Source: a virus. Taken from it: DNA of 46,796 bases. The stretch is from positions 1 through 46,796 of the IMG/VR virus record IMGVR_UViG_3300006922_000042; one strand, written 5' to 3'. Shown in pieces: positions 1 through 46,796 of this stretch. Numbering within the stretch: the first letter of the stretch is position 1; every line of letters starts with the position of its first letter. The notes below the pieces were generated by a model. It ran no database searches and had not been told where the DNA came from. It worked only from the letters and a program-made list of their open reading frames with translations. The translations under genes were made by a program, and so were the position numbers.

Positions 1-10
1 AAAAGGTATC

Positions 11-88
11 ATGCTACCCCCCTGCGAGGGCCGGTGCCCCCATCCACGATGTACGTGTATGTACAAGCACACAGAAGTGGTTTTTTAA
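11..88 (+). CDS. Possible Cys-rich micropeptide (25 aa)
   Basis: The ATG at 11 follows an AAGG ribosome-site-like sequence and opens a 25-codon frame ending in TAA at 86-88. The peptide has four cysteines spaced C-x3-C-x4-C-x-C (residues 5-16), with Arg, His and Pro between them, like a small metal-binding knuckle. I recognise no family. The frame stays open to the window edge (Lys-Gly-Ile before the Met), so it could also be the tail of a longer gene. Length alone makes chance likely; the spaced cysteines are the only support. Confidence 0.22.
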   Translation: MLPPCEGRCPHPRCTCMYKHTEVVF

Positions 89-93
89 GCCAC
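77..93 (+). terminator. Weak hairpin, possible terminator
   Basis: GTGGTTT pairs with AAGCCAC (7 bp with one G-T pair, loop TTT), followed by AACTTTT. It sits at the end of the micro-ORF at 11-88. The stem is short and AU-rich, so termination would be weak. Confidence 0.25.
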
Positions 94-186
94 AACTTTT
101 ACGTGTATACGCACCTATGTATTATCACATATTGTTACAAACCTGCAATATATGTAACATTTTACAGGTAATCGCTTCATAGGGTA

Positions 187-214
187 TTGACAGGGGTGGC
201 TTTGTGAGTATAAC
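187..214 (+). promoter_or_regulatory. Sigma70-like promoter, rightward
   Basis: TTGACA at 187-192 is followed after 16 bp by TATAAC at 209-214. The -35 is a perfect consensus and the -10 matches five of six bases. It points into the repeat array and the first genes at 569 and beyond. No phage RNA polymerase gene is seen, so use of host sigma70 polymerase is expected. Confidence 0.55.
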
Positions 215-231
215 TGCGTAGCAGTAGCAGC

Positions 232-429
232 AGAGTTATAACACTTTAAGTTAAAACACTTAAAAAAGAGTAATACTTAAAAGTAAAGTAATACTTTAGA
301 AGAGTTATAACTTTATATAGAGTGTTGTAAATGGGTTAGTGGACATAGGAAGAGTTATAACACTATAGTAACACTTTATTCTTGTATAACATGTTTGTAA
401 GTGATATACTTTCTTTAATGTAACACTTT
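232..429. repeat. Iteron-like array, consensus AGTTATAACACTTT
   Basis: At least eight related copies lie here. AGAGTTATAAC occurs at 232, 301 and 351. Degenerate copies are at 249 (AGTTAAAACACTT), 269 (AGTAATACTT), 287 (AGTAATACTTT), 367 (AGTAACACTTT) and 419 (TGTAACACTTT). The core GTTATAAC is a perfect palindrome. Cores are about 14-20 bp apart in the first group, with two gaps of about 50 bp later. Such arrays bind replication initiators or repressors. The array is just downstream of a promoter, so operator or origin are both possible. Confidence 0.5.
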
Positions 430-568
430 CTCATAAGCAATAATCATAATTTGTGTTACAAACTGGTACGTGTTGCAACTCTTAGTGTTGCTCTCCCCCT
501 TGTCTCCTCTCTCAATACTTGTAGTTTGCGGCACGTACCACTTTTTTACGTGTATTAATGTATTGACA

Positions 569-826
569 ATGAAAAATAAAAACATACAACTATATGCATC
601 TGATAATGTAATAGAAGAGTTTTACGATGCTCTTGTATCAGGTGACGCATCACGTTTGAAACGTGTACACATTCCTAAGAGTGACGTATTCTATGTAAGA
701 GCAGCTATAGAGGCTGACACTGGCATCAGGTATTCTTTAGATCACGTAGAACGTGCTATGTACTTAGAGGGCCACTTACCTAGAAGAGACGTATTAGATC
801 CTGACAGAAAGCGGAGCTACGGCTAA
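569..826 (+). CDS. Conserved phage protein of unknown function (85 aa)
   Basis: The ATG at 569 (protein begins MKNKNIQLYAS) is preferred over the longer frame from TTG at 470, whose extra residues are a low-complexity Leu/Ser run. The protein is mixed helical and soluble, with a charged middle (residues 20-70, including a DVFYVRAAIEADTGI stretch) and a basic end. No ribosome site precedes this ATG; TTGACA abuts it, which may mark a promoter with a near-leaderless transcript. Its stop overlaps the next start (TAATG). I do not recognise a family. Confidence 0.6.
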   Translation: MKNKNIQLYASDNVIEEFYDALVSGDASRLKRVHIPKSDVFYVRAAIEADTGIRYSLDHVERAMYLEGHLPRRDVLDPDRKRSYG

Positions 827-1092
827 TGCCCTATATGACTAACGGTAAGCGTGACTACAAGAAGCAGAACGCTAAGTATGACAGCAAGCCATCCGTAAAG
901 AAGGATAGGGCTTCTCGTAATGCTGCACGTAAGGCTATGATGGCTGGTGGCTTAGCTAAGAAGGGTGACGGTAAGGATGTTGACCACAAGGATGGCAACC
1001 CTCGTAACAACAAACGTTCTAACTTGCGTGTACAGACTAAGGCTAAGAACCGTAGTGTAGCTCGTACAAGCAGCAACAAGAAAAAAGGATAA
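826..1092 (+). CDS. Small basic HNH-like protein (88 aa)
   Basis: The C-terminal half (about residues 52-78) has DVDHKDGNPRNNKRSNLR followed by KAKN, the layout of the second half of many phage HNH endonucleases (D-H-x-D-G-N-x-x-N-N-x-x-x-N-L). The N-terminal 50 residues are Lys/Arg-rich, without the usual zinc cysteines, and contain AGGLAKKG. It may be a minimal HNH nicking enzyme or a DNA-binding derivative. It overlaps the previous stop by one base (TAATG), so translation is probably coupled. Catalysis is inferred from the motif only. Confidence 0.65.
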   Translation: MPYMTNGKRDYKKQNAKYDSKPSVKKDRASRNAARKAMMAGGLAKKGDGKDVDHKDGNPRNNKRSNLRVQTKAKNRSVARTSSNKKKG

Positions 1093-1097
1093 GTAAA

Positions 1098-1388
1098 ATG
1101 CCAGCAAATAACTCAACAGCAAGACCAAAGAATCGTGACCAAAAACAAGCGACTCAGTTACTTAAAGATATAAAAACTCTTAAAGCCAAGCTTCGTAAGC
1201 AGTTAGGAAAAGGTGAAATAACTCAGGTTGCTTTTGATAGGACTATGAAAAAACTTGACCCAGCTTTTAAAGGTGCTGTCGTTAAAGGTATATCAGAACC
1301 AAAGATACAACAAAGTGAAAGAAATGCAGCTAAAAAGACTATGACTTATTCTACTTCTCGTAGAACAGGTAGAAAAGTTAAAAGTTAA
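1098..1388 (+). CDS. Small basic protein, unknown (96 aa)
   Basis: The ATG at 1098 lies a few bases after an AAAAGGATAAG ribosome-site region. The protein is Lys/Arg-rich with a probable helical hairpin at residues 15-60 (ATQLLKDIKTLKAKLRKQLGKG, then TQVAFDRTMKKLD). It ends in a basic tail with RTGRKVKS. I recognise no family. It is one of about ten small cationic proteins encoded back to back between 826 and 3963. A nucleic-acid-binding or packaged virion role is a guess from charge and context. Confidence 0.6.
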   Translation: MPANNSTARPKNRDQKQATQLLKDIKTLKAKLRKQLGKGEITQVAFDRTMKKLDPAFKGAVVKGISEPKIQQSERNAAKKTMTYSTSRRTGRKVKS

Positions 1389-1398
1389 AGGTAATCCT

Positions 1399-1701
1399 AT
1401 GGCTAGTGAGACTCGCAGAGAAAAAGCTATACGCAAGACTACTAAAGGTAAGAACGCTAATTACCGTAAGACCAAAGACGGTGCAGGTATGACAACTACA
1501 GGTATAGCTGCCCATCGTAAAGCTAACCCCAAGTCTAAGCTACAGGGTGCTGTGACAGGTGAAGTTAAGAAGGGTAGTAAGGCTGCAAAGCGGCGTAAGT
1601 CTTACTGTGCTAGAAGTGCTGGGCAGATGAAGAAGTTTCCTGCAGCAGCTAAAGATCCTAACTCTCGTTTGAGACAAGCCCGTAAACGTTGGAAATGCTA
1701 A
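1399..1701 (+). CDS. DUF6321-like basic protein (100 aa)
   Basis: The middle and end (about residues 48-100) carry AVTGEVKKGSKAAKRRKSYCAR, then DPNSRLRQARKRWKC, matching my recollection of the DUF6321 family: small proteins, common in marine phages, ending in a Lys-Trp-x-Cys tail. Function is unknown. Two cysteines (the YCAR one and the terminal one) and more than 30 basic residues suggest nucleic acid contact. The start at 1399 is preceded by AAAGGTAATCCT. Codon use resembles its neighbours. Confidence 0.65.
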   Translation: MASETRREKAIRKTTKGKNANYRKTKDGAGMTTTGIAAHRKANPKSKLQGAVTGEVKKGSKAAKRRKSYCARSAGQMKKFPAAAKDPNSRLRQARKRWKC

Positions 1702-1716
1702 GGAGTATAAGCAGTT

Positions 1717-1854
1717 TTGAAGAGTCAGATTAAACGGAAGTTACCTAAACGTAAACGCCCTATTCAGAAACTCAAGAAACAAAGATACTTACAAAAGAAG
1801 AAAGACAAGGAGTTTGATGCAGGTGACACTTATATCTCACCTTCCGCTGCCTAG
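1717..1854 (+). CDS. Tiny basic protein (45 aa), TTG start
   Basis: A 45-codon frame opens at TTG 1717, 11 bases after AAGGAG (1700-1705), and ends in TAG at 1852-1854. The product is strongly cationic in residues 2-32 (LKSQIKRKLPKRKRP, then KKQRYLQKKKDK) and resembles its neighbours in composition. It overlaps the following gene in another frame. The good ribosome site and charge pattern support it; the TTG start and size keep confidence modest. Confidence 0.42.
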   Translation: MKSQIKRKLPKRKRPIQKLKKQRYLQKKKDKEFDAGDTYISPSAA

Positions 1855-2071
1855 TATGCCTTTCCAGACACATGAGAATATTGTGTTTGAGAGTCAAGAC
1901 AAAGACAGATCACATAAAGCTAATGTAGAAGAGAAACCAGAGCCTAACAAGGTTACGCCTGACACTGCAGTAGAGGATCTTAAATTAGTTAATCAAAAGT
2001 ATGCATACCACCCTGATCCAAACAAGCTTAGAATGCCTGATGGTCAGATTGTAGACTTTATCATTGCTTAG
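1817..2071 (+). CDS. Hypothetical protein (84 aa)
   Basis: The ATG at 1817 follows AAGGAG (1807-1812) by four bases; a TTG at 1814 would add one residue. The N-terminal 15 residues are hydrophobic (MQVTLISHLPLPSMP). The middle is charged and Lys/Glu/Pro-rich. The last 25 residues contain KYAYHPDPNKLRMPDGQIVDF, which looks like a short folded motif. No family is recognised. It overlaps the previous small gene by 38 bases in a different frame and is followed by the coiled-coil membrane protein at 2104. Confidence 0.5.
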   Translation: MQVTLISHLPLPSMPFQTHENIVFESQDKDRSHKANVEEKPEPNKVTPDTAVEDLKLVNQKYAYHPDPNKLRMPDGQIVDFIIA

Positions 2072-2103
2072 GGGTAGGCGATGCAAATTGAGAGAGAGAC
2101 ATT

Positions 2104-2556
2104 ATGGATCCTATTACAATCGCTATGGCGAGTTTCAGCGCCGTTAAAGCAGGGGTTTCTGCCGGGAAAGAGATAACTTCTTTAGCTAAAGACATTGGTA
2201 GTTTATTCCAAGCAATAGATGACATTAAGGATGACCACAGTAAGAAAAGAGATAGTGTCTTTGCTAATTCAAATGAGGAAGCTTTATCCACGTTTGTAGC
2301 TCGTAAGAAAGCAGAGGACATGGAAGAGGAGCTAAGACAGATCGTCATAGCTACACGCGGCTTCTCTGCTTGGGGTGAATTGGTAGAGTTACGCAAAGAG
2401 ATACGTGTACGTAATAAGAAGGAACGGGAAGAGAAGCGCAAGAAGACGCAAAAGATGGTAGAGAATATACTTATTTATGGTGGTATAGGTCTAATACTTT
2501 TATTTGTTTGTGGCTTTGCGTTACTAATCCTGCTGAAATACATGGGAAAGATATAA
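2104..2556 (+). CDS. Coiled-coil protein with C-terminal membrane anchor (150 aa)
   Basis: Residues 1-50 are an amphipathic, Ala/Ser/Gly-rich region (MDPITIAMASFSAVKAGVSAG). Residues 60-120 are a long charged helix ending in a run of Lys/Arg/Glu. Residues 122-146 are one strong membrane span (IYGGIGLILLFVCGFALLILL). I recall similar proteins in marine phage genomes, with no known function. A membrane-anchored coiled coil would suit a role at the host envelope, for example in lysis or superinfection control. It is not a canonical holin because the span is terminal and single. Confidence 0.65.
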   Translation: MDPITIAMASFSAVKAGVSAGKEITSLAKDIGSLFQAIDDIKDDHSKKRDSVFANSNEEALSTFVARKKAEDMEEELRQIVIATRGFSAWGELVELRKEIRVRNKKEREEKRKKTQKMVENILIYGGIGLILLFVCGFALLILLKYMGKI

Positions 2557-2557
2557 C

Positions 2558-2719
2558 ATGGCTACACCGACTAACAAAAAACTCTATGCAACTGTAAAGG
2601 CAGCAGCTAAAAAGAAATTTAAAACATGGCCTAGCGCTTATGCATCAGCCTGGTTAGTTAAGGAATACAAGCGTAGGGGAGGCAAATATAGTGGCTCAAG
2701 CAAAAACAAAGTCGCGTAA
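2558..2719 (+). CDS. DUF5872-like N-terminal half (53 aa)
   Basis: The ATG at 2558 directly follows the previous stop. Residues 1-46 (NKKLYATVKAAAKKKFK, then WPSAYASAWLVKEYKRRGG) match the N-terminal part of the DUF5872-type proteins I recall from giant viruses and phages. The frame ends in TAA at 2717-2719, after overlapping the next gene by 29 bases. In longer homologues as I remember them, this segment and the next gene's sequence form one chain, so the two may be a split protein. Function is unknown. Confidence 0.62.
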   Translation: MATPTNKKLYATVKAAAKKKFKTWPSAYASAWLVKEYKRRGGKYSGSSKNKVA

Positions 2720-2975
2720 GACAGGCCACCTAATACAAAGCCGTAGGGGTTACGCTAAGGGTGGCTTAGGTAAGTGGTTTGGTGAAGAGTGGACAGATGT
2801 AAAGACCGGCAAAGAATGTGGTCGCTCAGGTAGTAAAGACTCAGGTAGACCTTACCCTGCATGTAGACCTAAAGCTGTAGCTAGTAAGATTAGTAAGAAA
2901 GAAGCTGCTAAGAAGACTGGCCCTAAGAAAGTAAAGTGGTCAACGACTGCATCAGGTAAAAAGAGAACAACATAA
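2691..2975 (+). CDS. DUF5872-like C-terminal half (94 aa), GTG start
   Basis: The GTG at 2691 follows AGGGGAGG (2675-2682) by eight bases, a strong ribosome site inside the previous gene. Residues 22-65 have KGGLGKWFGEEWTDV, then CGRSG and PYPACRP, the Trp/Cys pattern of the DUF5872 C-terminal part (W-F-x-E-x-W, C-G-R, Y-P-x-C-R-P). The remaining third is a Lys-rich tail. Function is unknown. The three conserved cysteines could bind a metal. The stop overlaps the next ATG (TAATG). Confidence 0.65.
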   Translation: MAQAKTKSRKTGHLIQSRRGYAKGGLGKWFGEEWTDVKTGKECGRSGSKDSGRPYPACRPKAVASKISKKEAAKKTGPKKVKWSTTASGKKRTT

Positions 2976-3370
2976 TGGCTGATAAAAGACCCCCTAAAAT
3001 AGGTGAGTTTCAAGAGCGCTACACTGGAAAAAAGACCCCTAAGTGGTTACTTGATGCATATATACAAGGTAGTAAAAGCTATAATGCAAAAGAATTAAAG
3101 CATAAAATAATAGGTTATGCAGAGAAAAATAACCTAAAATACCCACAGGTTGTTGCACAAGCTAGAGGTGAAGCAAATCAGATTAAGCATTACTTAAAAA
3201 AGACTGTGACACCTAGTGGTAAAAATAAAGCAAGAAAACCTAAAGTATCTGGCGGCGGCGGTATGTTTAAAATAGGTGATACAGCAAGCTCTATAAATAG
3301 AGGAACCCTGTCTGTAGCTAAAAAACGTCAAATGAATAAGGGTGGATTAACTAAAAAGGCTAAAAAATAA
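2975..3370 (+). CDS. Basic protein, unknown (131 aa)
   Basis: Residues 1-75 look like a small helical domain (KIGEFQERYTGKKTPKWLLDAY, then a helix containing YPQVVAQARGEANQIKHYLK). Residues 76-131 are a flexible Lys/Gly tail with a poly-Gly stretch (GGGGMFKIGD) and the ending NKGGLTKKAKK. The terminal GG-L-x-KK motif recurs in several proteins of this phage. It starts at a TAATG overlap and ends at another, so it is part of one coupled run. No family is recognised. Confidence 0.6.
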   Translation: MADKRPPKIGEFQERYTGKKTPKWLLDAYIQGSKSYNAKELKHKIIGYAEKNNLKYPQVVAQARGEANQIKHYLKKTVTPSGKNKARKPKVSGGGGMFKIGDTASSINRGTLSVAKKRQMNKGGLTKKAKK

Positions 3371-3552
3371 TGGCTAAAGGCGTAAAGCATTACTTTAAGG
3401 ATGGTACTGAACATAAAGGTGGTATGCATAAGATGCCTAATGGTGAAGTACACTCTGGTAAGACTCACGGTAAGAACAGTAAGAGGTTGTATCACTTGAA
3501 AGACTTGAGTGCTACAGCAAAGAAAAAAGCAACAACTCAAGGGAAGAAGTGA
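3370..3552 (+). CDS. Tiny basic protein (60 aa), His/Lys/Gly-rich
   Basis: It starts at the TAATG overlap at 3370. The first half is a beta-like repeat with many His and Gly residues (HYFKDGTEHKGGMHKMPNGEVHSGKTHGK), suggestive of a short hairpin-repeat fold or metal binding. The second half is a Lys-rich helix. I recall similar 'DGTxHxGxxHKMPNGxVHSGKTH' peptides in marine phage genomes without a function. Its place among cationic proteins suggests a shared role. Confidence 0.6.
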   Translation: MAKGVKHYFKDGTEHKGGMHKMPNGEVHSGKTHGKNSKRLYHLKDLSATAKKKATTQGKK

Positions 3553-3553
3553 C

Positions 3554-3730
3554 ATGGCTAATAAACCAATGAATGCTGGTATGGCAGCACTAAAGAAAGA
3601 GGCACCTGCTGTAGCTAAGAAGATGGGTTATATGGGTGGCGGTATGGCTAAGAAGAAGGGTTACAACACAGGCGGTTACTGTGGCGCATCTAATCCAGCA
3701 AAGAACCCTGTTAAGCGTGGTAAAGCCTAA
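3554..3730 (+). CDS. Tiny Gly/Lys/Met-rich protein (58 aa)
   Basis: The ATG at 3554 (two bases after the previous stop) is preferred over the upstream TTG at 3509, which would overlap the neighbour; GGGAAG precedes it. Residues 27-45 (MGYMGGGMAKKKGYNTGGY) contain the GGG-M-x-KK motif shared with other proteins here, then a Cys-containing stretch and a basic tail. Low complexity and lack of a hydrophobic core suggest a disordered, nucleic-acid- or virion-associated peptide. No family is recognised. Confidence 0.55.
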   Translation: MANKPMNAGMAALKKEAPAVAKKMGYMGGGMAKKKGYNTGGYCGASNPAKNPVKRGKA

Positions 3731-3963
3731 TGGCTAAGTATTACGATAAGTATAAGAAGCAGCTTAATGCGGCAGGTTACACTATTGATGGTGATGGCAT
3801 GGTTTGGGATGCTAATGGCAACCAATCTGCAGGTGAGGATCGTTTTGGTAACGTACAAAGTAAAGACCCTAACGTTACTCAGATCTGTATGGACGCAGAG
3901 GCATCAGGTATATTTAAAAAAGTAAAGAAGGCTATTAAGCCAAAAACTAAGAAAGAAGCTTAA
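3730..3963 (+). CDS. Small basic protein, unknown (77 aa)
   Basis: It begins at a TAATG overlap. The N-terminus (MAKYYDKYKKQLNAAGY) is an amphipathic helix, followed by an acidic Gly/Asn-rich loop (DGDGMVWDANGNQSAGEDRFG) and a Lys-rich tail (KKVKKAIKPKTKKEA). The central loop reads like a small beta-hairpin around Trp. No family is recognised. Its stop overlaps the start of the decoration-like gene at 3963, so translation is coupled. Confidence 0.6.
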   Translation: MAKYYDKYKKQLNAAGYTIDGDGMVWDANGNQSAGEDRFGNVQSKDPNVTQICMDAEASGIFKKVKKAIKPKTKKEA

Positions 3964-4322
3964 TGTCTTTTGTGAATCAAGGTAAGCCAGCACGTATTAA
4001 GTCTGTTTATGGGCATAATACAGGTACGACTACAGAGAATGTCTATACATGTCCTGCAAACTGTACTGCTGAGATTACTTTTATTCATGTAGTTAATGGT
4101 GGTGGTTCTACTAACACAGTAGAAGTAGGTTGGTATGTAGCAGCAGCTAACTATGTTTCTAAATTTTTAAGTGCTAAATCTCTAGGTGGGGGTGATTACA
4201 TAAGCTTCAATCAGATAGATTTAGTACTACAACCTAATGATCAAATAAGAGTTACCCCTACAGGTTCTGGGCATATAGATACGATATTAACAGTTACAGA
4301 AACCTTTGTGCCTGTAGGGTAA
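3963..4322 (+). CDS. Putative small beta-sandwich virion protein (119 aa)
   Basis: Unlike its basic neighbours, this protein is rich in Thr, Val and Gly with alternating polar/hydrophobic strands throughout (for example AEITFIHVVNGGG, VEVGWYVAAANY, IDLVLQPNDQIRVTPTG), typical of small phage head-decoration or fibre proteins. I recall similar proteins in marine phages next to structural genes. A head-decoration or neck role is inferred from fold and place before the terminases. It ends the run of coupled genes; a non-coding gap with a hairpin follows. Confidence 0.55.
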   Translation: MSFVNQGKPARIKSVYGHNTGTTTENVYTCPANCTAEITFIHVVNGGGSTNTVEVGWYVAAANYVSKFLSAKSLGGGDYISFNQIDLVLQPNDQIRVTPTGSGHIDTILTVTETFVPVG

Positions 4323-4369
4323 CGGGTATGCACATTATGTATCTACTATAGCGCTAACATATAAGTATA

Positions 4370-4400
4370 ACTATCTCCGCACGTAACATAAGGAGATAGT
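4370..4400 (+). promoter_or_regulatory. Hairpin holding the ribosome site of DUF1127
   Basis: ACTATCTCC (4370-4378) pairs perfectly with GGAGATAGT (4392-4400), a 9-bp stem with a 13-base loop. The 3' arm contains the GGAG ribosome site for the ATG at 4404, so when folded the site is hidden. This looks like a translational switch (thermometer, protein- or RNA-bound operator). No T run follows, so it is not an intrinsic terminator. Confidence 0.6.
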
Positions 4401-4403
4401 GCA

Positions 4404-4553
4404 ATGTTTAAGAATTTACTGACACGTATTCAAAATCACCAGCAGCGTAGAGCAGACTACTGGGTTTTAAAGAATATGTCTAATAAAGAGCTACACGATA
4501 TAGGTATTTCTCGTGGTGAGATATACAACCGTGTATACGGTGAGTACAAGTGA
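4404..4553 (+). CDS. DUF1127 family protein (49 aa)
   Basis: ATG at 4404, GGAG ribosome site eight bases before. Residues 10-49 match the DUF1127 (YjiS-like) pattern: an Arg/Gln-rich helix (QNHQQRRADYWVLKNMSNKEL), then HDIGISRGEIYNRVYG, with the signature L-x-D-I-G-[IL]-S-R. DUF1127 proteins are small, basic and common in Alphaproteobacteria; in Rhodobacter and Agrobacterium, members affect RNA stability, small-RNA production or stress and phosphate responses. A phage copy may alter host RNA metabolism. It is isolated from the basic-protein run by a gap and sits behind a hairpin, like an independently controlled accessory gene. Confidence 0.85.
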   Translation: MFKNLLTRIQNHQQRRADYWVLKNMSNKELHDIGISRGEIYNRVYGEYK

Positions 4554-4696
4554 GGTTAAGAAACAGCATTCCTGTTATTCTTAGCCTTACAGTTTTTACT
4601 CACGTATCATCTGGTGATACAGATAGACAGACAGGTTCTGGACTTAACAGAGGCTTAAATAAAAATAAAGCTTGCTTTTGTAGTAAAACTTCATAA
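4550..4696 (+). CDS. Possible exported micropeptide (48 aa), GTG start
   Basis: GTG at 4550 overlaps the DUF1127 stop (GTGA), a coupling arrangement. Residues 1-22 look like a signal peptide or membrane anchor: two Arg near the start, then SIPVILSLTVFTHVSSG. The mature part is polar with a Cys-x-Cys near the end (ACFCSKTS). Frame ends in TAA at 4694-4696. No homologue is recognised. The overlap and signal-like start are the evidence; it could still be chance. Confidence 0.35.
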   Translation: MRLRNSIPVILSLTVFTHVSSGDTDRQTGSGLNRGLNKNKACFCSKTS

Positions 4697-4734
4697 AACT
4701 ATAAGGCAAGCCTATCTATAAAGGACAACTTCAT

Positions 4735-5103
4735 ATGGCAAGAAACCTCACAGAAAATCAACAAAAGTTTCTAGAAGTACTCTTCGATGATGCTGGTGGT
4801 GATGTTGTGCTTGCCAAGAAGTTGGCAGGTTACAGTAACGGCACACCGACTCGCATTATAGTGGAGGCACTTAAAGATGAAATTGGAGAAGCTACAAGAT
4901 CTTATTTCGCCCGTACAGCGCCTAAAGCTGCAATGGCTATGGTACAGGCTTTGTCTGACCCTACAGAGCTTGGGATAAAAGATAAGATGAGTGCCGCTAA
5001 AGACTTGCTTGATCGTGCTGGACTTGGTAAAGTAGATAAAGTTGATGTTACCTCAACAGGTGGCGTCTTTTATCTACCACCAAAAGAAGGTAATAACGAA
5101 TAG
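4735..5103 (+). CDS. terS: Terminase small subunit (122 aa)
   Basis: It lies directly before the large terminase. The N-terminal region (about residues 1-60) reads as a helix-turn-helix DNA-recognition domain (LTENQQKFLEVLFDDAGGD, then AKKLAGYSNGTPTR). A helical middle contains APKAAMAMVQALSDPTELGIKDKMSAAKDLLDRAGL, a phrase typical of small terminases ('K-x-x-AAKDLLDRAG'). The C-terminal tail is beta-like (VFYLPPKEG). It should bind the packaging site and regulate the large subunit. The ATG at 4735 follows AAAGGACAACTTC. The stop is TAG at 5101-5103. Confidence 0.78.
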   Translation: MARNLTENQQKFLEVLFDDAGGDVVLAKKLAGYSNGTPTRIIVEALKDEIGEATRSYFARTAPKAAMAMVQALSDPTELGIKDKMSAAKDLLDRAGLGKVDKVDVTSTGGVFYLPPKEGNNE

Positions 5104-5516
5104 TAAGACCAAAGCACATAAGCAGAGACTTAGAGTATTGGGAGCTACCTAAACCAAAACGCGGTAAAGAGAGAGAGTGGCACGTTATAGCCAAGCTAAC
5201 TAAGAAGCCGCCTTTTGGTTATGAGATACACCACGACAACGAAAACTTGTTACAGCCTATACCGCTTGAGTTAGAAGCCTTAGAGCTTGCAAAGCGGCAT
5301 CTTCAACAGTATAGTTACAGAGATGTAGCTAATTGGCTCACAAAACAAACTGGACGTAGCATATCACATGCAGGTCTTAGACAGAGAATAGATATTGAGC
5401 GAAGACGTAAAAAAGCTGCTACAATTAAACGGAACCTTGCCAAGCGGCTCGAAACGGCGTTATCCGAAATCGAGAGGCTCGAAAAAGGCTGTATCGGAGC
5501 GTACTCAGAAGAGTGA
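5100..5516 (+). CDS. Conserved packaging-region protein with anomalous start (about 138 aa)
   Basis: The frame is open from 5100 and codes for protein-like sequence throughout: VRPKHISRDLEYWELPKP, then GKEREWHVIAKL, PPFGYEI, a helix LELEALELAKRHLQQYSYRDVANWLTKQTG (helix-turn-helix-like) and a coiled coil to residue 138. No ATG or GTG starts it; position 5100-5102 is ATA, where homologues as I recall them begin Met-Val-Arg-Pro-Lys. The first standard start is TTG at 5247, which would remove about 49 conserved-looking residues. It overlaps the large terminase by 122 bases. It may be a second small-terminase-like DNA-binding subunit; this is inferred. Confidence 0.55.
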   Translation: MVRPKHISRDLEYWELPKPKRGKEREWHVIAKLTKKPPFGYEIHHDNENLLQPIPLELEALELAKRHLQQYSYRDVANWLTKQTGRSISHAGLRQRIDIERRRKKAATIKRNLAKRLETALSEIERLEKGCIGAYSEE

Positions 5517-5892
5517 GACTGTAGTTACCACTCCAAAAGAGACTGTACCTGCACAGGTAGCCCCTGCAGAGTTTGACGTTGAGGTGGCACAGGATGTAGT
5601 GTTTAAGCCTAATCCCGGCCCTCAGACAGACTTTCTAAGCGCATCTGAGCGTGAGGTACTATATGGTGGTGCAGCAGGTGGCGGTAAGAGTTACGCAATG
5701 CTTGCTGATCCTCTACATGGGTTAAATGATCCTAACTTTAGTGGGTTACTTGTACGACATACTACGGAGGAATTACGTGAGCTTATTCAAAAAAGCCAAG
5801 AGCTTTATCCTAAAGCTGTTCCGGGCATTAAGTGGTCTGAGCGTAAAAGTCAGTGGACTACTCCGAAAGGTGGTAGGCTCTGGATGTCGTAA
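5395..5892 (+). CDS. terL: Terminase large subunit, N-terminal part, cut by in-frame TAA
   Basis: From TTG 5395 the frame runs to TAA at 5890-5892. Residues 1-75 are a charged linker; residues 91-99 are the Walker A loop GGAAGGGKS of the packaging ATPase, followed by LLVRHTTEELRELI and WTTPKGGRLWMS. The same frame continues after the stop with LDKD and then the second part, so the two parts are one gene with a single nonsense codon (Tyr codons TAC/TAT differ from TAA by one base). Alone this piece lacks Walker B and the nuclease and cannot package DNA. Cause may be sequencing error, mutation or read-through. Confidence 0.8.
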   Translation: MSEDVKKLLQLNGTLPSGSKRRYPKSRGSKKAVSERTQKSETVVTTPKETVPAQVAPAEFDVEVAQDVVFKPNPGPQTDFLSASEREVLYGGAAGGGKSYAMLADPLHGLNDPNFSGLLVRHTTEELRELIQKSQELYPKAVPGIKWSERKSQWTTPKGGRLWMS

Positions 5893-5904
5893 CTTGATAA
5901 AGAT

Positions 5905-6987
5905 ATGGACGTTACTCGTTACCAAGGCCAAGCGTTTAACTGGATCGGATTCGACGAGCTAACTCAATGGCCTACCCCTTATGCGTTTGATTACATGAGG
6001 AGTCGCTTGAGGTCTGCCCATAGTACAGACTTAGGCTTGTACATTCGTGCTACTACAAACCCAGGTGGTAGTGGTCATGCTTGGGTTAAAAAGATGTTTA
6101 TTGACCCTGCACCATCTAATAAACCTTTCTGGGCAACTAACATAGAAACAGGGGATACTATTACATTCCCTAAAGGTCACAGCAAAGAGGGTCAACCTCT
6201 GTTTAAGCGTAGGTTTATACCTGCTAGTCTGTTTGACAACCCATACCTAGCCGATACTGGTGACTACGAAGCTATGCTTTTGTCTTTACCAGAACACCAA
6301 AGAAAACAACTATTAGAGGGTAATTGGGATGTCAATGAAGGAGCAGCTTTCCCAGAGTTTAACAGATCCCTTCATGTCATTGACCCTTTTGAAATCCCAG
6401 ACAACTGGGTTAAGTTTAGAGCTTGCGACTACGGCTACGGTAGTTATACAGGAGTTTTATGGTTTACTGTCGCTCCCGACGAACAGCTTATCGTCTACAG
6501 GGAGCTTTATTGTTCTAAAGTTACAGCTTCTGATTTAGCTGATATGATACTGGAAGCGGAAGCTAATGATGGTGGTATGCGATATGGTGTTCTGGATTCT
6601 AGTTTATGGCATAACCGTGGTGATACTGGGCCATCACTGGCTGAACAGATGAACATGAAGGGTTGCCGTTGGCGTCCTTCTGATAGATCTAGAGGCTCTC
6701 GTGTAGCTGGTAAGAACGAAATACATAGGCGTCTGCAGGTAGATGAGTTTACTGAGAAACCAAGACTTGCTTTTATGAGTAACTGTATTAACACCCTATC
6801 TCAAATACCTATTATCCCTCTAGATAAAAAGAACCCAGAGGATGTAGACACTAAAGCGGAAGACCACCTATATGATGCCCTACGTTACGGCGTTATGACA
6901 AGACCCCGTAGTAGAAGTATATGGGATTTCACGCCTGACAAACCAAATCAGGGCTTTCAAGCACAAGACACAACATTTGGATACTAA
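5905..6987 (+). CDS. terL: Terminase large subunit, C-terminal part (360 aa)
   Basis: Same frame as the preceding part, open from 5893; ATG at 5905 has no clear ribosome site. Walker B and catalytic carboxylate are at residues 13-19 (WIGFDEL), then the coupling motif (RATTNPGGSGHAW, about residues 49-60). The RNase H-like nuclease follows: first Asp at 175 (ACDYGYG), second motif LDSSLW, third motif EDHLYDALRYG near residue 325. The full enzyme would translocate and cut DNA at the portal. Continuous family features across the TAA show one original gene of about 530 codons. Its stop is followed after three bases by the portal ATG. Confidence 0.88.
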   Translation: MDVTRYQGQAFNWIGFDELTQWPTPYAFDYMRSRLRSAHSTDLGLYIRATTNPGGSGHAWVKKMFIDPAPSNKPFWATNIETGDTITFPKGHSKEGQPLFKRRFIPASLFDNPYLADTGDYEAMLLSLPEHQRKQLLEGNWDVNEGAAFPEFNRSLHVIDPFEIPDNWVKFRACDYGYGSYTGVLWFTVAPDEQLIVYRELYCSKVTASDLADMILEAEANDGGMRYGVLDSSLWHNRGDTGPSLAEQMNMKGCRWRPSDRSRGSRVAGKNEIHRRLQVDEFTEKPRLAFMSNCINTLSQIPIIPLDKKNPEDVDTKAEDHLYDALRYGVMTRPRSRSIWDFTPDKPNQGFQAQDTTFGY

Positions 6988-6990
6988 AAC

Positions 6991-9120
6991 ATGGCAGATA
7001 TTGACGAAGTAACCTTTGATACAGATGAAGTTGTAGCTGCAGAGGACGCAGAGGATAGCATCTTTGAAGCTAAATCTAGTATTGTATCCTTTGTTGATGA
7101 ACGTTTTAGCAGGGCAGAAGATGCTCGCAGGAGTGACGAAGATAGATGGTTACGTGCTTACCGCAACTATCGTGGTTTGTATGGGCCTGACGTAAAGTTT
7201 ACAGACACAGAAAAGTCTCGTGTATTTGTTAAAGTCACGAAGACTAAGACCTTAGCTGCATATGGGCAGATTGTTGACGTTTTGTTTGGTAACAATAAGT
7301 TTCCTATGTCAGTAGATCCATCTATTTTACCAGATGGCGTTGCTGAATCAGTACACATCAACATTGACCCTAATGCCGCAGCAGCAGGTGAAGCACTTAA
7401 AAGTGTAACACAAGACAAGCCTTCACGGCCCTACTTACTTGACGGTACTGAGAAGTTAAAACCCGGAGAAACGTTAGCAGATCTAAAGCAGCGTTTAGGG
7501 CCACTCAGCGACAAGTTAGCATCCGTATCAGAAAAGGTTGTTGAAGGTGATGGCACAACGCCTACCACCGTTACATTTCACCCTGCTATGGTTGCAGCTA
7601 AACGAATGGAAAAGAAGATCCATGACCAGCTAAATGAGTCTGGCGCTTCTTTGCATTTACGCTCTATGGCATTTGAGATGGCTTTGCTTGGTATGGGTGT
7701 TATGAAAGGCCCATTTGCTGTAGATAAAGAGTACCCTAACTGGAATGATCAAGGTGAGTATGATCCTCTTATAAAGACTGTACCTGAGTGCAACCACGTA
7801 AGTGTGTGGAATTTCTACCCTGACCCAGAAGCTACGTCTATGGATGATGCTGAGTACACTATTGAGCGTCACAAGATGTCACGTACACAGCTACGCTCAC
7901 TCAAGACACGCCCATACTTTATGGATGATGCTATTGATATGGCAGTTACTAAAGGCCCAGACTATGTGCAGAAGCACTGGGAAATGACTATGGAAGACAA
8001 TCAGGTTCATGCTGAGTCTGAGCGTTGGGAAGTGTTAGAGTTTTGGGGCTTTGTAGACACTGCTATTTTAGAAGAGCACGGTATTAAGATACCTACTTCT
8101 ATGAAAGACTTAGACGAAGTAAGTGCTAACGTATGGATCTGTAATGGAGAAGTACTGCGTATGGTACTAAACCCGTTCAAGCCATCACGTATACCTTACT
8201 ATGCTACCCCATATGAGCATAACCCCTACAGCTTCTTTGGTGTAGGTATCGCTGAGAATATGGATGATACTCAAACACTTATGAATGGCTTTATGCGTAT
8301 GGCTATTGATAATGCTGCATTGAGTGGTAACTTGATCATTGAGGTTGACGAAACGAACATGGTGCCGGGCCAAGACTTGTCTGTGTACCCCGGAAAAGTG
8401 TTTAGGCGTCAGGGGGGTGCAATGGGGCAGAGCATCTTTGGCACCAAGTTTCCTAATGTAGCACAAGAGAATATGCAACTGTTTGATAAGGCAAGAGTTT
8501 TAGCGGATGAAAGCACTGGTTTCCCTTCTTTTGCTCACGGTCAGACAGGCGTGTCTGGAGTGGGTCGTACTGCTTCTGGTATTAGTATGCTTATGTCTGC
8601 TGCCAACGGCTCTATCCGTACTGTAGTAAAGAACGTAGATGATTACTTGATTCGTCCTCTAGGTAAGGCGTTTTTTGCATTTAACATGCAGTTTGACTTT
8701 GACGAAAGTATTAAAGGTGATTTAGAGGTACGTGCGTCTGGTACAGAAAGCTTGATGGCTAATGAAGTACGGTCACAGCGTTTGATGCAATTCTTGCAAG
8801 TAGCACAGAACCCAGTACTAGCACCTTTTGCTAAGATGGACTACATCATTCGTGAGATTGCTAAGTCTATGGATCTTGACCCAGACAAGGTTACTAACTC
8901 CATGCAGGATGCGGCTATTCAAGCTGAGATCTTGAAGGGCTTTCAGCAGCCCGCACAGCCCCCTGCAGGGCCAGAAGGTGTTGCAGCACCAGAGGGTGCT
9001 CCACCTCAAGGACAAGGCCCACAGGGCGTAGCTGATACGTCTGGTGGCGGTGGTTCTCAGATGGGTATAGGTACTGCCCCTACACCTAATGAACAAGGGT
9101 TTACTGGTAATGTCGCTTAA
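6991..9120 (+). CDS. Portal protein (709 aa)
   Basis: A 709-residue protein directly after the large terminase, of the size of P22/HMO-2011-type portals. The N-terminal part has RSDEDRWLRAYRNYRGLYG; the middle has WNFYPDPEATSMDDAEYTIERH and FFGVGIAENMDDTQTLMNGFMR, phrases typical of podovirus-like portal/head-tail connector proteins; the end is a Gln/Pro/Gly-rich disordered tail (from about residue 655). Twelve copies should form the DNA channel at one capsid vertex. ATG at 6991. Its end overlaps the next start. Confidence 0.88.
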   Translation: MADIDEVTFDTDEVVAAEDAEDSIFEAKSSIVSFVDERFSRAEDARRSDEDRWLRAYRNYRGLYGPDVKFTDTEKSRVFVKVTKTKTLAAYGQIVDVLFGNNKFPMSVDPSILPDGVAESVHINIDPNAAAAGEALKSVTQDKPSRPYLLDGTEKLKPGETLADLKQRLGPLSDKLASVSEKVVEGDGTTPTTVTFHPAMVAAKRMEKKIHDQLNESGASLHLRSMAFEMALLGMGVMKGPFAVDKEYPNWNDQGEYDPLIKTVPECNHVSVWNFYPDPEATSMDDAEYTIERHKMSRTQLRSLKTRPYFMDDAIDMAVTKGPDYVQKHWEMTMEDNQVHAESERWEVLEFWGFVDTAILEEHGIKIPTSMKDLDEVSANVWICNGEVLRMVLNPFKPSRIPYYATPYEHNPYSFFGVGIAENMDDTQTLMNGFMRMAIDNAALSGNLIIEVDETNMVPGQDLSVYPGKVFRRQGGAMGQSIFGTKFPNVAQENMQLFDKARVLADESTGFPSFAHGQTGVSGVGRTASGISMLMSAANGSIRTVVKNVDDYLIRPLGKAFFAFNMQFDFDESIKGDLEVRASGTESLMANEVRSQRLMQFLQVAQNPVLAPFAKMDYIIREIAKSMDLDPDKVTNSMQDAAIQAEILKGFQQPAQPPAGPEGVAAPEGAPPQGQGPQGVADTSGGGGSQMGIGTAPTPNEQGFTGNVA

Positions 9121-9307
9121 ACAGTTTGTAAATAACAAGCAAGCTATTGAAGAGTTTTATGCACACATAGATGATCTAGTCACTATACAGCATAGAATCA
9201 TTGAAAGTGCAGATACACCTGTAGAAGTACACAGAGCACAGGGTGCAATTAGTGTGCTAAGACGATTAAAGCTACTCAGGGAGACAGTCAATGGATTTAG
9301 TAAGTAA
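9110..9307 (+). CDS. Small helical protein (65 aa), unknown
   Basis: The ATG at 9110 (MSLKQFVNNKQ) lies inside the last codons of the portal gene; the frame extends up to 9089, but ATG 9110 fits the usual overlap. The protein is all-helical (AIEEFYAHIDDLVTIQHRIIESA, then EVHRAQGAISVLRRLKLLRETV). Similar short helical proteins between portal and scaffold occur in marine podoviruses; no function is known to me. It overlaps the next gene by 17 bases. Confidence 0.6.
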   Translation: MSLKQFVNNKQAIEEFYAHIDDLVTIQHRIIESADTPVEVHRAQGAISVLRRLKLLRETVNGFSK

Positions 9308-10700
9308 GCAGACTGATGAGGCACTAGAAGATGTAGATCCTGTATCAGGTAATGAAGTACCTACAGGCTCACTACCAGAAGAGGTACGTGATGATATCCC
9401 TGCACAGCTAAGTGAAGGCGAGTATGTTGTACCTGCTGATGTTGTACGCTTTTATGGTGTCAAATTCTTTGAGGATTTACGTACACAAGCCAAAGAAGGC
9501 TTTGCTGATATGGAAGCCAATGGTCGTATCGGTGGTGAGCCAATACCACCAGAAGGCATGGAGATGGTTGAGCCAGAGGATGAAGACTTCCCGTTTGACA
9601 TCTCTGAGCTACAGACAGTCGCAGAAGATCAGCCTATGGTCAATATGAAGGACGGTGGATACTTAAAAGGCTATAATGAGGGTGGAGATGTAACTACACC
9701 TGTTATGCCTGAACAGCCTGTTATACCTGACGTTTCTTCTATATTTGAAACAAACTTTATGGCTGATAATATTGAGTATAGAGAATATCGTGACCCAAAA
9801 ACAGGAGCGGCATTTTCCTTACGCTTTGTTGATGGAAAACCAGATGCAGCAGCCCAAGCTATGATTGACGCAGGTTATGTTGTGTCTGAGAATTATAAAT
9901 CTCCAGAGATAACTGTGCAAAACCCTGAAACAGGTGAGTCCACTAAAATTAAAGCAAATGAAGAACAGAATAAAGCTAATAGAGAATTAGAGAACGTTAA
10001 TAAAGCAGCAAAACAATTTGAAGACTATGAAGATGCAGAGCTTTTTGAGTTAGCTACTAATTTAGGTAGCCCAAAGGTAAACAAAGCTTTTGCTGGTCTT
10101 AGTACCTTTGCTGGCCCTGTAGGACTTATAGCACAAATAGGTAAACGTGCCACAGGTTTTGCGGTAGCTAGAGAGTTAGAAAAACGTTACAGAGCAACAG
10201 ATGATGATGCACAAAAAGCTAAGATACAAGAGCTATTTAATGGTGTAACTAGACGCGGAAAAGATGAGGGTCAGGGTATTCTAGGCGGCGGCGGTGTATT
10301 AGGCGGCGGCGGTATTCTTAATGACATGAATAATGATGGAAAAGTTGACTTCTTTGATACATGGCTGGGAGATCAGTTTGATAATAGCTATGAAGGCCCA
10401 TCATTAAGTGACAGCTTTCATGGTTCAAGACGTACAGGTGGTACAGGAACGAAAGCAAAGAAGAGCTTATCTGAACATAAAAGTGGTACTGATTATATCA
10501 CTAACCCTACTAAAAAAGAGCGTGATAGAAGAGAGAGTGCAACTGACAGAATTAAAGCAGATACTAGCGCTGCTAGAGAAAGGGCAAAAACATCTGCTGC
10601 TGCAAAGGCAGGTAAATCTGCACCCAAAAGAGCAGACGGTAAATATTCTGGGTCAGGAAGAGCCGAAGGCGGCTTAATGAAGAAGAACAAAAAGAAATAA
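9291..10700 (+). CDS. Head-region protein with EF-hand-like loop (469 aa)
   Basis: Residues 35-75 (AQLSEGEYVVPADVVRFYGVKFFEDLR) form a motif I recall from marine phage structural-region proteins. The middle is acidic and Pro-rich, then helical. A poly-Gly stretch (LGGGGVLGGGG) is followed by DMNNDGKVDFFD, which matches a calcium-binding EF-hand/dockerin loop (D1, N3, D5, G6, V8, D12). The last 80 residues are Lys/Ser-rich and end in AEGGLMKKNKKK, the GG-x-x-KK motif seen in the small basic proteins. Function unknown; location between portal and scaffold suggests a virion or assembly factor. Confidence 0.65.
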   Translation: MDLVSKQTDEALEDVDPVSGNEVPTGSLPEEVRDDIPAQLSEGEYVVPADVVRFYGVKFFEDLRTQAKEGFADMEANGRIGGEPIPPEGMEMVEPEDEDFPFDISELQTVAEDQPMVNMKDGGYLKGYNEGGDVTTPVMPEQPVIPDVSSIFETNFMADNIEYREYRDPKTGAAFSLRFVDGKPDAAAQAMIDAGYVVSENYKSPEITVQNPETGESTKIKANEEQNKANRELENVNKAAKQFEDYEDAELFELATNLGSPKVNKAFAGLSTFAGPVGLIAQIGKRATGFAVARELEKRYRATDDDAQKAKIQELFNGVTRRGKDEGQGILGGGGVLGGGGILNDMNNDGKVDFFDTWLGDQFDNSYEGPSLSDSFHGSRRTGGTGTKAKKSLSEHKSGTDYITNPTKKERDRRESATDRIKADTSAARERAKTSAAAKAGKSAPKRADGKYSGSGRAEGGLMKKNKKK

Positions 10701-10733
10701 TAACTAAACGACAATAAATAACTATAAGGCTAC

Positions 10734-10747
10734 CCAGCTTAGGCTGG
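10734..10747 (+). promoter_or_regulatory. Short hairpin before scaffold gene
   Basis: CCAGC pairs with GCTGG around the loop TTAG, followed by CCCCAAC and not by a T run. It lies 23 bases before the scaffold ATG. Possibly an mRNA-stabilising or processing structure; weak evidence. Confidence 0.25.
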
Positions 10748-10769
10748 CCCCAACATAAAGGAGTAAGAA

Positions 10770-11729
10770 ATGTCGGAAGCCCAAACTATTGCAGTTGAAT
10801 CTGCATCACACATGCGTAATATGTCTCGTGTACAGAGAGATGAACAGGAGTTAGCTCAGCTTTTAAAAGATGCTGGCATAAAACAGGACGATGAAGAGCA
10901 AGAAGCCTCAACAGAAGAAGCTACTCAAGAGGAACCCAGTAGCTCAGAGCCTGTCGAACCCGAAGTACAGACAAAAAGTGATACCAAACAAGAAGAAGCC
11001 TCAGAGGAAGCAGAAGCACCCGCAAAGGATGATGCTGATCTGAGTGCAGAAGAGAAGAGCTTTAAAAAGCGATACTCTGATATTCGTAAGTACATGCAAG
11101 AAAAAGATGCAGAGTATAAAACGGAGTTAGATAAGCTAAAGGGTCAATTAGACTTAGCTGCTAAGAATGAGCTTGTACTACCTAAGTCAGAAGAAGAGAT
11201 CGATGCTTGGACTAAGAAGTACCCTGATGTAGCTGGTATCATTGAAGCTATTGCGGATAAGAAGGCTAATGAACGTGCCTCTGATCTAGATAGTCGCTTA
11301 CAAGAAATAGAAAGTATGCGTACTCAAGCTAAGAAAGAAAAGGCCGAGGTAGAGCTACTTAACATACACCCTGACTTCGCACAGATCCGCGAAGATGATG
11401 CATTCCATACATGGGCAGAAGAACAGCCTAAATGGGTACAGGATGCTTTGTATGAGAACACCGACGATGCTAAATCAGTAGCTCGTGTATTAGATCTCTA
11501 CAAGGTAGATAAAGGCATCAAGACAATGAAGCAGTCTAGCAGTGATAAGAATGCTGCTTCTTCTGTAAAGGCTAAGAAGGTATCTACACCTAACCCAGAC
11601 GATTCATCTAACTATATTAGTGAGTCTATGGTAGCTAAAATGTCTATCAAAGAATACGAGAAGCGCATGGAAGAGATCTTAGATGCTCAGCGCTCTGGAA
11701 AATTTATTTATGATATGTCAAAGAAGTAG
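10770..11729 (+). CDS. Scaffold (capsid assembly) protein (319 aa)
   Basis: It immediately precedes the major capsid gene. The first 100 residues are very acidic and low-complexity (Glu/Ser/Pro-rich), followed by a long charged helix around residues 100-135 and a coiled coil (IADKKANERASDLDSRLQEIESMRTQAKKEK). The C-terminal helix (SIKEYEKRMEEILDAQRSGKF) is the usual coat-binding type. Such acidic coiled-coil proteins guide procapsid assembly. The ATG follows AAAGGAGTAAGAA, a strong ribosome site, consistent with high expression. The role rests on position and composition. Confidence 0.78.
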   Translation: MSEAQTIAVESASHMRNMSRVQRDEQELAQLLKDAGIKQDDEEQEASTEEATQEEPSSSEPVEPEVQTKSDTKQEEASEEAEAPAKDDADLSAEEKSFKKRYSDIRKYMQEKDAEYKTELDKLKGQLDLAAKNELVLPKSEEEIDAWTKKYPDVAGIIEAIADKKANERASDLDSRLQEIESMRTQAKKEKAEVELLNIHPDFAQIREDDAFHTWAEEQPKWVQDALYENTDDAKSVARVLDLYKVDKGIKTMKQSSSDKNAASSVKAKKVSTPNPDDSSNYISESMVAKMSIKEYEKRMEEILDAQRSGKFIYDMSKK

Positions 11730-11757
11730 TTGACAATAACATTATCATAGATAAAAC
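11730..11757 (+). promoter_or_regulatory. Promoter upstream of major capsid gene
   Basis: TTGACA (11730-11735) starts one base after the scaffold stop; TAAAAC (11752-11757) follows after 16 bases, with further AT-rich sequence (CTATAGCATATACA) behind. It lies in the longest gap inside the structural block (about 230 bases), so a dedicated promoter for capsid protein is plausible. Confidence 0.5.
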
Positions 11758-11789
11758 TATAGCATATACACATATATTAAAGTGTGTGT

Positions 11790-11921
11790 ATGCTTTATGA
11801 AAAGCACAATCGCCACAAATATAAGACTCACCCTGACGTATAGGCCCAGCGCTTACAGAGAGGCATCTCTAAAGCAAAGCTGACTACCCTACTACAGAAG
11901 GCCTCTTTCAAGTGGGTATAG
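11790..11921 (+). pseudogene. Possible 43-codon mini-gene interrupted by TAG
   Basis: In the gap before the capsid gene, ATG 11790 opens 17 codons (MLYEKHNRHKYKTHPDV) to TAG 11841-11843; the same frame then runs 25 more codons (AQRLQRGISKAKLTTLL and on) to TAG 11919-11921. The second half looks like an amphipathic helix. CAG (Gln) to TAG is one base. No good ribosome site is seen. It may be a broken mini-gene or chance; the rest of the 11730-11959 gap holds only the promoter and the capsid ribosome site. Confidence 0.22.
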
Positions 11922-11959
11922 TGTTACTATCAACGCCATATCATTGAAAGGAAACCATT

Positions 11960-13027
11960 ATGGCTATTACATCCGCATCAGGTGGATTTAACGGAAACTT
12001 CTCTCCGATTATCTACTCAAAACAGGCACAGATTGCTCTACGGCGTTCTGCTGTCACTAACGCAATTACCAACAACTCATATTTTGGTGAGATTGCAAAC
12101 CAAGGCGATACTGTTCGCATCCAAAAAGAGCCAGACGTAACCGTCAACGCTCTGCAACGTCATACAAACATCTCTGTTGAGAAGCTTGATGATTCTGACT
12201 TTTCATTGACCATCGACAAAGCAAACTACTTTGCCTTCAAGATGGATGACATTGAAGAGCAATTCGCCAATGTAGACTTTGTTCGTTTAGCATCTGATCG
12301 TGCAGCTTATAAAATGGCTGACTCAATGGATACAGACGTACTGTCATACATGTCAGGTTTCACCTCTGCAGGTGCGCTGATTACATCTACTTCTGGTGAT
12401 GCACAGCACCCAACAGCTAACCAGCTTGACGGTGAATTTTTGAAAGTGAATCACTTGGACGCTACTGACTTTGGCTCATTAGGTTCTGCTGACGCAGCTT
12501 CAACAGCCTACGCAACTGGTGATTCAATTCCATTGGCCCCACGTTTGCCCGGTGCAACTGCCTTGTCATCCGCAACTGTCTCACCTTTGACTGTTATTGC
12601 GCGTATGGCTCGTCAGATGGACACAGCTAACGTTGAGTCACGAGGAAGATGGCTGGTTGTTGACCCCGTGTTCGTAGAGATGCTCAAAGACGAAGACAGT
12701 CGTATGTTGAACGCCGATTTCGGTGGCGCTGGCTTGCAAAACGGTCTTGTGTTGAACAACTTGCACGGCTTCCGTGTATATGTTTCAAACGCATTACCTG
12801 CTAAGGGTACTGGCGCTGGCACTTCTGGTGCTTTGGCTCAAGATGCCAACTTTGGTGTTATCTTGGGTGGTCAGGATGATGCTGTTGCTTCTGCAGAGCA
12901 GATCAACAACGTGGAAAACTATCGTGATCCAGATTCATTCGCTGACATCGTGCGCGGTATGCACCTTTACGGTCGCAAAATTCTTCGCCCACAAGCGTTG
13001 GTCACTGCAGCATACAACGCTGCTTAA
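11960..13027 (+). CDS. Major capsid protein (355 aa)
   Basis: A 355-residue protein after the scaffold, with N-terminal IIYSKQAQIALRRSAVTNAITN, a beta-rich core (GEIANQGDTVRIQKEPDVTVNAL) and a helix around VDFVRLASDRAAYKMADSMD, then DTANVESRGRWLVVDPVF typical of P22/HK97-fold coat proteins in podoviruses. The C-terminus has FADIVRGMHLYGRKILRPQAL. Hundreds of copies build the icosahedral head. ATG 11960 follows AAAGGAAACC. Codon use is shifted towards C-ending codons compared with neighbours (GCAACT, CGTTTG, GGCGCT), as expected for a highly expressed gene. A promoter precedes it and a terminator follows. Confidence 0.92.
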   Translation: MAITSASGGFNGNFSPIIYSKQAQIALRRSAVTNAITNNSYFGEIANQGDTVRIQKEPDVTVNALQRHTNISVEKLDDSDFSLTIDKANYFAFKMDDIEEQFANVDFVRLASDRAAYKMADSMDTDVLSYMSGFTSAGALITSTSGDAQHPTANQLDGEFLKVNHLDATDFGSLGSADAASTAYATGDSIPLAPRLPGATALSSATVSPLTVIARMARQMDTANVESRGRWLVVDPVFVEMLKDEDSRMLNADFGGAGLQNGLVLNNLHGFRVYVSNALPAKGTGAGTSGALAQDANFGVILGGQDDAVASAEQINNVENYRDPDSFADIVRGMHLYGRKILRPQALVTAAYNAA

Positions 13028-13042
13028 TTGATGTTATACTTA

Positions 13043-13068
13043 GGGGCTGGCTACATGCTGGCCCCTTT
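13043..13068 (+). terminator. Hairpin terminator after major capsid gene
   Basis: GGGGCTGGC (13043-13051) pairs with GCTGGCCCC (13057-13065) around the loop TACAT, a 9-bp stem with two G-T pairs, then TTTGT. It should reduce read-through from capsid into tail genes. The T run is short, so partial termination is likely. Confidence 0.6.
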
Positions 13069-13093
13069 GTGCTTATTATAAGGGATACCCTCA

Positions 13094-13531
13094 ATGGCTA
13101 TTACTACAGCAATGTGCAACTCGTTCAAGCAAGAGCTACTTGGCGGTGTTCACGATCTTGATACTCACACACTAAAATTGGCTCTAATTAAATCTTCACC
13201 ATCAGGTACGTATGGTGCAGCTACTACTAACTACTCAAATGTTACTGGTAACTCAGATGAAGCATCAGGAACAAACTACTCTGCAGGTGGTCAATCACTG
13301 GATGGAGCATCAATTACTTTAGCAGGTACTACTGCTATTGTTGACTTTACTGACGAAGTGTTTTCAAATGTTACTGTTTCTGCAGATGGTTGTATAATCT
13401 ACAATTCTTCACAGTCTAACAAAGCAATAGCAGTTATTGACTTTGGCGGTACAGTAAGTGCAACAGCAGGTGACTTGACTATTCAGTTTCCTGCAGCAGG
13501 TGCGTCTACAGCAGTAATTCGTATTGCATAA
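13094..13531 (+). CDS. Putative small structural protein (145 aa)
   Basis: The protein starts MAITTAMCNSFKQELLGGVHDLDTHTLKLAL and continues with Thr/Ser/Gly-rich beta strands (AGTTAIVDFTDEVFSNVTVSADG). I recall this N-terminal phrase from structural proteins of marine phages located right after the coat gene. A head-decoration or minor virion role is likely. The ATG at 13094 follows AAGGGATACCCTCA. It sits between the terminator and the large fibre gene. Confidence 0.68.
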   Translation: MAITTAMCNSFKQELLGGVHDLDTHTLKLALIKSSPSGTYGAATTNYSNVTGNSDEASGTNYSAGGQSLDGASITLAGTTAIVDFTDEVFSNVTVSADGCIIYNSSQSNKAIAVIDFGGTVSATAGDLTIQFPAAGASTAVIRIA

Positions 13532-13554
13532 AATACTTTTAAGGGTGCCTACCT

Positions 13555-16500
13555 ATGACAATTAAGTTTGCAGATCGTGTAAAAGTAAGTACATCCAGTA
13601 CAGGAACAGGAACTATAAGTCTTGGGTCTGCAGTAGATGGTTTTCAAACTTTTGCTCAAGGGGGTATCCTTAATGGTAATTCAGTAAGATACACAATTAC
13701 TAACGGCGATAGCTGGGAGGTAGGCACTGGAGTTTACGCCTCTAGCGGTAACTCAATGACAAGATCTTATGAGTCTAGCTCTACAGGATCTTTACTTAAC
13801 TTGTCTGGTACATCAGAAGTATTTATTACTGTAGCCTCTGCAGATATCAATAATTTAGCTGATACTGTACCTAAATCTACGGGCGGGCAGTTTGATGCTA
13901 ATGTAGACTTTGCTGCAGGTATTGATGTTACAGGTAATATTACTGTTACTGGTACTGTAGATGGAAGAGACGTAGCTACAGACGGTACTAAGCTAGATGG
14001 GGTAGAGGCTTCTGCTACAGCAGATCAAACTGCTGCTGAAATAAGAGCTTTGGTAGAGTCTGCGACAGACAGCAATGTTTTCACTGATGCAGACCACTCT
14101 AAGTTAAACGCCATAGAAGCATCTGCTACTGCAGACCAGACAGGCGCAGAAATAAAAACTTTATATCAAGCAGAAGCTAATGCTTACACAGATGCTAAAG
14201 ACACTAAACTGTCAGGTATTGAAACAGGTGCCACAGCAGATCAGACTGCTGCTGAGATACGCACTCTTGTAGAGTCTGCGACAGACAGTAATGTTTTCAC
14301 TGACGCTGATCATAGTAAGCTTAACGCTATTGAAGCAGGAGCAACTGGTGATCAAACAAATGCTGAGATCAGGGCGGCGGTAGAAGCCGCTACTGACAGT
14401 AATGTGTTTACAGATGCAGACCATTCTAAGCTTGATGCAATAGAAGCAAGCGCAGATGTAACTGATACTACTAACGTAACTGCCGCTGGTGCCTTAATGG
14501 ATAGCGAGGTTACTAACCTAGCACAAGTTAAAGCATTTGATAGCTCCGACTATGCTACAGCCGCACAGGGTACTACTGCTGATGCCGCACTGCCTAAATC
14601 TGGCGGGGCTATGACAGGTGCTATTACTACTAATAGTACTTTTGATGGCCGTGATGTAGCGGCTGATGGTACAAAGTTGGACGGTATAGCTGCGGGTGCC
14701 AATGTTGGCATTGGTAGTTTGGCTGCCGATAGTTCCCCACAGTTGGGTGGTGTTCTTGATGTAAACGGACAAGCGATTGATTTCGGGGATGATGAACATC
14801 TACGGTTGGGAAACAACAACGAACATAGAATTTATCACAAGGGAAATGGCAGCACTTTAAGAATTGAAGCGACAAGTGCAGGTAAATCGATTGAAGTAAG
14901 AGGTGTGCCTAGCTCCAACTCATTCTTTAGCGTTTTAGATGCTAACGGAACGAACATAATTAAAGCAACGATGAACGGTTCTAGTAGTGGGGTTACTCTG
15001 CACCACGGCGGTGGAACAAAACTTGCCACATCATCATCGGGCATAACCGTAACAGGAACCCTAGCTGCAACAGCCGTAACGGGTGATGGCAGTGGGCTTA
15101 CTAACCTTCCTGCCCAGTCCGATAATACCAAGATGCCATTGGCTGGTGGCACGTTTACTGGTGATGTTACCCTTGAAGGGGCTTCTTATGATGTAACTTG
15201 GGATAGCTCAGACAATGCACTTGAATTTGGCTCTTTAGCAAAAGCGAAGTTTAACAGTAATCTTGAAATATTTGGAGCCACTCATTCTGAAATTCACAAT
15301 ACTTCGTCGGGCAATCAACTTATTATTAGGCAGAATGCGCCTGATCAAGACATCAACTTAATGGCAGACGCTGGCAATGGGACGTTCCAAACTGTATATG
15401 TCAAACTAGACGGTTCAGAGGGTGAAGTTTTACTTTATCATTACGGGACTGAAAAACTTGCGACAAAAAGCACAGGTATAGATGTTTCTGGTAATATCGC
15501 TGTTTCAGGCACCGTGGATGGTCGTGATATTGCTTCTGATGGTACAAAGCTAGACGGTATAGCTGCGGGTGCTAATGTTGGTATTCCAACAACAGGCGGG
15601 ACGTTTACGGGCGGTGTAACCCTTTTCACTGGTACGGTCACTGATAGATTCGTTTTAAATGACAACGTCCCCTTGCGTATCGGAACGGGTCACGACTTTA
15701 CCATAATGCATAATGGAACCAACACCATTATTACTGGCGATGCCATTTTCGAAGATACCATTAAAATTAAACAGGGTGGAGTGTTAGCGTTTACCACTTC
15801 TTCTAATGTAAACAGATCAATTATTCAGTTTGATGGAACCCGAACCACATGGACAAACATAAGTAATTATCCAATTAGAATTGACGGTAGTTTTGAGGTT
15901 GTCAGTGGTTCTTCAAGCATTGCTTCGTTTGAAACCACTGGTGTAGATTTATATTACTCCAACAGTAAGAAATTTGAGACAACAAGCACAGGTGTAGACA
16001 TCACGGGTACTTTGACCAGCGATGGGCTGACTGTGGATGCTACTACATCAACGGCTGTACAAGCAAATGCTGATGCTGGTTATTCATTGTTCAATGGTTC
16101 TACCAATAGTTCTGGCGCAAGAATAAACATCTCAGGAGCAAGCGCATCTAGCGGTATTGCAATCAACGGATACAACGCAGCGCAGAATGGTTATACACCT
16201 CTGAACTATTTGGCGGCAGATCACCGCTTTAAAATTGGTTCTAGCGAAAAGATGCGACTCGATGCGAGCGGTAACTTGCTAGTGGGCAAAACGACAACTG
16301 CATTTGGAACTGACGGAACGCATATAAACAGTAGTGGTTATTTAGAAGTAACAAATACTAGCGGTGAGCTTTTGTATTTGAACCGCCTGTCAAACGATGG
16401 TGATTTGATTAGGCTTTACAAAGATTCGGCACAAGTGGGAAGTATTTCAAGTGTTAGTTCACGCCTAAAAGTGTCTTCAAATGATGCCCAAGGTTACTTC

Positions 16501-16935
16501 TTTTTGAACAATGGCACAGCAGATGCATCAAATAAACTATGGTTGAATGGTTCACTGCTTGCGTGGGATAATAGTGCATACGACATAGGTGGCTCTACGA
16601 CAAAGTTTAAAGACCTCTACCTGTCAGGCACAGCAAACGCAGCCAACTTCAACAGCACCTCAGACGCTACCTTAAAGACCAACGTAGAAACACTCAGCGG
16701 CTCACTGGATGCAGTGATGTCCATGCGGGGTGTGTCATTCGATTGGGTGGAAAGCGGAGCCGCTGAAATAGGTGTAATCGCTCAAGAAGTAGAAGAAGTT
16801 GTGCCAGATGTAGTAAACACTAATGGTGAAGGCATTAAGTCAGTAAAGTACGGCAACCTTGTAGGTGTGTTAATTGAGGCCATTAAAGAACAGCAAACGC
16901 AAATAGATGAGCTAAAATCAAAGATAGGAAAATAA
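13555..16935 (+). CDS. Tail fibre/spike with C-terminal S74 chaperone (1126 aa)
   Basis: The N-terminal 120 residues (MTIKFADRVKVSTSSTG, then a beta-rich adaptor with SADINNLADT) probably attach to the virion. Residues about 148-305 hold tandem repeats of A-T-A-D-Q-T-A-A-E-I-R units. The centre (about 400-1030) is beta-rich, with repeated GNIAVSGTVDGRDIA-type segments and a receptor-binding appearance. The C-terminal 90 residues are a Peptidase S74/endosialidase intramolecular chaperone (S1036-D1037 of SDATLK, FDWVESG, GVIAQEVEEVVPDVV, VKYGNLVGVLIEAIKEQ), which trimerises the fibre and cleaves itself off. Codon use changes in the centre compared with both ends, which suggests exchange of the host-range part. 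Confidence 0.88.
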   Translation: MTIKFADRVKVSTSSTGTGTISLGSAVDGFQTFAQGGILNGNSVRYTITNGDSWEVGTGVYASSGNSMTRSYESSSTGSLLNLSGTSEVFITVASADINNLADTVPKSTGGQFDANVDFAAGIDVTGNITVTGTVDGRDVATDGTKLDGVEASATADQTAAEIRALVESATDSNVFTDADHSKLNAIEASATADQTGAEIKTLYQAEANAYTDAKDTKLSGIETGATADQTAAEIRTLVESATDSNVFTDADHSKLNAIEAGATGDQTNAEIRAAVEAATDSNVFTDADHSKLDAIEASADVTDTTNVTAAGALMDSEVTNLAQVKAFDSSDYATAAQGTTADAALPKSGGAMTGAITTNSTFDGRDVAADGTKLDGIAAGANVGIGSLAADSSPQLGGVLDVNGQAIDFGDDEHLRLGNNNEHRIYHKGNGSTLRIEATSAGKSIEVRGVPSSNSFFSVLDANGTNIIKATMNGSSSGVTLHHGGGTKLATSSSGITVTGTLAATAVTGDGSGLTNLPAQSDNTKMPLAGGTFTGDVTLEGASYDVTWDSSDNALEFGSLAKAKFNSNLEIFGATHSEIHNTSSGNQLIIRQNAPDQDINLMADAGNGTFQTVYVKLDGSEGEVLLYHYGTEKLATKSTGIDVSGNIAVSGTVDGRDIASDGTKLDGIAAGANVGIPTTGGTFTGGVTLFTGTVTDRFVLNDNVPLRIGTGHDFTIMHNGTNTIITGDAIFEDTIKIKQGGVLAFTTSSNVNRSIIQFDGTRTTWTNISNYPIRIDGSFEVVSGSSSIASFETTGVDLYYSNSKKFETTSTGVDITGTLTSDGLTVDATTSTAVQANADAGYSLFNGSTNSSGARINISGASASSGIAINGYNAAQNGYTPLNYLAADHRFKIGSSEKMRLDASGNLLVGKTTTAFGTDGTHINSSGYLEVTNTSGELLYLNRLSNDGDLIRLYKDSAQVGSISSVSSRLKVSSNDAQGYFFLNNGTADASNKLWLNGSLLAWDNSAYDIGGSTTKFKDLYLSGTANAANFNSTSDATLKTNVETLSGSLDAVMSMRGVSFDWVESGAAEIGVIAQEVEEVVPDVVNTNGEGIKSVKYGNLVGVLIEAIKEQQTQIDELKSKIGK
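14000..14460 (+). repeat. Tandem coding repeats in fibre gene
   Basis: Four imperfect units encode A-T-A-D-Q-T-x-A-E-I-[RK]-x-L, three of them followed by VESATDSNVFTDADHSKLNAIEA or a close form. The copies differ mostly at third codon positions, so they are maintained as protein repeats, probably a triple-helical or beta-helical shaft whose length can change by recombination. Confidence 0.7.
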
Positions 16936-16937
16936 GT

Positions 16938-17240
16938 ATGTCTATAGAATACACTTGGAGTATACCCACAGTAGAACGTAATTTAGCAGACGGTGGTGTG
17001 ACAATGGCACACTGGCGTTGTAATGCAGTAGATGGTGAGTATAGTGCATCATTGTATGGTACATGTGGCTTGAAGTATGATGCAGGTGCAGATAACTTCA
17101 TTGCTTATGAGAGCTTAACTGAGGCAAATGTAATTGCTTGGGTAAAAGCTATTGTAGAATCATCTAATATAGAAGCTTCACTAGCAGCAAATATTGAAGA
17201 AGATAAAACGCCTACTACTGGTGCCGGGATACCTTGGTAA
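16938..17240 (+). CDS. DUF7936-like phage protein (100 aa)
   Basis: The protein opens MSIEYTWSIPTVERNLADGGVT and has YESLTEANVIAWVKAIVESSNIEASLAANIEEDKTP near the end, a pattern I recall from small conserved proteins of cyanophages and other marine phages (DUF7936-like). Function is unknown; it lies among fibre genes and follows the fibre stop by two bases. The last residues (TGAGIPW) match the usual ending of this family. The label is from memory, so treat the family number with caution. Confidence 0.6.
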   Translation: MSIEYTWSIPTVERNLADGGVTMAHWRCNAVDGEYSASLYGTCGLKYDAGADNFIAYESLTEANVIAWVKAIVESSNIEASLAANIEEDKTPTTGAGIPW

Positions 17241-17270
17241 TAAAGTAGCTAATAGTGAAAGGACACGACG

Positions 17271-17900
17271 ATGGCTATAAAAATAAGCGGCACAACAGTC
17301 GTAAATGACAGTAGGCAACTACAGAATATTGCCAGCTTAGACAGCACAACAGCGGCTACGATTGGGGCGGCTGCAGCCGGTGGAGCTACACTTTCTTCAT
17401 CAGGTACTTTCAATGCAGGCAGCGTAGAAATAACTATACCAAATGCTGATTTTGTTAAGGTTGTGTTTTATGATGTCTCAACAAGTAATAGCTATAACAA
17501 TAACAGATGTTACATACGGATTAAGCCTGTAAATGGCGGTTATGATACAGCAGGTTGGCCTAACTCTAACTATGACACTGCGGGATTTTCGAGAGGCTAC
17601 AGTAGCTCCAGCAACCTAACAGACAACCAACCTATTTGGGTTTGTACGGGTTACTGTGATTACTTTGACGGCTTTATAGAGATTAGAAACCCCAAAAGTA
17701 CGACAGAAAAGAAATTTGGGCACTTTGAATTTTTCCACCGCTTTGAAAGTCAAAACCAAAATTATCAACTTTCTTATAATAACGAGTCGCATGGCACTCA
17801 TAGGTGGAGGCAAACCGCTGCAATAGATAAGATTAAATTAGAATATTACGTCGGAGGCAGTAACTATAATGGTCGTTACGAAGTTTGGACGATAACGTAG
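17271..17900 (+). CDS. Putative short tail fibre/receptor-binding protein (209 aa)
   Basis: The N-terminus (MAIKISGTTVVNDSRQLQNIASLDSTT) is a virion-attachment phrase shared by many marine phage fibre proteins. From residue 45 it becomes a beta-rich, aromatic, Asn/Tyr/Ser-rich domain (VKVVFYDVSTSNSYNNNRCYIRI, EVWTIT at the end), typical of a receptor-binding head or carbohydrate-binding jelly roll. Start ATG 17271 after AAAGGACACGACG. It differs in codon use from the capsid genes, as fibre tips often do. The next gene resembles a fibre assembly chaperone, which supports the assignment. Confidence 0.62.
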   Translation: MAIKISGTTVVNDSRQLQNIASLDSTTAATIGAAAAGGATLSSSGTFNAGSVEITIPNADFVKVVFYDVSTSNSYNNNRCYIRIKPVNGGYDTAGWPNSNYDTAGFSRGYSSSSNLTDNQPIWVCTGYCDYFDGFIEIRNPKSTTEKKFGHFEFFHRFESQNQNYQLSYNNESHGTHRWRQTAAIDKIKLEYYVGGSNYNGRYEVWTIT

Positions 17901-17912
17901 GAAATAATAATT

Positions 17913-18200
17913 ATGGCAACTTTATTTAAAAATGTTGACGGTGTTCAGGTAGAATTAACCGCAGAAGAGATTTCTGAACAAAAGCAACAACACGATTATT
18001 ACGATCAGCATATTGCTCCTACTGTGGGTAGAGAGAAGCGAAATTCTTTATTAGAGGCAACAGATTGGTGGGCAGTAGGGGATCTTATAATGACCGAAGA
18101 ACAGCGTTCTTATCGTCAAGCTCTGCGAGACATTACCGCCCATGATAAATGGCCTCTATTGATGCCAGAAGATTGGCCGACTAAGCCAGACGAGGGATAA
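17913..18200 (+). CDS. Tail fibre assembly chaperone-like protein (95 aa)
   Basis: The C-terminal half has EKRNSLLEATDWWAVGDLIMTEEQRSYRQALRDITAH, then WPLLMPEDWPTKP. This R-x-x-L-L-x-x-[TS]-D-W ... Y-R-Q-A-L-R-D-I ... W-P pattern is typical of phage tail fibre assembly/chaperone domains that are found behind fibre genes. It probably helps folding or trimerisation of the fibre encoded just upstream. The ATG at 17913 follows AGGAAATAATAATT. It is followed after three bases by the next structural gene. Confidence 0.7.
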   Translation: MATLFKNVDGVQVELTAEEISEQKQQHDYYDQHIAPTVGREKRNSLLEATDWWAVGDLIMTEEQRSYRQALRDITAHDKWPLLMPEDWPTKPDEG

Positions 18201-18203
18201 TAA

Positions 18204-19394
18204 ATGTTAGGCTTTTTACCACTAGCAACTACTACTTTAGCATCCTCTCAGGCAGGCGTTTCTGCAGAGGTGGCTATCACTGGTGTAGTTGCTACTGGTG
18301 CAGTTTCTAATGTTATAGAAAAAACTACAGCGGGTGTTTCTGGTGCGTCTGCTACAGGTTTTGTAAATGCCCTTTCTGTAAACATCTCTGAATTATTAAG
18401 CTCTGTTTCTGCTACTACATCTATAGGCTCTATTGAATTAATTTCTGGTAAACTTATATCAGGTGTTTCTGCAACAGGTATAGTAGTAGCTGTAGGTTTT
18501 AATGCTAAAGGCAATCATGTATTGTCTTCTGTAAGCGCAACAGGCTCTATTGAGTCAGTTTCTGTTGATGGCTTTGAAGTTGATGTATCTGAGAGTTTAG
18601 AATCTGTTTCTGCTGCAGGTGCAATAGGTGCCCTAAAAGTTAATACGTCTGAATCACTAGCTAGTGTATCTGCAACAGGTACAGTAGTATCCGTAGGTTT
18701 TGATGCTAAAGGTAATCATACAGTAGGGTCTGTAAGTGCTACAGGTTTTATCAATGATTTTGAAGTTGGTATAACTGAAAGTTTACAGTCTGTTTCTGCT
18801 ACGGGTGCAGTTGTAGCTGTAGGGTTTGATGCTAAAGGCAACCAGACATTAGCATCTGTAAATGCTACAGGGTTTATTCAACCCGTAAGTATTAATAGTT
18901 TTGAAGTTGATGTATCTGAGAGTTTACAATCTGTTTCTGCTACAGTCTCACTTGGTACTGTACAGGCTGTAATTAATGTAGGTAAGCTATTAAATAGCGT
19001 AGCATCAACAGGTAGTGTAGCAAATGTTATAACGCATGTTGGTGCAGGTGTTTCTGGTGTACTAGCTACAGGTTCAGTCGAACCCCTTAGCTTTGATATA
19101 TTTGAAGTTGATGTATCTGAAAAGCTACTGTCTGTTTCAGCTACTGGTGTAGTAACTTCTGTAAAACCTAATTTAAACGTATTACTTAATAGTGTAGCTG
19201 CTAATACAAACATAGCTGGTGTTTTAGCAACAGGTATTGCACTACAGTTTGATGTAAATGCCTTTGATAAAGATAGAGTTATCTATATACTAGCAGTACC
19301 AAAAGAAAACGTAGTATATATTAAACCAGATAATAGAACAATTATGATTAATGAAATAAGTAATATTAATCAAACAATAAGAGTTGCAGCCTAA
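18204..19394 (+). CDS. Repetitive Ser/Val/Ala-rich virion protein (396 aa)
   Basis: Almost the whole protein (residues 15-340) is built of imperfect units of about 18-45 residues with cores such as SESLQSVSATGAVVAVGFDAKGN and GVSATG. They alternate small hydrophobic and Ser/Thr residues, as in a beta-helix or beta-solenoid. The last 50 residues differ (DKDRVIYILAVPKENVVYIKPDNRTIMI), a compact beta domain found in other marine phage structural proteins. It is likely a fibre shaft or long adaptor. It lies between fibre and tail-tube genes. Exact function unknown. Confidence 0.6.
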   Translation: MLGFLPLATTTLASSQAGVSAEVAITGVVATGAVSNVIEKTTAGVSGASATGFVNALSVNISELLSSVSATTSIGSIELISGKLISGVSATGIVVAVGFNAKGNHVLSSVSATGSIESVSVDGFEVDVSESLESVSAAGAIGALKVNTSESLASVSATGTVVSVGFDAKGNHTVGSVSATGFINDFEVGITESLQSVSATGAVVAVGFDAKGNQTLASVNATGFIQPVSINSFEVDVSESLQSVSATVSLGTVQAVINVGKLLNSVASTGSVANVITHVGAGVSGVLATGSVEPLSFDIFEVDVSEKLLSVSATGVVTSVKPNLNVLLNSVAANTNIAGVLATGIALQFDVNAFDKDRVIYILAVPKENVVYIKPDNRTIMINEISNINQTIRVAA

Positions 19395-19404
19395 AGGATA
19401 ACAA

Positions 19405-19722
19405 ATGTCATATAAGTGGCCTGATAAAGATAAAGATGAATTGCTTGACTACAGCATTGATTGGTCACGCTTTCTAGGTACAGATACTATTTCTGCAGTT
19501 TCGTGGTTTATAGATGCTGCAGATGGTACTAAAACACAGGTTAGTGATAATGACGTTGTTGATGGATTACAGTTTATTCAAGGTACATATACTAATACTG
19601 TCTCTACAATTAGGTTAGGTTTAGGTACAAATAATAAACGCTATAAAATTACGTGCAAAATAACTACAGTGGGTTCCTTAGTATATGAACGCTCTGTCCT
19701 GTTGCGCGTGAGGGAGAAGTAA
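19405..19722 (+). CDS. Putative small structural protein, beta-sandwich (105 aa)
   Basis: It opens MSYKWPDKDKDELLDYSIDWSRFLG, followed by SAVSWFIDAADGTKTQVSDNDVVDGL, then TNNKRYKITCKITTVGSLVYERSVLLRVREK. The pattern matches Ig-like phage baseplate/fibre-adaptor proteins that I recall in marine phages. It sits directly before the tail adaptor gene (two bases) and after the repeat protein, suggesting a junction or fibre-base component. Confidence 0.62.
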   Translation: MSYKWPDKDKDELLDYSIDWSRFLGTDTISAVSWFIDAADGTKTQVSDNDVVDGLQFIQGTYTNTVSTIRLGLGTNNKRYKITCKITTVGSLVYERSVLLRVREK

Positions 19723-19723
19723 G

Positions 19724-20413
19724 ATGGCATACGATTATCTTGGGTTAGTTAATGATGTGAATCGTAGGCTTAATGAAGTAGAATTAACATCTTCTAATTT
19801 TGCTGCTACTACAGGTTTTTACAGTTTTGCTAAAGATGCAGTAAACTCTTCTATTCGGCACATCCAGCAAGAAGAGTATGAGTGGCCTTGGAATCACGTA
19901 GAGCAGGAAGAGGTACTACTTGCTGGTGAGGTTCGCTACAGTTTTCCTTATGATGCTAAGACTATCAATATGAATAGCTTTCGTATCAAAAGAAATGCAG
20001 ATTTAAGCGTAGATACCGTTAAACTTAAAGTACTTAGCTATGAAGAATATCTTGACAAGTATGCTGATTATGAGTATAACTCTAACACTAGCGTAAGATC
20101 TGTACCCTCTTTTATTATAAGAGCGCCTAGCAGGGAGTTACTGGTAGTACCAGCCCCAGACAAGGCGTATGAATTAGTTTATGAATATTACACAACTGGT
20201 TTTGATTTAGAGCTACACTCAGATGTTCCTAATCTCCCCGAAATGTACAAATATGTAATCGTTGATGGTGCTATGTACTATGTCTATCAGTTTAGAGGTG
20301 ACATGCAAGCAGCACAATTAGCTATGCAGAAGTTTGAGCAGGGAATTAAACAATTACGTAGCATACACATAAATCGTACTGAATATGTACGTGATCGAAG
20401 AGTATCCTTCTAA
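19724..20413 (+). CDS. Head-tail adaptor / tail tubular protein A-like (229 aa)
   Basis: The protein has the family's opening LVNDVNRRLNEVELTSSNFA and the segment DAVNSSIRHIQQEEYEWPWNH, then SFPYDAKTINMNSFRI and the late helix YVYQFRGDMQAAQLAMQKFEQGIKQLRSI. These are characteristic of T7 gp11/P22 gp4-like adaptors in marine podoviruses, which form a ring under the portal. Length is close to T7 gp11 (196 aa). Its stop overlaps the start of the next gene (TAATG), the usual A-then-B order. Confidence 0.82.
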   Translation: MAYDYLGLVNDVNRRLNEVELTSSNFAATTGFYSFAKDAVNSSIRHIQQEEYEWPWNHVEQEEVLLAGEVRYSFPYDAKTINMNSFRIKRNADLSVDTVKLKVLSYEEYLDKYADYEYNSNTSVRSVPSFIIRAPSRELLVVPAPDKAYELVYEYYTTGFDLELHSDVPNLPEMYKYVIVDGAMYYVYQFRGDMQAAQLAMQKFEQGIKQLRSIHINRTEYVRDRRVSF

Positions 20414-21960
20414 TGGCAACACAATGGCAGACATTCCCTATAGAGTTTAGAGGTGGTCTTATCTCTAATCTCAGCCCTTTGCAGCATGGTACAAATGCTG
20501 TCGGGTCTGCCACTATATTACAAAACTTTGAAGCCAATAAAGAGGGTGGCTACTCCAAGATAAGAGGCTATGCTAAATATAGCTCAACAACTGTACCTGG
20601 ATCTGGCCCCATACTTGCGCTTAAAGTTATTAGCTCTGGTAGGGTTGTAGCAGCACGTAAGAATGGTAGTAATCAAACACAGTATTACTATAGTACAGGC
20701 TCTTCGTGGACTAGCATGGCTACTAGCGTCGGTACTAATGGTGGTAAAGCTAGGCACATTTTATATAACTTAGAGGGTGATGATAAAGTTATATTTGTTG
20801 ATGGTACTAACTACCCAGCTATATATAATACATCAGGTAATTCTACTACCTTTATGACATCCTCTAATAGCACAGATGTGTTGGGTGCAGAACATGTAGC
20901 TGTATTTAAAAACACTGCCTTCTACTCTAAAGGTAATAACATCTACTTTACTGCCCCTTTTACTGTGGATGATTTTAGTGTTGCTAATGGTGCAGGTTCT
21001 ATAAATGTAGCGAATGATGTTACAGGTCTAGCAGTATTTCGTGATCAACTGATTATATTTACTACTGACTCTATTAAACGTTTGACAGGTAGCAGCTCTG
21101 CTGACTTTACTGTGTCACCTATTACTGACCGTATTGGTTGCATTAATGGGGATACTATTCAAGAGGTTGGTGGTGACATTATGTACCTCGCCCCTGATGG
21201 TATCAGACTATTGAGTGCTACTGATCGTATCGGTGACTTTGCTTTGGATGTAGCTTCTAATCAAATAGCCAAAGATGCTACTATCTTTCTTAGCCAAACA
21301 TCTAGCTTTTGCTCTGTGTTATTTAAAGAAAAAGCTCAATACAGGATATTTGCGTATGTACAATCAGAGCAAGATGATGCAGCTAAAGGTCTTATAGCTA
21401 CAAAGTTTATATCTCAAGGTGCTGCAGGTATGGCTTGGTCAACCACCAAAGGCATTAAAGCATTTGTAGCAGACAGCAGATACACAGGAACAGCGGAGAC
21501 AATAGCTTTTGCTAATGAGGATGGTTACGTCTATACTATGGATACAGGTTCAGACTTCGATGGTGCTGCTATAGAAGCTATCTACGAATCTCCTTTCATG
21601 CCTATAAGTGACCCACAGGTACGTAAAACTTTCTACAAGATGACTCTGTACGCTGAACCTACAGGTAACATGAGTCTAGACTTAAACCTAAAGTACGACT
21701 TTGCTTCTGCTTCTAACACCAAAGTAGTGCAGCCAGCTACACAGCAGATTTCTGGTACAGGTGCATCTGTGTTTTTATTTGGTGCATCTAATGCTGTATT
21801 TGATACAGCTACATTTGGTGGTGAGCTTGATAAAATATATGACACTAATGTTATTGGTTCAGGTAAAACAGTAGCATTAAGATTAGAAGATCTTTCAACT
21901 AATCCCACCTTTACACTCGACACGGCTTTGTTAGAATACAGCCAAGAAGATAGACAATAA
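20413..21960 (+). CDS. Tail tube/nozzle protein (tail tubular B-like, 515 aa)
   Basis: It opens MATQWQTFPIEFRGGLISNLSPLQHGTNAVGSATILQNFEANKEGGYSKIRGY, written here only to name the marked features: the GGL-x-x-N-x-[DS]-P-L and NFE-x-x-x-x-GGY-x-[KR]-[IR]-x-GY motifs of phage nozzle/stabilisation proteins. The rest is a beta-propeller-like series of strands (FKNTAFYSKGNNIYFT, FRDQLIIFTTDSIKRL, GGDIMYLAPDGIRLL). It should form the tube below the adaptor ring, as T7 gp12 does. The order adaptor then nozzle and the overlap with the previous gene fit. Confidence 0.8.
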   Translation: MATQWQTFPIEFRGGLISNLSPLQHGTNAVGSATILQNFEANKEGGYSKIRGYAKYSSTTVPGSGPILALKVISSGRVVAARKNGSNQTQYYYSTGSSWTSMATSVGTNGGKARHILYNLEGDDKVIFVDGTNYPAIYNTSGNSTTFMTSSNSTDVLGAEHVAVFKNTAFYSKGNNIYFTAPFTVDDFSVANGAGSINVANDVTGLAVFRDQLIIFTTDSIKRLTGSSSADFTVSPITDRIGCINGDTIQEVGGDIMYLAPDGIRLLSATDRIGDFALDVASNQIAKDATIFLSQTSSFCSVLFKEKAQYRIFAYVQSEQDDAAKGLIATKFISQGAAGMAWSTTKGIKAFVADSRYTGTAETIAFANEDGYVYTMDTGSDFDGAAIEAIYESPFMPISDPQVRKTFYKMTLYAEPTGNMSLDLNLKYDFASASNTKVVQPATQQISGTGASVFLFGASNAVFDTATFGGELDKIYDTNVIGSGKTVALRLEDLSTNPTFTLDTALLEYSQEDRQ

Positions 21961-21969
21961 GGAAACGAC

Positions 21970-23643
21970 ATGGCAGGTTATACAAGACAGGATACTGCAA
22001 ACAACATTGCCAATGGTAACGTTATTGATGCAGATGATTTTGACGCAGAGTACAATGCAGTAGAAAGTGCTTTTAATGCCTCTACAGGGCATAAGCACGA
22101 TGGTACTGCTGGTGAAGGCGCACCTATAACTAAGGTTGGCCCAAGCCAAGACCTCATTGTGTCGGGTACTAATGTCTTACCTAAAACAACAAACACCTTA
22201 GATCTAGGCTCAACGGGTGCAAAGTTTAAAAATAGCTTCTTCGATGGCACTGTAACAACAGATGATCTTGCTGTAACGGGTGGTTCTGTTCTTACTGGTA
22301 ACGCTACCGTAGGGGGAACACTAGGTGTGACAGGGGCAGCAACGCTGTCTAGTACAGCAGCCATTACAGGTAACACTACAGTAGGAGGTACATTAGGGGT
22401 TACGGGAGCATCTACGTTAGCCAGTGCTGCAGTTACAAATAATGCTACAGTAGGCGGTACTCTTGGTGTTACTGGTAATAGTACCATTGGTGGTACCCTT
22501 GGCGTAACGGGCCAGATTACAGGTAATGTAACAGGTAATGTAACTGGTAACACAGCAGGTACACATACAGGTGCTGTAACAGGTAATGCATCTACTGCAA
22601 CTGCATTACAAACTGCAAGAAGCATTACTATTGATGGAGATGTAGATGCTAGTGCTACAAATTTTGATGGTACAGGCAACATTACCCTTACAACAACTTT
22701 GGATACAGTAAACTCTAATGTAGGCTCGTTTGGTAGCTCTACAGCTATACCTGTTGTTACTGTAAATGGTAAGGGTTTAGTTACGGGTGTAAGCACTGCT
22801 AATATCACTACCGCATTAACTGTGGGCGCTGATAGTGGTTCTAACGATAGTGTAGCTCTAGCTACAGACACTTTAAACTTTGCTGGTACTGCTAATGAAA
22901 TTGAGACTGCAGTAAGCAACAACCAGATTCAAATTGGTTTACCTAGCGCAGTTACAGTAGGTAGCCTTAATACATCAGGTAATGTTATTGTTGGAGGAAA
23001 CTTAACTGTATCAGGCACCACTACTACAGTAAACACTGAGACTATTAACTTAGCTGATAACCAGATCTTATTAAATTCTAATGAAACGGGTACTCCTTCA
23101 CAGAATGGTGGTATTGAGATTGAACGTGGTACATCTGCTAACAAAACCCTTGTATGGAATGAAACAAGTGATAAGTGGACTGTAGGAAGTGAGACGTTTG
23201 TAGCGGGTACGTTTGAAGGCAACCTTACAGGCAATGTAACAGGTAACACAGCAGGTACACATACAGGTGCTGTAACAGGTAACGCTTCTACTGCTACAGC
23301 TTTAGCTACATCACGTACTATTAGTCTTACAGGTGATGTATCAGGTAGCGCTTCTTTTAACGGTACAGCTAATGCTACTATTACTGCAACTGTAGCGGAT
23401 GACAGCCATAATCATGTTATATCAAATGTCGATGGCTTACAGACTGCATTGAATGGTAAAGCAGCCCTTGCAGGTAGCTCTTCACAATCATTCCAAGCAT
23501 CTACTATTGATTTAGGTGATTGGACAATTACTCAATCTGGATCTGATTTAAAGTTTGCTTATCAAGGCACAGACAGACTTAAACTAACGAGTGCAGGTGC
23601 GCTTACAGTAGAGAATGATGTAACAGCATTTGGTAGCGCATAA
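21970..23643 (+). CDS. Repetitive tail fibre protein (557 aa)
   Basis: The N-terminal 70 residues (MAGYTRQDTANNIANGNVIDADDFDAEYNAVESAFNAS) are a virion-attachment region common in marine phage fibres. Residues 95-200 repeat ATVGGTLGVTGAxTL units, then GNVTGNTAGTHTGAVTGNASTATAL appears twice (about residues 190-210 and 420-445). The end resembles other fibre trunk ends. A trimeric beta-solenoid shaft is likely. A 41-nt exact duplication at 22546-22586 and 23242-23282 underlies the protein repeat and could allow deletion of the part between. It has no S74 chaperone, unlike the fibre at 13555. Confidence 0.75.
   Translation: MAGYTRQDTANNIANGNVIDADDFDAEYNAVESAFNASTGHKHDGTAGEGAPITKVGPSQDLIVSGTNVLPKTTNTLDLGSTGAKFKNSFFDGTVTTDDLAVTGGSVLTGNATVGGTLGVTGAATLSSTAAITGNTTVGGTLGVTGASTLASAAVTNNATVGGTLGVTGNSTIGGTLGVTGQITGNVTGNVTGNTAGTHTGAVTGNASTATALQTARSITIDGDVDASATNFDGTGNITLTTTLDTVNSNVGSFGSSTAIPVVTVNGKGLVTGVSTANITTALTVGADSGSNDSVALATDTLNFAGTANEIETAVSNNQIQIGLPSAVTVGSLNTSGNVIVGGNLTVSGTTTTVNTETINLADNQILLNSNETGTPSQNGGIEIERGTSANKTLVWNETSDKWTVGSETFVAGTFEGNLTGNVTGNTAGTHTGAVTGNASTATALATSRTISLTGDVSGSASFNGTANATITATVADDSHNHVISNVDGLQTALNGKAALAGSSSQSFQASTIDLGDWTITQSGSDLKFAYQGTDRLKLTSAGALTVENDVTAFGSA
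22546..23282 (+). repeat. 41-nt exact direct repeat in fibre gene
   Basis: Positions 22546-22586 and 23242-23282 are identical over 41 bases (encoding GNTAGTHTGAVTGN), 696 bases apart, which keeps the reading frame if the intervening DNA is lost or duplicated (696 is divisible by three). It may drive in-frame length variation of the fibre. Confidence 0.7.
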
Positions 23644-23658
23644 AGAGGATATTAAATC

Positions 23659-24450
23659 ATGTCAGTACCAAGTGGAACAGCAAGTCTAAGCGATATACAG
23701 ACTGAGTTTGGTGGCTCAAACCCTATATCTATGTCAGAGTACTATGACCTACAGTCAAACCCTTCTGGTATACCTTCAAGTGGTGCCCTATCTATTGATG
23801 ATTTTCGTGGTAAGGATAATGTTTATACTCTTACCTCAGATATTTTTACTAGCTCAATAACCCTTACTGCCGATGATATAAACGGTAGTGGTGCTGCTTG
23901 GGTTGGAGTATCTGGCGGCGGCGGCGGCGGTGCTGGTGTAATATATGCTTCATCATCTGGGTTTGGCGCAACGGGATCGGGGGCCCCCGGCGGCGCTGGC
24001 GGTATTCATGGCTTATTTCTTAGTGATGTAACAGATTTAATAGGTGCCTCTTTTGTAGCGGGCAGTGGCGGCGGCGGTTCAAATACGGGCCACACTCCGG
24101 GGTCAAGCGGTAGATCAAGTAGGGGTAGTTCTGGTGGAAGCAGCACTTTCAGTTATGGCAGCGTAACCGCTGGAGGTGGCGGCGGCGGTTTAGGTGGCTA
24201 CAGTGGCTCTGGTGCTAGAGATCCCGGCACTCAGGGATCAGATACGGGTATAGATATTACGGCTTCTATTGCCAGTTACTACTCTGGGAAAGTTACCGCA
24301 GGCACTACAGGGGCTTCACGAGGCTCCGCGGGCGCGGCTGGCCCAAAAGTATTCACAGGGGGCGAAAACACTCCGGGGAATTCTTATGGCGGTTCTGGCG
24401 GTAGCGGTAATCTGACTATAATATACGAAGCCGTGCCACAAGTAACATGA
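23659..24450 (+). CDS. Glycine-rich tail tip / adhesin-like protein (263 aa)
   Basis: The N-terminal 55 residues (SLSDIQTEFGGSNPISMSEYY, then GALSIDDFRGKD) are a virion-attachment motif seen in many marine phage tail proteins. From residue 78 the protein is dominated by poly-Gly motifs (GVSGGGGGGAG, GSGGGGS, AGGGGGGLGGY, GGSGGSGN) separated by short hydrophobic segments, like the polyglycine-II bundles of phage adhesins (T2/S16 gp38 type) that bind outer-membrane proteins. The GGC-rich runs raise local GC. It is likely the receptor-binding tip of the fibre encoded just upstream. Its end overlaps the next gene by four bases. Confidence 0.68.
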   Translation: MSVPSGTASLSDIQTEFGGSNPISMSEYYDLQSNPSGIPSSGALSIDDFRGKDNVYTLTSDIFTSSITLTADDINGSGAAWVGVSGGGGGGAGVIYASSSGFGATGSGAPGGAGGIHGLFLSDVTDLIGASFVAGSGGGGSNTGHTPGSSGRSSRGSSGGSSTFSYGSVTAGGGGGGLGGYSGSGARDPGTQGSDTGIDITASIASYYSGKVTAGTTGASRGSAGAAGPKVFTGGENTPGNSYGGSGGSGNLTIIYEAVPQVT

Positions 24451-24695
24451 CCCAGCTTACACCAGAACAACTAGAAGCTATGATGGACAGAGCCGCTAAG
24501 AAGGGTGCTAGACAAGCCCTGTGCGACTTAGGATTAGCTGACTTAGATGCAGCCAGTGATATTAAAGAATTACGTAGTCTATTAGACTCATGGCGTGATA
24601 CAAAGAAAAGTATATGGAAAACACTCGTACAATTAGGTACAGTTGCAGTACTGACATTCATAGCTACTGCTGTGTGGATGCAAGTAGGCAAGTAA
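24447..24695 (+). CDS. Small membrane protein, DUF6127-like (82 aa)
   Basis: ATGA overlap with the previous stop. Residues 8-55 are a charged helical region (EAMMDRAAKKGARQALCDLGLADLDAASDIKELRSLLDSWRDTKK); residues 58-78 are one membrane span (WKTLVQLGTVAVLTFIATAVWM). The phrase A-x-x-G-x-[RK]-x-A-L ... D-I-x-E-L-R-x-L-L-x-x-W-R matches what I recall of DUF6127, small phage membrane proteins. A role in lysis (holin-like or spanin-like partner) is possible but unproved. Confidence 0.6.
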   Translation: MTQLTPEQLEAMMDRAAKKGARQALCDLGLADLDAASDIKELRSLLDSWRDTKKSIWKTLVQLGTVAVLTFIATAVWMQVGK

Positions 24696-24706
24696 GGATA
24701 AGATAG

Positions 24707-27064
24707 ATGGCTAAACGTTTTGCAGGATTTACACCAGAGCAGCTAGGTAAAATTGATCCTAGCCTTAAAGGTATGCAGTCTGATGAGCAAGAAAAGATTA
24801 TTGCAGCTAACCCTGCCTTAGCAGCCCGTGTAGGTAAAATGACACAGATGGCACAAAAGCGTATAGGCATGGCAGAGGGTGGATTTGTTGATCTGGAATC
24901 GCGTTTAAGTGCCCAACGTAGGGGTTTCTCAGGTGCTGGGCAGGTGCCACCACAGCAATACTTGGTACAAGACCCTTTTCAAAGACCAGACGGTATAACC
25001 CCTAGTCTGGGATCTGGCTATCTCGCAGACGCGCTTCGTCCTGCAATAGGTATAGGTCAATTACCTACACAACTACCTACAGACGTAGCTATTTCATCAG
25101 GTGTACCACCTCACTCACACGGTGGCGGCGGTGAGGTTCTACCAAGCGGCGATTTATCTGGTGGTAATAACCCTGCACCTAATCAGCAACCACAGGATTT
25201 AAAGTCTGTTTTTGAAAAGCAAAAAGAGCTAGACATGGGTTTTGCTCAGATTGATATGGAAGCACAGACTAAAAAGGATGCGCTTCAAGAAGCTCTTACA
25301 ATGAGATATGGTTTTGCAGAAGGTGGCGATACATCTGGTGCAGATGACGATAAAAAGGATAAGCCTGACCCAATGTCTGAGGCAGGTAAGGCTGCTGCTG
25401 GGCTAACTAAAACTGCGCTAGAAAGCCCTGAGACTTTAGTAAAAGATACAGAAGTTAAAGAGACTACAGAAGAACAAAAGAAGGCTGGTGAAATTGCAGA
25501 AGGCACAGGTGAGGCTGCTACTGTAGATGAAGCTGCTGCTACTGTTGCTACACCTGCTGCTGCAGTTACAGCACCTGTAAAAACACCTGCTGCTACTGTT
25601 CTTCCTGAGACTGTTTCTGCAGAAGTAAGTGATACACTCAAGAAGCTAGAGGCTGCTACAGGTAAGCCAAGCTCTGATGCATTAGCAGAAGCTGCTACAA
25701 TGTCACCAGAGAAGCTAAAAAGCTTAGGCCTTACTGTTGAGCAGATTGAACAAGCTCGCCGCGTAGAAGGTGCGCCTACTCGTAAGGTAGAAGCTGGTGA
25801 GATGATTGAAGGCTCCACAGTAGACATGGAGCGTGTAAAGAAAGAAGTAAACTTTGAGGCAGCTACAGGTGCACCATCAACTGATGCTACTGTACAAGGA
25901 CAGCTAACTGGCTTGATGGAAGACTTTGAGGGTGCTGCTCCCCCTGCATGGGCTGCAGGTGCTATGAGGGCAGCGGCTGCACGTATGGCTAGTCGTGGAC
26001 TGTCATCTTCATCTATGGCTGGACAGGCTATCGTACAGGCTGCAATGGAGAGCGCCATCCCTATCGCCTCTCAAGATGCTAAGACTGTTGCAAGCTTTGA
26101 GATGCAGAACCTGTCAAACAGGCAGCAGACTGCTATGTTCGCTGCACAGCAACGCGCTCAGTTTCTAGGCTTAGAGTTTAACCAAGATTTTCAAGCTCGT
26201 GTAACTAACGCAGCTAAGATCTCTGACATTGCCAATATGAATTTTAGTGCAGAGCAACAGATTGCGCTAGAGAATGCTCGTATGGCACAGACTGTTGATA
26301 TAACAAACCTTAACGCTAAGAATGCTAAGATCATGGCTGATGCTGCAGCTATGTCACAGGTAGACATGGCTAACCTCAACAACCGCCAACAAGCTAACAT
26401 ACAATCTGCTAATGCGTTTCTTCAAATGGATATGGCTAACCTGTCCAATGAGCAGCAGACTACAATGTTTGCAGCACAGGCGCAGATCAATGCTATGCTT
26501 TCTGATCAGGCCGCAGAGAATGCTGCTCGACAGTTTAACGCTTCTAGTGAGAACCAAGTAAATCAATTCTTTGCTGATCTAGGAGCACGGGTACAACTCG
26601 CTAATGCTGACCAAGCTAATGCTATGTCACGATTCAATGCAGGTGAGGCTAATGCCTTAGCACAGTTTAACACAGCACAGGCTAATCAGCGTGAGCAGTT
26701 TAACGCTACAAACCGTTTAGTGGTAGCACAGGCTAACGCCCAATGGGCACAAGCATACACGACAGCAGATAATGCAGCTATCAATGAAGCAAACCGTTTA
26801 GATGCTCAGCGTCAGGGGCAGATGACATTGAATGCGTATAATGCTACAATTCAAACGTATCGTGATTTGATGAGTTTTGCTAATACTACAGCAAACAATG
26901 ATGCAGATCGTGCTACATCAATTATGGTGGCTAAGATACAATCAGATGCAGCAAAGTATGGTGCAGATAAAGCAGCACAGGCGGCAGCGTCATCAGCGGC
27001 AGCGGAAAAGACTTCTGGTTTCTGGAATGCTGTTGGTTCTTGGGCTGGCAGCGCATTCGGATAA
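24707..27064 (+). CDS. Large Ala/Gln/Asn-rich internal virion protein (785 aa)
   Basis: Residues 1-60 contain a small helical start (FAGFTPEQLGKIDPSLKGM) and AEGGFVDLESRLSAQRRGF. Residues 150-400 are acidic and low complexity (Ala/Glu/Thr-rich). Residues 410-750 are long helical repeats with cores such as NRQQTAMFAAQ, DMANLSNEQQTTMFAAQ and QFNTAQANQREQFNATN, typical of internal core or ejection proteins of marine podoviruses. It ends AGSAFG. It probably travels into the cell with the DNA, as T7 gp14-16 do. The role is inferred from size, helix content and place. Confidence 0.65.
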   Translation: MAKRFAGFTPEQLGKIDPSLKGMQSDEQEKIIAANPALAARVGKMTQMAQKRIGMAEGGFVDLESRLSAQRRGFSGAGQVPPQQYLVQDPFQRPDGITPSLGSGYLADALRPAIGIGQLPTQLPTDVAISSGVPPHSHGGGGEVLPSGDLSGGNNPAPNQQPQDLKSVFEKQKELDMGFAQIDMEAQTKKDALQEALTMRYGFAEGGDTSGADDDKKDKPDPMSEAGKAAAGLTKTALESPETLVKDTEVKETTEEQKKAGEIAEGTGEAATVDEAAATVATPAAAVTAPVKTPAATVLPETVSAEVSDTLKKLEAATGKPSSDALAEAATMSPEKLKSLGLTVEQIEQARRVEGAPTRKVEAGEMIEGSTVDMERVKKEVNFEAATGAPSTDATVQGQLTGLMEDFEGAAPPAWAAGAMRAAAARMASRGLSSSSMAGQAIVQAAMESAIPIASQDAKTVASFEMQNLSNRQQTAMFAAQQRAQFLGLEFNQDFQARVTNAAKISDIANMNFSAEQQIALENARMAQTVDITNLNAKNAKIMADAAAMSQVDMANLNNRQQANIQSANAFLQMDMANLSNEQQTTMFAAQAQINAMLSDQAAENAARQFNASSENQVNQFFADLGARVQLANADQANAMSRFNAGEANALAQFNTAQANQREQFNATNRLVVAQANAQWAQAYTTADNAAINEANRLDAQRQGQMTLNAYNATIQTYRDLMSFANTTANNDADRATSIMVAKIQSDAAKYGADKAAQAAASSAAAEKTSGFWNAVGSWAGSAFG

Positions 27065-27074
27065 GGATAATATA

Positions 27075-28619
27075 ATGGCTAATCAATACCGCTTTCTACC
27101 TGACTTTAGTGTCTTTGAGAATGATGAACAGAATAATGTATCAACAGAAGATACAAGCTCTTCTATCATGTCTCGTAATAGGCAGGTTGATACAGATGCA
27201 TCAGGTACAGGTGGCGAATTTTTAGAGCGCTTCTATCAAAACCTACGTGGTTCATTTAAGGACGATGATAAGTTTAAACAGACGTTTATGTCTAAGGATC
27301 GCCCTAAGCCTGATATTTCTGAGCTACGATCTTACGTTGACAGGGTTAAAGGCTCTAGTGGTATTGAAGATGCCTTACTTGAAGCCACAGGGATGTATAA
27401 TACTGGTATGCCATCTGATGATAACTCAATGACTATTAAAGATGCACCAGACGGTATCACTATACCTAAGCAACCAGATGTCATGGTAGATGAGCTATCT
27501 TCTGGCTTAGGGTCATACCTACGTAACCGCACCAACAAAGGTTCGTCTTTTGTAGGTGAAGGTGTACAGATGGCTAGTGCAGGGTCTTTATCTATAGAGG
27601 ATATGGATCTAGCTAGAATGATGGCAGGTCAAACCATGAGGAAAGAAGCTGCTGAGATGGGCTTACCTGTGGTTGACATGGAAGAAGAAGCTAAGAAAAG
27701 CGCTGTAGAGGCAGCAAGGGAGAGAGCTAAGAAAGGTATCACACAATCTAAAGGTGCCCCTCAAGGGATTATGTCTCCCAAGGCAGTAGCAGAGGAAGAG
27801 GTAGAAACTGCAGAAGATACTACTCCAGTAGTAGAAGATAGAGGATCTGCGAGAGAAGATGCTATATCTGCTGGGTTAGAGAAAACAGTACCGCCCGGTA
27901 TAAAGTTTGTTAAGGCAGAAAACACTTCTGCAGGAAAAGCTGAAAGAGGTATGTATCAGTACGCATATGAACAGGGCATCAAGGGAGATGAATTACGTTC
28001 ATTTATGGCACAAACCGCACATGAGTCACGTAGATTTGCGAGTATTAGAGAGGGTGGGTATCTTAAAACAAAAGTTAACGGCTCTTGGGTTGAACGTACT
28101 CCTGCACAGATAGCCGCTAAACTTGGAGGTAGTGCTGAAAGAAAAGCTGCCTTTAATGCACTAGCTAATAACAAAGCATTTACTGACGGTACAGACGCGC
28201 AAAAAAATAATATGATATTCGACATATATTATGACGATCAGTATAGAGGTGAGGACTTTAAATTAGGTAATACTGAGGTTGGGGATGGTAGCCGCTACAA
28301 AGGTAGAGGTTACATTCAACTAACAGGCAGGGCAAACTATAGACAAATAGGTGAAGATATAGGCATTGACCTAGAGAATAACCCAGAATTAATGTTAGAC
28401 CCTAAAATAGCCAGAAAAGCAACAGTAGCTTGGTGGAAAAGAAATGTTAGATCAAGAGAGCCTGATTACACTAATACAACACGAGTAACCCAAATAGTAA
28501 ATGGTGGTGACGAAGGCTTAGATGATCGAAAAGAATTGTTTAGCAAGTACAGATTCAATGCACCTCAAACTTCCCTACGCCCTTCTGCTAGACCTGACAC
28601 AAGAGTAGCATCTAACTAA
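27075..28619 (+). CDS. Virion-associated GH19-type peptidoglycan hydrolase (514 aa)
   Basis: ATG 27075 (MANQYRFLPDFSVF) is chosen because AAGGATAATATA precedes it and it follows the previous gene; an open frame upstream belongs to a shadow. Residues 1-270 are disordered/structural. From about residue 290 lies a glycoside hydrolase 19/lysozyme-like domain: AHESRRFASIREGGY with catalytic Glu near 317, then the substrate loop YKGRGYIQLTGRANY at about 408-422, and AVAWWKRN. It should cut peptidoglycan glycan strands, in virion entry and/or final lysis, since no separate endolysin is seen. Confidence 0.82.
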   Translation: MANQYRFLPDFSVFENDEQNNVSTEDTSSSIMSRNRQVDTDASGTGGEFLERFYQNLRGSFKDDDKFKQTFMSKDRPKPDISELRSYVDRVKGSSGIEDALLEATGMYNTGMPSDDNSMTIKDAPDGITIPKQPDVMVDELSSGLGSYLRNRTNKGSSFVGEGVQMASAGSLSIEDMDLARMMAGQTMRKEAAEMGLPVVDMEEEAKKSAVEAARERAKKGITQSKGAPQGIMSPKAVAEEEVETAEDTTPVVEDRGSAREDAISAGLEKTVPPGIKFVKAENTSAGKAERGMYQYAYEQGIKGDELRSFMAQTAHESRRFASIREGGYLKTKVNGSWVERTPAQIAAKLGGSAERKAAFNALANNKAFTDGTDAQKNNMIFDIYYDDQYRGEDFKLGNTEVGDGSRYKGRGYIQLTGRANYRQIGEDIGIDLENNPELMLDPKIARKATVAWWKRNVRSREPDYTNTTRVTQIVNGGDEGLDDRKELFSKYRFNAPQTSLRPSARPDTRVASN

Positions 28620-29062
28620 TGTTTGGCTTACCCCTAGAATTACTGACTATGCTCTTCTCAACAGTGTTGGGGGGAGTAATGTCTATATGGGGTCAGAGCA
28701 TGAAGAACAAGCAAGAGCAGAATAAGATGATGCTTGCTAATGCTCAGTTTAATGCAGATCAAGTCAACTCTGCTAGGGATGCAGGTAAGACAGATAAGCA
28801 CTTTGCATGGACACGTAGAATCATTGCTCTATCTGCTGTGTTCTCTATTATAGTGTTGCCTAAGCTGGTGGCAGTATGGTATCCTGACGTAAGCGTTATT
28901 GTAGGGTACACAGAAGTACAGGGCGGCTTCCTTAACTGGCTGTTTGGCCCTGCAGAAGCAACCCAATGGAAGTACGCTAACGGATTCGTAATAACCCCCT
29001 TAGACACACATATCGTATCAGCCATCGTAGGATTATACTTTGGCGCAGGATTTACAAAGTAA
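28619..29062 (+). CDS. Putative holin-like membrane protein (147 aa)
   Basis: Starts at the stop of the muralytic gene (TAATG). Three hydrophobic segments are visible: residues 1-25 (LPLELLTMLFSTVLGGVMSIWG), 70-90 (RIIALSAVFSIIVLPKLVAVWY) and 128-146 (HIVSAIVGLYFGAGF), with a polar coiled region (residues 28-62) between the first two. The arrangement and position next to the GH19 enzyme match 3-TM holin-like proteins of marine phages. It would form holes that release the enzyme to the wall. Holin call is inferred. Confidence 0.6.
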   Translation: MFGLPLELLTMLFSTVLGGVMSIWGQSMKNKQEQNKMMLANAQFNADQVNSARDAGKTDKHFAWTRRIIALSAVFSIIVLPKLVAVWYPDVSVIVGYTEVQGGFLNWLFGPAEATQWKYANGFVITPLDTHIVSAIVGLYFGAGFTK

Positions 29063-29071
29063 GGCATAAAG

Positions 29072-29644
29072 ATGACAAACTTATTTCAAGGGCCAATTCC
29101 AGGTCAATCTCTAACAGATGAACCACGTAACCATGCATGGGAAAACCCACCTGAGATGGATACAATGGAAGAAGCTGTCATGTACTACATTGATAAGCTT
29201 TCTGATGAAGACTCTATGGATGATCTGGCCCTATTGTTTGACCTTGGAGCTAACATACAGGACGTTACAGAAACCTTGATGATCATGGGTACTATGAAAG
29301 GGTTGCACACCGTTGATGTACAGATGCTGGCTGCACCTATCGTAGGAGCCTATATAAAGGCCGCTATGGTGCCCTATGGTGTTGAGACACCTGAGACAGC
29401 AGTAGATCCAGATAAGCTACGCACAGCGCGTGAGAAGCGCCGCTTAGATGTAATCATTGCAGACGCCATAGAAAAGAGCGTTAAGTCTGGTGAGGATGAA
29501 GGAACAGAGATGCTTCGTGGTATGCAGGATGCTATAGACGAAGAACCAGAAGCAGCAGCAATAGAACAGCCTATGGATAAAGCCCCAGAGGAGCCTATGG
29601 TTGAAGGTGAAACACCGCAAGGTCTTATGGCGCGAGGACAATAG
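29072..29644 (+). CDS. Conserved virion-region protein (190 aa), unknown
   Basis: It opens with FQGPIPGQSLTDEPRNHAWENPPEMDTMEEAVMYYIDKLS, a phrase I recall in proteins of cyanophages and other marine myo- and podoviruses located among structural genes. A helical middle follows (DVTETLMIMGTMKGLHTVDVQMLAAPIVGAYIKAA), then an acidic C-terminal tail (residues 145-190). No function is known to me. It is followed after two bases by a large internal virion protein and may be an assembly or core partner. Confidence 0.65.
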   Translation: MTNLFQGPIPGQSLTDEPRNHAWENPPEMDTMEEAVMYYIDKLSDEDSMDDLALLFDLGANIQDVTETLMIMGTMKGLHTVDVQMLAAPIVGAYIKAAMVPYGVETPETAVDPDKLRTAREKRRLDVIIADAIEKSVKSGEDEGTEMLRGMQDAIDEEPEAAAIEQPMDKAPEEPMVEGETPQGLMARGQ

Positions 29645-29646
29645 AT

Positions 29647-31692
29647 ATGAGTGAAGCAGCACAAGCATTTCTGACAGGGTTTTTTAAGACATCTGCAGAG
29701 AACATTCAAAGACGTAAGAAAAAAGCAGAAGATTACATGGATGATCTTCGTGAGAATCAGGCTGCGTATCAAGCTAAAGCTGACTTGAAGATTAAAGCAC
29801 GTAATAATGCTGAAACTCTTACACAGAAAATCCTTAGTAAGGGCGGCACAAAAGATATGGTAAAGGCTGCATATGCAGAGAATGGCTTAGATGGGTTATC
29901 TACTTTAGATGGTGTTCTGTCTAAAGGTGTAGCAAGTCAAGGCATAGACTTTGTGAAGAACAACGCTGATATATTTGCTGCCACTACTCTTGATCCTTCT
30001 ATGACAGGTGTGACTATACAAGATATGCTTGATGAAGGTTTTGGCATTGGTAAGTATACCACAGGCGATTATAAACGCCCTGAGTCTAATTGGTGGGATC
30101 GTACAACTGGGCGTACTGCTATGGACGATGTTCGCTTCAAGCTAGACCAAGAAGAAGTCTATGAAGGCATGAGCTTGTTTGATCTAAAGCAAATGGCGTC
30201 ATCCTCTGCGTATAATAAAGTAGGCGGTAACTCTTACCTTACTTACCTGTCTCCTAACTTGTTTGGTGAGAATGATGTATCTAGTGCACGTATAGATTTT
30301 CAGTCTACAGTAAATGCTAATGATGCCTTTCAATTAGTGCAGGATGAGATAGAGACTATAGAAGAAGAAATTATTACACATAAAAAGGCAGTAGAACGTG
30401 GTGTAGAAGGTGCACAGTCGGATCTTCTAATAGCCCAAGATAAATTAGAAAAAGCAGAAAAGAAAAAACTACAAGTTTTAAATGAGCAGTTTGTACCCTA
30501 TGTGCAAGACCAAGCTGCAGCTTACTATGGTGAAACTTTTGTGAAGCGAATGGGTAGTCAGTACGACAACATCGTTGGTGTTCCGGGATGGACTGCAGCG
30601 ACTTTGGGTGGCGCAATAGAGGAAGAACCTTCTTCTAATTTAGCTCCCCAAAATTCTTTACGTCCTAGAGCTAGACCTAGTACAGAAAGCCTGAGCGATG
30701 CTAGCTCGCCTACTGGGATTCAAACTAATACAGATCAACCTAAAGCACCTACAGTGCCTTCTGTTCCAGCCCCTGCAGCGGATCAACCAGTAGAGACTGT
30801 TAAGATTGTTAATCAAGACAACGCTCCTATCCCTGTACAAACACAGGACATGGAAGGTTTACCCTTCTCGTTAGAGCCTGATGCAGTAACATTTACTTCC
30901 GTTGTATCACCTAAAGCAACTATTTTTGAAGACGGTGAAGGTAATATGAGGGTGTTTAACCATGAGACAGATGAAACCCTTAGCGTAGAAAATTCAAGGT
31001 TTCTTTTAGAGCAGCCTGAGATGCAGGAAGAGATACAAACAAACCCTGATGCTAAACCTATCTTAGAGAGCAAGGCATTTGTAGAGCAGCCTATAAACCT
31101 CAGTGATAGAGGCACTAGCCCTCGTGATACAGCAGCTATCAACATCACTAAAGTCAACAACTGGAAAAAGTCTATGTCAGATGTTACTCTGGCAGAGTGG
31201 AAAGAAATGTCTCGTAAGGAGCGTGTAGCTGCAGGTCTACCACCACGCCCTCTTGATATGTGGTCTGTAGGGGCAGGGGCATTTAAAGATGTAGTGCAAC
31301 CAGTTGTAATAAGCCCTGCAGAAGAAGAGGCTAGAGTTATTGCATCAGATCCTTTGGATGTACCCAATGCAAAGCCACCCAGTACCCCACTACAAGGTTT
31401 AGGTGATAGGCCAAGGAAACCTAAAGCAGGTTTTGATGATCCTGACGTATCTACTTCAACACCTGTAAGAGATAAAATGGGCTTCTTTATGAAGTATGAC
31501 GATCAAATGCTAGAAGCTATGGAAGAGTTTGGTATCACCAAAGACGATCCTATTTCAGAAGTTAAAGAAGCACTAGCTGCTTGGTTTGAAGAAAACTCAG
31601 GCAACTCAGAGCTTGTAGCTGACTCTACTTACATGGATCTAGACAACGCTGCCAGTATTATTTTGCAAGCCCTTAATATGATGGAAGAGTAA
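29647..31692 (+). CDS. Large internal virion protein (681 aa), unknown
   Basis: Residues 1-80 are charged helices (FFKTSAENIQRRKKKAEDYMDDLRENQAAYQ). Residues 100-330 include ATTLDPSMTGVTIQDMLDEGFGIGKY and a coiled coil with EDEIETIEEEIITHKKAVER-like spacing. Residues 330-600 are Pro/Thr/Glu-rich and probably unstructured; the end is an acidic helical tail (WFEENSGNSELVADSTYMDLDNAASIILQALNMMEE). The layout suggests an internal/ejection protein working with the 1176-residue protein that follows. No enzymatic motif is seen. Confidence 0.6.
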   Translation: MSEAAQAFLTGFFKTSAENIQRRKKKAEDYMDDLRENQAAYQAKADLKIKARNNAETLTQKILSKGGTKDMVKAAYAENGLDGLSTLDGVLSKGVASQGIDFVKNNADIFAATTLDPSMTGVTIQDMLDEGFGIGKYTTGDYKRPESNWWDRTTGRTAMDDVRFKLDQEEVYEGMSLFDLKQMASSSAYNKVGGNSYLTYLSPNLFGENDVSSARIDFQSTVNANDAFQLVQDEIETIEEEIITHKKAVERGVEGAQSDLLIAQDKLEKAEKKKLQVLNEQFVPYVQDQAAAYYGETFVKRMGSQYDNIVGVPGWTAATLGGAIEEEPSSNLAPQNSLRPRARPSTESLSDASSPTGIQTNTDQPKAPTVPSVPAPAADQPVETVKIVNQDNAPIPVQTQDMEGLPFSLEPDAVTFTSVVSPKATIFEDGEGNMRVFNHETDETLSVENSRFLLEQPEMQEEIQTNPDAKPILESKAFVEQPINLSDRGTSPRDTAAINITKVNNWKKSMSDVTLAEWKEMSRKERVAAGLPPRPLDMWSVGAGAFKDVVQPVVISPAEEEARVIASDPLDVPNAKPPSTPLQGLGDRPRKPKAGFDDPDVSTSTPVRDKMGFFMKYDDQMLEAMEEFGITKDDPISEVKEALAAWFEENSGNSELVADSTYMDLDNAASIILQALNMMEE

Positions 31693-31693
31693 T

Positions 31694-34600
31694 ATGAGTG
31701 TTTCTATACAAGAGTTACTGGATAGAAAGAAAAAAGAAGAGGCTCCTGTTTCTTCTATAGAGCCTAAACAAAAAGGTATTTCTATAGATACCCTTCTCGC
31801 TAGAAGAGATGCTGCTCAAGATACAAACGTCAAGCAAGGCAAACTAAAGAAAGATGATCTAAAAAAGTCTGCCAATGCTGCTAAGATACGTGACTACATG
31901 ATGTCTAGGTTTGGATATCAGTACCGTGATGGCGGTGAATATGATGATGATAAACTTGTAGAACAGTTTTTTGATCATATGCGAGCGTTCAATACAAACG
32001 TTGTATCTACTGCAAGCGAGGCTAGATTTGTATCTAAGGCAACAGAGTTAGATAAAGTAAAAGCAAAGCAAGCATATGACCTATATGATCAAACAGGTAG
32101 TGTGTTTGTAAACGATGGGGTACTTGGGGCTGTAGATGGTATAAAGGATTATATCTTTGCTGCAGCTAAAGACCCGTCAAACTATCTTGGTTTATTGACA
32201 GGTGGTATATCTAAAGCGGCTGGCTTTGGTATTACCCAAGGGGGAAAGCAAGCAGTTAAGCTTTCCGTAGCTAAGGCTACACAGGAAGCACTCAAAAAAG
32301 GTGCCTCTCGTGAAGCAGCAGAGAAGATCGGTAAAGAGGCGGGAGAGGCTGCTTTAAATCATGCTCTGTCTATAGGGGCTAAGAACCCTGCAGCTAAAAA
32401 GATTATGCGGGAGACAGCAAGGCGGGAGAGAGATCTTGCCCTACGCCGTGCTAGGTTACAGGCTCGACAGCAAGCTAAGCAAGACATAACAGAAGGTGCA
32501 GCTAAGAAGTCTTTGTATGCTACAGCAGCAACAGACACATCCCTAGCAGTGCTGCAGGATCTACAGATTCAGAATCTTATGATTGATGTAGAGTCACAGG
32601 ATGAGTACAGCTTGTTACAAACAGGTTTTAGCTCACTCTTTGGTGTGGCTGCTCCTGGTGCCCAAATAGTTGCAGGTAAAATGAAGGGTAAGTCTGGTTA
32701 CGCAGATCTAGGATTAGAAGGTGAGTTAGCTGCTATGCGTGAGAAACGTACTAAGCCAGTAACAATAAAGCTAACTAACTCTCAAATAGATGACGTAACA
32801 GCAGACATCAAAAAGAATGTTCGTAGCTGGAAAGAGAAAGTTGAAGCTGGCAGAGATATGTTCAGTAGAAACATTACAGACACAGATGTATTCTCCCAGA
32901 TTATCTTAGGCGCTAATGGTAAAGGCACAGTAGATGGATTGGCTTTTCAGTTAGCTAAGTCGGGGCATAAGCTACCCAATAACGTTACTATATCTGACGC
33001 CCTAAGTAACATTGTTCCACAGCTTCCAGAAGATGAGCTAACAGAGATAAATAAACTGTTGAAGATTACAGGTATTACATTAGGTGATGCCACTAGCTCA
33101 CAGAAGAACCTGCAGGACTTGGTAGCGTTTGAGGCAAGCCGTGGTGGTTCTACGCTTAACGTGATGAGTCAGGCAGCTAAGGTAGTAAATGGTACTCTAC
33201 TGCACGGTGAAACTATTATCAGTGAGGCATCAGGGGAGATCTTAAAGAAGGAAGCTGAGAAAGCTAAACGTGCACAGCCTTTCGCTTATGGTCAAAACCT
33301 GTGGCGCAGAATGCTTGTATCGTCAACATCTACAACTGCAGTAAACGTTGCTGGCTTTGCACAGTACGCTACTGTTTCAACCCTAGCTGATGTGCTTAAT
33401 GGTTATGGTCACATTGCTTTGAGCATGACACAGAAGGGGCAGAAGGCTGTTGAGACACGTAGACGCGGTAGAGTATATCTAGATATGCAAGCGCAGAAGA
33501 TGCGTAACTTGTTAGATCCCTACACTACGCATGACGCATATATGGCTTTTCTTGGTCAACACAAAGACGTAAGCAAGATACTCTTTGAAACGGTATCAGG
33601 TGGTGTAGAGCGTACAGGCAAACGCTATGGCATAGACACATCTAAAGGTGTAGCCAAGAAGCTTGAGACTATTGCAGATGCCGCAACAAAAATATCTGGT
33701 GTACGTATTCAAGATAGCTTTACCAAGTCACAGATGTTTATGGGTGAGCTAGATAAGTATGTACGGCTCAAGCATGACAAAGATCTTATGACTGTTCTTA
33801 AAGAAGGTGATATAGATCTTATCGATAATGACGTTATTGGTGGTGCTCTGGATCAAACACTGCGCTCAGTTTTCTCTAAAGATTACACAGCGCAGGAAAA
33901 CTTCTTAGGTTTAGCAGCAGGACAAATTGAGAAGCTTTCTAACATCCCCGTAGTAGGTACTATCCTACCTTTTGGGCGCTTCTTTAATAACGTTATAGCT
34001 ACAGGCTATCAGTGGTCAGCAGGTGGTGCCGTTGATATGGCAAGCGCTCTGGTACGTGGTGCTGCTAAGAAGGGCGAAGACGTAGACATGCTCAAGCCTA
34101 CAGAGGCTTTTTCTAGAACGCTGGTTGCATACTCTACTGTAGGTCTAGCTATAGCTTATGATGAAGAGCGTAGAAAGAAAGGCTTAGGAGTTTACGAAGT
34201 TGAGTCAGGCGCAGGTAATGTAATTGACATGAAGAGCCAATTCCCAGCTTCTATGTTTCTACTGGCTGGACGTATACTTGGTATCAGAAAAGATGGAGAC
34301 GTTGTACCATCAGAGCTTGTTACAGAATTAGGCAAGCAGATGGCAGTAGGTCAGTTTGCTTCTGATGCACAGTTTGGTAATGATCTTAACTCTATTGTAG
34401 ACTTCTTCGTTAACATGGAAGGTGATGTAGATTACTTGAAGGCTGGGTTTGGATCAGGAATAACTAAAGCTGGTGGTAATTACTTATCTGGTTACACCCG
34501 CCCACTAGACACGCTAAACAAGCTTGTAGGCTTCGCAACTGAAACAGACACGGCTAAAGATGTACGTCAATCTCAGGGTATAGATACGCTGTCACAGTCT

Positions 34601-35224
34601 TCGCTTAAATATGTTGATAACTTAGCAGAAGTATTTATTGATGCCATTGATACTGCTAAAGGGGATCTCAATGATAAAACAAAGAATACTCTTACAGGCG
34701 AAGAGCTACGTGTAGGTATACGTGAAGGTGAGGTCTATGACCCCAACCCACTTGCTAAAGTTTTAGGTGTGACTATTAAACAAAGGCGTACTGCAGCAGA
34801 AGAGTTGTACTCTGTGGCTGAGATGGCACCGTGGACTGCAGGGGAGAGATCTGAGATTGCTGGGTACGATAAGGTCTTTAACAAAGTATTTGCACCTCTA
34901 TTAGAGAGGGAGTCAAAAATGTTGTTAGCTGATCCTAAGTTTAAAAAGGCTAACTTACAGCAAAGACGTACTATGGTATCTGACAGGCTGACTAAGATAC
35001 GTGCAGATGTAAAATCTTACTTAGAGGCAAGCTCAGACTCTGATACCATTATCCAGAGTTTACGCAGGAAAGCATCGGCTACTGGCAATAGAAACTCTAA
35101 AGCAGAAGCAAAGAGGTTTATGAAGAACAAGGGAGCTACAACAAATATTAGAGACATGAATTACAATGAATTGTATATGTATCTAAATTACCTAGACTAC
35201 CACGATCAAGTCTACAAAGAATAG
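31694..35224 (+). CDS. Very large internal virion/ejection protein (1176 aa)
   Basis: The largest gene in the window. The N-terminal region includes VSIQELLDRKKKEE and IDTLLARRDAA repeats, then a region with ALDVGLTGG-like hydrophobic patches (SNYLGLLTGGISKAAGFGITQGG), a long Ala/Lys/Arg-rich helix (residues 190-270), and later hydrophobic segments around ATTAVNVAGFAQYATVSTLADVLNGYG and TLVAYSTVGLAIAYDEE. Size and mixed amphipathic content resemble T7 gp16-like ejection proteins that span the envelope during DNA entry. No lysozyme motif is visible. It is the last gene of the rightward block, followed by a terminator. Confidence 0.65.
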   Translation: MSVSIQELLDRKKKEEAPVSSIEPKQKGISIDTLLARRDAAQDTNVKQGKLKKDDLKKSANAAKIRDYMMSRFGYQYRDGGEYDDDKLVEQFFDHMRAFNTNVVSTASEARFVSKATELDKVKAKQAYDLYDQTGSVFVNDGVLGAVDGIKDYIFAAAKDPSNYLGLLTGGISKAAGFGITQGGKQAVKLSVAKATQEALKKGASREAAEKIGKEAGEAALNHALSIGAKNPAAKKIMRETARRERDLALRRARLQARQQAKQDITEGAAKKSLYATAATDTSLAVLQDLQIQNLMIDVESQDEYSLLQTGFSSLFGVAAPGAQIVAGKMKGKSGYADLGLEGELAAMREKRTKPVTIKLTNSQIDDVTADIKKNVRSWKEKVEAGRDMFSRNITDTDVFSQIILGANGKGTVDGLAFQLAKSGHKLPNNVTISDALSNIVPQLPEDELTEINKLLKITGITLGDATSSQKNLQDLVAFEASRGGSTLNVMSQAAKVVNGTLLHGETIISEASGEILKKEAEKAKRAQPFAYGQNLWRRMLVSSTSTTAVNVAGFAQYATVSTLADVLNGYGHIALSMTQKGQKAVETRRRGRVYLDMQAQKMRNLLDPYTTHDAYMAFLGQHKDVSKILFETVSGGVERTGKRYGIDTSKGVAKKLETIADAATKISGVRIQDSFTKSQMFMGELDKYVRLKHDKDLMTVLKEGDIDLIDNDVIGGALDQTLRSVFSKDYTAQENFLGLAAGQIEKLSNIPVVGTILPFGRFFNNVIATGYQWSAGGAVDMASALVRGAAKKGEDVDMLKPTEAFSRTLVAYSTVGLAIAYDEERRKKGLGVYEVESGAGNVIDMKSQFPASMFLLAGRILGIRKDGDVVPSELVTELGKQMAVGQFASDAQFGNDLNSIVDFFVNMEGDVDYLKAGFGSGITKAGGNYLSGYTRPLDTLNKLVGFATETDTAKDVRQSQGIDTLSQSSLKYVDNLAEVFIDAIDTAKGDLNDKTKNTLTGEELRVGIREGEVYDPNPLAKVLGVTIKQRRTAAEELYSVAEMAPWTAGERSEIAGYDKVFNKVFAPLLERESKMLLADPKFKKANLQQRRTMVSDRLTKIRADVKSYLEASSDSDTIIQSLRRKASATGNRNSKAEAKRFMKNKGATTNIRDMNYNELYMYLNYLDYHDQVYKE

Positions 35225-35228
35225 CAGA

Positions 35229-35255
35229 GGGGGCGCACTAAGCGCCCCTTTCTTT
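35229..35255 (+). terminator. Intrinsic terminator between convergent blocks
   Basis: GGGGCGC (35230-35236, preceded by another G) pairs with GCGCCCC (35242-35248) around ACTAA, then TTTCTTT. It starts five bases after the stop of the largest virion gene. The stem can also form on the other strand just past the end of the leftward block, so it insulates both. Confidence 0.85.
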
Positions 35256-35457
35256 ATTTAATACCATACTTTTCAGCAGCGAGCTTAGCCCACATCTGTG
35301 ACTCAGTAAGTCGCTCTAAAGCGTTCTCCTTTTCATCACAGTGATGTAGGTTTCTATTGTAGTGCACTTCTAAGCCTGTTGCCTGTGTTGTCAGGTCAGC
35401 CTTAAAAAGATTAGTCTTTGTGTCCATGTATGCCTTGGCTTCTCGTTCTAGTTTCAC
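35254..35457 (-). CDS. Small conserved phage protein (67 aa), unknown
   Basis: GTG start at 35457 follows AAAAGGAATACCA, a good ribosome site inside the endonuclease VII gene; an ATG at 35427 is an alternative. Residues 16-40 (LFKADLTTQATGLEVHYNRNLHHC) and the end (QMWAKLAAEKYGIK) recur in small proteins of marine podoviruses as I recall. Function unknown. Its LEVHYNR segment is duplicated, in another frame, at the end of the upstream gene. It is the last gene of the leftward block. Confidence 0.55.
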   Translation of the reverse strand: MKLEREAKAYMDTKTNLFKADLTTQATGLEVHYNRNLHHCDEKENALERLTESQMWAKLAAEKYGIK

Positions 35458-35489
35458 TGGTATTCCTTTTATTGTAGTGCACTTTTAAG
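35352..35489. repeat. Near-exact 23-nt direct repeat
   Basis: Positions 35352-35374 and 35467-35489 agree at 21 of 23 bases (two C/T differences), 115 bases apart. On the minus strand both encode L-[EK]-V-H-Y-N-[RK], but in different frames of the two overlapping genes. It marks the end of the endonuclease VII gene and may be the scar of its insertion. Confidence 0.65.
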
Positions 35490-35860
35490 TAAGTAAGAGC
35501 TTTTTCTACACCGTCTATATTATCCTGCAATAAACCAATTCCAGCATTACAAAAACGACATACCCAACCTCTAAACTCTTCTTTTTCATGGCAATGATCT
35601 AATACAATGTCTGATGATTGTTTGCCACAACAGTCACATATACTTGGCTTAGGTGGAGCCTGTGCTTTTAATGCCTTTCTAAGTCTTACCTGACTATTTA
35701 CACATTTTCTACATCTACCATCGTGATTATCTTTATGCCCTACATGTTTAGAGAAATGGTAAAAAGGTTTGTACTTATTACACGCAATACAAACTTTACC
35801 CTCACCTATAAACATCTCTTCGCTCTGGTATTCAGAGCATTTAAAAAGCTCATACTGCAT
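35411..35860 (-). CDS. Endonuclease VII-type (His-Me finger) nuclease (149 aa)
   Basis: Residues 88-110 hold DHCHEKEEFRGWVCRFCNAGIG, the signature of T4 endonuclease VII-type enzymes (catalytic D88-H89, N105; zinc cysteines C75, C78, C101, C104). The N-terminal part has a further Cys cluster (CIACNKYKPFYHF, then CRKC), like other phage EndoVII/HNH homing enzymes. Function: resolution of branched DNA or homing. Starts at a TAATG overlap with the preceding gene. The last 20 residues overlap the next gene and appear to be an accidental frame, consistent with insertion beside it. Confidence 0.85.
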   Translation of the reverse strand: MQYELFKCSEYQSEEMFIGEGKVCIACNKYKPFYHFSKHVGHKDNHDGRCRKCVNSQVRLRKALKAQAPPKPSICDCCGKQSSDIVLDHCHEKEEFRGWVCRFCNAGIGLLQDNIDGVEKALTYLKVHYNKRNTSETRTRSQGIHGHKD

Positions 35861-36048
35861 TATGTACTTTCTGGTACTTGGAAGCAGTAGTATTTCACAT
35901 CAGAAGAAGGTGAAGGTTTAGTCCTAATCAATCTCTCTTTTATTGGATCAGCAAACTGTTTGCATTCTTGATAACTATTAAAAAAGACATCATGGGCTTG
36001 CATCTTATACGCCGCCCCATGAAACATGATTAGGACTAAAACATACAT
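35860..36048 (-). CDS. Small protein with N-terminal hydrophobic segment (62 aa)
   Basis: MYVLVLIMFHGAAYKMQA is a signal- or anchor-like start, followed by HDVFFNSYQECKQFADPIKERL and KYYCFQVPEST; two Cys (in YQECKQF and YYCF) could form a disulfide in the periplasm. I recall similar small secreted proteins in phages without known role. Both ends overlap its neighbours (TAATG), so it is part of a coupled run. Confidence 0.55.
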   Translation of the reverse strand: MYVLVLIMFHGAAYKMQAHDVFFNSYQECKQFADPIKERLIRTKPSPSSDVKYYCFQVPEST

Positions 36049-36167
36049 TAGAACCAGCCTTTAACTTGATCAACAAGTACAGGGCCATACTCTGCAGTAA
36101 GAGCAACAACTTCACCTACCGCTGCCATACCAATACCTGCTACTACCATAAATTCAAAACCTGTCAT
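36048..36167 (-). CDS. Tiny hydrophobic protein (39 aa)
   Basis: ATG at 36167 follows AAAGGAGAATGAT, a strong ribosome site, and the frame ends at TAA 36048-36050 overlapping the next ATG. The sequence MTGFEFMVVAGIGMAAVGEV ... VKGWF is a probable single membrane segment. No family is recognised. Strong ribosome site plus coupling on the downstream side supports a real gene. Confidence 0.55.
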   Translation of the reverse strand: MTGFEFMVVAGIGMAAVGEVVALTAEYGPVLVDQVKGWF

Positions 36168-36168
36168 A

Positions 36169-36399
36169 TCATTCTCCTTTCAAGAGTTTTTTCAGGTCTG
36201 TGTAACCACCAATGTGATTACCTTCTATATCCCAGATTTGGGGTACAGTCTTTATACCTGACTTCTTAAACAAGTCAAGTAACCACTTGGAGTCATTGAG
36301 AGAGTAGTACTGAGCAGCAAGGCCGCTATCTCTCAACAACCCCATAGCTTTGGAGCAGTGAGGGCAGTCAAGCCGCCCCACTAATGTGTATACACTCAT
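36169..36399 (-). CDS. grxC: Glutaredoxin (76 aa)
   Basis: Active site C12-P-H-C15, the cis-Pro motif TVPQIW (near residue 52) and the GG-[YF] motif (IGGYTDLKKLL) define a glutaredoxin. It should reduce the disulfide at the C-terminus of the class II ribonucleotide reductase encoded just before it, whose stop overlaps this start (ATGA). The pairing of nrdJ and grx is common in phages. Family assignment is firm; the electron donor role is inferred. The symbol is a family-level choice. Confidence 0.88.
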   Translation of the reverse strand: MSVYTLVGRLDCPHCSKAMGLLRDSGLAAQYYSLNDSKWLLDLFKKSGIKTVPQIWDIEGNHIGGYTDLKKLLKGE

Positions 36400-38291
36400 G
36401 TCAGATCTACCAACTCACAGGAATCACCTGTACACGCCATAGTCTGACTACCTGCAGTATTGTCTTCGCTTTCGTACTCAGTAAGCTCTGACCAAGCAAT
36501 GCTGGTAGGCATCTTAGCTAAAAGCTCTTCATACTCTTCCTTAGTACAATCTTGGTAGGGTGCTTGCTGATACGTGTGATCTGTATGAGGCAGGAATGAT
36601 ACACCAGACATTTCATCAAAGTGTTTGTAAACAAATGCACCCACTTCCATCCATTCAGCATCCCGTACCGATATAGTCACGCTTGGTTTATGCTCACACC
36701 AATGTCGCTGATAGGTAAGCCACAACTCTAGCTGCTCAATAGCTGTCATATCATTACGTGTAACCGCATTCTCAGGTGACTTTACAGGGAAGCTAAATAC
36801 TGTGGTTGTGTCGCCCTTCATTACACAAGGCTCGTTAGGGATACCTTTGTCTTTCATAAACTGTGTTAGCGGATCTTTATTATCACCGCGCACAGTACGG
36901 ATATAATAGGCACTATGGCGAGCGTGAATCCCAGAGGCTGAATCCACCAGTTGTGATACCGTTCCCGATGGTTTATTGCATGTAATCGCTGCAGATACAG
37001 GTATATTAAGCATACCAGCAAATTCAGCGTTAGTATTGACAGCCACACTACGTAAATGCTCAAGAGTCTGCTCCAATCCTTGATTCTTAGACGTCATTAG
37101 AGGGTTATCCATAACACCTGTAAGTGATACGCCAAGTAAGCGCTCTTCTTCTGTGTTCTTCTGCCATACTTTACGCAAGTAAGGAAACTTAGTGTAAGTA
37201 GACTGTACTGTTCCCAGAATAGTAGCCAGACGTACCTTACGCTCTAGGTCATCAATAGTGTCAGTAGAACGCACAACAACTTCTGTTAAGTTACAGAATT
37301 GGTACGGGCGCAAGCTGATCTCACTGCAGGGGTTGCAGCCAAACTCATAGTTAGGATCACGACGCCCATGCTTCGCTGCTAGATCGACACAAGCTTGACG
37401 GTTGAAGACACCACGCTCACCTGATTTAGATGCTACAAGGGCTGTCCACTCACGCATGAATGTCTCCATGTCAGGCTTCTCTGTGTACCCTACGCTGTTG
37501 TTAGCTAAGGCTCTCCACGGGGCTGTTTCCCACCACTGTCCTGACTTAGCATGACGCATACGGTCATCACTTAGGTTAGACAAACTAATCATAGCTGAAC
37601 GGCGTACACCACCAACTACAACGATCTGACCAATGAAGCACATAAGATCATGGCACTCAATGCTAGATAGCTTGCGTCCTTGTGCAGCCTTGAAGGTTGT
37701 GATAGCAAAGTTAAACAATTCAACTAGAGGCGCTGGGCCGCTTGCTCTACCACCAAACGTCTTGAGCCTAGCACCTGCAGGGCGTACCAAACCAATATCC
37801 CACTGAGGGATCTCACCAGCCCAAAGGAGTGCCAGCAATTGTCTGAAAGCTTTAGCCCAACCTTCCTTACTGTCCTTGACAACGATTGTAGTCTCACTAT
37901 CGAAGAGTTGAGGTATTTCAGGGAGCTTGCTAACGTACTGCCTCTCAACACTGAAACCGACACCAGTACCACACAAGAGGATGTACATAGCCTCATCGAA
38001 GGACTTAGGGTCATCTACGGGTAAATAGCTGCAGTTATAGCCAGCAGTATTATCTCTATCTAAAGCTGGGCCAGCAGTCATAAGCGCTCGCATAGATGGC
38101 ATAATATCTGTGTTGAGTATTGCAGATTCAATCTCTCTACAAACCTTGCTGTCCAATAAAGCATTTACTACATTGATCATGTAGCGCTCTACTGTGTCTG
38201 TCCAAAACTCACGGCCATAACCATCATAGTATTTGGCATAACGTGATTTGTGGATAAATGTCTGGTAGTCTGTTGGTAGTAGGTTGCTCAT
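36396..38291 (-). CDS. nrdJ: Class II (B12-dependent) ribonucleotide reductase, monomeric type (631 aa)
   Basis: Residues in order: redox Cys C87 (AGYNCSYLPV), GTGVGFSVE, GGVRRSAMISLSNL (about 228-240), then GCNPCSEISLRPYQFCNLTEV with thiyl Cys C322, E324 and second redox Cys C333 (same 11-residue spacing as C408/C419 of the L. leichmannii enzyme), PSGTVSQLVDSASGIH and a C-terminal C-x4-C (CTGDSC) redox pair. It needs adenosylcobalamin and makes deoxynucleotides without oxygen or a second subunit. The tail pair is re-reduced by glutaredoxin encoded next. Overlap with mazG stop (ATGA) couples translation. Confidence 0.93.
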   Translation of the reverse strand: MSNLLPTDYQTFIHKSRYAKYYDGYGREFWTDTVERYMINVVNALLDSKVCREIESAILNTDIMPSMRALMTAGPALDRDNTAGYNCSYLPVDDPKSFDEAMYILLCGTGVGFSVERQYVSKLPEIPQLFDSETTIVVKDSKEGWAKAFRQLLALLWAGEIPQWDIGLVRPAGARLKTFGGRASGPAPLVELFNFAITTFKAAQGRKLSSIECHDLMCFIGQIVVVGGVRRSAMISLSNLSDDRMRHAKSGQWWETAPWRALANNSVGYTEKPDMETFMREWTALVASKSGERGVFNRQACVDLAAKHGRRDPNYEFGCNPCSEISLRPYQFCNLTEVVVRSTDTIDDLERKVRLATILGTVQSTYTKFPYLRKVWQKNTEEERLLGVSLTGVMDNPLMTSKNQGLEQTLEHLRSVAVNTNAEFAGMLNIPVSAAITCNKPSGTVSQLVDSASGIHARHSAYYIRTVRGDNKDPLTQFMKDKGIPNEPCVMKGDTTTVFSFPVKSPENAVTRNDMTAIEQLELWLTYQRHWCEHKPSVTISVRDAEWMEVGAFVYKHFDEMSGVSFLPHTDHTYQQAPYQDCTKEEYEELLAKMPTSIAWSELTEYESEDNTAGSQTMACTGDSCELVDLT

Positions 38292-38674
38292 CTATTGTCT
38301 CCTGAACCCTTTAGTTTTCCGCGCTGCTCTCTGTCATCCAGCTTTGCCATATTCATTTCCATAGTCTTCTTTAAGTTACCGCCAAAGATATTCGATAATG
38401 CAACAACGTAGAACAACACATCCCCTAACTCTTTCAGTACATCTTCATCACTAAACTTTCCTTTGTCACGAAATAGTTTCTTTATCTTTTCTGCAACCTC
38501 TCCTGATTCTCCTACAAGACCCAAAGTGTTTTCTACTAAGCGCTCTCGCCCTTTAGTAAAAACTTTGTCTTCTACAAACTGACTGTAGAAACGTAAGGGA
38601 TCGCTATCCCAATCAGGGCTGTTCTGAAACATGTCGAAGTAACCAAATGCTTCTAAGTCTGTCTCGTTAATCAT
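38288..38674 (-). CDS. mazG: MazG-like nucleotide pyrophosphohydrolase (128 aa)
   Basis: E56-S-G-E59 and E82-L-G-D85 form the metal-binding E-x2-E-x(12-28)-E-x2-D motif of MazG/all-alpha NTP pyrophosphohydrolases. It may hydrolyse unwanted (d)NTPs or, as proposed for other phage MazG proteins, change host nucleotide alarmone pools. Length is that of single-domain phage MazG. It overlaps nrdJ and the preceding mini-gene at ATGA junctions. Confidence 0.85.
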   Translation of the reverse strand: MINETDLEAFGYFDMFQNSPDWDSDPLRFYSQFVEDKVFTKGRERLVENTLGLVGESGEVAEKIKKLFRDKGKFSDEDVLKELGDVLFYVVALSNIFGGNLKKTMEMNMAKLDDREQRGKLKGSGDNR

Positions 38675-38844
38675 TGCCGCTCCTTAACTATTAAATTTCG
38701 TATTTTTACATCATCAACATCATACATAACATTTGTTATTAGGTCATAAACATCTTCCTGATGGTGCTCATCAGACGATGATAGAATGTTGTTTTCTTCC
38801 TCTACGTTTAACATAAACATAACACTAAATGTCTTGGTGTTCAT
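38671..38844 (-). CDS. Small acidic protein (57 aa), unknown
   Basis: ATG 38844 (MNTKTFSVMFMLN) to TGA 38671-38673, overlapping both neighbours. Residues 4-14 look like a beta strand and residues 15-50 are acidic with a helix (EDVYDLITNVMYDVDDVKIRNLIVKER). It resembles small phage regulators or inhibitors only in size and charge. No family is recognised. It fills the gap between DUF3310 and mazG in a fully coupled run. Confidence 0.5.
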   Translation of the reverse strand: MNTKTFSVMFMLNVEEENNILSSSDEHHQEDVYDLITNVMYDVDDVKIRNLIVKERQ

Positions 38845-39068
38845 TTGTGATTCTCTTTGTAGTTATCTATTAGCCAACCTAAGTATACCTGCGCCTTCTC
38901 TAAGTCTTCCAGACCATTCTTATACTCGTGACGCCAAACGTATTTCAATACATTACCAGCCATATACGCACTTGTACCATCCATCTTACATGTCATAGCA
39001 CGTATAGCTTCTATACACTCTATCCCAGCTTGATTATAGTGTACGGGTTTATTTACAGGATCTACCAT
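38841..39068 (-). CDS. DUF3310 protein (nucleotide kinase-like, 75 aa)
   Basis: NKPVHYNQAGIECIEAIRAM, then YMAGNVLKYVWRHEYKNGLEDLEKAQVYLGWLI is the full DUF3310 pattern (P-x-H-Y, G-N-x-x-K-Y-x-x-R, K-x-G-x-E-D-L-x-K-A). DUF3310 is shared with T7 gp1.7, a phage nucleotide kinase, so a role in nucleotide conversion is likely. Only the core is present. TAATG overlap with the preceding gene. Confidence 0.85.
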   Translation of the reverse strand: MVDPVNKPVHYNQAGIECIEAIRAMTCKMDGTSAYMAGNVLKYVWRHEYKNGLEDLEKAQVYLGWLIDNYKENHK

Positions 39069-39439
39069 TAAGCACTTCCTTGTGTTTTAGTGAACGCATT
39101 AAGTGTATATACGTTACCTTTCTTGCTGTAAACCTCTTCTTTTTCTGCATCTGATAACTCTTTTTCAGCAGCAGCATATTGCTCAGGAAATATATCTTTT
39201 AGCATTTCCTGTTTATATTCGACAAGCTCTTCCTCAAACTCAGGGTAATCTGCTAGAAAGGTTAAAGACGCTGCCATAGAAAGCGCAGCCTCAAAAGCTG
39301 CATGTGCTGCGGGCATAGGCGCATCTATGACCTCACCAAAGGCTAAACCTGTAGCTAACTCAAGCGTCCAATTACCCTCTTCATCCATAACAGGCTTTAT
39401 AATAACAGCAACTTCATCATCTTTTACTTTGTAAGACAT
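39068..39439 (-). CDS. Hypothetical acidic protein (123 aa)
   Basis: ATG 39439 is preferred over GTG 39442 as it overlaps the stop of the endonuclease I gene (TGATG). The N-terminal half is beta-like (YKVKDDEVAVIIKPVMDEEGNWTLELATG); the second half is helical and acidic (ALSMAASLTFLADYPEFEEELVEYKQEMLKD). I recall similar 'small acidic' proteins near DUF3310 in marine podoviruses without function. No motif is recognised. Confidence 0.55.
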   Translation of the reverse strand: MSYKVKDDEVAVIIKPVMDEEGNWTLELATGLAFGEVIDAPMPAAHAAFEAALSMAASLTFLADYPEFEEELVEYKQEMLKDIFPEQYAAAEKELSDAEKEEVYSKKGNVYTLNAFTKTQGSA

Positions 39440-39873
39440 CACTTCTTCCTTTGTGTTTTGAGTGCTACTCTTTCAAGCTTACACCGCCTACCTTTTTCTT
39501 TTAGCCACTCTACAGGTATTAACCTATGTGACCACAAGAAGCCATGTTTATCGCACCAGTTATAGTAGCGAGATTTGGCACCTTTATACAACTTAGCATT
39601 TGCGTTACTAAATACAAAGCGTATGTCTAGCTCTGGATGTTGCTCCTTTACTGCCAAGTGCTTGCGCCTGTCTTCGTTATCAAAGATACCTTTTGTTTCT
39701 ATAAAGATACCATTGTCTAACTCAAAGTCAGGTGTGTATGTCCGATAGCGTAGGTCTTCCCATTCTATCTTTATCTTTTCATACAACACCTTCTTTTGGT
39801 TGACCTTTAGAAATGCAGCAGCCTCTCTTTCAAGGCCACTACGATAAGTCTTACGCTGATGTTTCGGTTTCAT
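39439..39873 (-). CDS. T7 endonuclease I-like Holliday junction resolvase (144 aa)
   Basis: Catalytic residues of the T7 gp3 fold are all visible: E15 in SGLEREAA, D49 in TYTPDFEL, E59 and K61 in FIETKG, with the same 10- and 2-residue spacing as T7 D55-E65-K67. The following GIFDNEDRRKHLAVKEQHP is also typical. It cuts branched DNA and may degrade host DNA. ATG 39873 is chosen; the frame extends to TTG 39903 inside the previous gene. It overlaps that gene by 23 bases. Confidence 0.9.
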   Translation of the reverse strand: MKPKHQRKTYRSGLEREAAAFLKVNQKKVLYEKIKIEWEDLRYRTYTPDFELDNGIFIETKGIFDNEDRRKHLAVKEQHPELDIRFVFSNANAKLYKGAKSRYYNWCDKHGFLWSHRLIPVEWLKEKGRRCKLERVALKTQRKK

Positions 39874-40066
39874 CTGTCTCTTCTTGATCAGCAATTTCAA
39901 CAATCATACCACCTAACATACTACAGCGAGCTTGCAGTACTTTGGTTAAGTAATCCATACGGCCAATTTCTGATTGAGCTAGAATGATTTCTTGATGCAT
40001 AGTTACCTGCTCTTCGTTGAAGTCATCAGTGTAATAGTCTTTATCATTAATAATTAATTTAGCCAT
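39851..40066 (-). CDS. DUF6447-like small coiled-coil protein (71 aa)
   Basis: MAKLIINDKDYYTDDFNEEQ is a short beta-hairpin start, followed by a helix (MHQEIILAQSEIGRMDYLTKVLQARCSML) and an acidic tail. This matches small phage proteins of the DUF6447 type (K-[IV]-x-I-x-[GD]-K-x-Y, then a coiled coil) as I recall them. Function unknown. It lies between two nucleases. Confidence 0.65.
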   Translation of the reverse strand: MAKLIINDKDYYTDDFNEEQVTMHQEIILAQSEIGRMDYLTKVLQARCSMLGGMIVEIADQEETDETETSA

Positions 40067-40078
40067 GTCTTTAATCCT

Positions 40079-40921
40079 TTAATCTACATAGTCTACCATT
40101 TTTGGGTTCTTAGCTTTTGATGCTCTAGCAGGTTCTGTACTTAGGTTAGGCCAGCACTTATGTTTAAAAGCGCAAAAACCACACTCAGTACCTAGCTTCT
40201 TAAAGCCTGTCTTCTTCTTGTAAAACGTTTCTTCGATTGGCTCAAAGCAACGCTCGAAGGGCTGGTCTTGATCTATATAATCAACCGTATCCTGGATATC
40301 ATCTAGCACAGATTGTTTGTTTACCTCAGAGGCTGAGACATACTTAAACTCACCATTAGCTTTATTGATAACCCACCAGCCGCCAACACCTTTACCTGCA
40401 CCCTCTGCGTAGCCTACAAGCTGTGGGATGTAACCAAAGCTATCACCACTCTCTAGTGCATCAAATGAGGCAAACTTGTTTTGGTATGACCAAGGAGAGG
40501 CAGACTTTACATCGTCAATCTTACCATCCAACTCCATGTCATACTCACCGTTTATCTCTTGACCGTGAGGTAGCTTTAGTGTGACTTTATCGTTGTCCTT
40601 AAAGTCTATACCAGCAGAACGCATGATGCCCTTAAACACAGCTTCAACAATGTCACCTAAGACCATGTTCATCAAGAAGTGTGGTGGGAAAGGGGTCTTA
40701 TCCTTTGGGTCATTCTTTTCATACCACAACTGACACTTAGGCTTACCAAGATTGGACATACGCATACGAAACTCGTCACGCGGCCCACTAGCAAACTGCT
40801 TTAGCATAGCAGCCTCAACATCAGAGGCGACTTTAGAAGCCACCTCTTTTGACATTGATGCCTCACCTGCCATAGCCTTCTGTAAGTAAGAGAAGATTGC
40901 TAATTCAGCAGGATGTTCCAT
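40079..40921 (-). CDS. Cas4/RecB-like PD-(D/E)XK exonuclease with Fe-S cysteines (280 aa)
   Basis: The nuclease core is GEYDMELDGKIDDVKSAS: D128, D137 and K139 form the D...D-x-K centre; QLVGY at 168-172 is the Q-x3-Y motif of RecB-type nucleases. Four cysteines (C63, then C248-x2-C251-x5-C257) have the pattern of the 4Fe-4S cluster of Cas4/AddB enzymes. It should degrade DNA ends in replication or recombination, or act on host DNA. No CRISPR genes are near. Its start overlaps the stop of the ssDNA-binding candidate (TAATG). Confidence 0.82.
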   Translation of the reverse strand: MEHPAELAIFSYLQKAMAGEASMSKEVASKVASDVEAAMLKQFASGPRDEFRMRMSNLGKPKCQLWYEKNDPKDKTPFPPHFLMNMVLGDIVEAVFKGIMRSAGIDFKDNDKVTLKLPHGQEINGEYDMELDGKIDDVKSASPWSYQNKFASFDALESGDSFGYIPQLVGYAEGAGKGVGGWWVINKANGEFKYVSASEVNKQSVLDDIQDTVDYIDQDQPFERCFEPIEETFYKKKTGFKKLGTECGFCAFKHKCWPNLSTEPARASKAKNPKMVDYVD

Positions 40922-41784
40922 TACTCTTCCACTTCTACGATTGAAGCTACAATCTCTTTGTCGGCGTGTGACAGACCATCAGAGCTACGCTCTTCATGCT
41001 TATCTAAGAGTGAGACGTTGATGTATTCAATGAAGTCTAAGAAGTTTCCTAGTATACCATTGTCATCATCAGATAGCTCAACCTTATCACCGATTGCTGC
41101 AGTAACGTACCCAAAGGTAGCACCCGTAGGGATCTTACCTACAGCAGGAGATAGCTTGATAGTAGACATAGGTGGCAGGAGATTCTTCTTGTTGATCTGC
41201 GCCAGTACACCATCTAGTGCTTTAAGAGAGTCACGGTTCTTAACATCAAACACAAACGGGATGTCCGTGAAATTACCGTCTACTTTTTCACCCATAGCAT
41301 CTGTAGGGCTATCTAATGTTACCAAGCCAAAGAATACCTTAACTCGCTTTACGCTACGAATGAGAGACTTTGTTGCTTCTGGAAGTGCATTGAAGTCTTC
41401 GATATAACCTGATGGCCTACCTAAGTTATAACCACCTAAGTTATCTTTGAGATCCTTGTTAAGGCTGTTAGCCAAAACGCTTTTCTCCATTTCAGTAGTG
41501 TCACCATTCCAGCGCTGCCACTGTTGGCGTACAGCAAAGACACGCACAGTAACTGTTTTACTGTAGACTACATCATCACCTGTAGTTAGTTTATATGCTC
41601 CTTTTGGTACGGTTGGTTTCATAAACGTTTCGCCATCCATAGATACCTCTTTCTCTAGGATCTCTTGGTTGACGTTGAGCCGTGATACGCTAGGCGTTGC
41701 GCTCTGTTGTGTGTTGTTAGACACACCCATAAGCTCTGCCATTGATTGTCCACGGTCTAGTGCTACTGCTAATTCTTGGCTCAT
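40921..41784 (-). CDS. Putative single-stranded DNA-binding protein (287 aa)
   Basis: ATG 41784 (MSQELAVALDRGQSM) follows GAAAGGAAAAGAT; an ATG at 41829 that overlaps the polymerase stop would add 15 residues. The protein has beta-rich central segments (KPTVPKGAYKLTTGDDVVYSKTVTVRVFAVRQQWQRW, KRVKVFFGLVTLD) and an acidic end (residues 275-287, ending EVEE), like phage SSBs such as T7 gp2.5. Place between polymerase and exonuclease fits. No signature motif is seen, so the call is inferred; HMO-2011-type phages carry a similar unknown gene as I recall. Confidence 0.5.
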   Translation of the reverse strand: MSQELAVALDRGQSMAELMGVSNNTQQSATPSVSRLNVNQEILEKEVSMDGETFMKPTVPKGAYKLTTGDDVVYSKTVTVRVFAVRQQWQRWNGDTTEMEKSVLANSLNKDLKDNLGGYNLGRPSGYIEDFNALPEATKSLIRSVKRVKVFFGLVTLDSPTDAMGEKVDGNFTDIPFVFDVKNRDSLKALDGVLAQINKKNLLPPMSTIKLSPAVGKIPTGATFGYVTAAIGDKVELSDDDNGILGNFLDFIEYINVSLLDKHEERSSDGLSHADKEIVASIVEVEE

Positions 41785-41828
41785 ATCTTTTCCTTTCGAT
41801 GAGCGTTTCAGGAAATTGTAGTTATACA

Positions 41829-43883
41829 TTATACGTCTTTTGTGTCAAGCCAGTTTGGGCCTATTTTTGCCTCTAATAATAGTGGCACATTCATACGTAC
41901 TTTGTACACATCTTCTATTAGATCCACAAGGTTGTCATTAAGATCTGCAACTATTTGTAATACCTCTTCTTCTTCATCTGGATGTATGTCAGCTACTGCT
42001 GAATCATGTACTGTGTTGATCAGTACAGACTTTAGTGGCTTCAATCTTTTGTGAAACTCATTAAGTACAGCAGGGGTAACATCACCTGTAGCAAAGCCCT
42101 GCACAGGATAATTCTTTAACATAGTAAAGTGTGTAACACTACCATTAGCTCTACGCTCAATGTCAGGGAAAGCATACTGCCTACCACTGATGTTGGTAAT
42201 CTTATTGAAGCGCATTGCCTCGTCAGCTAAGTTTTGTTGCCACTGTGCTATGCCTTTGTACTTATCATTGAAGTGCTCGTAGTAAGCCTTCTCAGCGTTG
42301 CTACGCCCATAACCAGTAGCGCCAAAGAGCGGGGCAAACGTATGCTCTTTTGCTGCCTGTCTAGCTGTAGGTTGCCCTGCATCAGAGATAACCTTTGCAG
42401 TGTAAGCATGTACGTCAAAGCCTGTTTCAACCTCTCTCATTGCAACCTCATCTTGAGCTAAGAACGCAGCCGCTCTAAATTCAAGCTGGGCAAAGTCTGC
42501 CTCTAAAATTTTACCGCCTTCCCAACGTGACACAAATACTTTCTTAACAGGGAATGTACCACCGCGAGGCATGTTTTGCATGTTAGGATTCTTACTGCTA
42601 AACCTACCTGTAGCTGTTATGTGCTGGCTAAGAGTTGCGTGAAGGTATCCGTTAGACTTAGTATGCACAGATATGCCGCTAACAAAGCTAGAAAGGTAGC
42701 TAGTGATAGCATTAAGGCGCTTAACATCCAGAATAAAGCTTGCCGCAGCTTCCATGTTATTGTTCCTAGCAGTTGCCACCAGTGCATCTAAGTTATCCTT
42801 TCCTGTACCAAAACCACTATGCGCTACCCACTTCTTATTTGGTGCACTAAAGCCAAGCCCGGCCATTTGCTTTGACTCTTTCAGGCCATAACCTCTTGAG
42901 TCACAGGTGGTACACTTGTTGGGTCTAGCGTAACGTGTGCCATCTTTCTTTGTCTTGTACGTATGACCTGCCCCGTTACATGTAGGGCATGTAAAAGCGG
43001 TAGTCTTAAACAGCATCTTAGAATTAGCATTGACTGCAGATTTAAATTCAGCCTTATCTTTTACAAACTCAAATATATCAGCCCATTCTTTCTTATCGTT
43101 AGGCTTACGTGAGAAGATAACCTGAGATAGCTGTTCAGGCGAGTTTAAATTGATAGGTGTATCACCCATAAGATCCCGCACTTGGCTCTGCAGACGCTCT
43201 TCTATCTGCGCCTGTTCAAGCTCAAACTCTTCCTTAACCTGCTCCAATACATCAAGGTCTACCTTTAGTCCTGACATGTACATTTCGGTGAGGGTTCTGC
43301 ATGTTTGAAAGGTGACGGTTCTGACTGCATAAAGGGATCTGGATTCGGGGGTTGCGTAGTCGGCTTCGATGCTGTGGAACAACTCACAAGTTGTGAGGAT
43401 GTCAGCCCGAAGATAAAGGCTAAGAGAGTCGAGATCCGTCTCATGGGTGTTTATTCCTTTCTTTATACAGGCAGTAAGGTAGTCTTCTTTCTGCTCTGCT
43501 AAGCCTCTTCTAATAGCACAGGCTGCTAGGCCAATGCCTTCTTTGGGCTTCTGCCCTCTGCACAATATATACTCTGCCAACATGGTATCATAGATATCAC
43601 CATCATACGTAAATCCACTGGCCCATAGCCACATAAGATCATGCTTGGCATTATGCATGATAAGCAGTGTAGTCTTATCAAGTAACTTCTGTATCAAGGC
43701 TCTACCTTGACCGTCTGAATCCTTATGCTCATTGTGATCTAATGTAACAAGCATAAGCTCTTCTTTGTTGTCAGCATTTACCATGCCTACCTGAACAAGG
43801 TGGTTGCCTACCTCATAAGGGTCAATGAACGTCTTACCATCACGCCATGTGATGCTGTTCTCTACATCTAATACAAGTCTCAT
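41829..43883 (-). CDS. polA: Family A DNA polymerase with DnaJ-type zinc finger insert (684 aa)
   Basis: 3'-5' exonuclease: LDVENS (DxE, residues 5-7), IMHNAKHDLMW, and SLYLRADI. Residues 299-331 hold CPTCNGAG and CTTCDSRG, two CxxCxGxG-like zinc knuckles of the DnaJ central domain (second one degenerate). Polymerase motif A is DFAQLEFR at 463, O-helix RQAAKEHTFAPLFGATGYG with Phe at the position of E. coli Phe762, motif C HDS at 626-628. No 5' nuclease domain. The zinc insert is a recognised hallmark of SAR116 phage HMO-2011. The main replicative enzyme. Confidence 0.95.
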   Translation of the reverse strand: MRLVLDVENSITWRDGKTFIDPYEVGNHLVQVGMVNADNKEELMLVTLDHNEHKDSDGQGRALIQKLLDKTTLLIMHNAKHDLMWLWASGFTYDGDIYDTMLAEYILCRGQKPKEGIGLAACAIRRGLAEQKEDYLTACIKKGINTHETDLDSLSLYLRADILTTCELFHSIEADYATPESRSLYAVRTVTFQTCRTLTEMYMSGLKVDLDVLEQVKEEFELEQAQIEERLQSQVRDLMGDTPINLNSPEQLSQVIFSRKPNDKKEWADIFEFVKDKAEFKSAVNANSKMLFKTTAFTCPTCNGAGHTYKTKKDGTRYARPNKCTTCDSRGYGLKESKQMAGLGFSAPNKKWVAHSGFGTGKDNLDALVATARNNNMEAAASFILDVKRLNAITSYLSSFVSGISVHTKSNGYLHATLSQHITATGRFSSKNPNMQNMPRGGTFPVKKVFVSRWEGGKILEADFAQLEFRAAAFLAQDEVAMREVETGFDVHAYTAKVISDAGQPTARQAAKEHTFAPLFGATGYGRSNAEKAYYEHFNDKYKGIAQWQQNLADEAMRFNKITNISGRQYAFPDIERRANGSVTHFTMLKNYPVQGFATGDVTPAVLNEFHKRLKPLKSVLINTVHDSAVADIHPDEEEEVLQIVADLNDNLVDLIEDVYKVRMNVPLLLEAKIGPNWLDTKDV

Positions 43884-43891
43884 CTATTCTC

Positions 43892-45118
43892 CTAAGCGGT
43901 GTAGAGTGAACGCTCACCATCTAACTCACAGTGGACAACCCCATGCCACCCACCCTTTAGTTTATTCTTAGCAATGTTTAGGTGCCGCCGTGTTGACTCT
44001 TCCGACTGCCCTTCTACGATAGGGTCTTTAGAGATTAAAACCATAAGATCTGCTTCCGCTGCCTTACCTGTCTTAGACCCTTCCATCATGGACTGATCAA
44101 CGTAGACCTTACCTTCTGCAACAGCAGATAGCTGAGACATCCAAATCACACAACAATTATGCTGCTTTGCAATGTTACGTGCATGGATGGCTGCATCCTT
44201 GAGGTATATGTCTGACTTATCACTATTCTTGGTTGCAAACTTGTCACCCATATCCAAAACAACAATGTCAGGCTTTTCATTCTTTACTACTGCCTCAACC
44301 CATTTCATATCTTTGTTTGTACTATCTTTGATACGGATGTTTTGTTTTACTGGATCGTAGCGCTTACGTGCCAGAGATACATTCTCTTTCACTTCATCCA
44401 TACTCATGTTGGTTGCAGCACTTAGGTAACGTGCACCGACACGCTCGTAGCTCTCTTCGTTACACAGTACAATGCACTTGGCACCCTGTGATGCCCACCC
44501 ATCAGTACCGGCTACCAGAGAGGCATGGAAGGAAGTTTTACCAGTATTAGGCCTAGCACCAACCACAAGAAGATGACCATTACTAACGCCTTCCACCTTT
44601 CTACGGAGACTTGGTATATTAAACTTCCATTGTGTTTCAAGATTATTAGCAGCAAGCAATGTATCAATGTCAATATCATCCCAATCAATGCGAAGGTTAG
44701 GAGTAAAATCATCTTTGTAATCCTCTAATAAGCGGCGTAAAGGCTCAAGACTATTCTGGCTACCATTCACAAAGTCGAAACCTAGATTGGCAACCTGCTC
44801 ACCAACGTACTGCTGAAACAGGTGGCTCAAAGTATCTTCTGCAATGTCTTTCTTGATAGGCTCAGCCTTATCTAAACGCTGAAACAAATCCTGGAATGCA
44901 GATTTCGTAGCCGTTGTCATGGTCTGATTAAGCCCCATGAACACAGCCTCAAGATCTGACACAGACATATCTTCTTCATACGTCTGCATTGCCGTATCTA
45001 ACGCCTGTTTGATCTTACGTGTGTCTTTAGTAAAGATCTTATCAGGGCAGCGTATGCCTTTGTGCTGATCGTAAAACTCTTTATTAAGTAGAGTTTTTAG
45101 TAATGCTAATTCAATCAT
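43892..45118 (-). CDS. dnaB: DnaB-like replicative helicase (408 aa)
   Basis: RecA-type core: Walker A GARPNTGKTS at residues 187-196, Walker B IVVLDMG with D289, sensor VIWMSQLSAVAEGK, and a late K-N-K-L-K-G-G-W motif of DnaB/gp4 helicases. The N-terminal 140 residues are helical and contain no zinc-ribbon or TOPRIM primase, so priming must come from the host or another protein. It unwinds DNA ahead of the polymerase encoded eight bases downstream. Confidence 0.9.
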   Translation of the reverse strand: MIELALLKTLLNKEFYDQHKGIRCPDKIFTKDTRKIKQALDTAMQTYEEDMSVSDLEAVFMGLNQTMTTATKSAFQDLFQRLDKAEPIKKDIAEDTLSHLFQQYVGEQVANLGFDFVNGSQNSLEPLRRLLEDYKDDFTPNLRIDWDDIDIDTLLAANNLETQWKFNIPSLRRKVEGVSNGHLLVVGARPNTGKTSFHASLVAGTDGWASQGAKCIVLCNEESYERVGARYLSAATNMSMDEVKENVSLARKRYDPVKQNIRIKDSTNKDMKWVEAVVKNEKPDIVVLDMGDKFATKNSDKSDIYLKDAAIHARNIAKQHNCCVIWMSQLSAVAEGKVYVDQSMMEGSKTGKAAEADLMVLISKDPIVEGQSEESTRRHLNIAKNKLKGGWHGVVHCELDGERSLYTA

Positions 45119-45139
45119 CCTTGTCTCCTACAAGTGTAG

Positions 45140-45301
45140 TTATTTATTTATTCTTGCTCTCTCTAAGGCTCTCTTACGTTCTTCATCGTCAAACTCACGA
45201 ATCAGTTTGTGATCCTTAATGAAACGTCTAAGCCTACTGTTCTCATCTTTCAACAGTTTTATTTCCCAACGCATGTCTTCTATTGTTCCAGCCATACTCA
45301 T
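45140..45301 (-). CDS. Small coiled-coil protein (53 aa)
   Basis: ATG 45301 follows AGAGGAGTAGTACC, a strong ribosome site. The protein MSMAGTIEDMRWEIKLLKDENSRLRRF ... is a leucine-zipper-like helix with charged repeats, ending RARINK. A tiny dimeric regulator or scaffold is possible. No family is recognised. It lies four bases after the stop of the zinc-ribbon gene and before the helicase. Confidence 0.55.
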   Translation of the reverse strand: MSMAGTIEDMRWEIKLLKDENSRLRRFIKDHKLIREFDDEERKRALERARINK

Positions 45302-45305
45302 GGTA

Positions 45306-45521
45306 CTACTCCTCTTCTAAGCAAAAGCCACACATATCATTCTTAGCGGGGCCACCACAGCTTACACATGTCTGCCACTTCTCACTTTCTAGGCCTCTCT
45401 TTATAAGAGCTACAAACCCTACGTTGAAGATGGCTGCGAATATCTCAGGGGCACATTCTACTTGTAGTGTAGCGCTACCATCAAGGTGCTCTTCTACATC
45501 TGTTACTTTAATGTCATTCAT
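45306..45521 (-). CDS. Small zinc-ribbon protein (71 aa)
   Basis: ATG 45521 (MNDIKVTDVEEHLDGSA) is chosen over the GTG one codon upstream; AGGAGTAAGTG precedes it. The N-terminal half is a beta/helix region (LQVECAPEIFAAIFNVGFVALIKRGLES). The C-terminal 20 residues have CVSCGG...CGFC, a CxxC-x(8-9)-CxxC zinc ribbon. Similar proteins occur near helicases in marine phages as I recall. Unknown function, perhaps DNA- or protein-binding. Confidence 0.6.
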   Translation of the reverse strand: MNDIKVTDVEEHLDGSATLQVECAPEIFAAIFNVGFVALIKRGLESEKWQTCVSCGGPAKNDMCGFCLEEE

Positions 45522-45669
45522 CACTTACTCCTATACACGGTAGCAAGATCGACAGCTTGCAATACTTTGGATATTCGTCATACGTCATAGCTATCAACAC
45601 AGGTGGCGCAGCTATAAGTAAAGCTACAATAGCTGCTGCCTTAATTGCGCCATTGATATTACCCCTCAT
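45514..45669 (-). CDS. Small membrane/exported protein (51 aa)
   Basis: ATG 45669 overlaps the thyX stop (TAATG) and the frame ends at TGA 45514-45516, overlapping the next gene. MRGNINGAIKAAAIVALLIAAPPVLIAMTY is a signal or single membrane span; the rest has two cysteines (YCKL, PCIG). Unknown function. The coupling at both ends supports reality. Confidence 0.5.
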   Translation of the reverse strand: MRGNINGAIKAAAIVALLIAAPPVLIAMTYDEYPKYCKLSILLPCIGVSDE

Positions 45670-46322
45670 TAGTCATTCTCCCTTAATGCTTCCCACGACA
45701 CAGGAAATAATTTTACCATAATGCGATCAATATCCCACGCTACCTCTGATGTCTCGGCTTGTGTGTCAGGCGCACAGCGAAGCTTACACATGTCAGCAAA
45801 GGCATCTAAGCTACCTGACCAATACCACTCAGTCATCATAGACTGTGGCAGTACCATACGTGCTTGCTCTGGGCATACACCTAAATCTAGTAGAAATTCA
45901 TACTCAGTCAATGCAATCTCGTTAAAGCCGTTGTCAGATACAGTTACTTTACCAGAGCTACCTTGCTTCTTATCAAGACTACGCCCACGATACGTATCAG
46001 GTACATAAAACTCAGGCTCATTGTCCACGTACCTACGGCTAATCTCATTCCACCGTAGAAACTTATGCTTGACTAACTGTCTAGCTACAAAGACTGGTGC
46101 CTTGATGTGAAAGCTGGCAAAGCAATGCCCAAAGGGGCTAATGTGTTTGTGCTTGGCTAGGTATTGTATAAGCTTTCTATCTTTTGTTTTAAGGTGTGAC
46201 TTAAAGCTGTAAGCATCTGACTCTTCGTAATCCCACTCAGTTTCTTTACCGAATGAAACACGGGCAGCATTACAAACTGTAAGGTCATTACCCATGTGGC
46301 CTTTGTATGTTACTTTGATCAT
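45669..46322 (-). CDS. thyX: Flavin-dependent thymidylate synthase ThyX (217 aa)
   Basis: The ThyX signature R-H-R-x7-S appears as K85-H86-K87-FLRWNEI-S95-RRY: both Arg are Lys. Also visible are HKHISPFGHCFASFHIKAPVFVARQL before it, and PQSMMTEWYWSGSLDAFADMCKLRCAPDTQAE after, which includes the usual W-x-x-x-x-x-L-x-x-F-x-x-R-x-x-x-x-x-A-Q region with Lys-Leu-Arg. It makes dTMP from dUMP with FAD, NADPH and methylene-tetrahydrofolate. It works with NrdJ to supply dNTPs. Start overlaps the preceding HNH stop. Confidence 0.92.
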   Translation of the reverse strand: MIKVTYKGHMGNDLTVCNAARVSFGKETEWDYEESDAYSFKSHLKTKDRKLIQYLAKHKHISPFGHCFASFHIKAPVFVARQLVKHKFLRWNEISRRYVDNEPEFYVPDTYRGRSLDKKQGSSGKVTVSDNGFNEIALTEYEFLLDLGVCPEQARMVLPQSMMTEWYWSGSLDAFADMCKLRCAPDTQAETSEVAWDIDRIMVKLFPVSWEALREND

Positions 46323-46655
46323 TTATTTACCTTTCCAGTGCTGACCTTCAAATGTTTTTATTCTGTGACATATAGCACATAACACTTCACATTTAGATAA
46401 CTCATCCCTTAATTTCTTTTTACTTTTAGTGTTTCTACCAAAAACTGCATAATGTGTTACGTGACTTATGTTACATAACTTTGTTGCGGGATCTATATGA
46501 TTAAACTCTAGGGCTGCGTGATGTTCTTTGTAACCGCAAACGGCGCAACCTTTCATAGTTTTAAGTCTTCTTATTATAGCTTGGCCTTTAGCTTGATGTT
46601 TTCTCTTTCTCTCTGCATCATACTTTCTGTAGTCATCACTTCTAATCCTACGCAT
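46323..46655 (-). CDS. HNH endonuclease (110 aa)
   Basis: C37-A-V-C40-GY, then HHAALEFNHIDPATK (HNH His pair, N-H-I-D) and ELSKCEVLCAICHRIKTFE form a complete zinc-bound HNH core, preceded by a Lys/Arg-rich helix. It is a free-standing phage HNH (homing or packaging type). The frame ends at TAA just before thyX. It is similar in its last 25 residues to the partial gene at the window edge. Confidence 0.88.
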   Translation of the reverse strand: MRRIRSDDYRKYDAERKRKHQAKGQAIIRRLKTMKGCAVCGYKEHHAALEFNHIDPATKLCNISHVTHYAVFGRNTKSKKKLRDELSKCEVLCAICHRIKTFEGQHWKGK

Positions 46656-46659
46656 AAGT

Positions 46660-46796
46660 CTACCCTTGCTTAATTAAGTGGTGCTTCTCATCATATGTAT
46701 GGATAGCGTGACAATTAGCACATAAGATTTCACACTTCCTTATCTCTGCCTTAATAGTCTTAATAGCATACTCCATCAATCTACTTACAGGCGCTT
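46660..46796 (-). CDS. HNH endonuclease, C-terminal part, cut by window edge
   Basis: The frame is open from the right edge and ends in TAG at 46660-46662, five bases before the next HNH start. The visible 45 residues include LMEYAIKTIKAEIRKCEILCANCHAIHTYDE, i.e. the CEILCANCH half of an HNH zinc core. The start lies outside the window. It resembles the end of the adjacent HNH gene (CEVLCAICHRIKTFE), so the two may be a duplicated pair. Confidence 0.7.
   Translation of the reverse strand, partial: APVSRLMEYAIKTIKAEIRKCEILCANCHAIHTYDEKHHLIKQG

Follow-up and report, generated by a model that had tools for sequence, protein, structure and literature searches.

In bacteriophage T4, a hairpin at the genes e, soc, 49 and I-TevI, as at mobE of phage Aeh1, closes the early transcripts, and the transcripts from the late promoter lack its 5' part (PMC3014915, PMC2988022). 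Control through the mRNA leader has also been described for a cellular duf1127 gene, in the attenuator of S. meliloti, whose 279-nt leader acts by way of an upstream ORF and, probably, of termination by Rho (PMC12218461). As for the proteins of this family, the member CcaF1 binds RNA, and the small DUF1127 proteins of A. tumefaciens and YjiS bind the sensor kinase PhoR (PMC12501420). The locus described here is a DUF1127 gene carried by a phage, with a leader that probably works in the manner of the T4 genes. It lies in the window, the whole stretch of 46,796 nucleotides of viral DNA that was analysed, and comprises the following features:

4323-4332, + strand: upstream element CGGGTATGCA (consensus [AG]CGGGnnTGCA), about 46-55 nt ahead of the predicted start
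4366-4371, + strand: extended -10-like hexamer TATAAC at a fixed offset from CGG, with the predicted start at about 4377-4379
4370-4378, + strand: 5' arm (anti-SD) ACTATCTCC, overlapping the end of the -10 hexamer and the bases before the predicted start
4379-4391, + strand: loop of 13 nt, starting with GCAC, which is able to pair weakly with GTGC at 4399-4402
4392-4400, + strand: 3' arm GGAGATAGT with the Shine-Dalgarno (SD) core GGAG, the perfect complement of ACTATCTCC
4404-4553, + strand: DUF1127 gene, 49 aa (PF06568, E = 1e-8)
4550-4696, + strand: conserved GTG ORF of 48 codons, its frame kept in relatives, with a 4-nt overlap (GTGA) with the DUF1127 stop
4735-5103, + strand: terminase small subunit (phrog_2538, E = 1.2e-5), with the packaging genes next

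The window is from an HMO-2011-type phage, as it encodes a related terminase and a family A DNA polymerase with the DnaJ central domain, the DnaJ_CXXCXGXG match being weak (E = 0.004) and below Pfam's own cut-off. The terminase is 57-88% identical to those of CRP phages and 72% to that of HMO-2011, and the portal is SU10-like. The 49-residue product, named a DUF1127 protein in the earlier note, was confirmed as a member of the family with 35.2 bits against the curated cut-off of 23.3. When the gene was sought in other phages of the HMO-2011 type, it was found in each of the 11 sequenced CRP roseophages that the terminase search had turned up, six times with tblastn and five times with a profile, and the CRP-603 record already annotates a 'DUF1127 domain-containing protein'. 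These isolates, from the set CRP-1 to CRP-738 (PMC9038755), belong to the same phage group as the window and all carry both the gene and the leader; a text search of that paper for promoters, hairpins and DUF1127 came up empty. A genome search did not find the gene in HMO-2011, ctYwJ313, HTVC033P, HTVC115P and RHph_N3_19. The first query of IMG/VR yielded relatives in 223 stretches, and three scans of viral contigs, this one included, gave 240 loci beyond the isolates. DUF1127 genes in unrelated context and without this leader were also seen in other phage contigs (L234-L248). The nearest cellular relatives found share about 30-45% identity over most of their length, with short stretches up to 74%.

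DUF1127 is the first gene of a run that holds lysis and packaging genes. That it stands alone between two gene runs, as had been proposed, was only half right, since the GTG ORF at 4550-4696 overlaps its stop by 4 nt and in the relatives CRP-13 and CRP-207 it is the terminase small-subunit gene that does so. The GTG ORF is probably translationally coupled to DUF1127. Family searches gave no match for it; its product is hydrophobic over an N-terminal stretch, keeps a DRQTGSGL motif in relatives and may be a small lysis (spanin-like) protein. Further downstream, a gap of 230 nt (11730-11959) precedes the major capsid gene and contains TTGACA-16-TAAAAC at 11730, probably a separate capsid promoter.

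The SD AAGGAG occupies 4390-4395, 8 nt ahead of the ATG at 4404. The perfect 9-bp stem of 4370-4378 with 4392-4400, observed in the earlier note, was borne out in full, with the GGAG inside its 3' arm. RNA of 4365-4413 folds to -13.0 kcal/mol (z = -3.65; 0 of 200 shuffles equally stable), whereas the whole-leader fold of the longer stretch 4323-4463 is not unusually stable (z = +0.66), so that the hairpin signal is local. Among the approximately 53 gene starts of the window, no other SD lies under a perfect, GC-containing stem with a short loop.

We compared the leaders after clustering them at 80-85% identity, which gave about 96 clusters: a first set of 41 and 55 more found later by the promoter pattern, none of these within 85% of the first set. 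All figures on leader structure are thermodynamic predictions. The pairing of each SD with its own leader was stronger than with SDs swapped between leaders, -13.8 against -9.2 kcal/mol over 94 clusters, and this held in the 41 clusters (-14.75 against -9.65) as well as in 53 new ones (-13.07 against -8.92), with 0 of 20,000 permutations reaching the difference in each case, counts that are not true probabilities because the permutation ignores the kinship of clusters. A control swap with the block just upstream made only a small difference (-6.8 against -6.6), and the effect was also found in 18 leaders below 62% similarity. The predicted probability that the SD is unpaired was 0.23 in the first 41 clusters against 0.46 in shuffled leaders, and 0.12 in the 55 further clusters, where 215 other genes with a GGAG on the retrieved contigs gave 0.455.

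The arms change between lineages and the pairing is kept, which answers the call for a covariation check: 55 distinct 8-mers occur in 95 clusters, and the register of the stem differs too. The arms CTATCTCC, CTACTCCT, TAGTCTCCG, TATAACTCCT, AAACTCTCCTTAGT and others all still pair, and the pairs by lineage include ACTATCTCC/GGAGATAGT, ACTACCTCC/GGAGGTAGT, ACTACTCCT/AGGAGTGGT, TAGTCTCCG/CGGAGACTA, TATAACTCCT/AGGAGTTATA and AAACTCTCCTTAGT/ACTAAGGAGAGTTT, besides others. Several lineages have extra inner stems of varying sequence. The SD lies in the loop rather than the stem in CRP-2, and in CRP-603 it is the start codon that is paired. According to the earlier note, relatives with the gene but without the stem would count against the hairpin; nearly all of the approximately 96 clusters retain structure over the SD or start codon, while a few phages outside the group that share only the DUF1127 fold (L007 and L234-L248) have no such structure. 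These comparisons support the view that the leader hairpin hiding the DUF1127 SD is under selection.

A standard sigma-70 scan gave nothing at this site and no TTGACA-type promoter at the gene, and an anchored comparison of leaders was therefore undertaken. It revealed a block made up of a CGGG-type element and TATAAC or TATAAT, in which the start-to-start offset from CGG to TATAA is 42-45 in 43 of 46 leader clusters and exactly 43 in 31. The three exceptions have CTGG for CGGG (L009), TATACT for TATAA (L191) or an uncertain start (L224). A spacing fixed across a spacer that is poorly conserved is what a DNA-binding site at about -50 together with an extended -10 would produce; no known activator for the block was identified. 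TG stands one base ahead of the hexamer (TGnTATAA) in 63 of 95 clusters, where about 6 would be expected, and the hexamer of the window is preceded by AAG, without the TG of an extended -10.

The block goes with the gene. Its strict pattern is found at most once per genome on the strand of the gene: once in 15 of 21 carrier genomes searched, at DUF1127 wherever the position was checked. Six carriers escape it because their block deviates slightly, and the five non-carriers do not have it. Ten further terminase relatives comprised five with gene and block and five with neither, and in IMG/VR CGGGGTTGCA-N31..34-TATAAC stood directly ahead of a DUF1127 frame at 116 of 118 places. A looser pattern (CGGGTATNC..TATAAT) was too unspecific, with 23 of 120 places before DUF1127, and was left out of the evidence. 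A role for the block as a late promoter used generally in the group was rejected, because neither block nor gene is present in HMO-2011, ctYwJ313, two pelagiphages and a Rhizobium phage.

With the RNA start taken as 7 nt past the hexamer, the SD partner lies at or before the predicted +1 in 40 of 41 clusters. The 5' arm starts within the hexamer in most lineages and the hexamer stands between the arms in L094, L200 and L004; in either layout the RNA from the gene's own promoter would lack the anti-SD arm. The predicted openness of the SD accordingly differs between read-through and own-promoter RNA, being 0.23 against 0.78 in the 41 clusters and 0.12 against 0.70 in the 55. In the window the own-promoter RNA (4379-4413) folds to just -4.7 kcal/mol, and pairing of GCAC with GTGC in it would, in the predicted fold, leave the SD in a loop. 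Both motifs are present in just 13 of 95 clusters, so this alternative stem was dropped as a core element and is regarded as a detail of some lineages. Read-through RNA from the early run of the + strand is likely, given a perfect TTGACA-16-TATAAC promoter at 187 and small same-strand genes at 470-4322 that follow closely up to 4322; a search of 1-4800 for terminator-like sites on the + strand gave none. Near the promoter at 187, the intergenic stretch 230-367 before the + strand genes has three GAAGAGTTATAACAC-like repeats (230, 299 and 349), which are possible operator or origin sites.

From the predicted start and folds, we consider it reasonably probable that the leader is a transcript-origin switch of the T4 type, here serving another gene, in phages unrelated to T4. 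Messages started upstream and read through 470-4322 would contain both arms and form the 9-bp stem, leaving the SD inaccessible and DUF1127 untranslated. A dedicated promoter, formed by the CGGG..TGCA element and TATAAC/TATAAT with no consensus -35, would become active later than the early promoters, and its RNA, without the anti-SD arm, would leave the SD open. DUF1127 would then be expressed only once its own promoter is on, probably late, as it heads the run of lysis and packaging genes, and its protein may then target the host by binding RNA or PhoR. The earlier note had proposed a translational switch of the gene's own, possibly self-regulated or temperature-sensitive. The SD-hiding hairpin under selection agrees with the former part, and nothing found points to temperature or self-regulation as the opener. 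The promoter-like element overlaps the 5' arm, so transcripts started there would lack it, which offers a simpler way to open the SD.

The hexamer could, however, be stem sequence only, as the copy in the window has no TG, and all messages would then carry a hairpin that is opened or closed in trans by DUF1127 itself, a host RNA-binding protein, an sRNA or temperature. The stability of the hairpin by itself and its conserved pairing are in keeping with such control, as are the RNA binding of CcaF1, a DUF1127 protein (PMC12501420), and the control of a cellular duf1127 gene by its own mRNA leader (PMC12218461). We nevertheless hold it to be unlikely, since it leaves unexplained the fixed CGGG-TATAA spacing and the TG ahead of the hexamer, and since no conserved protein-binding motif was seen among the widely differing loop lengths, inner stems and arms. 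An Rfam search of the leader gave no match to a thermometer (ROSE, FourU) or riboswitch family; thermometers of types beyond the known Rfam families are conceivable, but a stem of -13 kcal/mol in a seawater phage would be an unlikely one. The overlap of the inverted repeat with the promoter-like hexamer in most lineages would also suit a DNA operator, bound by a repressor, possibly a phage regulator, with the SD pairing as a by-product, and in some lineages the arm is similar to repeated AGTTATAAC motifs of the early region. Sequence and spacing would be preserved at a protein site, whereas here the arms, the spacer (about 7 to 45 nt) and the register vary freely, complementarity stays and inner stems are added in some lineages. 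Internal T.G oppositions are more frequent than A.C ones (10 to 5), a direction that speaks weakly for RNA and is not decisive. An operator thus seems very improbable to us. Least credence is given to a hairpin that sets or protects message decay, or couples the following lysis and packaging genes, instead of timing DUF1127: the DUF1127 stop does overlap the next start in the window (4550), CRP-13 and CRP-207, but the downstream neighbour varies by lineage and the leader stays with DUF1127.

The transcript-origin switch in its simple form leaves one feature unexplained. In 41 of 95 clusters (e.g. L205, L209, L197, L166) the hairpin is preceded by a second promoter-like pair, TTGCAN-17-TATAAY, which is absent from the window. 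It is the better sigma-70-like match and overlaps the upstream element, and RNA from it would be closed. The pair is confined to clusters with TTGCA in the element (41 of 57, against 0 of 38 without it) and always has a spacer of 17 nt. In such tandem-promoter lineages, one phage or host factor bound to the CGGG..TGCA element might cover the upstream -35 (TTGCAN; closed RNA) and activate the downstream promoter (open RNA), a quite unlikely arrangement in our judgement. If true, a single bound protein would switch the choice of transcript and its translation together.

Compared with the cellular DUF1127 small proteins (CcaF1, A. tumefaciens, YjiS), the phage protein is alike in domain, size and basic N-terminal half, and by analogy it may act on the host via RNA or PhoR binding; the gene differs in being phage-borne, with its own predicted promoter and leader. 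Either activity would give the phage a reason for delaying DUF1127. The switch would imply that these phages need to keep the protein from being made early, a hint that its activity is directed at the Roseobacter host, at either RNA turnover or phosphate sensing. As in the S. meliloti attenuator, a DUF1127 gene is predicted to be controlled through its mRNA leader; the phage leader differs in that its SD is enclosed in a short hairpin and no upstream ORF was found.

The closest likeness is with T4 e, soc, 49 and I-TevI and Aeh1 mobE. Here too the SD is predicted to be hidden on upstream-started RNA (unpaired 0.12-0.23 against 0.455 for other genes), the predicted promoter overlaps the 5' strand of the hairpin or is contained in it, the transcript from it would, by the predicted +1, be free of the 5' arm (40/41 clusters), and the structure is kept in relatives with changed sequence. 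Unlike in T4, the phage group and the gene are others, and the layout was found only at DUF1127. The T4 late system itself, TATAAATA read with gp55, is not what these leaders have; their candidate promoter is CGGG..TGCA with TGnTATAAY, the hexamer being TATAAC or TATAAT, and the likeness is in the way of working only. Delay by a promoter within a hairpin has so far been known mainly from a few genes of T4, and what looks like the same layout is now seen in an unrelated, abundant group of marine podoviruses, with about 96 natural leader variants on hand for testing it. That the layout recurs, apparently strongly selected, suggests either an origin independent of T4 or a trick much commoner than thought.
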